DNA of 45,032 bases from Nitrospirota bacterium. Lineage in GTDB: Bacteria > Nitrospirota > Thermodesulfovibrionia > Thermodesulfovibrionales > Magnetobacteriaceae. The notes below the pieces were generated by a model. The model saw nothing but the letters and a program-made list of their open reading frames with translations, was not told the DNA's origin and searched no databases. The DNA lies in NCBI GenBank assembly GCA_015233015.1, contig JADFYO010000025.1, positions 1 to 45,032 on the forward strand. The letters are read 5' to 3'. Positions within the stretch are counted from its first letter, which is position 1, and every line of letters begins with the position of its first letter. A program made the translations under genes and the position numbers. Shown here piece after piece: positions 1 through 45,032 of this stretch.

Positions 1-463
1 GGAGGAGAAAAGGACTACTGACTTAGGACATACACCCGCCCCTTTGGGGCTTGGGCTATGAAAAATATATGGACTTGCTGTAACTTAAAAAAGGCAATTT
101 TCTGTCTTGACAAATGGGTCCACCATACCCAACGTACCGTAGACTCACCATGAGTACGGCGGATAATACACAGGCACCGGTCGCAACCGATAGATCTATG
201 AGCTCTTTTAACATTTTCCTCGCGGGGAGTGCTCAGGCTAACAAAAATGCCTAACGATGGACTGTCGTGGGCATTTGAACAGAAACCTATGCTTTTGAAG
301 TTTAACGTTGTTCCATACGTGAATGTTCCGTTTCAATATTATCCTCACTACACCTCCTGAGATGTAAACAAGTAAAAATAAAGGAGATTTTCTTTACTAT
401 TTCATAAATTACCCTTATTATTACATAAAACATGGGGTTTAGTAAATTTACTCGATTAATAAA
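1..463. other. Gene-free, hairpin-rich stretch at the window edge
   Basis: I see no convincing gene here. Frame 2 is open from the edge to a TGA at 59-61 and could be the last 19 codons of a truncated upstream gene; I do not recognise the peptide. Several hairpins can be read: 138-160 (CCGTA/TACGG plus CTC/GAG), about 178-189 (CGGT/ACCG), and 247-274 (ATGCC/GGCAT plus ACGA/TCGT). Such clustering suggests a structured RNA or the non-coding end of an insertion sequence, for example an IS110-type element with a guide RNA. That is a guess. I found no match to tmRNA, RNase P RNA or 4.5S RNA. Confidence 0.3.
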
Positions 464-713
464 TCAGGGCAAACGCACTATATGTGTATTGTTGTCATAT
501 CAGAGGCAGACTAATGCAAACTATAGCATTCAAATGCAATAAATCTGTCATTCCGGCTTGTCTGGAATCTGTTTTTACACATCCGCAAGCCCAATAAGAT
601 TCCAGACAAGCCGGAATGACGACAAGGCAAGCCGGGTGGAGACAATTTTTCTGTCGTGGCTACACTTTTTTCTGCGGAGTGAGAGCAACTCTATCATAGT
701 GCGTTTGCCCTGA
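464..713. mobile_element. MITE-like element with 18-bp terminal inverted repeats
   Basis: TCAGGGCAAACGCACTAT at 464-481 is repeated as its exact reverse complement at 696-713, enclosing 250 bases with no ORF. This is the form of a non-autonomous miniature inverted-repeat element. I see no clear target-site duplication at its edges. A second, longer palindrome is nested inside at 547-620. A near-copy of the terminus occurs at 42937-42952, which supports a family with several copies in this genome. Confidence 0.6.
547..620. repeat. Long palindrome (REP-like), perfect 24-bp arms
   Basis: Bases 547-570 and 597-620 are perfect reverse complements across a 26-base spacer. Each arm is itself an imperfect palindrome (ATTCC ... 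GGAAT), the arrangement of REP/BIME-like extragenic repeats that begin GTCATTCC. It lies inside the inverted-repeat element 464-713, so it is either part of that element or a nested insertion. The transcript would fold into a very stable hairpin. Confidence 0.75.
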
Positions 714-837
714 CAGCCACCCCACAAGTCAATAATGGGATGATTGACAGGTGTTTCACATTCGGAATTTTCGAGTATCCGAAATGCTCGGCTTCAACGC
801 TTTACGCTTGACCGGATGATTATAATTGCGGGTGCGC

Positions 838-1242
838 TCACTTTCCCGTGAGCTTCTTGATAAATGCCTCGGCGGCCTTCATCTCTTCCTTGACGGTGTC
901 GGCCCCTACTATCAGTCCGCGATAATAACCCGCGATATGCAATGAATCATATAACCTGTCAAATTCCCTGACGAGTTTTCCATTATTGACTGACAGATGT
1001 TTTTTCAGGGCGGCTACATAACCGTCAAAAGACTTAGGCAGCTCCCTGCGTGTAACAACACCCTTCTTAAAAAGAGCCTCGTTTATGGCTTCAAGGATGG
1101 CAAGATACGCAGTACCAAACGCCTCCCTGACGGGCTTCTTCTCAGAGTAGATGTCGTCTTCTATTGGTATGCCCCTGAGGATGCCGCGGGCATTCTCAAG
1201 ATAATACATAGCCCCTTGTTCTTTCGGTGTCTTCTTAGGCAT
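838..1242 (-). CDS. DUF5618-like small helical protein
   Basis: This encodes 134 residues, predicted to be mostly helical and soluble, without signal peptide or membrane segment. The order AFGTAYLAILEAINEAL (about 42-58), ELPKSFDGYVAALKKHL (about 67-83), REFDRLYDSLHIAGYYRG (about 92-109) and a terminal helix with AFIKKL recalls the DUF5618 family, a HEPN-like helical family of unknown function. The family assignment is from memory of its pattern. The ATG has no Shine-Dalgarno sequence. Instead TTGACG (1276-1271), a 17-base spacer and TATAAT (1253-1248) end five bases before it, so the mRNA is probably leaderless. The promoter overlaps the end of mutS, so this gene can be transcribed apart from it. 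Confidence 0.6.
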   Translation of the reverse strand: MPKKTPKEQGAMYYLENARGILRGIPIEDDIYSEKKPVREAFGTAYLAILEAINEALFKKGVVTRRELPKSFDGYVAALKKHLSVNNGKLVREFDRLYDSLHIAGYYRGLIVGADTVKEEMKAAEAFIKKLTGK

Positions 1243-1276
1243 AATTTATTATAAAATTGACCAGATGTTTCGTCAA
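1243..1276 (-). promoter_or_regulatory. Sigma70-type promoter abutting the DUF5618-like start codon
   Basis: On the minus strand, TTGACG (1276-1271) and TATAAT (1253-1248) are separated by 17 bases. Only five bases lie between the -10 box and the ATG, so transcription should begin at or next to the start codon. The -35 box overlaps the mutS stop codon. Confidence 0.6.
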
Positions 1277-3879
1277 TCAGACAATTTCTTGAGTTCTTTG
1301 AGCAGCGACAGTGCCGTCTCCGGCGTTGTTTTATTTATGTCTATCTTTGACAGTCTTTGAACGGCAGGGTGGACAATCAATGAGGAAAACAGATCAAGCT
1401 GTGCGGCGGGTCTGCGCCTTTTGCGAATAGTGAACCGGCCTTCGTCTGAGCGGCCTTCATCGGGGGCATCCTTTTTTTCGAGTTCGGCGAGGATTTCTTT
1501 TGACCTGCCAATGATACCGTCGGGAAGCCCCGCTAATCTTGCCACCTGTATGCCGTAGCTCTTGTCGGCAGAGCCACGCACTATCTTTCTGACAAAGATT
1601 ATCTCATCGCCCCACTCTTTCACTGATACGTTGTAGTTTTTTACCCCGCGTGTGGTTAAGGCAAGCTCTGTGAGTTCGTTATAGTGGGTAGCGAAAAGCG
1701 TCCTCGCGCCGACTTCGTTTGCGATATGCTCGGCAACCGCCCACGCAATGCTGATGCCGTCAAATGTGCTCGTCCCCCTGCCTACCTCGTCAAGGATTAT
1801 AAGGCTCCTCTGAGTGGCGTTATTTATTATATTCGAGGTCTCTATCATCTCTACCATGAATGTGCTCTGCCCCATCGAAAGATAATCAGACGCCCCAATA
1901 CGGGTGAATATCCTGTCAACTATCCCAATTTCAGCCGCCTCCGCCGGCACAAACGAACCCATCTGAGCCATCAGCACAATCAGCGCCGTTTGGCGCATGA
2001 ATGTGGATTTCCCCGCCATGTTCGGGCCTGTGATGATAAGGAGCTTTTCTTCGTCAAGGTCGAGATATGTGTCGTTTGGAATGAAACGCTCAACGCTGCG
2101 GGAACGCTCAATTACGGGGTGACGCCCTTCGGAGATGCGTATCTGGCCGGAGGCGGTTACTACTGGTTTTATATACTTATTTTTCCTGGCGGTAACGGCC
2201 AGGGCCTGAATGTAGTCCAGTGCCGCAACGGCCTGGGCAGTATCCCTAAGCTCATTGGCATAGTAGAGCGCCTTTTCGAGCAGGTCTTTAAAACACTTGT
2301 ACTCAAGGTTCTTTAGTTTTTCCTCAGCGCCGAGGATCTTATCTTCATAGTCCTTTATCTCCGGCGTTACATAACGCTCAGCGTTTGTGAGGGTCTGTTT
2401 TCTTATATAATGGGTCGGGACCATGTGCAGGTTTGTCTTCGTAATCTCGATGTAGTAACCAAAGATTTTGTTGAAGGCTATCTTCAGAGAGTTTATACCG
2501 GTGGCGGCACGCTCCTTCCCTTCGAGTTCTGTCAGATATGTCTTTCCCTTTGTTGACAGCAGCCTAAGCTCATCTATCTCCTTGTTAAATCCGTCTTTGA
2601 TTATCCAGCCGTCTTTTACTGTGTTTGGGGGCAGATCTACAATAGAATCATCTATCAATTGTATCAAAGAAGTAAAATCGGTTATCAAACCAGAAACGGC
2701 GGACAGATAGACATTGGCAACGGCCTTCAGGATTGTTTTTAAGTCCGGCATTGCCTCGACGGAGGTCTTTATGGCAATCAGGTCCCTCGCCGTGGCAGTA
2801 CCTTTGGTAAGCCTCGAGGTGAGGCGCTCGATGTCCTGAACTATCTTTAGTTTGCTTCTGAGATCGTCTCTCAGCCTGAAATCTGCAAATATAAATTCGA
2901 CGGCGTCAAGCCTTTGCCTTATATCGTTTTTGTCGATAAGGGGTTTTAAGATGCTCTCCCGCATGAACCGCGCCCCCATCGGAGTGAGCGTCTCATCCAT
3001 GACGGACAGTAAGGTACCTTCGGATGAGGAGTCCTTCAGGCTGCTTACAAGCTCAAGATTCTTAATCGCCGCCATATCCAAAAACATGAACGAGTGGTTA
3101 TTAAGCGTCCTGATTTTGCTGAACTCAAGGCCGGTCTTTTGTGTCTCTATCAGGTAAGATAACAGACCTCCGGCCGCGCGCACGGCTACGGGTTTGTCTT
3201 CACAACCAAACCCCTCGAGTGTGGAGACTTTGAAGAATGTAAGGGCCGCCCTATATGCCTCGCTATAGTCGAAGCAGTAGTCGTCATAGTAAGAGGTAAA
3301 GAAGTTTTTCAGGATTACGGAGTAGTGTATGTCGTTTTTAAGAGACTGCGGGCACAGGATTTCTTTAACGCCGAAGCGGTGTATCTCGTCCGATATTGAC
3401 TCCGAGGTCTCATAAACGGTGAACTGGCCGGTGGAGATGTCGGCTATGGCTATGCCGCAGATGTTGGAGCTGGGGAAAAAGCTCATAATAAAGGTGTTTT
3501 CTTTTGGGTTATCCGGTTCGAATGTGCCGGGTGTGGCAACCCTTGTAACCTCTCGCTTTACAATTCCTTTTGCCAGAGCGGCGTCTTCGGTCTGTTCGCA
3601 CACCGCAACCTTGTATCCGGCGTTGACGAGTTTTTTCAGATAGGCGTCCGCGGCAAAATATGGCACGCCGCACATCGGCACGGGGTCTTTCTTTGTCTTA
3701 TTTCTCGATGTGAGGGCGATTTGCAGCACCTTTGAGGCAATAATGGCGTCTTCGCCAAACATCTCATAAAAATCACCGAGACGGAAAAATAGTATGGCAT
3801 CGGGATATGCCTTCTTTATATCCCCGTGCTGCTTCATAACCGGGGTTGTCTCGATTAGTTTTTCTATAGAATCGCTCAT
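1273..3879 (-). CDS. mutS: DNA mismatch repair protein MutS
   Basis: MutS is the ATPase that recognises mismatches and starts mismatch repair with MutL. At 868 residues it has full family length. The N-terminal mismatch-binding motif is visible (GDFYEMF, with Phe-Tyr-Glu at about 37-39). The connector, lever and clamp regions follow. The ABC-type ATPase domain has Walker A GPNMAGKST near residue 617, the DEVGRGTSTFDG Walker B region and FATHYNEL. The C-terminus is the short dimerisation helix region. The gene follows the radical SAM gene by 46 bases with no evident Shine-Dalgarno sequence. No mutL is nearby. Homologous MutS proteins leave little doubt about the function. Confidence 0.97.
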   Translation of the reverse strand: MSDSIEKLIETTPVMKQHGDIKKAYPDAILFFRLGDFYEMFGEDAIIASKVLQIALTSRNKTKKDPVPMCGVPYFAADAYLKKLVNAGYKVAVCEQTEDAALAKGIVKREVTRVATPGTFEPDNPKENTFIMSFFPSSNICGIAIADISTGQFTVYETSESISDEIHRFGVKEILCPQSLKNDIHYSVILKNFFTSYYDDYCFDYSEAYRAALTFFKVSTLEGFGCEDKPVAVRAAGGLLSYLIETQKTGLEFSKIRTLNNHSFMFLDMAAIKNLELVSSLKDSSSEGTLLSVMDETLTPMGARFMRESILKPLIDKNDIRQRLDAVEFIFADFRLRDDLRSKLKIVQDIERLTSRLTKGTATARDLIAIKTSVEAMPDLKTILKAVANVYLSAVSGLITDFTSLIQLIDDSIVDLPPNTVKDGWIIKDGFNKEIDELRLLSTKGKTYLTELEGKERAATGINSLKIAFNKIFGYYIEITKTNLHMVPTHYIRKQTLTNAERYVTPEIKDYEDKILGAEEKLKNLEYKCFKDLLEKALYYANELRDTAQAVAALDYIQALAVTARKNKYIKPVVTASGQIRISEGRHPVIERSRSVERFIPNDTYLDLDEEKLLIITGPNMAGKSTFMRQTALIVLMAQMGSFVPAEAAEIGIVDRIFTRIGASDYLSMGQSTFMVEMIETSNIINNATQRSLIILDEVGRGTSTFDGISIAWAVAEHIANEVGARTLFATHYNELTELALTTRGVKNYNVSVKEWGDEIIFVRKIVRGSADKSYGIQVARLAGLPDGIIGRSKEILAELEKKDAPDEGRSDEGRFTIRKRRRPAAQLDLFSSLIVHPAVQRLSKIDINKTTPETALSLLKELKKLSD

Positions 3880-3925
3880 TTAATGATGACCGTTCAGACG
3901 GACCAAACGCAATATATAATTACTA

Positions 3926-5422
3926 TCAATATTTGCTTCTGCTCGTGTCTTTAATTTTCTTATACAGTTTCTTTATTGTCCTGATGGCTACTGGAATCAG
4001 CTTTTCTGTAAATAGCTTCCTTTCAAGTAAGGATACCAGAGGTTTAGAGGCAAGCACCCTTATCAGACCGCGGGGGAGCCTGAGTTTAAGCATAACCAGC
4101 AGCAGCGTTGTATAGTTAATCTTGTTCTGCCTGTGCCACTGCCATGTCTTTAGCTGGTAGTCTGTGGATGTATCGAGGATTTTTTCCTCGATGGCCTTGT
4201 TGCATAGGGCGGTTCCATTAAAGAAAACCAGCGAACTAATTCCTATGAAGGCTTTAGTGGGCATATTGTCTAATAAATAGTGCAGCGTAAATAAGATATC
4301 ATCGGGTGTTTCCCATGGATTATCAACAATTAAATCGATGATAAGAATAAACTCGGGATACTTGACTGAGAAAAACTTCAAGACCTCGTCAACGTTTTTA
4401 TTGATGGCCACGCGGCGGTAGATCGTTTCTGTGTTGAACGCCCGGCTTTGCAGCCCTATCTGGCACGCAATCATCCCACAGTCGATGAGGTGCGTGGTGA
4501 GTTCTTCAGTAAAATAAACTGGCGTGAATAAACTCTTGAAAGGGAGATTATATTTTTTGAGCAGATTTGCTGTCTCCCAAATATCCTTCCTTGCAAAAAA
4601 GGAATCGTCCTCGATAGATAATTCTGTAACGTAGGGGAAATGTTCTTTAACCCAGAGGATCTCCTCTTCTATTTTTTCGATGGTTCTGAAACGTACCATT
4701 GGAGCCTGTACTTTTTTCAACACGTTGTTGGCACAGTATGTGCAGTTATCCGGGCAGCCGCGCGCCGTCTCCATCCTGTATATGTAAACAGGCTTATCGG
4801 GGTTGGCATCGGGACGGAACTCCATGAATGGCCTGTAATCTTCAAAAGATTTCATTGGTATTATCTCCTCTGAGCGCTCTATGTAAACGTAATGCCCCTC
4901 AGGACCATAGTCGGGAAGGGGCAATGAGGAAATATCATGTATATATTCAAGTTCTGGATAGCTCTGACCGCGGAAATGTATATTTTTAACCGCTTTGGGC
5001 ACAGTACCCGCGTCAATCTGCCTTACAAGTTCAAGCATTGCATACTCACCGTCCCCTATGCAGGCCGCGTCGGCGTTTTGAAGGGCCTTCAAAGGGTTTA
5101 ATGTCGGAAACACGCCCCCAAAGATGATAAAATTATCTGCCCGTTTAAGTGTCTTCGATAACTCGGCCCCCGCCAGCATATAGTTATCCATAAGTGTAAT
5201 TCCAATTACGGCAGATGCCTCTGTCATAACCTTAAGCCTTTGAAGCAGACTTTCAGGATAACTGATATGGCAAAAAGGCGATAAATTCCATCCGGATTCG
5301 GTTGAGGGCATGGGAAGAAATATCATTCTCGTATCAAATCCAGCGTTTTTCAGTACCGACGATATGGATCTGAGACCGGAATTATACAGGGAACCGTATG
5401 GTGAGATTAAGCTTATCTGCAT
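3926..5422 (-). CDS. B12-binding-type radical SAM protein
   Basis: The protein has 498 residues. The N-terminal ~160 residues resemble the cobalamin-binding Rossmann domain of this radical SAM class, with the GGVFPTLNP segment typical of that domain, but the classic DxHxxG base-off motif is not evident. The radical SAM core carries ARGCPDNCTYCAN, that is CxxxCxxC, the [4Fe-4S] cluster ligands that cleave S-adenosylmethionine. The C-terminal ~110 residues are basic and helical and may touch a membrane or substrate. The start has a good Shine-Dalgarno sequence (GGAGAG). The substrate cannot be deduced: relatives include methyltransferases acting on lipids, hopanoids, peptides and chlorophyll precursors. 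The neighbours are DNA-repair genes, which gives no pathway context. Confidence 0.85.
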   Translation of the reverse strand: MQISLISPYGSLYNSGLRSISSVLKNAGFDTRMIFLPMPSTESGWNLSPFCHISYPESLLQRLKVMTEASAVIGITLMDNYMLAGAELSKTLKRADNFIIFGGVFPTLNPLKALQNADAACIGDGEYAMLELVRQIDAGTVPKAVKNIHFRGQSYPELEYIHDISSLPLPDYGPEGHYVYIERSEEIIPMKSFEDYRPFMEFRPDANPDKPVYIYRMETARGCPDNCTYCANNVLKKVQAPMVRFRTIEKIEEEILWVKEHFPYVTELSIEDDSFFARKDIWETANLLKKYNLPFKSLFTPVYFTEELTTHLIDCGMIACQIGLQSRAFNTETIYRRVAINKNVDEVLKFFSVKYPEFILIIDLIVDNPWETPDDILFTLHYLLDNMPTKAFIGISSLVFFNGTALCNKAIEEKILDTSTDYQLKTWQWHRQNKINYTTLLLVMLKLRLPRGLIRVLASKPLVSLLERKLFTEKLIPVAIRTIKKLYKKIKDTSRSKY

Positions 5423-5539
5423 GACACTCTCCTTCTGTAACTAAGATTCACAGGGCACAACTTCTCTCTCTCCGGTATTATACAAATACTGCCGCTTAAT
5501 TGAACATAGCTTGCGATTATATTTTGGCGGTGGAAATTT

Positions 5540-7525
5540 TTAAATACCAACGGCGAGCGCCCTTTCGCGTATCGCCTTTATTTTGTCTCTGATAGCGGCA
5601 GCGCGTTCGAAGTCTAGTTTTTTTGCAGCCTCTTTCATATCCAGCTCAAGCGCCTTTAATTTGTTTTCGTCGAAGAGGTCATGAATTTCAACATCATCCT
5701 CTACCGGTACAGTCCAGTAATCGGCCTCGTATATAGTTGCGAGGATGTTTTTTATGTTGCTGATTACAGTCTCCGGGGTTATCCCCATTTCTTCATTATA
5801 CCGGAGCTGCTTCTTACGGCGGCGTGTGGTTTCGTCCATTGCCCTCTGCATAGAGCCGGTTATTGTATCGGCATATAACAGCACCTTGCTGTTTACGTTT
5901 CTGGCGCCACGTCCCGCCGTTTGAATAAGGGACTTTTCTGACCTCAGAAACCCCTCCTTGTCGGCGTCGAATATTGCCACAAGTGATACCTCAGGTAAAT
6001 CCAGCCCCTCTCTCAGGAGATTTACCCCGACCAGGCAGTCAAAAACGCCCATGCGCAAGTCCTGAAGTATCTTCACCCTGTCAAGCGTGTCTATGTCGGA
6101 GTGCAGGTAGCGTGTCCTTATGCCCAGCTCGTTGTAGTACTCTGAGAGGTCCTCGGCCATCTTCTTTGTCAGCGTGGTAACCAGAACACGCTCTTTTCTT
6201 CCGGTTACAAGCCGGATTTCTCTTATCAAATCATCGACCTGGCCGCTGACTGGTCGGACAAACATTTCGGGGTCTAAAAGCCCCGTCGGCCTTATGATTT
6301 GCTCGACTATGCTGCCGCTGGCCTTATTTAGTTCATATTTGCCCGGCGTTGCCGAGACATATATGGCTGCCTTTACGCGCGCCTCAAACTCTGCAAATCT
6401 CAACGGCCTGTTATCCAGCGCCGAAGGAAGTCTGAAACCATAGTCGATGAGGGTTTGTTTTCTGGCCTTGTCGCCCTCATACATGCCGCCTATCTGTGGC
6501 ACGGTTACGTGGGATTCATCTATAACTATCAGCATGTCATCGGGGAAGTAATTGATAAGCGTGTATGGAGGCTCCCCTGCCGCTCTGCCGCTTAAATGCC
6601 GCGAGTAGTTTTCTATCCCGTTGCAAAAGCCAAACTCCTTCAGCATTTCGAGGTCGAACATGGTGCGCTGTTCTATTCTCTGCGCCTCGGCGGGTTTGCC
6701 CTGCCTGAGAAAAGATTCAACCTGGGCACGCATTTCCCTTTTAATTCCTGCAAGGGCGCCATCTATCCTGTCTCTTGGCGTTATCCAGTGTGAACGGGGA
6801 TATATTGCGGCCGTCTTCAGGCGTCTCAGCCGCAGCCCGGTAATGTGGTCAAACTCATAAATTGCGTCAATGTCGTCGCCAAAGAACTCTACCCTAATCC
6901 CCTTGTCCATCGAAAAGGCCGGAAACACCTCGACGATGTCGCCGCGCACCCTGATAGAGCCGCGCTTAAACTCCCTCTCCCGGCGCTCATACTGAAGCGC
7001 TGTGAGCTGGTCTAAAAGCGCGTCTCTTTTAATCGAATCGCCCTCTTTTATCACAAGGTGCATTCCGATGTAGTCCTCCGGCGAGCCGATGCCGTAGATA
7101 CACGACACGGAGGCCACCACGATAGCGTCGCGCCGCTCGAGGACGGCCATTGTCGCCGAGTGCCTCAGCCTGTCTATGTCTTCGTTTATCATGGCGTCTT
7201 TGGCAATGTACGTGTCGGTCTTGGGAATATAGGCCTCCGGCTGATAGTAATCATAGTAGCTGACAAAGTACTCGACGGAGTTTTGAGGAAAGAGTTCCCT
7301 GAATTCTCCATAGAGTTGAGCCGCAAGGGTCTTATTATGAGCGATGACAAGCGTGGGCTTGCCTAAATTAGCAATGACGTTGGCAATGGTGAAGGTCTTG
7401 CCGGAACCTGTTACACCTAAAAGTACATGGTGTCCCCCCTCTCCTGCGCCGTTTGTGAGCCTTCTAATGGCCTCTGGCTGGTCTCCCTTAGGTGTGAACC
7501 CCGTTATAAGTTTAAAATCCCCCAC
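5540..7525 (-). CDS. uvrB: Excinuclease ABC subunit UvrB
   Basis: UvrB is the damage-verifying helicase-like subunit of nucleotide excision repair and works with UvrA and UvrC. It has 661 residues, the usual length. Walker A GVTGSGKT is at 37-44. The beta-hairpin region with [12 protein letters not shown] follows at about residue 90, then the helicase core with DESH and the motif VI stretch QTAGRGARN. The C-terminal UVR domain ([17 protein letters not shown]) binds UvrC. The start is GTG with no Shine-Dalgarno sequence; a TATAAT ends seven bases upstream, suggesting a leaderless or near-leaderless mRNA. Walker A follows soon after this start, so no long N-terminal extension is missing. Confidence 0.97.
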
Positions 7526-7636
7526 GGCGTAAATTATAACTTAAAAGAAGGACTAATGGGTATCGCAGCCGGAAAGCGTCTATAACCTTCAGGGCTTATT
7601 ATGACATCCCCAATAAACATCCATGTTTGTGAAGAT

Positions 7637-7702
7637 CTTAAAAAGACATTCCCCCAGTGTTCAAAAGATGTTAAAAAGACGTTAAAAAGGTGTTAAAAAT
7701 AA
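7637..7702. repeat. 11-bp A-tract tandem repeats upstream of the ASCH gene
   Basis: GTTAAAAAGAC (7670-7680), GTTAAAAAGGT (7681-7691) and GTTAAAAATAA (7692-7702) are three head-to-tail copies of an 11-base unit. An outlying CTTAAAAAGAC lies at 7637-7647. The A-tracts recur about once per helical turn, 24 bases upstream of the -35 box at 7726. This is the geometry of an intrinsically curved upstream activator or a repeated protein-binding site. Confidence 0.55.
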
Positions 7703-7725
7703 TTTATCGAGTTTGAAGTTTTTTA

Positions 7726-7754
7726 TTGATTATTACTTATGTTTATGCTATAAT
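7726..7754 (+). promoter_or_regulatory. Sigma70-type promoter for the ASCH gene
   Basis: TTGATT (7726-7731), a 17-base spacer and TATAAT (7749-7754). The predicted +1 is near 7761, and the ATG used here is at 7765, leaving almost no leader. The reading frame is open through the promoter, so automatic callers may wrongly start the gene at the TTG at 7726. Confidence 0.65.
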
Positions 7755-7764
7755 GCCAGCTGTA

Positions 7765-8388
7765 ATGATTTCGTTTGAAAAACGATTTTATGATAACATA
7801 AGAGAAGGCAAGATAACGCTGGCCTTCAGGCACTGGGATACCCTTAGGGTGTTGAGAGGGAAGATCTACCGGTCTCATAATATTGGTCTTTTGCGGATTA
7901 TCGATGTTGACTTCAAAAGGATTCAGAATATCACCGTGGATGAGATAAAGAGGTGTGGATTTGAGACTTTCGAGGAGTTTAACATTGATTTTGCATTGCA
8001 CGCGGAGACAGAGGTAGATTTTGAAAGAGACAGGGCAGTTAAAATAGAGTTCGAGTATATCGGCGAGGACATCGAAAATTATAAAAAATCGATGGGAAAC
8101 GTAAAGGACTCGGAGATTTTTAATATCAAGGAACAACTGCTAGTCCTCGAGCAAAAGAACCAGGCACCGTGGATACGCAAGACGCTTCAGATTTTGAAGG
8201 ACCAGGGGTATATCCTCTCAAAAGACCTTGAACCGGAGATAGATATCCCTTCAGATACGATAAAGGATTTTATGAGAAACCTTAAGGCCCTGCATTTGAT
8301 CTCTACAAACACAAGAAAGGGTTACTCTATAACCCCGTTAGGCTCGAAACTCCTTAGACACCTGTGCAGCAAAGATGATGACCTGTAA
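7765..8388 (+). CDS. ASCH-domain protein with C-terminal winged-helix-like region
   Basis: The predicted protein has 207 residues. From the ATG at 7765 it opens with ISFEKRFYDNIREGKITLAFR, the beginning of an ASCH domain, an RNA-binding beta-barrel related to PUA. The first ~110 residues fit that domain, including the basic segment HWDTLRVLRGKIYRS and the FETFEEF stretch. Residues ~135-207 are helical and end in a compact winged-helix-like unit (KDFMRNLKALHLISTN ... KGYSITPLGSKLLRHL) like those of archaeal-type transcription factors. The role is unknown; RNA-linked regulation is plausible for ASCH proteins. I chose this start because a promoter occupies 7726-7754 and the domain begins here. 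No Shine-Dalgarno sequence is present. Confidence 0.75.
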   Translation: MISFEKRFYDNIREGKITLAFRHWDTLRVLRGKIYRSHNIGLLRIIDVDFKRIQNITVDEIKRCGFETFEEFNIDFALHAETEVDFERDRAVKIEFEYIGEDIENYKKSMGNVKDSEIFNIKEQLLVLEQKNQAPWIRKTLQILKDQGYILSKDLEPEIDIPSDTIKDFMRNLKALHLISTNTRKGYSITPLGSKLLRHLCSKDDDL

Positions 8389-8471
8389 GATTTACAATCC
8401 CATATCAGACACCCCCCCCTGCTAATTAATGCCAAATCAATTCATCACTTTAAGTATCACACTAAAATATG

Positions 8472-8500
8472 TTGTAATTTATGAATTATTCTTATATAAT
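8472..8500 (+). promoter_or_regulatory. Sigma70-type promoter for the kinase gene
   Basis: TTGTAA (8472-8477), a 17-base spacer and TATAAT (8495-8500), giving a leader of about 53 bases before the ATG at 8560. Confidence 0.6.
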
Positions 8501-8559
8501 GATTGGAGTGCTTTAAAATTAACGGGCGTATTAGCAACCCGAACGGGAAGTGTGGGTAA

Positions 8560-9921
8560 ATGGCTGAACGTGTAGAAAAAATAGGGCGTTATGAGATTAT
8601 AGAAAAGCTTGGCGAGGGTGCTATGGGGGTGGTTTACAAGGCACATGACACCATAATTGACCGTGTAGTGGCAATAAAGACAGTCAAAATGGTTGACGGC
8701 GGCCTCACACCGGCTGCCCACAATATGATAAAGCAGTTTTGCAACGAGGCAAAAATAGCAGGACGCCTGAATCATCCAAACATAGCCGTAATCCACGATG
8801 TAGGGGAGCAGGGCAATTCATTTTATCTTGTCTTTGAGTACGTAAAGGGTGTTACGCTAAAGGATATAATAATAAAGGGGGATAAAATCCCGTTAAACGA
8901 CAAGATTACGCTTCTGATACTCTTGTCGCGCACGCTGCACTATGCCCATCAGCACGGCGTTATACACAGGGACATTAAACCTGCAAACGTGATGGTATTG
9001 GACGATATGCAGATTAAGGTTATGGATTTTGGCATAGCGGTAATGGACACTCAGGCAAATAAACTCGATGACACAATGGGTATATTTACCGGTACGCCTT
9101 ATTACATGTCGCCGGAGATGGTAAGAGAAGAGAAGATAGACAAGCTGACCGATATGTTTTCATTGGGGGTGCTGTCGTATGAGTTTCTTACGGGAGCTAA
9201 GCCTTTTACCGGAGGGAATTTCAAGGAACTGTTTGAATTCATAGAGACTAGAGACCCGGAGTTACCGGGGCGGGTTGACCCGTCGATAAATGAAACCATA
9301 GGCTCGTATATCATGAAAATGCTTGAAAAGGACAAGAAGAAGCGTTTTCAGTCGGCAGGTGAGTTTGCCGATGCGCTTGAGTATTATCTCGAGGCACGTG
9401 CCAAGAATAAAGCCGCTCCCACCTCGCAGCCGGCCGATTTTAACAAACTGGAGTTGATTAAAATGCTTCAGGAAAGGTATTTATTTTTTTCCGATTTCAC
9501 GGAAGCGGAGATGTTGAAGTTATTTTCGCTGAGCGGGAAAAAGATATACAGAAAGGGTTCAGTGATATTTAAAGAGGCCTCGGTGGACGATAAGATGTAT
9601 ATAATAATAGCCGGTCAGGTTAAGCTGATAAAAAGGTCTATGAGTGACAACAAGGTGACGCTGCTTAAGGAGTTAAAAAGCGGCGATTGTTTTGGTGAGT
9701 TAGGGTTTTTAAACAACTCCCCGCGTTATGCCGCCGCAGTGCCTGAGACGGACGCAGTCTGCATACTGATAAGCGACACGGTACTAAGGAAGACAGAACC
9801 GTATATTTGCCTGAAACTCTACAAGAACCTAAGCGTAATGCTCTCGGAGCGCATCCGCCAGGGCGACGAAAGAATATATAAACTAACACATGAATTAGAA
9901 GGGCTGAAGGCAGGGAAATAA
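8560..9921 (+). CDS. Ser/Thr protein kinase fused to a cyclic-nucleotide-binding domain
   Basis: This 453-residue protein is a eukaryotic-like (Hanks-type) kinase of the PknB group. The glycine loop GEGAMG is at 18-23, the ATP-binding Lys of VAIK is residue 40, the catalytic loop HRDIKPAN starts at 136, DFG is at 156-158, and the activation segment ends in TPYYMSPEM. The kinase domain ends near residue 280. After a short linker, residues ~305-430 form a Crp/Fnr-like cyclic-nucleotide-binding barrel (GSVIFKEASVDDKMYIIIAGQVKLI, then SGDCFGELGFLNNSPRYAAAV). No transmembrane segment or DNA-binding helix-turn-helix follows. The architecture suggests a cytoplasmic kinase gated by a nucleotide or other small ligand. 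Its targets are unknown, and no phosphatase is adjacent. Confidence 0.93.
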   Translation: MAERVEKIGRYEIIEKLGEGAMGVVYKAHDTIIDRVVAIKTVKMVDGGLTPAAHNMIKQFCNEAKIAGRLNHPNIAVIHDVGEQGNSFYLVFEYVKGVTLKDIIIKGDKIPLNDKITLLILLSRTLHYAHQHGVIHRDIKPANVMVLDDMQIKVMDFGIAVMDTQANKLDDTMGIFTGTPYYMSPEMVREEKIDKLTDMFSLGVLSYEFLTGAKPFTGGNFKELFEFIETRDPELPGRVDPSINETIGSYIMKMLEKDKKKRFQSAGEFADALEYYLEARAKNKAAPTSQPADFNKLELIKMLQERYLFFSDFTEAEMLKLFSLSGKKIYRKGSVIFKEASVDDKMYIIIAGQVKLIKRSMSDNKVTLLKELKSGDCFGELGFLNNSPRYAAAVPETDAVCILISDTVLRKTEPYICLKLYKNLSVMLSERIRQGDERIYKLTHELEGLKAGK

Positions 9922-10042
9922 CACACCTAATGCCTTCATGAATTTGTCGAATCTGACTATGAAAGCTCCAGCCACTCCACCTGACCCATTACCCCATTCT
10001 TCGGAATATGCAAGCCTGTCCCCTGTGTTTACTTTCAAAAAA

Positions 10043-11143
10043 TCACTCGTCAACTTTCTGAATCTCTTCGAGCATGATTACTTTATTACAATAATAACCT
10101 TTTACAATTACTGTACAATCCCAAAGCGGCCGCACAATATCGCTCATCATTCCTTCAGGTACTACAATTTTATGGGTTTTACCATTTTCTTCCTTTACTT
10201 TGATTTCATCACCTCTAATAGAATTCGCGTAAAGTAGTTTTCCGGTAACTGCGGTTTGCTCCTGATTTGGAGATAGATTATTCTCATCCATATTTGTAAT
10301 AAAATCTGTCCTCTTTTTTAGAGACACCATCTTCTCTATCCCATTTCTTATTACAGTGAAACCAACTAAATTAATATTTTCACCATCTGGCGCTATTTGT
10401 TTGGACAACCCAATAAAATTACGATAATACGCATTATTATTTATTCGTTTTTTTAAAGATTCTATATTAGAACCATTAGCAAGTTCAAAACATTCCATCA
10501 CCTCGTCAATTATAACTGGTGGAGGAAGAAACAAGTCATGCTGCGCATTAGATCTCCCAATTTTTATTGACACTGATAGAGACGCGGCTTTTGGTACGGA
10601 CATATAACACGCATTTTCTCTGATAGCTTTCTTACCACTACCACCTTCTCTATATGGCAAATCACACATTCTCTCAAATGTACGATTAATAATCTTTTCG
10701 GTATTTTGAATTCTTGGAATAAAATCTCCGAGCCTTGCAATTCCAAAACCAACGGCCTCACCAGCAATAGATAATTGTAATGTGGAAGAGTCAATCACAA
10801 CGTCATGTATTTTAAGATGTCGTTTAAAATATATATCCTCAAGTAAATCCCTTAGTTCTTCCGCGATTTCTTCCGGTGGGTCGCCTGAGAGTGCAGTAGC
10901 GACTAAACGTTCTGCTTCTCTAAGGTTGCCACAGTCACAAGCAAGCGTAGCTGCGCTGCGATATAAAACAGACCTCGTCGGCTCAAGCGTAGAGTTTTTA
11001 TATGATTCGGCAGCCTTGAGTTCGAGTTCGAATGCAAGTGAAAAAAACTCATCCGCCCTCGCCGAATCACCTTTCAGTTTATGGTAAAAACCCTCTTCAG
11101 CGTATTCCATAGCCTTTCTATGCGATGTCATTGTTTCGCTCAT
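10043..11143 (-). CDS. Hypothetical protein with TPR-like N-terminus
   Basis: I do not recognise this 366-residue protein. Residues ~1-110 form helix pairs rich in Ala and Tyr (AMEYAEEGFYHKLKGDSARADEFFSLAFELE, in two parts), typical of TPR-like or MIT-like helical repeats and possibly a protein-binding platform. The rest is mixed alpha/beta with no motif I can name. It has no signal peptide or membrane segment. Its ATG overlaps the stop of the 178-residue gene upstream (ATGA-type overlap), so the two are translationally coupled and probably act together. Base composition is visibly more AT-rich than in the flanking genes, compatible with acquisition by transfer. Confidence 0.75.
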   Translation of the reverse strand: MSETMTSHRKAMEYAEEGFYHKLKGDSARADEFFSLAFELELKAAESYKNSTLEPTRSVLYRSAATLACDCGNLREAERLVATALSGDPPEEIAEELRDLLEDIYFKRHLKIHDVVIDSSTLQLSIAGEAVGFGIARLGDFIPRIQNTEKIINRTFERMCDLPYREGGSGKKAIRENACYMSVPKAASLSVSIKIGRSNAQHDLFLPPPVIIDEVMECFELANGSNIESLKKRINNNAYYRNFIGLSKQIAPDGENINLVGFTVIRNGIEKMVSLKKRTDFITNMDENNLSPNQEQTAVTGKLLYANSIRGDEIKVKEENGKTHKIVVPEGMMSDIVRPLWDCTVIVKGYYCNKVIMLEEIQKVDE

Positions 11144-11676
11144 AATTTTTTTATGTTTGACTTTGGCTTACTGAACTCCACAATTATTATAAAAGCTGGC
11201 AATGAATTCACTTGTTTTTGCAGCCTGGTTAATTTATTTTTTGATCTATAATTTATATCACTATCATTTCCTTTAAGTATTCCAGATACTTCCAACCGCG
11301 CTTGTTTGTTGAAAGGATCATAATCATCTTTTTTTCCTAACCAATAGTCAAACGCAGTTCCTTTCCTCGATTTTTCAACAACTGTATAGTCGGTAAGGTT
11401 AAGAATCAGCATTATTGCTACTCCATACGCACCATCTTCAGTTGCTCTTTCTTTATCAGCGTAACAACGTCTCATCTGATCTGTAACCTCCGGCAGGGCA
11501 AGTCTGAAAGATTCTTCAAAATCACCTTCTACTCTTAACTCAACACTATCATAGTGGCCCTGCTCCTCAAAACAAACCCCCGCAGATTCGGCAAATGCCA
11601 AACCACAACCCGCTCTTAAGGTAGGGATTTCTCCCGTTCCCAAATCCGATAAGTCAATAGTCTTCACATTATCCAT
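11140..11676 (-). CDS. Hypothetical protein, possible degenerate nuclease-like fold
   Basis: This 178-residue protein is the first gene of a two-gene operon. The middle reads EKSRKGTAFDYWLGKK and then, after a short gap, ARLEVSGIL. An Asp followed by a strand with Glu-x-Ser is reminiscent of the metal-binding core of PD-(D/E)XK nucleases with the Lys replaced. This is a visual resemblance only, not a family assignment. The C-terminal strand AFIIIVEFSKP is followed by a basic tail. There is no signal peptide. A weak GAGG lies 12 bases before the ATG. Function is unknown; the AT-rich pair sits next to a decayed toxin-antitoxin locus. Confidence 0.7.
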   Translation of the reverse strand: MDNVKTIDLSDLGTGEIPTLRAGCGLAFAESAGVCFEEQGHYDSVELRVEGDFEESFRLALPEVTDQMRRCYADKERATEDGAYGVAIMLILNLTDYTVVEKSRKGTAFDYWLGKKDDYDPFNKQARLEVSGILKGNDSDINYRSKNKLTRLQKQVNSLPAFIIIVEFSKPKSNIKKL

Positions 11677-11829
11677 TGTATAAACAAGCCTCTATGAAAA
11701 CATCCGGGCTGCAAGTGCCAGCTGCACCATTATATAATTTATCGCTGTGCAATGTATATATTTTTTAAGATAAAAAAAGCAGCCTGATACCCTATCACAC
11801 CGCCTTGCCGCAACTTGGTAAAATAGTTA

Positions 11830-11838
11830 TGTTATAAT
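11830..11838 (+). promoter_or_regulatory. Extended -10 promoter of the TA locus
   Basis: TGTTATAAT, a TGn extension joined to a consensus -10 box, lies about 31 bases before the antitoxin ATG at 11870. No good -35 box is present. The same nine bases precede the YoeB-type module at 43018. Confidence 0.5.
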
Positions 11839-11869
11839 ATCAGTAACACATACTTAACGGAGGTTGCTT

Positions 11870-12070
11870 ATGAAAGTTGCCGAAATGACTGAAGAGGATC
11901 TAAGGTCATTTATCGAACAAACGTTTCTTGACCTTGTCGGAGACCCTGACTCCGGTCTTGAACTTAACGAAGACTTTATCGCCCGATTGACGGAAAGCAT
12001 TGAAGATAAAACAGGACGTATGACACATGAGGAGTTTTTAAATGAGCTTAAAGCAGATCGTTTGGTCTAA
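11870..12070 (+). CDS. Antitoxin-like protein of a decayed TA locus
   Basis: The protein has 66 acidic residues: MKVAEMTEEDLRSFIEQTF, then LVGDPDSGLELNEDFIARL and a C-terminal MTHEEFLNELKADRL. This is the pattern of short antitoxins paired with RelE/ParE toxins: an N-terminal helix, a GDPDxGLEL loop and a C-terminal helix that would wrap the toxin. I start it at the ATG because GGAGG lies at the right distance, although the frame is open from a TTG at 11864. Only a fragment of toxin follows, two bases after the stop, so the antitoxin appears to be an orphan. Confidence 0.65.
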   Translation: MKVAEMTEEDLRSFIEQTFLDLVGDPDSGLELNEDFIARLTESIEDKTGRMTHEEFLNELKADRLV

Positions 12071-12072
12071 TA

Positions 12073-12165
12073 ATGCTCGTTTTGTACATGTATGAATATG
12101 AAGACATTATCATTCTCGACATAGGGCATAGAAATAACATCGTCAAAGAACTTCACGGCCTGTGA
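12073..12165 (+). pseudogene. RelE/ParE-type toxin remnant (C-terminus only)
   Basis: An open stretch of 30 codons starts at an ATG two bases after the antitoxin stop. It reads LVLYMYEYEDIIILDIGHR, closely like the final beta-strands of RelE/ParE toxins (the pattern R-x-x-Y-x-x-x-D-x-I-x-I-L-x-I-G-H-R). The first two-thirds of a normal ~90-residue toxin, with its helices and most catalytic residues, is missing. The locus therefore seems to have lost its toxin by an internal deletion. Confidence 0.65.
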
Positions 12166-12184
12166 TTAATATCTAAAGCAGATT

Positions 12185-13009
12185 CTATTTAGGAACAGTT
12201 AAGTCCGTGGAATCGCTGGACTTATCGGCTTGTGCTTCTTCCTCTGGCTTTTTCCTGATTAATCTCGACGCCAGTATTCCTATTTCATACAGTACGATTA
12301 TCGGGACGGCCATGAGTGTTTGATTAAAGGCGTCTGGGGTCGGCGTCACAATTCCTGCTATTATAAACGCCGCTACGATTACGTGTCTTCTTATCTTGCA
12401 TAATTTTTGCGGAGTTACCACCCCCATTTTCGTCATTACAAAAAGCGCTATCGGCAGCTCAAAAATAACCCCAAAGGCCAGTAAGAATTTCATTATGAAA
12501 TCTATATATTTACCTACCGCAATCATCGGCGTCAGGTTCTCTGTCTTATATGTCATCAAAAACCCCAGTGCAAACGGTAACACTATATAAAAACAGAACA
12601 CAACCCCAATCATAAACAAGACTGTCCCGGCAGTCACAAACGGCATAATAAACTTCTTTTCCCTCTCGACAAGCCCCGGCTCTATAAAAAGCCATATCTG
12701 AGACAATATTACAGGAAGCGCTATCATAATAGCGGCTATCAGGGCAATTTTACAGTGCATCCAAAACGCCTCGGACGGCTCGAGAAACACAAGCGTCTTC
12801 TGCTTTATGCCGCTTGGCTCAAATCCGATGAATGGATAATGAAGACTAAAGACCATCTTGGTTTCGATTGGCATGACCAGTGTTTTTAAGATCATCTCAG
12901 AATAATTAAATGTTAAGATGAAAACAACGAGTACAGCCCCAAGGGAAATCATAATTCGCTTCCTGAGTTCACCCAGGTGCTCTAATATTGACATTTTATC
13001 ATTTTCCAT
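12185..13009 (-). CDS. tatC: Twin-arginine translocase subunit TatC
   Basis: TatC is the six-helix membrane receptor that binds twin-arginine signal peptides. From ATG 13009 the protein has 274 residues and starts with MENDKMSILEHLGELRKRI, the conserved cytoplasmic N-terminus. Hydrophobic segments follow at the usual places, with ALPVILSQIWLFIEPGL and the conserved periplasmic FALGFLM and FGVIFELP motifs. The C-terminal tail is charged. The frame is open upstream to 13102, but that part lies over tatB and is not TatC-like. ATG 13009 overlaps the tatB stop; ATG 12994 is an alternative. It is the last gene of the barrel protein-tatB-tatC operon. Confidence 0.93.
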   Translation of the reverse strand: MENDKMSILEHLGELRKRIMISLGAVLVVFILTFNYSEMILKTLVMPIETKMVFSLHYPFIGFEPSGIKQKTLVFLEPSEAFWMHCKIALIAAIMIALPVILSQIWLFIEPGLVEREKKFIMPFVTAGTVLFMIGVVFCFYIVLPFALGFLMTYKTENLTPMIAVGKYIDFIMKFLLAFGVIFELPIALFVMTKMGVVTPQKLCKIRRHVIVAAFIIAGIVTPTPDAFNQTLMAVPIIVLYEIGILASRLIRKKPEEEAQADKSSDSTDLTVPK

Positions 13010-13370
13010 GGGCTTTTTCATCGCCGGGGTGTTCTGCCGGCTTTGTTTCAGGCACGGCACCCTGTGTTTCGGCTGGAGGGATTCCCCCTGCCGGTTTTTC
13101 ATCTGCTGGTTTTTCTGGCGTTATATCAGGCCTAAACTTGCTCGCGGCTTCCAATGTTTCCCTGTTTATTTTTTCCATCTCTTTTTTTATAGGGTCGGTG
13201 TACTCGTAGAGTTCTGAGTCCATCTGGCGCTTTACGTCGTTGACCATTCTTTTAAACATGGCAAGATATCTACCGACCTTCCTGCCAAGCTCCGGCAGGT
13301 CTTTAGGCCCATATACTAATAGTGCTATTACGAATATCAGCACAATTTCCTGTATTCCTATGTCAAACAC
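12999..13370 (-). CDS. tatB: Sec-independent translocase TatB (TatA/B family)
   Basis: This 123-residue protein has one N-terminal membrane helix (IGIQEIVLIFVIALLVYGPK), then the family hinge GPKDLPELGRKVGR, an amphipathic helix and a long charged, Pro-rich tail. It helps form the Tat pore with TatC, which follows directly with overlap. The Glu in the membrane helix (FDIGIQE) and the tail longer than TatA point to TatB. Many deep-branching bacteria use one TatA/B protein for both roles, and no second copy is in this window. Confidence 0.88.
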   Translation of the reverse strand: MFDIGIQEIVLIFVIALLVYGPKDLPELGRKVGRYLAMFKRMVNDVKRQMDSELYEYTDPIKKEMEKINRETLEAASKFRPDITPEKPADEKPAGGIPPAETQGAVPETKPAEHPGDEKAHGK

Positions 13371-13374
13371 CGCA

Positions 13375-14163
13375 CTATTCCTTCTCCTCTTCGTATATGT
13401 ATTTTAAAATCTTGCCGGCAGGCGGGGATATGAAAGTAAACGACAGGAAAACATGCAAGTCCGGGTAGCGTGTCTTAAATCCATACCCTGCCGAGAGCGT
13501 GGTATAAAGAAAGTCCAGCGGCCTGAACCTGTAACCAATCTTCCAGTCCCAATAGTCGAATTTATTTATATCGCTGCTTTTTTTTGTCTGGACCTCAGTG
13601 AGAACACTGATATTGTTGGCGGCCTGAAGTTCAGAGCCGAGCATAAAATCTACCTCCGTATTGAGGTCATGTTTAAATGGGGAGTATATCAGGGCATTGG
13701 CGTGTGTCTTAAACGGGCCGATTTTCTTCGAGAAAATCAGGCCGCCGCCTATACGCCCATCTGTCGATATAACATCTCTGCCTGATGGCACGGAACCAAC
13801 CACAAGGGCAGCGACAGACGGAGTATATTGATCCTCTTCGATAAACCTGTCTTTAATCCCTATGGCGTCGTCTTCAAACCCGGACTCTCCGGTCTTCATA
13901 TGATAAGGCATCGTTGCGCTTATCTCTATTGCATCGGTTACGGCAACTGAAAAAGAGGCGTTTACCTGATAGGAGGTCGGATCGACAGAATGTTCAAGCT
14001 CAAATTGAGTGGCAAACACACCGGCGGGATTAGTAGAAGTAGAAAACGTAGAGAACACGCCGTTTGGCTGAAGCGGCTGAAGCCCCTTGACGTCAAACCC
14101 GTATGCCGCGGCTGTACAAAGAATGCCCCAAATACACAGCAACACCATTATATATCTTTTCAT
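13375..14163 (-). CDS. Outer-membrane beta-barrel protein (hypothetical)
   Basis: The protein has 262 residues with a clear signal peptide (MKRYIMVLLCIWGILCTAAAYG, cleaved near residue 22). The rest alternates polar and hydrophobic residues in ~10-residue strands separated by charged turns, ending in LHVFLSFTFISPP and a charged tail. This is the profile of a small porin-like or transporter-like barrel with about 10-12 strands. The substrate is unknown. It heads the operon with tatB and tatC, five bases upstream of tatB. It is the only gene here besides the secreted proteins that points to an outer membrane. There is no Shine-Dalgarno sequence; the promoter's predicted +1 is the A of the ATG. 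Confidence 0.75.
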   Translation of the reverse strand: MKRYIMVLLCIWGILCTAAAYGFDVKGLQPLQPNGVFSTFSTSTNPAGVFATQFELEHSVDPTSYQVNASFSVAVTDAIEISATMPYHMKTGESGFEDDAIGIKDRFIEEDQYTPSVAALVVGSVPSGRDVISTDGRIGGGLIFSKKIGPFKTHANALIYSPFKHDLNTEVDFMLGSELQAANNISVLTEVQTKKSSDINKFDYWDWKIGYRFRPLDFLYTTLSAGYGFKTRYPDLHVFLSFTFISPPAGKILKYIYEEEKE

Positions 14164-14199
14164 ATGGTAAAAATAACAGAATATAGTTTATACTGTCAA
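14164..14199 (-). promoter_or_regulatory. Promoter of the barrel-tatBC operon, +1 at the start codon
   Basis: On the minus strand, TTGACA (14199-14194), an 18-base spacer and TATTTT (14175-14170), followed by six bases and the ATG. The predicted +1 is 14163, the first base of the start codon. Confidence 0.6.
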
Positions 14200-14272
14200 T
14201 GGTGGCCCTATGAAATGACAAAAGGAAAAGGGTATGCTTGATGAAATGGGTCTGCGTGAAGAAATGGCTGTA

Positions 14273-14314
14273 TTGACAAAAGCAAGTGCTAACGCATATA
14301 ATCGTACGCGTACG
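14273..14314 (+). promoter_or_regulatory. Near-consensus promoter of trxA with a 12-bp palindrome at +1
   Basis: TTGACA (14273-14278), an 18-base spacer and TATAAT (14297-14302) predict +1 at about 14309. The perfect palindrome CGTACGCGTACG (14303-14314) begins immediately after the -10 box and covers the transcription start. This is a position where a dimeric repressor would block RNA polymerase. Confidence 0.7.
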
Positions 14315-14359
14315 AAATATATGTTTTCGATGAAATAAAAGTAAACGGAGGGTTTTCTT

Positions 14360-14689
14360 ATGGCAGAAGGTGTAATGAACGCAACGGCTGCAAACTGGGC
14401 TACTGAGGTGTTAGGCGCTGGCGAGCTGGTGCTGGTGGATTTTTGGGCCGTATGGTGCGGACCATGCAGGATGGTTGCCCCTATCGTAGAAGACATGGCT
14501 AAGGAATACGCGGGAAGGCTGAAAGTCCTCAAGCTCAATACCGACGAAAATCCAGACATCGCAAGCAAATACAAAATTATGGGCATTCCCACACTCATGC
14601 TCTTCAAAAATGGCGAGAAGATCGACCAGCTTGTTGGGGCAGTTCCTAAGCATCAGCTGAAAGAAAAGATCGAAGCGCATTTAAGCTGA
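14360..14689 (+). CDS. trxA: Thioredoxin
   Basis: Thioredoxin is a small cytoplasmic dithiol reductant. The protein has 109 residues and the active site WCGPC, with Cys33 and Cys36, preceded by the conserved VDFWA strand. The Asp after VL in VLVDF and the cis-Pro loop GIPTL are both present, as is the C-terminal [12 protein letters not shown] helix. The start has a strong Shine-Dalgarno sequence (GGAGG). Its own near-consensus promoter lies upstream. ffh follows 24 bases later and may be co-transcribed. Confidence 0.97.
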
Positions 14690-14713
14690 TGCAGCAGCCT
14701 GGAGCTAATGTAA

Positions 14714-16033
14714 GTGTTTGATTCGTTAAGCGAAAAGTTAGAGTCCGTATTCAGGAAGTTAAAAGGCAAGGGTGTACTGGCAAAAGACGACATCGACGCG
14801 GCGATGAAGGAAATCCGTTTTGCCCTGCTCGAGGCCGATGTCAATTTTAAGGTCGTTAAAGGGTTTGTCGAAAAAGTAAAAGAGAAATCGCTCGGCACAG
14901 GGGTCATGGAAAGCCTGACGCCTGGTCAGCAGGTAATAAAAATAGTCAACGATGAACTCTGTATCCTCCTGGGGTCGGAAAACGAGAAGATTCGTCTATC
15001 CCCCAACCCCCCTACCATTATAATGATGATAGGCCTTCACGGCTCAGGCAAGACGACGACCTCGGCAAAACTGGCCAGACATTTTAAGTCCCTGGGCAGA
15101 CGGCCAATGATGGCCGCCGCAGACCTTCAACGCCCTGCCGCTATTGACCAGCTCATCACCCTCGGCAGACAAATCGATGTACCGGTGTTTTTCTCCAAAG
15201 AAGATAAAAGTCCGGTAACAGTTTGTAAAAACGCCCTGAGTGAGGCAAAAAAACAGGCGCGCGATATTGTAATCCTCGATACCGCCGGCCGGCTTCATAT
15301 AGCCGAAGACCTGATGAAGGAACTCAAGGCGGTTAAAGACGCTCTCACCCCAGATGAAATCCTCTTCGTCGCAGACGCGATGACCGGCCAGGACGCGGTC
15401 AATATCGCTAAGACGTTCAACGACCAAATCGGTATAGACGGGATTATATTGACAAAGATGGACGGAGACGCACGAGGCGGAGCCGCACTGTCAATAAGAG
15501 AGGTTACCGGTAAGCCGATTAAGTTCATCGGCACGGGCGAAAAAATCGACATGCTCGAGCCATTTCATCCAGAGCGCGTTGCGTCGAGAATCCTCGGAAT
15601 GGGAGATGTGCTGAGCTTTATAGAAAAGGCCCAGCAGTCGTTTGACGATAAAGAAGCCCAGACACTACAAAACAAACTTACCACCGATTCCTTTACACTC
15701 GATGACCTAAGAGAACAGTTAAAGAAGATCCGCTCGATGGGGCCGATACAAAATCTCCTGAACATGATACCCGGCTTTAACCGCATGAAGGGGGTCGAGG
15801 TGGACGAAAGCCAGTTCGTAAAGGTAGAGGCCATGATTTCATCGATGACAAGAAAGGAACGCAACAACCCACAGATCTTAAACGGAAGCAGAAAGCTGCG
15901 TATCTCGGCGGGAAGCGGCACAACAGTGGCCGATATTAACCGCCTCCTGAAACAGTACAAGGACATGAGGAAAATGATGAAGGCGTTCAAAAATAAAAAG
16001 GGATTCAGGATGCCCGATATAATGCCTTTTTGA
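14714..16033 (+). CDS. ffh: Signal recognition particle protein Ffh
   Basis: Ffh is the GTPase that, with 4.5S RNA and FtsY, targets nascent membrane proteins. It has 439 residues, with the N domain at ~1-90. The G domain has G1 GLHGSGKTT at about 107, DTAGRLH, TKMDGDARGGAALS and GTGEKID. The Met-rich M domain reads IQNLLNMIPGFNRMKG and ends with the RNA-binding GSRKLRISAGSGTTVADINRL region. The GTG start is supported by GGAG eight bases upstream and by the canonical first residues FDSLSEKLESVFRKL. The 4.5S RNA gene is not in this window. Confidence 0.97.
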   Translation: MFDSLSEKLESVFRKLKGKGVLAKDDIDAAMKEIRFALLEADVNFKVVKGFVEKVKEKSLGTGVMESLTPGQQVIKIVNDELCILLGSENEKIRLSPNPPTIIMMIGLHGSGKTTTSAKLARHFKSLGRRPMMAAADLQRPAAIDQLITLGRQIDVPVFFSKEDKSPVTVCKNALSEAKKQARDIVILDTAGRLHIAEDLMKELKAVKDALTPDEILFVADAMTGQDAVNIAKTFNDQIGIDGIILTKMDGDARGGAALSIREVTGKPIKFIGTGEKIDMLEPFHPERVASRILGMGDVLSFIEKAQQSFDDKEAQTLQNKLTTDSFTLDDLREQLKKIRSMGPIQNLLNMIPGFNRMKGVEVDESQFVKVEAMISSMTRKERNNPQILNGSRKLRISAGSGTTVADINRLLKQYKDMRKMMKAFKNKKGFRMPDIMPF

Positions 16034-16097
16034 GAAATAATATATACCTTTACATAAAGATAAGATTATATTAAACTAAAACAATGGAGGGACTGAA

Positions 16098-16349
16098 TTG
16101 GTAAAAATCAGATTAACACGCATGGGTTCACACAAGAGGCCTTTTTATAGAGTAATCGTGGCAGATTCGAGAGAAAGAAGAGACGGACGGTTTCTGGATA
16201 TACTTGGAAGCTATAATCCGATGACAGAGCCTTCGGATATTAAAATCGACATCGAGAAGGCAAAGAAATGGCTTGGATGCGGTGCTCAGCCAACTGATAT
16301 CGCTAAAAAACTTTTAGAAAAGGCCGGCCTGCAACTTCAAACGGCCTAG
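16098..16349 (+). CDS. rpsP: 30S ribosomal protein S16
   Basis: This 83-residue protein matches bS16 throughout: [38 protein letters not shown] and [23 protein letters not shown]. The start is TTG with an excellent Shine-Dalgarno sequence (GGAGGG) seven bases before it. It leads the typical ribosome-maturation run rpsP-khpA-rimM-trmD-rplS. Confidence 0.97.
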
Positions 16350-16370
16350 CCCAACCGGAGGTGTTTTCTT

Positions 16371-16604
16371 ATGATGAAAAACTTGGTGGAAGTTATGGCA
16401 AAGGCACTGGTCGATAAACCCGAAGATGTGAACGTGCAAGAGGTAGATGGCGAAAAGACAACGATTTTTGAGTTAAGAGTGGCCTCAAACGACCTCGGAA
16501 AGGTAATCGGCAAACAGGGAAAAACCGCAAGGGCGATGAGAACAATACTGTCCGCAGCCGGCACGAAGATAGGTAAACGCGCCAGCTTAGAGATACTCGA
16601 ATAG
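16371..16604 (+). CDS. khpA: KH-domain RNA-binding protein KhpA
   Basis: The protein has 77 residues with a single type II KH domain: [26 protein letters not shown] contains the GxxG loop (GKQG). KhpA binds RNA together with KhpB/Jag and influences division and translation in other bacteria. The position between rpsP and rimM is conserved in many phyla. It has a GGAGG ribosome-binding site. Two ATGs are in tandem (16371 and 16374) and either could be used. Confidence 0.93.
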
Positions 16605-16609
16605 CATAT

Positions 16610-16645
16610 CATGCAAAGGGCCGGTAACATGCAAAGGACCGGTAA
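16610..16645. repeat. 18-bp tandem duplication after khpA
   Basis: CATGCAAAGGGCCGGTAA (16610-16627) is followed at once by the same sequence with one change (16628-16645). It begins six bases after the khpA stop. A separate 12-base repeat, GGCAGCGTTTTA, occurs nearby at 16664-16675 and 16705-16716. Confidence 0.7.
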
Positions 16646-16760
16646 TATAGACTGCCTTAAAGTGGCAGCGTTTTAGCAGCTAGCGGCAGTTTAGCGGCTA
16701 AAGGGGCAGCGTTTTAAGCGGCGCTTGTCCCTTTATCAGTTTTTTAATATAAGGATAATA

Positions 16761-17246
16761 ATGATAATCGGCAGAATTGTAAAACCGTGGGGCGTAGGAG
16801 GAGAGGTCAAGGCAGTGCTGTTGGATTGCACTGAGGAGACATTTGCGCCTGTCAGAGATGTCGTACTCTCCGGCGGCGCCGCGCTTAACATCACATCAAA
16901 AAAATTCCGGCCCGGCTGCGTAATCCTGAAATTTGACGGTATAGATACGCCGGAAGACGCCGTCCTTTACAACGGTATGTCAATGGAGGCCGAGGGGGTT
17001 GAACTCCCACCTCTTGAGGAAGGCCAATACTATAAACACGATATAATCGGCCTTGACATCATTGCCGCTTCAGGAGAGACGCTTGGCAAAATATCCGAGG
17101 TCTTATCATTCCCCGCAAACGATGTCTATGTAATGGACTACGCCGGAAAGGAATGTCTGATACCGGCAATAGCCGACATAATAAAAGAAATAAATATAGA
17201 CAGCGGTTATATAAAAATAGAGGTCATGGAGGGGCTTTTCGGATGA
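16761..17246 (+). CDS. rimM: Ribosome maturation factor RimM
   Basis: RimM assists assembly of the 30S head by binding uS19. The protein has 161 residues. The N-terminal RimM barrel begins IIGRIVKPWGVGGEVKA, and the C-terminal PRC-barrel includes YYKHDIIGLDI, GKISEVLSFPANDVYV and the closing ECLIPAI. I start it at ATG 16761, with AAGGA just upstream, although the frame is open to 16725; the upstream residues are not RimM-like. Its stop overlaps the trmD start by ATGA, so translation is probably coupled. Confidence 0.95.
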   Translation: MIIGRIVKPWGVGGEVKAVLLDCTEETFAPVRDVVLSGGAALNITSKKFRPGCVILKFDGIDTPEDAVLYNGMSMEAEGVELPPLEEGQYYKHDIIGLDIIAASGETLGKISEVLSFPANDVYVMDYAGKECLIPAIADIIKEINIDSGYIKIEVMEGLFG

Positions 17247-17974
17247 GATTCGATGTCCTTACGATTTTCCCGGGGATGATTGACTTCTACATCTCAGAAA
17301 GCATTATTAAAAGGGCTGTCGAGCGCAATATTATAGAAGTGGAGATTACAAATATACGCGACTTCGCATCCGATAAACATTTAACCGTGGATGATTATCC
17401 ATTTGGCGGCGGCCCGGGAATGGTAATGAAGATTGAGCCGCTTTATAATGCCTTAGCCCATATAAATGGCCATAACAAGCACACGATACTGCTGTCGCCG
17501 GAGGGCAGTGTGTTTAACCAGGACAAGGCACACGAGCTGTCGCAAAAAAAAGACGGCATTGTTCTTATATGCGGCAGGTACGAGGGTGTGGACGAAAGGA
17601 TAAATCTGTCGGTGGATGAGGAAATCTCCATAGGGGATTTCATATTGACTGGCGGCGAGCTGCCCGCTTTGGTTATAATAGACGCGGTGGCGAGGCTGCT
17701 GCCAGGCGTGCTGGGTGATGAGCGGTCAAGCATGGAGGAGTCTTTTACTATGACAAGCGGGCTTCTGGATTATCCCCATTTCACACGCCCTGCCGAGTTT
17801 ATGGGTATGAGGGTGCCGGAGGTCCTGATGTGCGGCAACCATAAGGAGATATCAAAATGGCGAAGACGCGAGTCACTGAAGAGGACGATGCTGAAAAGGC
17901 CTGAATTAATAGACGAAACAAAACTGACCGAAGATGACTATAAAATCATGGAACAACTCAAGGAGGAAGTATGA
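17243..17974 (+). CDS. trmD: tRNA (guanine-N1)-methyltransferase TrmD
   Basis: TrmD methylates G37 of tRNAs that read CNN codons, using S-adenosylmethionine in its knotted SPOUT fold. The protein has 243 residues, starting [13 protein letters not shown]. The SAM-binding segments are [13 protein letters not shown] and [20 protein letters not shown] (deep trefoil knot). The C-terminal domain contains [12 protein letters not shown] and [11 protein letters not shown]. The ATG overlaps the rimM stop and has a strong purine-rich Shine-Dalgarno sequence inside rimM (GGAGGGG). The frame extends upstream, but only through rimM. Confidence 0.97.
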
Positions 17975-18333
17975 ACTTAGTAACGGCACTCGAGGAAAAT
18001 TTCAGAAAGGAAATCCCTGTGTTTAACATAGGCGACACCATTAAGGTACATGTGCGTGTCGTAGAAGGCGACAAAGAGAGGATACAGCCTTACGAGGGTA
18101 TCGTAATAGCCCGGAAGGGAGCCGGTGTGCGCGAAATGGTTACCGTAAGGAAGATGTCTTTTGGCGTTGGTGTGGAGAGGATTTTCCCGCTTCATTCACC
18201 TATAATCAAACATATCGATGTCGTAAGAAGAGGCGATGTCAGAAAGGCCAAGCTCTACTATATAAGACATAAAAAAGGCAAGGACGCTAAAATTAAGGAA
18301 AAGGCGCGCGAAATCAAAAAAACTGTGGTATGA
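17971..18333 (+). CDS. rplS: 50S ribosomal protein L19
   Basis: This 120-residue protein matches bL19: [33 protein letters not shown], then [16 protein letters not shown] and the basic C-terminal tail. It overlaps trmD by four bases and rnhB by four bases, so the run is tightly coupled. GGAGG lies eight bases before the ATG, inside trmD. Confidence 0.97.
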
Positions 18334-18947
18334 AGGCGCTCTATGCCTTCGACGACAAATATCGAAAGGCTGGATTTAAGATAATCGCAGGGATAGACGA
18401 GGCCGGAAGGGGTCCTCTGGCAGGGCCTGTTGTTGCCGCGGCCGTCGCTCTCAACCCTGCCGTTGAAATCGATGGTATAAACGACTCAAAAAAACTCACG
18501 GCGGCCAAAAGGAAATCCCTTTTCTACGAAATATTGTATAGCGCCCTCTATATTGGCGTCGGGGTAGTTGACGCAGACGAGATAGACAGGATTAATATTT
18601 TAAACGCGACAAGGCTTGCCATGTCAGCCGCCTTTTCAGACCTGGGCGTATGGCCGGACATCCTGCTCATAGACGCCCTTAAACTCCCCGCCGTTGCCTG
18701 TGAACAAGTCCCTATCATAAAGGGAGACGCTAAGAGTGCCTCTATTGCCGCAGCCTCGATTATAGCAAAACATCTGCGTGATTCCATTATGTCTCTGTTT
18801 CACTATAAGTATCCCCGTTACAACTTCCTCGCCCACAAGGGATATGGCACTAAGGAACACATAGAAAATATCAATGTCCACGGCCCGTGCGAGATACACA
18901 GAAAGACCTTTGCACCGGTCTCAGTTCTGAAACTAAGGTTTCAGTGA
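18330..18947 (+). CDS. rnhB: Ribonuclease HII
   Basis: RNase HII removes ribonucleotides from DNA-RNA hybrids. The protein has 205 residues. The catalytic Asp-Glu pair is in [13 protein letters not shown] (Asp23, Glu24), with a further Asp in [10 protein letters not shown] and the [20 protein letters not shown] helix. The ending YGTKEH and HRKTFAPV is typical. The start overlaps the rplS stop (ATGA). A 7-bp hairpin (CTGAAAC/GTTTCAG, 18927-18944) spans the end of the gene but has only a weak T-rich sequence after it. Confidence 0.96.
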
Positions 18948-18956
18948 GTTTTCAGT

Positions 18957-20237
18957 ATGTTATCGCACCGGATTACTTTAGTGAATCTGATTATATATTC
19001 ACTGGCTGCATTGGCGGTGGGATTTTATTATCTCACCGTAATAAGATACGGCAGCAATATTCCAATTGCGGACGATTTCGACGCCGTACTTGATTTTCTT
19101 AATAATTTTCTCGAGGTTTCGTCTATTCATGACAAAATTGCCCTGATTTTCTCTCAGCACAACGAACACAGGATTGTCTTCACAAGGCTTATCGTTGTGG
19201 CTCAGTATTATCTGCTGAACACAGTTAACTTCAAGGTTCTCATAATGATTGGCAATATAGGACTGATTGGAATTTTAATAGTTATTTTCCTGTCGTATAA
19301 TAAACGCAGCCTAATCTGGTTCGTCCCTGTCGTGTTTATACTGTTTGAGCCTCAGTACTTCGGCGCGATTTTTTTTGCTATGGGGACAATACAGAACTTC
19401 TATGTGCTCTTGTTTGCGTTTTTATCGCTCTATTTTCTGACCAGAGACGGCTCTCTGAATTTTATAACTGCGGCAGTCTTTGCTGTCATGGCAACATTTA
19501 CAAGCGGCAACGGCATCTTGTGCTTTATTGCCGGGGCGCTAGTGCTGCTCATTCAGAAGAGGTTCAGATTTCTGGCCGTATGGCTTTCAGTAATGTCCTT
19601 AAATATCATTATTTATCTTTATGGGTATGTCCCACCGGCAGACCATCCCAATATGCTCAGAACATTACTAACTCAACCCGGCACAGCGGTCATATATTTT
19701 ATCGTACTCCTTGGCACCGTAGTTTATTTACCGTTTAAAATGGATAACGCAGAGATTTTCTCACCCGCACTATTCATACCAATAGGTATGGGGGTCTTGT
19801 TGAGCGTAGTTTTTATTTATCTGACGATAAAGAAATATTATCTTAAAAATACCGCCATTTATTCGTTCATTGTCTTTATATTATTGTCCGAAGTGCTCAC
19901 CGCAGCGGGCAGAAGCGGATTTGGCGTTGCCAATGCCCTGTCCACAAGATATGCAATAATGTCGGTGCTGCTTGTGATTTTCGCATACATCGCCCTAATC
20001 GAGACGATAGACGGCGAAACTATACACAGATATTTTCATCTGGTTTTAGTAGCTGCAATTTCATTCAACATACTCGCATTTTACATAAATTACGACAAAA
20101 TAATAACCTTGCATCAATCAGTTGAACAAGGTCTCATTTATTTTCAGAAATATAACAGGGGCTTAGTCTATCCAAACCAGGAAAAGGCCGGCAGGATACT
20201 GATACGCTCCATAAACAAGGGATATTACCGGCTTTAA
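18957..20237 (+). CDS. Polytopic membrane protein, possibly GT-C glycosyltransferase-like
   Basis: The protein has 426 residues with roughly ten hydrophobic helices. After the first helix comes a loop with PIADDFDAVLDFL and then SQHNEHRIVFTRL. An acidic Asp-Asp motif in the first extracytoplasmic loop is the hallmark of GT-C glycosyltransferases, which use polyprenyl-phosphate sugars. The resemblance is limited, and I do not recognise a named family. It starts nine bases after rnhB and may be read through from the ribosomal run. No other cell-envelope sugar gene is nearby. The C-terminal ~50 residues are soluble. Confidence 0.6.
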   Translation: MLSHRITLVNLIIYSLAALAVGFYYLTVIRYGSNIPIADDFDAVLDFLNNFLEVSSIHDKIALIFSQHNEHRIVFTRLIVVAQYYLLNTVNFKVLIMIGNIGLIGILIVIFLSYNKRSLIWFVPVVFILFEPQYFGAIFFAMGTIQNFYVLLFAFLSLYFLTRDGSLNFITAAVFAVMATFTSGNGILCFIAGALVLLIQKRFRFLAVWLSVMSLNIIIYLYGYVPPADHPNMLRTLLTQPGTAVIYFIVLLGTVVYLPFKMDNAEIFSPALFIPIGMGVLLSVVFIYLTIKKYYLKNTAIYSFIVFILLSEVLTAAGRSGFGVANALSTRYAIMSVLLVIFAYIALIETIDGETIHRYFHLVLVAAISFNILAFYINYDKIITLHQSVEQGLIYFQKYNRGLVYPNQEKAGRILIRSINKGYYRL

Positions 20238-20244
20238 TACAGGC

Positions 20245-21018
20245 CTAGTCCGATAACTCTAACGCTATCTTATCGCCCGACCTTGTTACTGCCTGCACAT
20301 TACGGCTGGCGCTTCCCTGTTTGACAAAAAGCTCAAGATAGCCGTCGCTGTTGATAAGGGCATGGAGGTGTCCGTCTATGCCCTGAGTGTAACTTTCTTT
20401 AAGCGGGACAAGGCGGCCGTTTAATTTGAAGCCGCAGCCGGTGATAAACGCCGCGGTGATATTCGTTATAATATTTCCAAATCTGTCAATGTAGAGGACT
20501 TCCCCTGTTATAGTGTTATCGCCGGTTCTTGACGGAGGTGTTATATCAAAGGACTGATAGTCGCCGATAGGCAGCCCAACCTCTTCAAGGCGAAGCCCCT
20601 TTGAAATCAGCGCCGCCGTGGGGGCAAACACATCGCGGCCATGAAAGGTTGCTCCGGTAGGGTTGCGATAGCAGCGCGTGTCTGTGATGTGATAGACCGT
20701 GGTCTTGTTTTCGGCATATATCAAGCTGAAAATGCCGTTGTCCGGCCCTATAAGGATATACTTGCCGGTATCGACGGCAATGGCGCGCCGGCTTGACCCT
20801 ACGCCGGGGTCAACGACGGCTATATGAATCGTCCCGTCAGGAAAATACTTATAGCTCATCCCAAGCGCAACCGCCCCATGCCTTATGTTATATGGCTCTA
20901 TCGAGTGCGTTATATCGACTATTGTGATTTCCGGGTTAATCGACAGCATCACGCCCTTCATCTGGGCTATAAATGTATCGGCGAGGCCAAAGTCAGTCAG
21001 CAGCGTGGCAGTTAACAT
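20245..21018 (-). CDS. SAM hydroxide adenosyltransferase (SAM hydrolase, DUF62)
   Basis: The protein has 257 residues of the fluorinase/chlorinase-like family. It begins [18 protein letters not shown], followed by [15 protein letters not shown], the [14 protein letters not shown] segment and GPDNGIFSL. These are the substrate-binding and Asp-x-Arg-His-region signatures of S-adenosylmethionine hydrolases, which yield adenosine and methionine. The halogenase-specific loop cannot be judged by eye, but the context is ordinary housekeeping. It overlaps pyrD at its start and is the last gene of the greA-pyrK-pyrD run. Confidence 0.9.
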
Positions 21019-21920
21019 ATAACACCTCCTACCAGTGAATTTATGTCGTCTATGCGGTTTCTTGTCATATATTCTTTGATGCCTTGAAGAACTTCGACAG
21101 ACGCCGCGGGGTTTACAAAATTCGCCGTCCCAACGGCAACGGCAGACGCCCCGGCAAGAATAAATTCAATCGCGTCGCCTCCCGTCATAATCCCTCCCAT
21201 GCCGATTATAGGCACCTTTACAGCCTTTGCCGCCTGATACACCATGCGCACGGCAACCGGTCTTATAGCCGGCCCCGACAGTCCCCCGACTATATTACTA
21301 AGCCGTGGGCGGCGTGTCTCTATATCTATAGCCATGCCGGTTATCGTGTTGATGACAGACAGGGCGTCCGCACCGCCGTCAACCGCCGCCTTTGCCATAT
21401 CTGCTATGGAGGTTACGTTTGGGGAGAGTTTTACTATTAATGGCAGTTTAGTTGCCTTCCTTGCAGCCGCCACCACCTTTTCAGTTAGTGCGGGGTCAGT
21501 TCCAAAGGCAATCCATCCGGCCTGTTTATTTGGGCAGGAGATGTTCATCTCGAGGGCGTGAATGCCGTCTGCGGCGCTCAACGCGGCGGCGGCCTCCACG
21601 TATTCTTCAATAGTATCGCCAAAAAAATTCGCTATTATCTTCGTATCGTATTTTCTGAGATCAGGGAGTTTATCGTTAATGAAGGCGTCGATGCCTATGT
21701 TTTGGAGGCCAATGGCGTTGAGCATCCCGCATGGGGTCTCCCATATGCGCCCGGGAGGGTTGCCCGCTGCCGGGTGCGGCGACAGTCCTTTCACCGTTAT
21801 CGCGCCAATCTGATTAAGATCAAGGAACTCCGCGTATTCCACCCCATAGCCAAACGTGCCGGAGGCCGTAACAATGGGGTTTTTCAGCCCAAGGCCGCCA
21901 ATGTTTACAGAGAGATTCAT
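21012..21920 (-). CDS. pyrD: Dihydroorotate dehydrogenase B, catalytic subunit
   Basis: This flavoenzyme oxidises dihydroorotate to orotate in pyrimidine synthesis. The protein has 302 residues. FMN-binding and substrate regions are visible: [31 protein letters not shown] (after a PPG), [10 protein letters not shown] with the class 1B catalytic Cys, PLIVKLSPN, and the closing [29 protein letters not shown]. Class 1B enzymes pair with PyrK to pass electrons to NAD+; pyrK ends eight bases upstream, which confirms the class. Confidence 0.97.
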
Positions 21921-21927
21921 AACCGCC

Positions 21928-22722
21928 CTACCCGTCCCATATAATATCTTTAAGATTAAATACCGGCCCGTCCTTACACACCACCTTGAGGCCGTTTACA
22001 GTCTCAACAGCGCAGCCAAGGCATGTTCCTATGCCGCAGGCCATCGGAGTCTCAAGTGATACATGAACTTCTGCGTCGAGGTTCATTCTGACCATCGCTT
22101 TATACATGCCATGCGGTCCGCAGGCGTAAATCTTTATTTTGCCGGAGTAAGATTTTCTTAGTTGGGAAATATACCTTTCTAATAATTCCAAGACACTGCC
22201 CTTTTCCCCAATCGAGCCATCGTCACTTGCTATGTGATAATTACCTTCAGTGTATTTGAACCATTCAGTATCTGGTATCTGCTCCTTAGTTCTGATGCCA
22301 TAAAACAGCGATACACCATGATACACCTTAGTAAGTCCTAAAACAGATGCTATACCGATACCGCCAGCCACGACAAGGAGGTTCTCATCATCTTCGACAG
22401 CTGGAAAACCCCGTCCAAGCGGGCCGATGACACTTAACCGATTTCCCACTGCAAGGCGTTTCAGGATGTTCGTGCCCTTCCCTACTGCTCCTATTAAAAA
22501 CATCAATAAACCGTTTGGATATTTATCGTTAGGGGATATTATAAAATCAACGAAGCTAAATGGCCTCAAAAGCAATGGGTCAATGGCTTCCCCCGGTTTA
22601 AGCATAAAAAACTGCCCTATGACTGGTTCACAGATGGCAACATTGGGAGTAACTTGCAGAGCAAAATACCCATTGTCCATGTGTTCATTTCCAACAATTT
22701 CCGCTGAGAAAACCCTATTCAA
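21928..22722 (-). CDS. pyrK: Dihydroorotate dehydrogenase B, electron-transfer subunit
   Basis: PyrK carries FAD and a [2Fe-2S] cluster linking PyrD to NAD+. The protein has 264 residues. The N-terminal FAD domain includes [10 protein letters not shown]. The NAD-binding part has [16 protein letters not shown] and [12 protein letters not shown]. The C-terminal cluster ligands are the four Cys in [12 protein letters not shown] and KVVCKDG (about 229, 234, 237, 249). It overlaps greA upstream by eight bases and pyrD follows. Confidence 0.96.
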
Positions 22723-23188
22723 AAATAATTTCCATTACTTCGTAAGAAAAAGTTCTTGCTGGGGCCTTGATTATAGCCTCATCGCCGACAACCTTCCCCA
22801 GGAGGGCCTTGCCTACTGGTGAGGATACGGATATCTTGCCGGTCTTGACGTCGGCCTCGTCAGCGCCTACGAGGAAGAATACCTTCTCTTCGTCGGTATC
22901 GAGGTCAAAGACTTTGACCTTCGCGCCAAAGGAGATCTTGCCGCTCTTTATTTTAGACGGGTCTATGACCTGAGCCATAGAGATTTTTGACTTGAGTTCT
23001 GCTATCCTGCCCTCGAGGAACGATTGTTTTTCTTTAGCTGCCGTGTACTCGGCGTTTTCTGACAGGTCGCCGTGCGCCCTGGCGGTGGCAATATCCTTAA
23101 TATTTTTTGGGCGTTCCTCTTTTAGGAGTCTGTCAAGTTCCTCACTTAGCTTCTTAAAACCATCCGGCGTCATCGGAACTCTTTCCAT
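22715..23188 (-). CDS. greA: Transcription elongation factor GreA
   Basis: GreA rescues backtracked RNA polymerase by stimulating transcript cleavage. The protein has 157 residues. The N-terminal coiled coil begins MERVPMTPDGFKKLSEELDRLL and has the acidic tip (ARAHGDLSENAEYTAAKE) with Asp and Glu that act in the polymerase active site. The C-terminal FKBP-like domain contains KISVSSPVGKALLGKVVGDEA. I start it at ATG 23188 because GGGAGG lies upstream; the longer open frame to 23263 adds a non-homologous peptide. It heads the pyrimidine operon. Confidence 0.96.
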   Translation of the reverse strand: MERVPMTPDGFKKLSEELDRLLKEERPKNIKDIATARAHGDLSENAEYTAAKEKQSFLEGRIAELKSKISMAQVIDPSKIKSGKISFGAKVKVFDLDTDEEKVFFLVGADEADVKTGKISVSSPVGKALLGKVVGDEAIIKAPARTFSYEVMEIIFE

Positions 23189-23307
23189 TATAGCCTCCCG
23201 CGTATTAATTTTTTTCATTGGAGTTTGTGTATGTAATACTATATAACATAAGGCAGGGTTCAATCAAGCAAGCCGCCGGATATTGTCATGGAATTCGAGG
23301 CTGTCAG

Positions 23308-23580
23308 TTATTTTTTACGTCTTTGAAGCCTTCTATAAACTTCGCTGTCATTACGTTTACCAATGGTCACTATTTTCAGGATATCGTCGTCTGCTAAATA
23401 GATAATCCTATATTCGCCTGCGTCAACCCTCTTATATTGATTTCCTTTCAGGTTTTTGGAGTCATTGGGAAAGGGATCTTTCATAAGCTCAATTACTTTT
23501 TTGAGTATCTGGCGAAACTGCTTCGCGTCAAGTCTATCTAAAAATGCTACCGCATCATTAGTGAAGTCCAGCTTAAACAA
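23308..23580 (-). CDS. RelE-type mRNA interferase toxin
   Basis: The protein has 90 residues of the RelE/ParE fold: FTNDAVAFLDRLDAKQFRQILKKV (two helices), KNLKGNQYKRVDAGEYRIIY (strands with the Arg in the core) and the final ILKIVTIGKRNDSEVYRR. Basic residues placed for RNA cleavage are present. It overlaps the upstream antitoxin gene by eight bases, the usual order for type II modules of this class with the antitoxin first. It appears intact, unlike the remnant at 12073. Confidence 0.88.
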   Translation of the reverse strand: MFKLDFTNDAVAFLDRLDAKQFRQILKKVIELMKDPFPNDSKNLKGNQYKRVDAGEYRIIYLADDDILKIVTIGKRNDSEVYRRLQRRKK

Positions 23581-23767
23581 GCTTTTCCAAAAGAAATTCT
23601 ATCGATTTTTCATGACCGGCGTAACCGCTCTTTTCAGCCTCAAGCGCCTTTTCTATCCAGTACGCATCATCTTCAGCTCCATCCTCCTGCCGGAATTCCC
23701 CGGCCAACGGCCCGCTCTGTTTTTCACAAATCCTGCCGTCAAGGGTCTTAGTAGAATGCTTCGACAT
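23573..23767 (-). CDS. Antitoxin of the RelE-type module
   Basis: The protein has 64 residues. The N-terminus is basic and probably disordered, and residues ~28-64 form an acidic helix (DAYWIEKALEAEKSGYAGHEKSIEFLLEKL) of the kind that wraps RelE toxins. I do not recognise a DNA-binding domain in so short a protein. The start has an excellent Shine-Dalgarno sequence (AAGGAGG). Assignment rests mainly on its overlap with the toxin gene. Confidence 0.72.
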   Translation of the reverse strand: MSKHSTKTLDGRICEKQSGPLAGEFRQEDGAEDDAYWIEKALEAEKSGYAGHEKSIEFLLEKLV

Positions 23768-23856
23768 GAGTTGCCCTCCTTACCTCGCTGCTATGAAATA
23801 TTTTATCATATCCATCTGGTGTTTTACAAACGGCGGCTTTCTAAAAACCAGCCATC

Positions 23857-24303
23857 TTGACTAAGCTCCCGAATTCCATTATCATAAACATAACAGATAT
23901 GGAATTTATAGATTACAGCGATTTTTATTACCGGGAAAAGTTGAAGGAGCCGCCACCTCCGCAAAGAACGGGGAAATTCGTTCAGATCAGAAATGACACG
24001 GGCGGCGATTTTATCATCCTGTCACCTAAGGGTTTTAGTCCATATCACGCAGACATTTTAAGATTCTTTTGCGGGCAGAGGGGCATTGACGGCCTCTACA
24101 GCAGCGAACTCAAGTTTTTTGAAATATCAGACCCAACATGGCGCGTCACCGGCGGGGGCAAGTGGTCAATCGACGAAGGGCTGAAAACCCTCCGCCTCCA
24201 TGGTTACTCACAAGCGTACGGCAGCTTTATCACAAATGGACTTAAAGAGGGTTTGTCGAAAATTAATGACCTCGCAGGTTACGAAATAACGATTGAATCC
24301 TGA
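23857..24303 (+). CDS. Conserved-looking hypothetical protein
   Basis: I do not recognise this 148-residue soluble protein. Its central part, GKFVQIRNDTGGDFIILSPKG, is strand-rich. FEISDPTWRVTGGGKWSID and HGYSQAYGSF suggest a compact alpha/beta fold. An inner ATG at 23899 (MEFIDYSDFYYREKL) is an equally likely start; neither has a Shine-Dalgarno sequence. The stretch upstream of that ATG (23857-23898) may not be translated. No operon partner. Confidence 0.55.
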   Translation: MTKLPNSIIINITDMEFIDYSDFYYREKLKEPPPPQRTGKFVQIRNDTGGDFIILSPKGFSPYHADILRFFCGQRGIDGLYSSELKFFEISDPTWRVTGGGKWSIDEGLKTLRLHGYSQAYGSFITNGLKEGLSKINDLAGYEITIES

Positions 24304-24369
24304 GATTATTTGTATTTCAGTTGCAATATTTATCCAAATGTGATACCTTATAATTAAGGAGGAAACCCC

Positions 24370-25197
24370 ATGGAAACACTTAGACTGTTTATATCGAAAG
24401 CTGGCAGCAGACATATGACATACTTAAAGTTATTGTTGACAGTTTTGTTGGTAGTCTTTCCAGCAACGGCTTGGACGTTAAACGGCGCCGATGTGGCCAT
24501 ATACAACGATACCGCTTATCAGTCCGGCGGGGCATGGGCACCCGGACTTACGGCGATTAAGGCCGCTCTGACCTATTACGGATATACATATGAGGACATT
24601 ACTCCCGACCAACTCAACGCCGCAGTCAATCTTTCTTCCTTCTACAAGATGATAATATTCGGAGGTGGATGGGCCGGTGGATATAACACATATGTGACAA
24701 CTTCGGGATTTAACAATATCAGGAATTTTGTGAACGGCGGCGGCGGCTTCATGGGCATATGCGCAGGGGCATATTTCGCGTCAGATGTGACATTATGGCG
24801 GGAGCAGTTTCAAAGCTATACCTACCTCTATGATTACCCGCTTAACTTGTTCAGGGGTTACGGCATCGGCACTGTTTTTGAGATAATCGGGTGGAATGTC
24901 CCAACGGGCTGCACAACCGGCGTAACACAATCGGCCGCTATGACTACCGTAAAGATAGATACGTCAATCTTACCGGACGTTAGTCCAACTCTGAATATGT
25001 TATACTTCGGAGGGCCGTTTTTTATTCCTTATGACAATAGCCAGGGCATCACCGTGGTAGGCAGATACACTGGAGGCCCCGGTATCAATAACCAGTCCGC
25101 AATGATAATGTTTAACTACGGCAATGGAAAGGTGTTTCTGACAGGCCCACACCCGGAGGTTTCGTTCTATAATTGTAACCTGTGGTATGATTCCTAA
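24370..25197 (+). CDS. Secreted BPL_N / glutamine amidotransferase-like protein, stop codon in the tail
   Basis: The protein has 275 residues with a signal sequence (YLKLLLTVLLVVFPATAW, cleaved near residue 35). The mature part has the class I amidotransferase-like fold of the BPL_N family: VAIYNDTAY, KMIIFGGGWAGGYN, then the nucleophile elbow GGGFMGICAGAYFAS with Cys, and near the end KVFLTGPHPEVS. The reaction is unknown. The sequence stops at LWYDS, where relatives continue into a last helix. Reading past the TAA in the same frame gives TWQLLHSVVKKLIGK and a second stop at 25243-25245, which looks like that missing helix. It has a good Shine-Dalgarno sequence (GGAGG). Confidence 0.75.
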   Translation: METLRLFISKAGSRHMTYLKLLLTVLLVVFPATAWTLNGADVAIYNDTAYQSGGAWAPGLTAIKAALTYYGYTYEDITPDQLNAAVNLSSFYKMIIFGGGWAGGYNTYVTTSGFNNIRNFVNGGGGFMGICAGAYFASDVTLWREQFQSYTYLYDYPLNLFRGYGIGTVFEIIGWNVPTGCTTGVTQSAAMTTVKIDTSILPDVSPTLNMLYFGGPFFIPYDNSQGITVVGRYTGGPGINNQSAMIMFNYGNGKVFLTGPHPEVSFYNCNLWYDS

Positions 25198-25228
25198 ACA
25201 TGGCAGCTCCTTCATAGCGTGGTTAAAA

Positions 25229-25262
25229 AACTCATTGGGAAATGAGTTCAGTAAGTTTTTTA
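25229..25262 (+). terminator. Hairpin terminator candidate after the BPL_N gene
   Basis: AACTCATT (25229-25236) and AATGAGTT (25241-25248) form a perfect 8-bp stem with a GGGA loop. A run of T follows six bases later (25255-25262). It overlaps the presumed original 3' end of the BPL_N gene. Confidence 0.45.
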
Positions 25263-25356
25263 AGCTGCCCGCAGAGACCTGGTCATAGGATATCGAGGCC
25301 ACGGCTGCTATTTATAAGCGGGTTATAACTATTTTAAAAAAACTTATTCTTTACTC

Positions 25357-25386
25357 TTGACACGAACGCCCGATTGCTGGTATAAA
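25357..25386 (+). promoter_or_regulatory. ilvE promoter with +1 at the start codon
   Basis: TTGACA (25357-25362), an 18-base spacer and TATAAA (25381-25386). The predicted +1 is 25393, exactly the G of the GTG start. The open frame runs through the promoter, so a TTG at 25357 may be mis-called as the start. Confidence 0.65.
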
Positions 25387-25392
25387 AGATGT

Positions 25393-26310
25393 GTGATTGA
25401 AAAGACTGAAAAAATATGGATGGACGGCGAGTTTGTCAACTGGGAGGACGCTACAGTTCATGTAATGACCCACACGCTGCATTACGGACTTGGCGTTTTT
25501 GAAGGCATTCGCAGTTATCAAACTGATACCGGCCCGGCGGTATTCAGGCTCATAGAGCATGTGGACAGGTTGTTTGACTCAGCGCATATCTTTCAGATTG
25601 ATATACCTTTTACAAGAGAGCAAATAGTCAGCGCAGTTTTAGATTGTATAAAGATAAATAAGCTCGAAGAATGCTATATCCGCCCTTTTGTCTATATCGG
25701 ATACGGGATGATTGGCTTATATCCTAAGGGCAACCCGATAAAGGTAGCCATCGCCGCATACCCATGGGGGGCTTCATATCTTGGCAAAGACGCCATTCCA
25801 AACGGCATTGCCGTTAAGGTCTCGTCATTTATCAGAAATCACGTAAACTCTAATATGTCCCGCGGCAAGGTATCCGGATATTACATAAATTCACAGCTGG
25901 CCAAAAAAGAGGCAATCACGCTGGGATTTGCAGAGGCGCTGATGCTGGATGCGGACGGTTATGTCGCCGAAGGCTCAGGTGAAAACATCTTCATCGTAAG
26001 AAATGGAAAACTAAAAACAACTCCGCTAACCTCCATCCTTGAAGGTATTACCAGAGACAGCATTATTAAAATAGCTGCCGACAGCGGGTTAGAAGTTAAT
26101 GAGACTAGGTTTACCAGAGATGAACTATACATTTCTGACGAGGCATTTTTCACCGGCACCGCCGCAGAAATAACGCCAATTGTTGAAGTGGACAATCGTA
26201 AGATTGGAGACGGCAAGCCTGGCGCGATAACCAGAAAGCTGCAATCAATATTCTTTGACACTGTCCACGGTAAGGTTGACAAGTACAGTGGCTGGCTTAC
26301 GTATCTTTAA
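25393..26310 (+). CDS. ilvE: Branched-chain amino acid aminotransferase
   Basis: This PLP enzyme performs the last step of leucine, isoleucine and valine synthesis. The protein has 305 residues from GTG 25393 ([19 protein letters not shown]). Fold-type IV signatures are present: [17 protein letters not shown], the PLP Lys in RGKVSGYY (residue 159), and [18 protein letters not shown], then [15 protein letters not shown] prefer this start because a strong promoter lies directly upstream and the family begins here. There is no Shine-Dalgarno sequence. A D-amino-acid or aminodeoxychorismate activity is less likely given the length and motifs. Confidence 0.95.
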
Positions 26311-26338
26311 AACTCCGGCCGCATTTAAAACTCCGGCC
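26306..26338. repeat. 15-bp direct repeat straddling the ilvE stop
   Basis: TTTAAAACTCCGGCC occurs at 26306-26320 and again at 26324-26338, an 18-base period. The first copy contains the ilvE TAA stop codon. Confidence 0.75.
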
Positions 26339-26381
26339 TCTGATTTCAGTGCTTACATTTTCAGCGTATAATCTCTGCTTA

Positions 26382-26699
26382 TCACTTAATATGGCACTTC
26401 TTGCATTGTGTTTCATTTGATGTGCTAAATGAAGTTTTCCCGTTGTGGCAGGCTCCGCAGTATGCGCCGTCGTCCATCTCTTTCATTGTCATTTTTGTCA
26501 CCCCGTGCCTCATCCTGAATACCTCCAGATGGCATTGAGTGCATTTAATTCCCTTACCGGCGTGTTTCGTGCCTTCGAATACGACCCTGCCCTCTTCGCA
26601 TTCCCATTCGAGCATCTTACCTGGCGGCACCGCGAAGGCCGGAATAACTACGAGTAAAATTATGAACATTGACAGCGCAAGGTGTCTTATAATAATCAC
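26382..26699 (-). CDS. Triheme c-type cytochrome (c7-like)
   Basis: The protein has 105 residues. A signal peptide (ALSMFIILLVVIPAFAV) sends it to the periplasm. Three haem-binding CxxCH motifs are visible: CTQCH, CGACH and CKKCH. Additional His residues (for example KHAGKG and RHGVTK) can serve as distal ligands. Such small cytochromes shuttle electrons in anaerobic respiration. The GTG start has a purine-rich site only two bases away, so translation may start further in, at ATG 26669. A TTGACA-18-TATCAT promoter lies upstream. Confidence 0.88.
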   Translation of the reverse strand: MIIIRHLALSMFIILLVVIPAFAVPPGKMLEWECEEGRVVFEGTKHAGKGIKCTQCHLEVFRMRHGVTKMTMKEMDDGAYCGACHNGKTSFSTSNETQCKKCHIK

Positions 26700-26733
26700 A
26701 TCTCCTATCTCTCCATGCGTAAAATCTACAGAT

Positions 26734-26763
26734 ATGATAATAGGATAGCCCTCAGATTGTCAA
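26734..26763 (-). promoter_or_regulatory. Promoter of the cytochrome gene
   Basis: On the minus strand, TTGACA (26763-26758), an 18-base spacer and TATCAT (26739-26734). Predicted +1 is near 26727, leaving a leader of about 28 bases that contains AGGAGAT. Confidence 0.5.
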
Positions 26764-26845
26764 GGCAAAAAAATGGCCTCTCATCAATACAGGCACATCA
26801 CTTTTATAATGATTGGTTTTATTTCATCATTAATTCATTTAGGAT

Positions 26846-27340
26846 TCATTTGGGGGCAACAACCATAATGATACTTTTTCCATCCAGTTTAGGTTTCAAC
26901 TCAAAATTACACGTGCCTTCAAGCTGTTCCATAATCTTATCAAACACCACCATACCGTGCTCCGGCCTTACGATTTCTCTCCCTCTGAAAAACATCGAGA
27001 CCTTAGCCTTATTGCCGTCCGCTACAAATGTCCTCACCTGATTAACCTTCCTTTCGAGGTCGTGTTCCGATATGCGCGGCCTGATTTTTACTTCTTTTAC
27101 GTCAATTGTCTTTTTGTGCGTGTGCTTTTTACTTATCTGGTACTTGTACTTGCCGAAATCCATAATTCTGCACACGGGTGGATTTGCCCCGGGGGCTACT
27201 TCAACCAAATCAAGGCCCTTTTCTTTGGCCGATTTAATGGCGTCTCTGACTGCTACGATACCCATCTGCGCGCCTTCTACGTCAATCAACCTGATCTGGT
27301 TGACCTTGATCTGTTCGTTTATCCTGATTTTTTTATTTAT
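26846..27340 (-). CDS. infC: Translation initiation factor IF-3, AUA start
   Basis: IF-3 checks start codons and keeps ribosomal subunits apart. From an ATA codon at 27340-27338 the protein has 164 residues. The N-terminal domain is NKKIRINEQIKVNQIRLID and VEVAPGANPPVCRIMDFGKY; the C-terminal domain is VRTFVADGNKAKVSMFFRGRE and GMVVFDKIMEQL. No ATG, GTG or TTG lies at the right place. AGGAGGT (27353-27347) sits six bases before this ATA, and the IF-3 N-terminus aligns from it. Non-standard starts are known for infC and make it self-regulating. thrS ends five bases upstream. The usual rpmI-rplT partners are absent downstream. Confidence 0.93.
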   Translation of the reverse strand: MNKKIRINEQIKVNQIRLIDVEGAQMGIVAVRDAIKSAKEKGLDLVEVAPGANPPVCRIMDFGKYKYQISKKHTHKKTIDVKEVKIRPRISEHDLERKVNQVRTFVADGNKAKVSMFFRGREIVRPEHGMVVFDKIMEQLEGTCNFELKPKLDGKSIIMVVAPK

Positions 27341-27344
27341 GGCC

Positions 27345-29276
27345 TTACCTCCTGCTTTCGATTTCTTCCCGTAAAAAATCAAGAAGATTATTTATATCTG
27401 CGAAACTCAGGTTTTCGCCGTTTCTCTTTCTTACCGTCAGAGACCTCAACTCCATCTCCTTATCTCCTATCAGAACGGCATAGGGGATTTTCTTCAGCGA
27501 TGACTGCCTGATCTTGTAGCCTATTTTCTCATCTCCAAGGTCTGTCTCAACCCTGATACCAGCCTTCATAAGAATGTCGGCGGTCTCTTTTGCATAATCC
27601 GCCTGCCTCTCCGATATTGTCAGAACAGAGACCTGCACCGGTGAAAGCCACAAAGGAAATGCCCCGGCGTAATGCTCGATAAGAATTCCAAAAAACCTCT
27701 CCAGCGAGCCCATCAATGCCCTGTGAATCATTATAGGCATATGTTCTTTGTCGTCCGAGGCTCGGTAGGCGATGTCAAAACGCTCCGGAAGGTTGAAATC
27801 CACCTGGATTGTGCTGCACTGCCACTGCCTGTTCAGTGAGTCCTTCACTTTTATGTCAATCTTCGGGCCATAGAAAACCCCCTCGCCCGGGTCAGTCTCA
27901 TATTTAATGCCCTTTTTTTCAAGCGCATTTCTAAGGGCATCGGTAGCAATCTCCCAGTTAGACAGAGTCCCCACGTACTTGTCCGGCCTTGTGGATAGAT
28001 ATACGTCGTATTTCTCAAACCCAAACGTCCTCAGCACATAGAGCGTAAAGTCCAGCACGTCCAGTATTTCACTCTCTATCTGGTCAACGCGGCAAAATAT
28101 ATGTGCATCGTCCTGTGTAAACCCCCTTACGCGCAAAAGCCCATGTAACACACCTGAGCGTTCATACCTGTAAACAGTGCCAAGCTCCGCGTATTTAATA
28201 GGCAGGTCCCTGTAACTTCTAAGGGCGCTCTTATAAACCGCGATATGAAACGGGCAGTTCATCGGCTTAATCTCATAGTCCGCGCCGTCGATGTCCATAG
28301 GGGTGTACATGTTTTCCTTATAGAAATCGAGATGACCGCTCTTTTTCCACAAATCTATTTTTGCTATGTGAGGAGAGAATAGCAGTTTATAACCTGCCTT
28401 TAAATGCTCTTCACGCCAAAAGTCCTCTATTGTTTTTCTTATCATCGCCCCGTTAGGGTGCCATAGGATAAGGCCGGCGCCGATGTCGTCGTGTATGCTG
28501 AAAAGATCAAGCTCCCTGCCGAGCCTTCTGTGGTCGCGGCGTTTGACCTCTTCGAGAAACTCGATATGGCGTTTTAACTCTTCCTGCGTGGCAAAGGCGG
28601 TTCCATATATGCGCTGTAGCATCTTGTTCTTTTCGTCGCCGCGCCAGTACGCCCCCGCGGTTTTAAGCAGCTTGAAGGCACGTATCGAGGCAGTCCCTGG
28701 CACATGCGGCCCGCGGCAAAGATCGATAAAACCGCCCTCTTCGTACAGGCTGACCTCGCCGGCATCGATTGCCTCGATTATTTCTACTTTATAGTCCTCG
28801 CCCATTGCCTTAAACAATTTAACGGCGTCTGCCTTAGACATGGTCTTTCTCACGAATGGGTTATTCCGTTTTATTATCTTTTGCATAGCCTTTTCTATCG
28901 CTGACAGGTCATCGGGCGTAAATGGCGTGTCTGTATCGAAATCATAGTAAAAACCATCCTCTGTGGAAGGGCCTATTGTAACCTTTACGCCGGGATAGAT
29001 GTCTTTTACGGCGTGGGCCATTATATGGGAAGTGCTGTGGCGGCAAACTGCAAGCCCCTCAGGTTGGTCTATGGTGACTGCCGTAAACTCAGTGCCGTCT
29101 CTGTTTTCAGCAATTTCAGTGATATGGGAGATGTCGAATAAACTTCCTTCCGCGCTCTTCAGGGCTAAGGCGCTTATCTTCTTAAGTTTTTTGACGATGT
29201 CGTCTGCGCCCCGGCCACTGCCCTGACTGCCAAGCTCAACTGCTTCACCTTCGATGTTAATTACGATACCTTCCAC
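27345..29276 (-). CDS. thrS: Threonyl-tRNA synthetase
   Basis: This class II synthetase charges tRNA-Thr. The protein has 643 residues. A TGS-like N-terminal domain spans ~1-65. The editing domain has the HxxxH motif (RHSTSHIMAHAV) and later the Cys and His of DLCRGPHVP. The catalytic core has the zinc Cys of IKPMNCPFH, the YRYERSG motif and, near the C-terminus, motif 3 HRALMGSLERF. The anticodon-binding domain ends the protein. The GTG start is the only one in the region, but AGAGAG touches it directly, so initiation here is not fully clear. infC follows on the same transcript. Confidence 0.96.
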   Translation of the reverse strand: MEGIVINIEGEAVELGSQGSGRGADDIVKKLKKISALALKSAEGSLFDISHITEIAENRDGTEFTAVTIDQPEGLAVCRHSTSHIMAHAVKDIYPGVKVTIGPSTEDGFYYDFDTDTPFTPDDLSAIEKAMQKIIKRNNPFVRKTMSKADAVKLFKAMGEDYKVEIIEAIDAGEVSLYEEGGFIDLCRGPHVPGTASIRAFKLLKTAGAYWRGDEKNKMLQRIYGTAFATQEELKRHIEFLEEVKRRDHRRLGRELDLFSIHDDIGAGLILWHPNGAMIRKTIEDFWREEHLKAGYKLLFSPHIAKIDLWKKSGHLDFYKENMYTPMDIDGADYEIKPMNCPFHIAVYKSALRSYRDLPIKYAELGTVYRYERSGVLHGLLRVRGFTQDDAHIFCRVDQIESEILDVLDFTLYVLRTFGFEKYDVYLSTRPDKYVGTLSNWEIATDALRNALEKKGIKYETDPGEGVFYGPKIDIKVKDSLNRQWQCSTIQVDFNLPERFDIAYRASDDKEHMPIMIHRALMGSLERFFGILIEHYAGAFPLWLSPVQVSVLTISERQADYAKETADILMKAGIRVETDLGDEKIGYKIRQSSLKKIPYAVLIGDKEMELRSLTVRKRNGENLSFADINNLLDFLREEIESRR

Positions 29277-29355
29277 CTCTCTTTAAATTTATACAAGATA
29301 ATAACCTATATGTAGAAAAGATTTCAATACCGCAAAATCAAAAATATCCGATGGC

Positions 29356-29700
29356 CTACGCGTGAATAACAACAGCTTGCAATATCCAGTGAGCGATAGA
29401 AAGTATAATACTAAACCAGATGGCCGTAAAAAACCCTCTCACCTCAAAGCCCTTGACGACACTACCCGCAATTAATACAATTATGGCATTAATGACCAGG
29501 ATAAACAGCCCTAACGTAAAAATCGTTAATGGCAAGGTCAGAACAATCAAAACCGGCCGGACAACGGCGTTTAAAATCCCAATAACAACGGCAACTATCA
29601 GGGCGCTTCCAAAGCCGGACACCCTCACGCCGGGCAGCAAATACGCCGCCACTAACACCGAACCCGTCATGATTAACCACGATACCAATATATTGGTCAT
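29356..29700 (-). CDS. Phage-holin-4-like (YvlD family) small membrane protein
   Basis: The protein has 114 residues with four hydrophobic helices (ILVSWLIMTGSVLVAAYLLP, SALIVAVVIGILNAVV, LPLTIFTLGLFILVINAIIV, and AIWFSIILSIAHWIL). The motif GILNAVVRPVL is typical of the PF04020 family. Despite the holin-like name, these are chromosomal membrane proteins of unknown function. There is no Shine-Dalgarno sequence. TTGCAT-18-TACTAT ends six bases before the ATG. Confidence 0.85.
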   Translation of the reverse strand: MTNILVSWLIMTGSVLVAAYLLPGVRVSGFGSALIVAVVIGILNAVVRPVLIVLTLPLTIFTLGLFILVINAIIVLIAGSVVKGFEVRGFFTAIWFSIILSIAHWILQAVVIHA

Positions 29701-29736
29701 ATAGCGATAGTAACATTAACGCCGGTCATAATGCAA
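29701..29736 (-). promoter_or_regulatory. Promoter abutting the YvlD-like start codon
   Basis: On the minus strand, TTGCAT (29736-29731), an 18-base spacer and TACTAT (29712-29707), then six bases to the ATG. The predicted +1 is the A of the ATG. The -10 box is only a partial match. Confidence 0.4.
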
Positions 29737-29809
29737 TCGCCCTGCAAATCTTTGCTATTTAGTTATCTTTGTGTTACACTATAGTTACTCAAGGGAGGGC
29801 AGAAACAGT

Positions 29810-32782
29810 ATGTCCCCAAGAATCATCGGAACAAAAGATGCACAACCTGATTGCCCGATTATCTCGGAGTCCGCAACATATTTATTTAAGACCATCTCCA
29901 ACATTGCCTCTGTTTTTATCTTTTGCATCGGCATTTTTGTCGTTGCCGGCTGGTCGTATAGCGTTGACGCCTTAAAGACGCTTTATTTCAGTCCTGTAGA
30001 GATGAAGTTCAACGCTGCCGCTGCAACTGCCTTATTGGGGTTATCATTGTGGTTTGCACATACAAAAAGAGCCTCCAGCCGGACGCGGCTTATTTCTAAG
30101 TCATGTGCATTGATAGCTGCTTTCATAGGCGCTCTTACATTGATTGAATATTTTTTTAATCTGGATATCGGGATTGATCAGGCGTTGTTTGTGGATATAC
30201 CTGACACGGCTATAACTTCAAATGCGGGCAGGATGGCTCCTTTTTCGGCAGTAGAATTCGTGCTGCTTGGAGTTGCGTTGTTTCTGATAGATGTCGAAGT
30301 GCCCAGGGGATTCAGACCATCGCAATTTATCATAATTCCGGCAAGCCTGATTGCCTTAACATCTACTTTCGGTTATGTTTATGGTTTTGCACCATTGAAC
30401 AGGCCATCCTTCTATAATGCCATGGCATTTCACACGGCAATAGCTTTTTTAATGGCATCCATCGGAATTCTTACCGCGCGTCCTGACAAAGGAATAATGA
30501 CTTTTCTTGTTAAAGACAACCTCGGCAGCGTAATAGCGCGCCGTCTCTTAATTGCCCTGGCTATAACTCCGTTGTTGATAGATGCAATACTTGTCTCAGG
30601 CCAACTTGCAGGCCTTTACGACATCAACCATACGTCGGCGATTGACGATGTGCTTTTAACGCTTATTATAATCGGCATAATTGTACACACGTCCAGATAT
30701 ATAAACAAACTCGACGATATGCGAAAAAAGGCCGAAAATGAACTGGAAAGTCAGGCCAGGTTCCCCAGAGACAATCCATTCCCGGTTATACGTATTGACA
30801 GGAACCTTAACGTTACCTATATAAATGCGGCAAGCAAACCACTGCTTACCAATTTGGGATTTCAAGACAATGGCGATAGTTTGACTGCCGCAAAAGATAA
30901 GTGGCATGATTTAATCATCGGCGTGTTAGACTCCAGACAGGTGAAAAGTATGGAAATACCCATAAACGAAAGGGTGTTTCACTTTACCATCGCACCTATA
31001 CTTGGCGAGAACTATGTTAATCTATACGGTTACGACATTACTAAGCGTAAGTCGATGGAAAAGGCACTTGATTACGAAAAAAACAGACTGCAAAACATAA
31101 TGGACAGTATGCAGGACGGCATCTATATCGTAAGTCGTGAGCATAAAATAGAATACGCAAATCCTGTAGTCGTTAATGAGTTTGGCCCATACGAAGATAT
31201 AAAGTGCTTCTCATATTTCCACGGCATTAATGGACCGTGTCCGTGGTGCAAGAATGATGTGGTGTTTCAGGGAGAGAGTGTGCACTGGGAATTTACCCTG
31301 CTTAAGACAGGCAAGACCTACGATATCATTGATACACCTTTAACAAATCAGGACGGCAGCATTTCTAAACTGGAGATATTCAGGGATATAACTAACAGGA
31401 AGAAGATGGAAAATGATTTACGGCTCTTTTCAAAGGCGATAGAAGAGACTATTGACAACGTGCATATTATTGATATGTCAGGGAAGATAATCTACGCCAA
31501 TAAGGCCGCCGCTAAAATGACCGGCTATTCCACCGGGGAAGCCCTTGGCATGGATGTGGTTAATTTGGTACAGGACAGGCATTTTGCGGCAAATGTGATA
31601 ATACCTACTATCTATGTCAAAGGATACTGGGATGGGGAAATTTTATGCGTGAGGAAAGACGGTACGCTTTATCACGCGTGGCTGGCAGCAAACCTGTTTA
31701 ATGATAAAGACGATAAGCCTATTGCTATGATTGGAACGTTGCGCGACATAACATCGAGAAAAGAGATTGAGGAGGCGTATCGTCTGGCTGAGGCAAACAT
31801 GAGGGCGCTTATGAACGCTATCACTGAAAGTGTCTGCCTCATCGATAGAGAAGGTGTATTTATCACTGTCAACGATACATTCGCAAAACGCTTCAGCACA
31901 GGGACCCAAAAAGAGGCCGGAGATATTGTTGGAACAAATTTCAGGGATATTTTAGAGCCGGATGTCTTTGAAACAAAGAAGGGATACCTTGATGAGGTGA
32001 TAAGCACCGGGTTGCCGGTGACGTTCGAAAATACCCGCGGCGAATCTTTATGTCTGACAAACATGTATCCTGTTTTCGGCGACGACCACAAGGTCAGCGG
32101 CGTAGCCATATACGCCAGCGACATCACACTTCGTAAGAAATATGAAACTTACCTGTTAACTTCTATCAGGGAAAAAGAGATACTCATGCGGGAAATCCAT
32201 CACCGAGTCAAGAACAATCTGCAAATAGTCGCCGGACTTATCGGACTTCAGCTCAATAACATTACAGATGAGACATATAAGGCTATGTTTACAGAAACAA
32301 GGAACAGGATAAAATCTATCGCCTTGGTTCACGACAAACTCTATCGCTCAAAAGGCCTTGCCGAGGTAGATTTTAAGAAATACATATCGGAGCTATCGAG
32401 CGAACTGTTCAGCTCTTTCGGCGTTGACAAAAAGTGTATTACGTTAGTCCTTGACATGGAAGATATCATAATCGACGTAGATATTGCCGTTCCATGCGGA
32501 TTGATTATAAATGAACTCTTTACCAATATCTTAAAGTACGCCTTCCCCAATAAAATGCTCGGCGAAATCAACATCTCTGTTCACTCCGATAACGAGGGCA
32601 AATTCGAGATAATAATATCTGACAACGGCGCCGGTTTCCCTGAAAACATTGACTTCAGAAATACAAAAAGTCTGGGACTGCACATAGTGAACATACTTGT
32701 AAAGCAAATCGGAGGGACTATCGAATTAGACAAGACCCGTGGAAGCAAGTTCACTATTAAATTTGAAAACACAATAAAATGA
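29810..32782 (+). CDS. Membrane multi-PAS sensor histidine kinase, HisKA_2 type
   Basis: The protein has 990 residues from ATG 29810 (GGGAGGG upstream). The first ~290 residues hold a polytopic membrane sensor of about seven or eight helices. Four PAS-like domains follow, at about 310-410, 425-540, 545-670 and 675-790. The second carries a Cys cluster (KCFSYFHGINGPCPWCKN) that could bind metal or respond to redox state. The kinase has the HisKA_2 phospho-acceptor EIHHRVKNNLQIVAGL and an ATPase domain with INELFTNILKYAF (N box), ISDNGAGFPE and KSLGLHIVNIL. The neighbouring REC-GGDEF protein, 18 bases downstream, is the likely partner. Confidence 0.93.
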   Translation: MSPRIIGTKDAQPDCPIISESATYLFKTISNIASVFIFCIGIFVVAGWSYSVDALKTLYFSPVEMKFNAAAATALLGLSLWFAHTKRASSRTRLISKSCALIAAFIGALTLIEYFFNLDIGIDQALFVDIPDTAITSNAGRMAPFSAVEFVLLGVALFLIDVEVPRGFRPSQFIIIPASLIALTSTFGYVYGFAPLNRPSFYNAMAFHTAIAFLMASIGILTARPDKGIMTFLVKDNLGSVIARRLLIALAITPLLIDAILVSGQLAGLYDINHTSAIDDVLLTLIIIGIIVHTSRYINKLDDMRKKAENELESQARFPRDNPFPVIRIDRNLNVTYINAASKPLLTNLGFQDNGDSLTAAKDKWHDLIIGVLDSRQVKSMEIPINERVFHFTIAPILGENYVNLYGYDITKRKSMEKALDYEKNRLQNIMDSMQDGIYIVSREHKIEYANPVVVNEFGPYEDIKCFSYFHGINGPCPWCKNDVVFQGESVHWEFTLLKTGKTYDIIDTPLTNQDGSISKLEIFRDITNRKKMENDLRLFSKAIEETIDNVHIIDMSGKIIYANKAAAKMTGYSTGEALGMDVVNLVQDRHFAANVIIPTIYVKGYWDGEILCVRKDGTLYHAWLAANLFNDKDDKPIAMIGTLRDITSRKEIEEAYRLAEANMRALMNAITESVCLIDREGVFITVNDTFAKRFSTGTQKEAGDIVGTNFRDILEPDVFETKKGYLDEVISTGLPVTFENTRGESLCLTNMYPVFGDDHKVSGVAIYASDITLRKKYETYLLTSIREKEILMREIHHRVKNNLQIVAGLIGLQLNNITDETYKAMFTETRNRIKSIALVHDKLYRSKGLAEVDFKKYISELSSELFSSFGVDKKCITLVLDMEDIIIDVDIAVPCGLIINELFTNILKYAFPNKMLGEINISVHSDNEGKFEIIISDNGAGFPENIDFRNTKSLGLHIVNILVKQIGGTIELDKTRGSKFTIKFENTIK

Positions 32783-32800
32783 TAGCCTCAAGAGGAGCCT

Positions 32801-34108
32801 ATGGATAAAACACGAATTATGATAGTAGAGGACGAGGGGATAAGCAGCGCATATATACAGGATACCCTGGAGCATCTGGGATATATCGTCACATCGGTAG
32901 CGTCATCGGCTAAAGAGGCCATAGAGCAGGCTGAGAAGGAAAGGCCTGAGCTTATCCTCATGGATATACAAATCAAAGGGGCAATGGACGGCATAGACAC
33001 TGCGAATGAAATCCGAATACGGTTTAATATCCCTGTTGTTTACCTCACCGCCCACTCAGATGAAGGTACATTGGAACGGGCAAAGATAACAGAGCCTTTT
33101 GGTTATGTAATGAAACCAGTTGACAGCAAAGACCTGAAAACCTGCATTGAAATAGCCCTGTATAAAAATAAGATGGAAAACAGGCTGAAAGAGCTGGCTC
33201 ATTATGATTTCCTGACCGGCCTTCCCAACCGCACACTGTTTTTTGACCGGTTAGACCAGGCCCTGAAACAGGCAAAACGCACTAACAGGGATGTTGCATT
33301 GCTTGAGATAGACCTTGACGGATTTAAATGTATTAATGACCGGATGGGGCACGACGCTGGGGATGCGGTATTAATAGAGATAGCGAAGAGATTAAAATGC
33401 CAGATACGCGGTTCGGACACCGTATCGCGTTTTGGCGGTGACGAATTCATGATTATCCTTACAAACCTCTCCGAAGCGGGAGATGCAGAGACGCTTGCCT
33501 TAAAGATAATCGTAGCAATAGGGAAGCCGTTTCATTTTAACACGCCGCATTGCGCCGTAGGCGCCAGCATAGGGATTAGTTTTTACCCACAGGATGGATA
33601 TGACGCGGAGACACTGCTGAAAAAAGCAGACGCCGCTATGTATCGTGCAAAGGAAGACGGTAAGAATACTTATCAATTATTCCATGACGTACACAAAAGA
33701 GCAAACCGGGATACAAAGGCAGTGCTCTCTCTGTCGTTAATATTTGTCTCGCAGCGCAAGGATGGCTGGGTACACAGCGATTGGCTTGAGTTTCTGATAA
33801 GTCTGAAAGAAAAGGGATTTTTTGTTTCAAAGACAATTGAGCCATACATCGGCGCAATCATCGAGACACTAAGAAAATTCTTCCTGCTGCCGCCACCCCC
33901 AACTGGAAAGATGGAGGAAATCCTTTCCCTGATTTGCGATGAAATCGCAGATTTTATTGTGAGCAATAACGGCATTTGGACAATACAGGAGTGGGAGGAA
34001 TTTTTGAGCAATATTAAGCTAAAGGGAATTGCACTGAATAAAAAAGAGACGTTACTGTTCTACGATTTAATTGACGCAACGAAGTCTCTGCATATTTTAT
34101 GCTGTTGA
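32801..34108 (+). CDS. Response regulator REC-GGDEF with a duplicated C-terminal motif
   Basis: The protein has 435 residues. REC spans ~1-125 with MIVEDEG, the phospho-acceptor Asp in ILMDIQIKGAMDG, TAHSD and the Lys of GYVMKPVD. GGDEF spans ~135-295 with DFLTGLPNR, an intact RFGGDEF site and an RGSD I-site just before it, so it should make cyclic di-GMP and be product-inhibited. The last ~135 residues are an unnamed domain. It contains two related units, GWVHSDWLEFLISLKEKG and IWTIQEWEEFLSNIKLKG, each followed by helices. It is 18 bases from the kinase gene and probably co-transcribed. Confidence 0.93.
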   Translation: MDKTRIMIVEDEGISSAYIQDTLEHLGYIVTSVASSAKEAIEQAEKERPELILMDIQIKGAMDGIDTANEIRIRFNIPVVYLTAHSDEGTLERAKITEPFGYVMKPVDSKDLKTCIEIALYKNKMENRLKELAHYDFLTGLPNRTLFFDRLDQALKQAKRTNRDVALLEIDLDGFKCINDRMGHDAGDAVLIEIAKRLKCQIRGSDTVSRFGGDEFMIILTNLSEAGDAETLALKIIVAIGKPFHFNTPHCAVGASIGISFYPQDGYDAETLLKKADAAMYRAKEDGKNTYQLFHDVHKRANRDTKAVLSLSLIFVSQRKDGWVHSDWLEFLISLKEKGFFVSKTIEPYIGAIIETLRKFFLLPPPPTGKMEEILSLICDEIADFIVSNNGIWTIQEWEEFLSNIKLKGIALNKKETLLFYDLIDATKSLHILCC

Positions 34109-34150
34109 GTAACAGCATTTTAAGATAAATTGCGACATAAGGAGGTTACA

Positions 34151-34765
34151 ATGCGTGACTGTAATAGTGATAAAATATCTTACTGTGTATCGATAAACGA
34201 CGATGACGTCTTTGAGGCAATGAAGGCCATAGACGGTTATCTTGACATAACACCGGAGGATTTCAAACAAGTTTATCTGGCAGCATATAAACATGCCATC
34301 GGCAGGGTAACACAATCTGTAACAGTCAAAGAAGTAATGACAACCGATGTGGTCTATGTGAAGCCGGATACGCCGCTTACGGAAGTGGCAGGGAGACTTT
34401 CTGAAAAATCAATATCAGGGTTGCCGGTAGTTGACAATAGCGGTCATCTGGCCGGGGTTATATCGGAGAAGGATTTTCTTTCGCACATGGGAGCAGGCCA
34501 TGCCCTGACGTTTATGGAGGTAGTCGCTCATTCTTTAAACGACACGGCCTGCGGCATCATGAAGATTAAAGACCTTGCCGCAAGAGACATAATGACGGCA
34601 CCGGCGGTGTGTATCAGTGAAAACGCCTCTATACACGAGGCTGTTTCCCTTTTTATATCCAGAAAAATTAACAGGATACCCGCGCTTTCTGCAGATGGGA
34701 AACTATCTGGAATAATCACCCGCGGCGATATTCTGAGAGCCCCGATGTTTCAGATAAATGTTTAG
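34151..34765 (+). CDS. CBS-domain pair protein
   Basis: The protein has 204 residues. After a ~55-residue N-terminal segment, two CBS domains follow: VKEVMTTDVVYVKPDTPLTEVA ... SGLPVVDNSGHLAGVISEKDFL and IKDLAARDIMTAPAVCISENASIHEA ... NRIPALSADGKLSGIITRGDILR. Such pairs bind adenine nucleotides and act as energy or signal sensors. No catalytic domain is attached. The ATG has AAGGAGG upstream, so I start here rather than at 34130. The context is the signalling island, suggesting a ligand-binding accessory. Confidence 0.9.
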   Translation: MRDCNSDKISYCVSINDDDVFEAMKAIDGYLDITPEDFKQVYLAAYKHAIGRVTQSVTVKEVMTTDVVYVKPDTPLTEVAGRLSEKSISGLPVVDNSGHLAGVISEKDFLSHMGAGHALTFMEVVAHSLNDTACGIMKIKDLAARDIMTAPAVCISENASIHEAVSLFISRKINRIPALSADGKLSGIITRGDILRAPMFQINV

Positions 34766-34780
34766 GAAACAGACAGATTC

Positions 34781-34816
34781 GTGGGTGGCAAGAGAAAGCG
34801 GCCTACCCATTTTTTT
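34781..34816 (+). terminator. Rho-independent terminator after the CBS gene
   Basis: TGGGTGGC (34782-34789) pairs with GCCTACCCA (34801-34809) with one bulged base, giving an 8-bp stem. A run of seven T follows (34810-34816). It separates the first kinase/regulator set from the second. Confidence 0.65.
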
Positions 34817-34887
34817 CTGGGAGTGATAGCGCAATTGAGTCAATAAATGTTACAATCAATCTCATGAATATAGGATGGATATAGAGA

Positions 34888-36819
34888 ATGCCAGCGGCTG
34901 GAAGTGATTTAAACACGTTATTCCCCCTGATAGAGTTTTTCGCCGATCTCCACAATCCAACAGCGGCCTCTACGAAGAATATACTGCTTGTCGTAAGCGC
35001 CGATAAGGAAATAGCAGGGTTCATCGGTGAAACGATGTCAGAGACAGGATGTGAGACGCTCTCTGCCGAAAATGCCGATGATGGTTTAACCATATATCGA
35101 AAGGTCAAGCCGTCCGTAATTATTGTAGATATCGACTCAATTGGTCTTTCGTTTATCGAGGCACTGCAGATTTCCGACATGGACAAGGCCTCAGTTGCCG
35201 CTCTTGCCACCCTTGCCAGAATTGGCGATATGGAGCAGTATTTTAACGCCGGAGTAAGCGCTTTTTTATGGAAGCCGCTTAACCGCGCCGAATTGAAGGG
35301 TTTTCTTAGTTATTCCCTCGGCCAAATCCGACTGCTTAAGGAACGCAGCAATGTGTTTCGCGTTTTGGCATCCTCCATAACCGACGCATTTATGATCGTC
35401 GATAAGGATTTTAATATCCTGTTCTGGAACAAGGAAGCTGAAAAGGTTTTTTTGTTTAAGGCCGCCGAGGTGATTGGACAAAGTCTGCTGACATCTATCG
35501 TAGAAGAAAAATACCACCACACGCTGGCGAAATACATTGGTCATATAACCAAAAACATCGACTACATGAGCAATAGAAATATCTACGTATTAGCCCGCGA
35601 TAAACAACAGAGGGAGATTTTCTGCAAGATTAATATGACGCCGTTAGAAATCAGAGGAACAGTTTTAGCGGTTATCGCCTTCAAAGACGCCACTGATTTG
35701 CACGCACGACAGGAATTGACGATGCTGAAAGGCTTAATCGAAAACCTGGACATCGGCTTTGTAGTTGGCGACCCCGAAGGGACGATTATCTATGCTAATT
35801 CATGCGTTAACAAACTTCTGTGCCTTGGTCCTGCACCGATTGCCGGCAAAAACGCAAGAGATATATTTCCTGTCCTGTCAGATTTATACGTCCCGGAGCA
35901 TCTTATCAGACTGGAGAAATATTCGACCGACCTCACTTTAAAATTCAGCGCCGACGACGTGCACCACATCCGCCTGAAATGCGATACTGTCTTAAACGGC
36001 AGCGGAAATATCTCAAACGTTTTCATCACCTGCGAGGATATCTCGGATCTTTTAGAAAGCAGAACCCATGGCAACCTGCCAGATGACGAGGCACTTAGGC
36101 ATACCAAAGAACTGACAGAGCAAAACGAACGCCTGCAGATTGAACTATCCAGGCGCAATTCAATAGAAGACCGCATGGGGACAACCGTTAAAGACCTCAA
36201 CATGCTCCTTAAAGAAGTCCACCACAGGGTAAAAAACAACCTCCAGATTATCTCCAGCCTTATAAGCCTTCAGTCGGACACCATTAACGACGACTACCTG
36301 CTCAATATTTTTAAAGATACGAAAACCCGCATAAGGGCAATGGCCCTAATTCATGATAAATTATACAAGTCAACCAATATGTCGAAGCTGAACTTTGCCG
36401 AATATATTCAGGATCTCCTGGCCGAGTTATACTCCACTTACGAGCATTACATAAGCGGCGTGGCCTTAAAGGTTGACATAGACCCTGACCTCGATATAGA
36501 CATAGACATAGCCATCCCCTGCGGCCTGATTATCAACGAACTTATGACAAATTCCATTAAATATGCCTTCCCGGAACGGCAGGATGGCGTGATCGAAGTA
36601 AGCTTTGCCCGTCGTGAAGATGGCAAATACTTCTTCAGCGTAGGTGACAACGGTGTTGGATGCCCCGCATGTATTGATTTTAAGACGTTTAAGTCTCTTG
36701 GACTTCAATTGGTAAACGACCTGATTACCAGAAAATTGAAAGGAACTATTGACATTGATACAACAAATGGTACAATATATCATATGGAGTTTTACGGTCA
36801 AAAACAAGAAGGCCGGTAA
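34888..36819 (+). CDS. Soluble hybrid histidine kinase: REC-like, two PAS, HisKA_2
   Basis: The protein has 643 residues and no membrane helix. The N-terminal receiver-like domain (~30-150) keeps the central Asp (VIIVDIDS) and the Lys of LWKPL. The acidic pocket reads VSADKE, with one of the usual two acids replaced, so phosphorylation may be impaired. Two PAS domains follow (~155-275 and ~280-395). The kinase has EVHHRVKNNLQIISSLISL, INELMTNSIKYAF, VGDNGVGCP and KSLGLQLVNDL. The REC-GAF protein 59 bases downstream is a likely partner. Its stop lies in a 19-base tandem duplication. Confidence 0.92.
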   Translation: MPAAGSDLNTLFPLIEFFADLHNPTAASTKNILLVVSADKEIAGFIGETMSETGCETLSAENADDGLTIYRKVKPSVIIVDIDSIGLSFIEALQISDMDKASVAALATLARIGDMEQYFNAGVSAFLWKPLNRAELKGFLSYSLGQIRLLKERSNVFRVLASSITDAFMIVDKDFNILFWNKEAEKVFLFKAAEVIGQSLLTSIVEEKYHHTLAKYIGHITKNIDYMSNRNIYVLARDKQQREIFCKINMTPLEIRGTVLAVIAFKDATDLHARQELTMLKGLIENLDIGFVVGDPEGTIIYANSCVNKLLCLGPAPIAGKNARDIFPVLSDLYVPEHLIRLEKYSTDLTLKFSADDVHHIRLKCDTVLNGSGNISNVFITCEDISDLLESRTHGNLPDDEALRHTKELTEQNERLQIELSRRNSIEDRMGTTVKDLNMLLKEVHHRVKNNLQIISSLISLQSDTINDDYLLNIFKDTKTRIRAMALIHDKLYKSTNMSKLNFAEYIQDLLAELYSTYEHYISGVALKVDIDPDLDIDIDIAIPCGLIINELMTNSIKYAFPERQDGVIEVSFARREDGKYFFSVGDNGVGCPACIDFKTFKSLGLQLVNDLITRKLKGTIDIDTTNGTIYHMEFYGQKQEGR

Positions 36820-36844
36820 TAGTGAAGAAGGCCGAAAATAGTGA
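36807..36844. repeat. 19-bp tandem duplication across a gene end
   Basis: Bases 36807-36825 (AGAAGGCCGGTAATAGTGA) are repeated at 36826-36844 with two changes. The first copy contains the TAA stop of the histidine kinase and further in-frame stops. Confidence 0.7.
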
Positions 36845-36877
36845 AAACAAAAATTCCGGAAACAATGGGAGGCAATA

Positions 36878-37753
36878 GTGGAACAGACGAGTAATGTGCT
36901 TGAAGGGGCGATGACATCCGGGATAAATATACTCGTGGTTGAAGACGAGATAATCACTGCGCGCGACATAGAGGCAAAGCTGAAAAAACTGGGACACGGG
37001 GTCGTCGGCATCGCGTCAAGCGGTGAAGAGGCGATACAAAAGGCGGCAGAACTGATGCCTGATATGATTCTTATGGACATCACATTAGAAGGCGCAATGG
37101 ACGGCATAGAGGCCTCCATGGAAATAGATAAACACCAGAATGTTCCAATAATATACCTCACCGCACACACTGATTTAATCACCCTGCATCGGGCAAAGGT
37201 AACCGAGCCGCACGGCTACATCGTTAAACCCTTTACCCAGAGAGATTTAATTATCACTATCAGCATGGCTCTCTATAAACACAGAATGGAGATGAAGCTA
37301 AAGATAATGAATCAAATGCTCCAACTGTTCTTACAGCCCATATCGTTAGAGGAGAAGTTACAGCAGGCCCTTGAGATGATAGTGTCAATTCCCCGCATGT
37401 TTTTACAGACGCGGGGTTGCATATACCTCATAGAAAACGACCCTAATACGCTTATCTGCAAGGCGTCACTGAGCAAATCCGAATGTCCCACGGTGCTGGT
37501 TGGGCAATGCCTGTGCGGGCTTGCGGCTTCATCAGGCGAGGTAGTATTTGCCGACAAAATGGACAAACGCCATACACTCCAGCAGGACGCCACGCCGCAT
37601 GGGCACTACTGCGTACCGATTCGCGCCGAGGGCATTGTCCTTGGCGTACTGAATATCTTAGTGAGAGATGGCCACAAGTATGACGCATCGGAGGAAAATA
37701 TCCTGACCGCCTATGCCAATGTCATCGCCAATGCCCTGCATTCCTCAAAATAA
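36878..37753 (+). CDS. Response regulator REC-GAF
   Basis: The protein has 291 residues. The REC domain (~12-135) has ILVVEDEI, the acceptor Asp in ILMDITLEGAMDG, TAHTD and Lys in GYIVKPF. It closely resembles the REC of the GGDEF protein in this island. The GAF domain (~150-290) has ARG-type strands, RGCIYLIENDPNTLICKAS and a Cys-rich stretch (VGQCLCGLAASSGE), and ends GVLNILVRDGHKYDASEENIL. There is no DNA-binding or enzymatic output, so it probably acts by protein interaction or by relaying phosphate. The GTG start has GGGAGG upstream. Confidence 0.92.
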   Translation: MEQTSNVLEGAMTSGINILVVEDEIITARDIEAKLKKLGHGVVGIASSGEEAIQKAAELMPDMILMDITLEGAMDGIEASMEIDKHQNVPIIYLTAHTDLITLHRAKVTEPHGYIVKPFTQRDLIITISMALYKHRMEMKLKIMNQMLQLFLQPISLEEKLQQALEMIVSIPRMFLQTRGCIYLIENDPNTLICKASLSKSECPTVLVGQCLCGLAASSGEVVFADKMDKRHTLQQDATPHGHYCVPIRAEGIVLGVLNILVRDGHKYDASEENILTAYANVIANALHSSK

Positions 37754-37798
37754 GATATACTGAGGACGTCCAGATTAGCTGGCTGTCTTTCCCGGGAT

Positions 37799-40570
37799 TT
37801 ACCTCAGCAGCCGCGCTACGGTTGCCGCCGTCTCCTGCATGGACTGCTCCAGAGTGGATTTGAAATATGCCTCTTCTTTAAAGTCCAGGAAGACCGCTGT
37901 CAGCTCAAAAATACCACTGTCCCGGGTGATTGTCTTTTCCCCTCTCAGGCGCATAAACGTTTCAATAGCGCGATAAAGCAGGAAGCCGTTTAACAGCCTT
38001 TCGCCGTCGGTTTGCCCTATTATGCCGCTTTTTATGAGCCTGTGAAGCGCCGCCGCCGTGTTTTGTACCAGTATCTTTAAGTCATTTCGCGCGTATTTGA
38101 GTTGCAAATACTGAACCAAAAACTCTATGTCTTCTACTCCGCCCGGGGATAGTTTTATATCGATGGTGTTTGACAGAGTGAGCCTTTCTTTTATTATCCT
38201 GCCGCGCATCGAGATTATATCCTCTGGGGTTATGTGCTGCCCACGTGTGAGAAATACCTCTCTTGCCATCTCCATAAAGAGCCGCCTCGATTGATTGCCC
38301 GCGGCTATCGGCCTTGCCTTTAAGAGCGCCTGAACCTCCCACATCCTGGCATAGTTCAGGTAGTAGTCTCTTATTCCATCGAGGGTGTTCACCAGCATTC
38401 CCTTTGAGCCGTCTGTCCTCAGGCGCGTATCGACCTTATATGTATATCCCTCCTTCGTATATGATGACAGCAGCCGGAGCACCCGTTCTGCCGCTTCCGC
38501 CGCCCCCGTCTCGCCTTCGCATATGAAAATAATGTCGAGGTCAGAGTTTATCGTCATCTCCCTGCCGCCTAATTTCCCTAAAGCTGCGATATAAATGCCC
38601 CTTTCGCCGCTTACCGCGGCCATCAGAACCGCTTCGGCCACCTTACTAATCCCGTGCATCAGATTGATTATCCCTATACGCTTATCGAGATAAAGCATCC
38701 CCAGCCGCAGCTCCTCCATCTTTCTGAACCATGTCAACACCTCCGCGTGTGACTCTGTTGACTTCAATGCCAACATTGACTCATCAATCATTGCCCTGAG
38801 TGTCTTTCTGATGGGCGTGCCACCGGCGAGCATGTCTATGTACCTGATGTTGCCAATCAGAATTGACGACAAATAGGGACTTTTTGAAAACACGCCGTTA
38901 AGCGCCCCAATCAGTCCCCTGTTGGCGGTGAAAAGCTCCAGATAGGATGAACTGCCCGCCGAGGAAACTATCTCCGTGAAACGATAGAGATTACACAGTG
39001 CCATCTCCGGGTCGGGGGAGTTTAACGCCAGCGCCGCAAACTCCGGGATTATCGCCCCCTGCAGCCGCCTCATTCCCAGGGTTTGAAACGAATACATCGA
39101 CTCCTTTATCTTTTGCAGATAATAGAGCACCTTGCCAGGATTTCTAACGCGTCTTTCCTCTAGTTCGGCCATCATCGCGTCTTCCCGATATGTATCGAGC
39201 AGTGTTTCGCCCTTGTCCTCTTTTGAGTACTCAAAGAGAGAGTTATATATCCTGTTGACCTCGTCACGCCTACCGTGAAGGCCGTCCATGAATGTCTTTG
39301 AGTTTGGCGCACCCATCTTTCTGGCCGTCGCCTCGAGGGCGCAGGGTTCGGTTGACAGCGTATGTGTCTGTACATCGTTGAGCATCTGAAGGCACTGCTC
39401 AAGGCGCCGCAGGTAGAGGTAATGCCCGGATAAAATTGAGAAATCGTCGCATCCTATAAGATTTTTCTGGCTCAATCTGTGTAAGGCCAGGACGAGGCCG
39501 CGTTCCCTTAAGAATAGTTCCTGCCCGCCATAGACCAGCTGCAGCGCCTGCGCAAAGAACTCTATCTCCCTGATACCTCCATAGCCCTTTTTTATATCGT
39601 GCTTGTTAAACGTAGAATCAATTTTCTTTTTTAACTGTTTGATTTCCCCTATCGAGCGTATATCTATATACTTTCTATAGACAAATGGCCGAATCATATC
39701 GAGGAAATCCCTGCCAAGCCCCTCATCTCCGGCGATGAGACGTGCGCGAATAAGCGCGAGGCGCTCCCACTCCCTGCCCCATGACTCATAGTACTGTTCA
39801 TATCCGCTTAGAGGTAAGGCAAGTTCGCCCTTGCTCCCCTGCGGCCTCAGTCTGAGGTCAACGCGATAGACAAACCCCTCGGCGGTGTTTTCACTGAGCA
39901 GCTTACTCATCGCCTCAGCAGTCTTACAAAAAAATTCATGGTTTGATATCCGGTTAATTCTAATTCCGTTAGGGCTTACCACACCGGAGGTCTGCCCATC
40001 GGGGCATTCATAGATGAAGATTAAATCGATGTCTGAGCTGAAGTTCAGCTCCGAGGCGCCGAGCTTCCCAAGTGCAATGACGGCGAGCTTATCGCACTGA
40101 GGGCTGCCGTATATGTTTTCCAAATCCATGACGGTGCGCCTGAGGGCGGCCTGTGTTATCGTGCCTGCAAGGATACTTAGTTCTGACATGCTTTCTTTGA
40201 TATCAGCCGTGTTATTGGCAAAGCGAAGGCTTATTTTACACAGATACTTTTTCTTAAAATCACGCAGATATGTGCAATAAGAATCCATTGCGGCAGCACC
40301 AGTATTAAGCTCACTTCTTAATACAGATTGATCAACAGGGGCATCCATGTCTTTCAGGATTTCAAGAAATACGTCTGGTTTTTTTATAACATATGGCACA
40401 AGAAACTGAGTGTAGGCGAATAAGAAGGCCGCGGCTTGCAGCTCCTCAGCGGTGAGAGAGCAGAAATGTTCAGGACACGCTTTACTAAACGCATCAAGAT
40501 TGTTAAGCGACAGTGCCGGGTCAGGGGTTATTTCGGCATAGTCTTTGAGTAATGTATTAGGAGCGTTCAT
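37799..40570 (-). CDS. glnE: Glutamine synthetase adenylyltransferase/deadenylase GlnE
   Basis: GlnE adds and removes AMP on glutamine synthetase in response to PII proteins. The protein has 923 residues. Two nucleotidyltransferase domains are visible: deadenylase-type VIALGKLGASELNFSSDIDLIF and adenylylase-type IAALGKLGGREMTINSDLDIIF, each with the paired Asp for metal. Each is followed by a helical domain (RLRPQGSKGELALPL; TRLRTDGSKGMLVNT). I use ATG 40570; a TTG at 40588 in the same frame is possible. The start overlaps the end of the permease gene, so translation may be coupled to the ABC operon. Confidence 0.95.
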   Translation of the reverse strand: MNAPNTLLKDYAEITPDPALSLNNLDAFSKACPEHFCSLTAEELQAAAFLFAYTQFLVPYVIKKPDVFLEILKDMDAPVDQSVLRSELNTGAAAMDSYCTYLRDFKKKYLCKISLRFANNTADIKESMSELSILAGTITQAALRRTVMDLENIYGSPQCDKLAVIALGKLGASELNFSSDIDLIFIYECPDGQTSGVVSPNGIRINRISNHEFFCKTAEAMSKLLSENTAEGFVYRVDLRLRPQGSKGELALPLSGYEQYYESWGREWERLALIRARLIAGDEGLGRDFLDMIRPFVYRKYIDIRSIGEIKQLKKKIDSTFNKHDIKKGYGGIREIEFFAQALQLVYGGQELFLRERGLVLALHRLSQKNLIGCDDFSILSGHYLYLRRLEQCLQMLNDVQTHTLSTEPCALEATARKMGAPNSKTFMDGLHGRRDEVNRIYNSLFEYSKEDKGETLLDTYREDAMMAELEERRVRNPGKVLYYLQKIKESMYSFQTLGMRRLQGAIIPEFAALALNSPDPEMALCNLYRFTEIVSSAGSSSYLELFTANRGLIGALNGVFSKSPYLSSILIGNIRYIDMLAGGTPIRKTLRAMIDESMLALKSTESHAEVLTWFRKMEELRLGMLYLDKRIGIINLMHGISKVAEAVLMAAVSGERGIYIAALGKLGGREMTINSDLDIIFICEGETGAAEAAERVLRLLSSYTKEGYTYKVDTRLRTDGSKGMLVNTLDGIRDYYLNYARMWEVQALLKARPIAAGNQSRRLFMEMAREVFLTRGQHITPEDIISMRGRIIKERLTLSNTIDIKLSPGGVEDIEFLVQYLQLKYARNDLKILVQNTAAALHRLIKSGIIGQTDGERLLNGFLLYRAIETFMRLRGEKTITRDSGIFELTAVFLDFKEEAYFKSTLEQSMQETAATVARLLR

Positions 40571-41402
40571 CCCAGAGACGCGGGTCAAAAATATCTCTCA
40601 ACCCCTCGCCAAGCAGGTTATATCCCATGACGGTGACAAGGATTGCGAGGCCGGGAAATACTGAAAGCCACCATGCTATCTCGAGATTGTCCTTGCCGGC
40701 TGAAAGAATGTTGCCCCAGCTTGGCGTTGGAGGCTGAACCCCGATACCCAGAAAACTCAGTGCCGACTCCACAAGCACTGCCGCCGCTATGCCCAGTACG
40801 GCGGAGATGATGACAGGCGCAAGGCTGTTGGGCAGCATGTGTGCAAGGATTATTCTCAGGTCAGACGCTCCGGAGGCCTTCGCCGCAAGTACATATTCCC
40901 TGTTTTTGAGCGACAGGAACTCCACCCTCACAAGACGCGAGACCCCCATCCACGAAGTCAACCCTATGACGGCCATGATGTTCCAGATGCTGGAGTCAAG
41001 AAACGCGATAACGGCAAGTATCAGAAAAAAAGTAGGAATAGACAGCATAATATCGACAAACCTCATAACCGCGGCATCGACGGCCTTGCCATAGTACCCG
41101 GACACCGCCCCTAGTGCAATCCCTACGGCCGTTGCAATTCCTACGGAGACAAAGCCTACCGACAACGAAATCCCCGCCCCGTAGAGCATCCTGCTGAGGA
41201 CGTCTCTGCCGAGGTCGTCAGTTCCAAGCAGATGCTCAAGGCTTGGAGCAGCAAGTACGCTGTGCCGGTTGACGGCCTCCGGGTCATATGGGGAGATAAC
41301 CGGCGCCAGTGCCGCGGCCAAAAACAGGCACAGGACGATTATCCCGCCGGCAACGGTCATCTTGTTTGCCCTAAATCTACTTCTGACAGTGCTTTTTTTC
41401 AT
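40557..41402 (-). CDS. Peptide/nickel-type ABC permease, DppC family
   Basis: The protein has 281 residues with a charged N-terminal tail and about six membrane helices. The DppC signatures are LGTDDLGRDVLSRMLYGAGISLSVG near residue 55 and the ATPase-contact EAA-like loop (LVRVEFLSLKNREYVLAAKASGAS). The PPTPSWGNIL segment near the end is also typical. With the upstream permease it forms the membrane channel for oligopeptides, nickel or similar solutes. The substrate is unknown because no binding protein or ATPase gene is in the window. Confidence 0.93.
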   Translation of the reverse strand: MKKSTVRSRFRANKMTVAGGIIVLCLFLAAALAPVISPYDPEAVNRHSVLAAPSLEHLLGTDDLGRDVLSRMLYGAGISLSVGFVSVGIATAVGIALGAVSGYYGKAVDAAVMRFVDIMLSIPTFFLILAVIAFLDSSIWNIMAVIGLTSWMGVSRLVRVEFLSLKNREYVLAAKASGASDLRIILAHMLPNSLAPVIISAVLGIAAAVLVESALSFLGIGVQPPTPSWGNILSAGKDNLEIAWWLSVFPGLAILVTVMGYNLLGEGLRDIFDPRLWDERS

Positions 41403-41413
41403 AATAGCGATAC

Positions 41414-42385
41414 CTATCTTCTGGTTCGCGGGTCAACGGCCGCGTAGCCCAGGTCGGCAAACAAATTCCCCGCAAGCGTCAGAACTGCCCCGATAGTCAG
41501 AATTCCCATTACGAGCGGGTAATCCCTTGACATAACCGACATATAAAAGAGCTGCCCCATGCCGGGAATGGAAAACACCTGCTCGAATATAACGCTGCCC
41601 CCGATTAGTCCGGGGATAGAAAGCCCCAGAATTGTGACGATAGGAAGGAGGGCGTTTCTAAGTCCATGCACATAAATAATTTTGCCCGGCGTCAAGCCCT
41701 TTGCCTTTGCCGTGGTCATATAATCCTGCCTGATTACTTCAAGCATAGACCCTCGCATATAACGCGAAATCCCGGCAATCCCGCCAAACGAAGACACAAA
41801 GATGGGAAGTACGAGGTGCCTTAAAATATCAATCACCTTCTGAGAAAACGAAAACTCCGCAAAACCGGCAGATTTAAGCCCGGCAACCGGCAGCATGTGA
41901 AGATGCACACCAAAAAACATCATCAGAAGGAGGGCAAGCCAAAACCCCGGCATTGCAAACCCTACGAAAACCCCCACAGTGGTAATCTTGTCATACAGAG
42001 TATGGCGGCGCACGGCCGATGAGATCCCGATAGGTATAGCAATGGCAAGTATAATAAGCAACGATGCGATGTTTATGTAGAGTGTGATTGGAAGCCGCTC
42101 TTTTATCTTAGTCCAGACAGCCCTATGGTCAGAGGAAAATGATTCGCCAAAATCAAGCATAACAACCCGCTTCATCCACAAGGCATACTGAGTGGTAACG
42201 GGTTTATCGAGGCCATAGTATTTCTCCAATTTAGCCCGCGCCTCAGGGGTAATCTTAGGATTAAGGTCGGTCAGGACATCGGTGGGTTTGCCGGGTGCGA
42301 AATGGATGATTGCGAAACTTATGATAGTAATCCCCACAAATGTGATAAGCATCTCAAGGGTTTTCTTCGTCAGATATGTAAACAT
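41414..42385 (-). CDS. Peptide/nickel-type ABC permease, DppB family
   Basis: The protein has 323 residues with six membrane helices. The DppB pattern is clear: an N-terminal helix TFVGITIISFAIIHFAPGKP, a periplasmic domain with KLEKYYGLDKPVTTQYALW, and the coupling loop YMRGSMLEVIRQDYMTTAKAKGL. It ends in LFADLGYAAVDPRTR, normal for the family. It pairs with the DppC-type permease 11 bases downstream. No Shine-Dalgarno sequence is seen; TTGAAA-18-TAAACT lies directly upstream of the ATG. Confidence 0.93.
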   Translation of the reverse strand: MFTYLTKKTLEMLITFVGITIISFAIIHFAPGKPTDVLTDLNPKITPEARAKLEKYYGLDKPVTTQYALWMKRVVMLDFGESFSSDHRAVWTKIKERLPITLYINIASLLIILAIAIPIGISSAVRRHTLYDKITTVGVFVGFAMPGFWLALLLMMFFGVHLHMLPVAGLKSAGFAEFSFSQKVIDILRHLVLPIFVSSFGGIAGISRYMRGSMLEVIRQDYMTTAKAKGLTPGKIIYVHGLRNALLPIVTILGLSIPGLIGGSVIFEQVFSIPGMGQLFYMSVMSRDYPLVMGILTIGAVLTLAGNLFADLGYAAVDPRTRR

Positions 42386-42422
42386 AGTAGTAAGTTTACA
42401 ATTAAATGAGGAAGAGTTTCAA
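42386..42422 (-). promoter_or_regulatory. Promoter close to the DppB-family start
   Basis: On the minus strand, TTGAAA (42422-42417), an 18-base spacer and TAAACT (42398-42393), seven bases before the ATG. The -10 box matches consensus at only four positions. Confidence 0.35.
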
Positions 42423-42442
42423 GGACTGCTGGGGGGGTTAGA

Positions 42443-42856
42443 TTACTTTTTGCCCTCAAAAGCCATTCTTTTGCCCTTAGCCGGTGGTCTTTCATAGATA
42501 ACCTTCCCCTTCTTGTCTGCTTCGTAGTATATCAAATATGGGTCGTCTTTCAGCGTTTCAAACTTATCAATATCTACCGCCAAGACATCAATGGGAGACC
42601 CGATATTTTTAAAATTAAGATATATCTTCTGCACTAACTTTCGTTGATCCCTGAGATTTTTCTTCAGAACAAGTATATCATAATCGCTTTCAGAGCTACG
42701 CGTTCCCGCGGCATAGGAGCCGAAAAGGATTATCTTTTCAGGTCTTACCACTCTGACAATTGTACGTACCGCGTTTTCCAGAGGCGATGGAATTACTGAG
42801 CCGTCTGCTGCCCCATCAGATTTTTTTATATCCAACACTTTGATCATTGACAACAT
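42443..42856 (-). CDS. Minimal nucleotidyltransferase (MNT) domain protein
   Basis: The protein has 137 residues. The motif ILFGSYAAGTRSSESDYDILVL contains GSxAxG...SDxD, the active site of small nucleotidyltransferases. Such proteins are usually antitoxins that AMPylate a HEPN toxin. No HEPN gene is adjacent on either side, so it appears to be an orphan. No Shine-Dalgarno sequence is seen; a TATACA lies six bases before the ATG, although without a good -35 box. ATG 42847 is an alternative start. Confidence 0.85.
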   Translation of the reverse strand: MLSMIKVLDIKKSDGAADGSVIPSPLENAVRTIVRVVRPEKIILFGSYAAGTRSSESDYDILVLKKNLRDQRKLVQKIYLNFKNIGSPIDVLAVDIDKFETLKDDPYLIYYEADKKGKVIYERPPAKGKRMAFEGKK

Positions 42857-42936
42857 CCCGAATGTATAGAATTTCTTGAGAGTTTCTCAGGCATGTCTTT
42901 AATCTACCATAAAATATGTCATTAGTCAAGGTGGCC

Positions 42937-42956
42937 CAGGGCAAACGCTCTATGAT
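42937..42956. repeat. Solo terminus related to the 464-713 element
   Basis: CAGGGCAAACGCTCTAT at 42937-42953 matches the element end CAGGGCAAACGCACTAT with one difference. No inverted partner is seen within several hundred bases, so it may be a degraded or solo end. Confidence 0.45.
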
Positions 42957-43017
42957 TTCGGTATTGTGTCCCTTTAATTTCTGTGATAGTTTTCTACCCA
43001 CTTATGTGAAATCCTTT

Positions 43018-43026
43018 TGTTATAAT
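43018..43026 (+). promoter_or_regulatory. Extended -10 promoter of the YoeB-type module
   Basis: TGTTATAAT at 43018-43026, with the ATG of the antitoxin 38 bases downstream. It is identical to the core promoter of the decayed TA locus at 11830. The -35 region is poor. Confidence 0.5.
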
Positions 43027-43063
43027 AAATCAAGAAAAGAATTTGTTTATAAAGGAGTTAAAT

Positions 43064-43273
43064 ATGAGCCATACAGTTATTGAGTACATTTCTGACGAGA
43101 CTGGAAAAGTTACAGGGGTCATAGTGCCCATTGGTTTATGGCGGGAGATTGAGTCTGAAAAGGAGACCGCCTACCTACTGAAGAGCGAAACAATGAGGGA
43201 AAGACTTATAGAGGCAAAAGGCCGTAGTGAGGGGATTCCTTTTGAGGCAATTTTTGAGAAGCTTGGAGTTTGA
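43064..43273 (+). CDS. Antitoxin of the YoeB-type module
   Basis: The protein has 69 residues. The N-terminal part (IEYISDETGKVTGVIVPIGLWREIES) resembles the DNA-binding half of short Phd-like antitoxins in which a beta-hairpin is followed by a helix. The C-terminal helices (SETMRERLIEAKGRSEGIPFEAIFEKLGV) would bind toxin. AAGGAG is well placed before ATG 43064, so the open frame further upstream is ignored. It overlaps the toxin gene. Confidence 0.78.
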   Translation: MSHTVIEYISDETGKVTGVIVPIGLWREIESEKETAYLLKSETMRERLIEAKGRSEGIPFEAIFEKLGV

Positions 43274-43511
43274 CCTTCATGCCTTTGAGGACTTGCAATG
43301 GTGGGTGGAGAAAGACAGAAAGAAAGCCCTGAGGATTATCAGTCTGATCAAAGCTATTCAGCGTGACCCATTTCAGGGACAAGGAAAGCCGGAAAGGTTG
43401 AAACATGAGTTATTTGGCTGCTGGTCAAGACGCATAGACAGGGAGCATAGGATTATCTATGAAGTCTCAGAATCTGCCATCAGAGTTTTGGGCTGTCGAT
43501 ATCACTATTAA
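43254..43511 (+). CDS. YoeB/Txe-family mRNA interferase toxin
   Basis: The protein has 85 residues from TTG 43254 (RSLEFDLHAFEDLQWWVEKD), very close to the 84 residues of YoeB. Family marks are the WW near the start, KRI-like RIISLIKAIQRDPFQGQGKPERLKHEL, then GCWSRRIDREHRIIYEV and the C-terminal CRYHY with the catalytic His and Tyr. YoeB-type toxins cut mRNA at the ribosomal A site. It overlaps its antitoxin gene by 20 bases. Confidence 0.9.
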   Translation: MRSLEFDLHAFEDLQWWVEKDRKKALRIISLIKAIQRDPFQGQGKPERLKHELFGCWSRRIDREHRIIYEVSESAIRVLGCRYHY

Positions 43512-43624
43512 TCCCGACCAACAGGCGCTATACCAAATTAATAATACAGAGAATTAATTGCCGTTCTCATTATGCCATAAGAAACCCTGCCATGAACCCC
43601 AACATAAGGGATAATAAGTATTGT

Positions 43625-43660
43625 GTCCCCGGAATTCCCCGATAAAATTCAGGGGGGGAC
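43625..43660. repeat. Stem-loop between convergent genes
   Basis: GTCCCC (43625-43630) pairs with GGGGAC (43655-43660), and GAATT (43632-43636) pairs with AATTC (43646-43650), forming one interrupted stem. A partial copy of its left side (ATTGTATCCCCCGAAC) follows at about 43670. No T-run is present, so it is more likely an extragenic repeat than a terminator. The remaining parts of 43512-43700 show nothing else. Confidence 0.5.
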
Positions 43661-43700
43661 CAATTCAGGATTGTATCCCCCGAACTCACGAACTTACGTT

Positions 43701-44105
43701 CTATTTCTTTGCTGCTGCGCCTTTGTAAGTGAAATAGCCTTTCCCCGTTTCTAAAGTCACGTTTTCGCCACATGTCACATCTTCGTGAGGAATACGAAGC
43801 CATCTTCCCGATGAATCTATAAAGTTAAAAACATTTTGATGCCGGGCGAGGCCATTCTTATTCAGCATGAATGAGTTTTTCTCCCTCTTTATTCTGATAT
43901 TGTTGTCACAACCTCGCGCCCTTTCATCAGGACAATATTGAACAAGCATCACAATACTTTCGCCTCCAATGATGGTAACAACCCCTGCGTCATCGGCCGT
44001 AACCTGGACTACCGCATTGAATGTTTCAGCGAATGATAACGCCGAGAACAATAATACAGCAATAACAACTACAACGATAGAAAAAATAGAACCTGCTTTT
44101 TTCAT
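43701..44105 (-). CDS. Exported hypothetical protein
   Basis: The protein has 134 residues with a signal peptide (IFSIVVVVIAVLLFSALSFAE, cleaved near residue 27). The mature part is strand-rich and has three Cys (QYCPDERARGCDNN and VTCGEN), possibly forming a disulfide in the periplasm. I do not recognise a family. The Shine-Dalgarno sequence is strong (GGAGGG). The preceding gene on the same strand ends 28 bases upstream, so the two may form an operon. Confidence 0.7.
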   Translation of the reverse strand: MKKAGSIFSIVVVVIAVLLFSALSFAETFNAVVQVTADDAGVVTIIGGESIVMLVQYCPDERARGCDNNIRIKREKNSFMLNKNGLARHQNVFNFIDSSGRWLRIPHEDVTCGENVTLETGKGYFTYKGAAAKK

Positions 44106-44132
44106 GTACCCTCCTTTTTTTTGACTTTCTCA

Positions 44133-44867
44133 CTATCCATACCGGACACATCTTACAAAGCCGTGTCCCTCCTCTTTCTTAATATGAGCAGGAAGACCAA
44201 TTCTAAAATTCATGAATTGCGCTTCACTATCATCATCGCGCTCAGTTGTACTCGACCAGACATGAGGCGGATAATTGTCGGGGAAACCTCCAAATACTGG
44301 ATCTACTGGAGGGCTGTAACTTGTGTCTACCAAGCCTTCCAGTTCGTTTATAGTAGGCAGCCGCCAGTCATCATAACCATCCAGCACAAGGTTTTTGCAA
44401 TACTCCTGAGCTTTAGGCCACGTAAATACTTGGTTTTGAATGGACTTTTGCCAGATGAGCCGGTTACTTTTATCCTGTTTTGCATCAAGGTCACTGCTTG
44501 CATTATCCATCGTTTTCTTTTCCGTCCAGTTACGGTTCCCGACAGCAGATTTCGGCGTTTGATTATGTCGATCTTCTTTTTTGTCCGGCACGCTATCCTC
44601 TTTGGACGGAGGCGCCGATTGATTTATGGTCATGTTTCCCACGATAAACTTTTGGCTATTATAGTAATTCTCTGTATTCTGCGATGTTGAAGGAGAGGCG
44701 TTCTCGGTCGGCATCTCAGCTTTCTGTTTCTTGAATTTCTCAATCACCATTTGCGAAAGAGGTGCACCAATAACAAGGATCAACACTCCGGTAACAACTC
44801 CGATAACAATTTTCTTGATGTATGGTGGCAGTTTCATAATGTCGTCTTTATCGCCTTCCACATCCAT
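44133..44867 (-). CDS. Membrane-anchored DUF1566 protein
   Basis: The protein has 244 residues. One membrane helix lies at about 17-40 (IVIGVVTGVLILVIGAP), followed by a low-complexity Ser/Thr/Asn-rich linker. The C-terminal DUF1566 domain (~135-244) shows LIWQKSI, TWPKAQEYCKNLVLDGYDDWRLPTINELEGLVD, HVWSST and the closing GFVRCVRYG. DUF1566 is a C-type-lectin-like, often surface-exposed fold of unknown role. The real start may be ATG 44837 (MKLPPYIKK). The IS3-type element begins 45 bases upstream, so its promoter may have been altered. Confidence 0.82.
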   Translation of the reverse strand: MDVEGDKDDIMKLPPYIKKIVIGVVTGVLILVIGAPLSQMVIEKFKKQKAEMPTENASPSTSQNTENYYNSQKFIVGNMTINQSAPPSKEDSVPDKKEDRHNQTPKSAVGNRNWTEKKTMDNASSDLDAKQDKSNRLIWQKSIQNQVFTWPKAQEYCKNLVLDGYDDWRLPTINELEGLVDTSYSPPVDPVFGGFPDNYPPHVWSSTTERDDDSEAQFMNFRIGLPAHIKKEEGHGFVRCVRYG

Positions 44868-44911
44868 TCATGGAAAAATTGGGACAGCGACTGCTTTGGG
44901 GATGTCTATAA

Positions 44912-45032
44912 TGGACCCCAAAAACTGGACAACATGTTAAGTTACAGAAAGAGAAGAAAGATGGAGGTCCAAGGATACTATGAAGACGAAATATGCGTCG
45001 GCATTTAAGGCAAAGGTAGCAATAGAAGCGAT
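44912..45032 (+). mobile_element. Left end of an IS3-family insertion sequence
   Basis: TGGACCCCAAAAACTGGACA (44912-44931) is the typical left terminal repeat of IS3-family elements. It is followed 49 bases later by the start of a transposase orfA. The element runs out of the window, so its right end and target duplication cannot be checked. Confidence 0.75.
44980..45032 (+). CDS. IS3-family transposase OrfA, N-terminal fragment (cut by window end)
   Basis: Seventeen codons are present: MKTKYASAFKAKVAIEA. The FKAKVAIEA motif is the start of the helix-turn-helix OrfA of IS3-family elements. AAGGA lies five bases before the ATG and GGAGG a little further up. The truncation is due to the window edge only. 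Confidence 0.75.
   Translation, partial: MKTKYASAFKAKVAIEA

Follow-up and report, generated by a model that had tools for sequence, protein, structure and literature searches.

What is the region that follows the catalytic domain of a diguanylate cyclase in the family Magnetobacteriaceae, and what might it do? The window analyzed here is the whole of a 45,032-nucleotide stretch of DNA from a Nitrospirota bacterium (assembly GCA_015233015.1, contig JADFYO010000025.1). It encodes a protein in which a receiver (REC) domain and a GGDEF domain are followed, from about residue 295, by a tail that a preliminary description regarded as a duplicated domain without a name. The stretch 33690-34108 corresponds to residues 297-435 and the stop codon of the open reading frame 32801-34108 on the forward strand. 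The features relevant to this question are as follows.

29771-32782, forward strand: PAS/HisKA_2-HATPase sensor histidine kinase (Pfam PF07568, PF02518, PAS)
32801-34108, forward strand: REC-GGDEF-unit-unit protein, 435 amino acids (ORF; Pfam domains)
32816-33148, forward strand: receiver domain, residues 6-116 (PF00072, E 2.8e-23)
33197-33667, forward strand: GGDEF domain, residues 133-289 (PF00990, E 1.2e-49)
33407-33448, forward strand: RGSD-x5-GGDEF, residues 203-216, RxxD pattern and intact GGDEF motif (pattern search)
33722-33892, forward strand: unit 1, residues 308-364, three predicted helices (unit HMM; AlphaFold)
33893-33931, forward strand: linker of 13 residues joining units 1 and 2 (unit HMM limits)
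33932-34102, forward strand: unit 2, residues 378-434, three predicted helices (unit HMM; AlphaFold)
34130-34765, forward strand: CBS-pair protein, directly downstream of the REC-GGDEF gene (PF00571)

Layout and gene context of the cyclase

Both Pfam domains exceed their gathering scores (82.6 bits against a cut-off of 30.2 for PF00072, 168.7 bits against 23.8 for PF00990), and the Asp, Thr, and Lys positions of the receiver are present as judged by eye. The RxxD pattern is presumably the inhibitory site for c-di-GMP. The protein ends no more than two residues past unit 2, and no lysine-rich or basic H1-like tail was seen when its sequence was read. The histidine kinase gene ends 18 bases upstream of the REC-GGDEF gene; judging from this position, the two would probably form a two-component pair, with the kinase as input partner and the REC-GGDEF protein as output. 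Downstream, the CBS-pair gene is followed on the same strand by genes for a receiver-PAS-HisKA_2 kinase and a receiver-GAF protein. Similar surroundings recur elsewhere, with relatives of the upstream kinase found at most 6 kb from nine fused-protein loci in eight genomes, and relatives of the CBS-pair protein near six fused-protein loci (window included in both counts).

Two copies of one three-helix unit

The preliminary description had seen a pattern, W-x3-[DE]-W-x-E-F-L-x3-K-x-KG, shared by two parts of the tail. Both units match it exactly, 70 residues apart, starting at W323 in unit 1 (WVHSDWLEFLISLKEKG) and W393 in unit 2 (WTIQEWEEFLSNIKLKG). The 57 residues of the unit follow a consensus centered on FV..KG.WDH..W..FL....KG....E...LG..LE..K.LY; the unit HMM scans the very proteins on which it was trained. 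The two halves were compared through cross-half profile searches, which are only semi-independent because the halves were cut with this HMM. A profile of the N-halves of 66 small proteins found the C-halves of 32 of 33 fused proteins, with that of the window at E 9.8e-8. The reverse test succeeded in 33/33 (E 6.1e-11), and the N-halves of fused proteins likewise found the fused C-halves in 33/33 cases (E 3.3e-9). The best E values among 660 shuffled sequences in the three tests were 0.5, 0.73, and 0.05. When N-half and C-half were compared profile to profile, the probability was 99.6 and the E value 7e-24.

The AlphaFold model of the window tail, based on 30 sequences, is confident (mean pLDDT 90.8, pTM 0.86) and contains six helices, three per unit. 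They span residues 301-318, 325-337, and 347-362, then 371-388, 395-407, and 414-434, with the same three-helix register appearing twice at an offset of about 70. A stand-alone protein of Ca. Magnetobacterium casense was predicted to have the same 3+3 helices (pLDDT 87.4, pTM 0.81). The proposed duplication is thus upheld both by profile and by predicted helix register. Taken together, sequence comparison and modeling confirm that the tail of the window protein consists of two copies of one unnamed, predicted three-helix unit, and that the duplication is more than chance.

Searches for a known family or fold

No named domain was matched in the searched libraries, in agreement with the preliminary description. 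Against Pfam, the best match of the tail alone was DUF6730, at 13.8 bits against a cut-off of 27, with nothing above cut-off; NCBIfam, PHROGs, and PADLOC returned 0 families at the limits used. None of the other unit members passed a curated cut-off in Pfam or NCBIfam, and their best matches in PADLOC (E 0.01) and PHROGs (E 0.043) were both weak. Nothing convincing was found among PDB sequences, the best being a designed helical repeat (E 0.029) and a Rop variant (E 0.047). Kinship with PPR proteins was considered and rejected: PPR chains of the PDB matched one Lentisphaerae unit at E 3e-6, over only 18 residues and with no stretch passing alone, and the match is therefore taken as chance among repeats. 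A mobile-element reading was also rejected on the basis of the plasmid and viral-contig collections, there being no plasmid match and only a 13-residue match to one viral-contig ORF (E 0.009), which was discarded.

Structural searches gave one lead. Foldseek found nothing at E ≤ 0.001 for the window tail or the second model. The top VIA row for the window tail was 1n81 (Pfg27), with Z 10.3, rmsd 3.1, and 133 aligned residues at 6% identity, though VIA cautions that unrelated helical models can score as high. Its other rows, comprising nuclear-receptor ligand domains and a cyanophage protein at Z up to 6.4, fall within what VIA classes as common arrangements. For the second model, 1n81 was not among the rows listed, the best of which reached 6.7. 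Likewise, in a profile search with E up to 10, 1n81 was not among the six PDB sequences listed. We regard the resemblance to Pfg27, which depends on a predicted model, as a structural lead only and not as kinship.

PMC searches found no published description of the unit in literature on cyclases, GGDEF proteins, and c-di-GMP in Magnetobacteriaceae or magnetotactic Nitrospirota. The sole passage returned for Magnetobacterium and diguanylate cyclase concerns phosphorus genes of another bacterium. Likewise, the literature on histone-like or lysine-rich proteins of Hydrogenedentes concerns other proteins, among the matches listed.

Distribution across genomes

The unit occurs in small proteins, GGDEF proteins, and a kinase of the family, and in proteins of two distant phyla. 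Nine unit genes are present in the genome of the window, six of them encoding stand-alone pairs. Eight, including that of the window, have E values no higher than 1.2e-6, one of them through two half-matches; the ninth, at E 0.068, was confirmed by profile at 6.4e-20. Among 60 genomes, all 19 of the Magnetobacteriaceae (own included) carry the unit, with 3-13 matches each, and the 41 genomes from 12 other families of the order carry none. Profile searches of overlapping class and phylum sets found it in 19 of 230 class genomes and 13 of 395 phylum genomes, every match falling within the Magnetobacteriaceae; the remaining 211 genomes of the class set gave none. The carrier genomes are tied to Ca. 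Magnetominusculus, the genus to which the window belongs, and to Magnetobacterium, Magnetomicrobium, and Magnetocorallium.

A scan of named genomes returned 35 loci, of which 31 are of the Magnetobacteriaceae kind. The four outside loci, one each from Hydrogenedentota, Lentisphaerae, Victivallis, and Kiritimatiellota, encode a single unit each. In the phylum of the Hydrogenedentota record, the unit profile matches 50 of 68 genomes, with one copy in 49 of these 50; in that of the Lentisphaerae record, it matches 29 of 337 genomes. Profiles of the Hydrogenedentota and Lentisphaerae-type groups match the N-half profile of the family at E 2e-26 and 1e-18, respectively. The distribution of the unit is patchy and covers at least three phyla; the wider phyla were reached via two short peptide patterns, and further phyla are possible. 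One Lentisphaerae genome contains eight single-unit matches (L209, L211-L217), perhaps a second expansion.

Architectures and charge

We collected 121 family proteins from the 19 genomes by combining the family search with the own genome, merging half-matches on one gene, and leaving out weaker extra members. Architecture labels were assigned by script and ORF starts are mechanical. The view of the unit as a domain of cyclase tails holds in that it is unnamed and duplicated, but not in the sense of being specific to cyclases: 83 of the 121 proteins are small (81 two-unit, two one-unit), 37 are of GGDEF type, and the remaining one is a histidine kinase that bears a unit at its N-terminus. The GGDEF-type proteins include 21 with a receiver and two units, seven other GGDEF proteins with two units, four with one unit, and five receiver proteins with an altered motif. 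Among the short entries, at least two (G001_C106, G018_C317) sit where their contigs stop and are perhaps truncated fused proteins; G001_C106 is tallied as small here and as fused in the tree described below.

RxxD is kept in all 32 fused proteins whose motif the script recognized, and the distance from the first residue of the YxAK motif to the unit is 23-31 residues. In the genome of the window, the tail is present at three of 26 GGDEF places. Five REC-GGDEF-unit-unit proteins (L059, L061, L064, L066, L087) read GDDEF or GEDEF and keep the unit pair; the pair accordingly does more than serve catalysis. These five belong to the paralogue clade of L040; the relative in the genome of the window keeps GGDEF.

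Charge was counted in the 20 best-scoring proteins per outside phylum for which loci were fetched, with mechanical ORF starts. All 20 proteins read from Hydrogenedentota have a basic C-terminal tail of 11-47 residues with a net charge of +4 to +23. Nine of the 20 read from the Lentisphaerae-type phylum start with a stretch whose net charge is +7 or higher. Basic tails also occur in 12 of 82 small family proteins. The unit cores are mostly near neutral or acidic, averaging a net charge of -2.5 per pair in the family. Two proteins of the genome with the most copies (L155 and L158 of G012) combine a single unit with a basic stretch and a further, unnamed region at the C-terminus, and resemble the Hydrogenedentota form.

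Evolutionary history

All C units of the family (112/112) group in a single clade with support 0.95 in a 267-leaf tree of units, where the Hydrogenedentota (19/20) and Lentisphaerae-type (15/15 used) sequences also fall into clades of their own. No clean clade emerges for the N units: 113 are in a group of 134 leaves at a support of 0.51. A tree of two-unit proteins places 33 of 34 fused proteins inside a clade of 35 (support 0.875); it leaves out the four one-unit GGDEF proteins and the kinase, and further fusions or unit losses are possible. The simplest account suggested by these sequence relationships is that a single unit was duplicated once before the family diversified, fused to GGDEF essentially once, and then multiplied.

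Gene neighborhoods

Comparison of the family loci found no gene neighbor common to all stand-alone unit genes. The unit genes of the other phyla have few neighbors in common, and this pattern fits a general structural role. One stand-alone subgroup lies with an amidohydrolase-like gene and a gene for a 114-130 amino acid protein at 15 loci (L041 included) in 14 genomes, and another has a small lipoprotein-like ORF nearby in 10 genomes (names by eye). At L041, L069, and L073, a stand-alone unit gene lies near an SDR gene, and in L041 the unit gene comes about 1 kb after it. This SDR gene resembles the one that adjoins phaC at L205 and L206, outside the family.

Among the 40 loci of single-unit relatives, just two gene clusters are seen at four loci or more. 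One, seen at five loci, lies 77-4196 bases away on the opposite strand. The other, an oxidoreductase-like gene (by eye), lies on the same strand, 79-127 bases off, in four of the 20 Hydrogenedentota loci (L256, L257, L260, L261). An operon reading for the single-unit relatives was rejected, as recurrence in four and five loci is too little for a general link.

Possible function of the unit pair

We consider the chances about even that the paired three-helix unit is a protein-docking and oligomerization module. The upstream histidine kinase would phosphorylate the receiver of the REC-GGDEF protein, and its GGDEF domain would make c-di-GMP. The C-terminal pair would anchor the cyclase to whatever partner or assembly the stand-alone paired proteins use, and c-di-GMP synthesis would in consequence be local or pre-assembled. 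In Hydrogenedentota, and in roughly half of the proteins read from the Lentisphaerae-type phylum, one unit carries a basic, histone-H1-like tail or head; in these forms the unit would link such tails to one another or to a partner. Since the enzyme-fused, kinase-fused, stand-alone, and basic-tailed forms all share the compact unit, docking and oligomerization fit all four; no sign of catalysis was seen in the unit. The earlier proposal that the tail binds a target or controls dimerization of the cyclase is plausible. Against docking, the conserved residues may be only the hydrophobic core, and ligands or nucleic acids, too, are bound by some small helical domains. In addition, with subgroups having conserved neighbors of their own, the stand-alone genes may have several separate roles and not share an assembly.

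Two alternatives account for part of the collected forms. If the pair acted in cis, sensing a ligand or setting the geometry of the cyclase dimer, its position close behind the GGDEF domain could transmit a constraint. However, most collected copies are without an enzyme and one unit is N-terminal on a kinase; as the stand-alone and basic-tailed copies lack an enzyme, cis regulation fits only the fused forms and seems quite unlikely. It is unlikely, though somewhat less so, that the units bind DNA or RNA, or help to do so, and bring the cyclase to the nucleoid or to RNA. The basic tails and N-terminal stretches speak for this, as does the best VIA match of the window tail, given that Pfg27 forms oligomeric complexes through RNA binding according to a review (PMC11173270). 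Yet the core of the unit has a near-neutral or acidic charge and the window protein is without a basic tail, while the Pfg27 match is absent from the rows listed for the second model, has no counterpart in sequence, and has a Z value that unrelated helical models can also attain. Direct nucleic-acid binding fits the tailed forms, not the tail-less pairs.

It is very unlikely, in our estimation, that the unit is a phasin-like module on the surface of a polyhydroxyalkanoate granule or other inclusion, with the cyclase tethered to granules. The unit proteins are small, multi-copy, and helical, and some have basic tails as in PhaF (PMC3574117). Partial PhaC_N matches, covering the last third of the model, occur in 18 of the 19 genomes of the family, compared with 7 of 157 others in the order, but this link is confounded by a single clade. 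PhaC_N is found in 0/79 unit-bearing genomes of the other two phyla, which weakens a role at such granules. Moreover, phasin models are absent among the Pfam hits of the tail and other members, and no unit gene is present at E below 0.01 in 10 family phaC loci. All ten of these loci that were read (L195-L204) have a run of genes for a protein of about 143 amino acids, one of about 350-370 amino acids, which we take to be PhaE-like, and a PhaC of about 370 amino acids. The protein of about 143 amino acids has no clear kinship with the unit: its weak unit score (E 0.013 upward) was not upheld by profile comparison, which aligned 15-17 columns at a probability of 34 or less.

Returning to docking and oligomerization, a fuller scenario can be outlined, although it is rather improbable as a whole. 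The Magnetobacteriaceae would have taken a single-unit protein of the sort that in Hydrogenedentota bears H1-like basic tails, duplicated its unit once, multiplied it into several paralogues per genome, and fused it to cyclases and a kinase, thereby recruiting c-di-GMP signaling proteins to a home-made scaffold, possibly located on the nucleoid or on some other polyanionic surface. Irrespective of function, a domain missing from the searched libraries is now defined by a clear profile, a confident model, and a likely order of events. Should docking prove correct, it would show how uncultured magnetotactic Nitrospirota place their c-di-GMP enzymes, and the unit would become a tag for finding the rest of the assembly.

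Comparison with known systems

PhaF-type phasins and H1-like proteins combine a small helical part with a Lys/Ala/Pro tail, as do some relatives of the unit, and PhaF is described as having a long amphipathic helix (PMC3574117). In contrast, the unit is predicted to be a compact three-helix structure, and the window protein lacks a basic tail. The model of the window tail also aligns, over 133 residues, with the all-helical chain of Pfg27 from Plasmodium falciparum (1n81), the structure of which is a tandem of pseudo-dyad-related helical repeats. In its enzymatic part, the window protein is most readily likened to response-regulator diguanylate cyclases of what we take to be the PleD/WspR type, with which it shares the receiver and GGDEF domains, RxxD, and an adjoining histidine kinase gene. 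We know of no cyclase of this type with a C-terminal pair of an unnamed domain; the window protein carries one.
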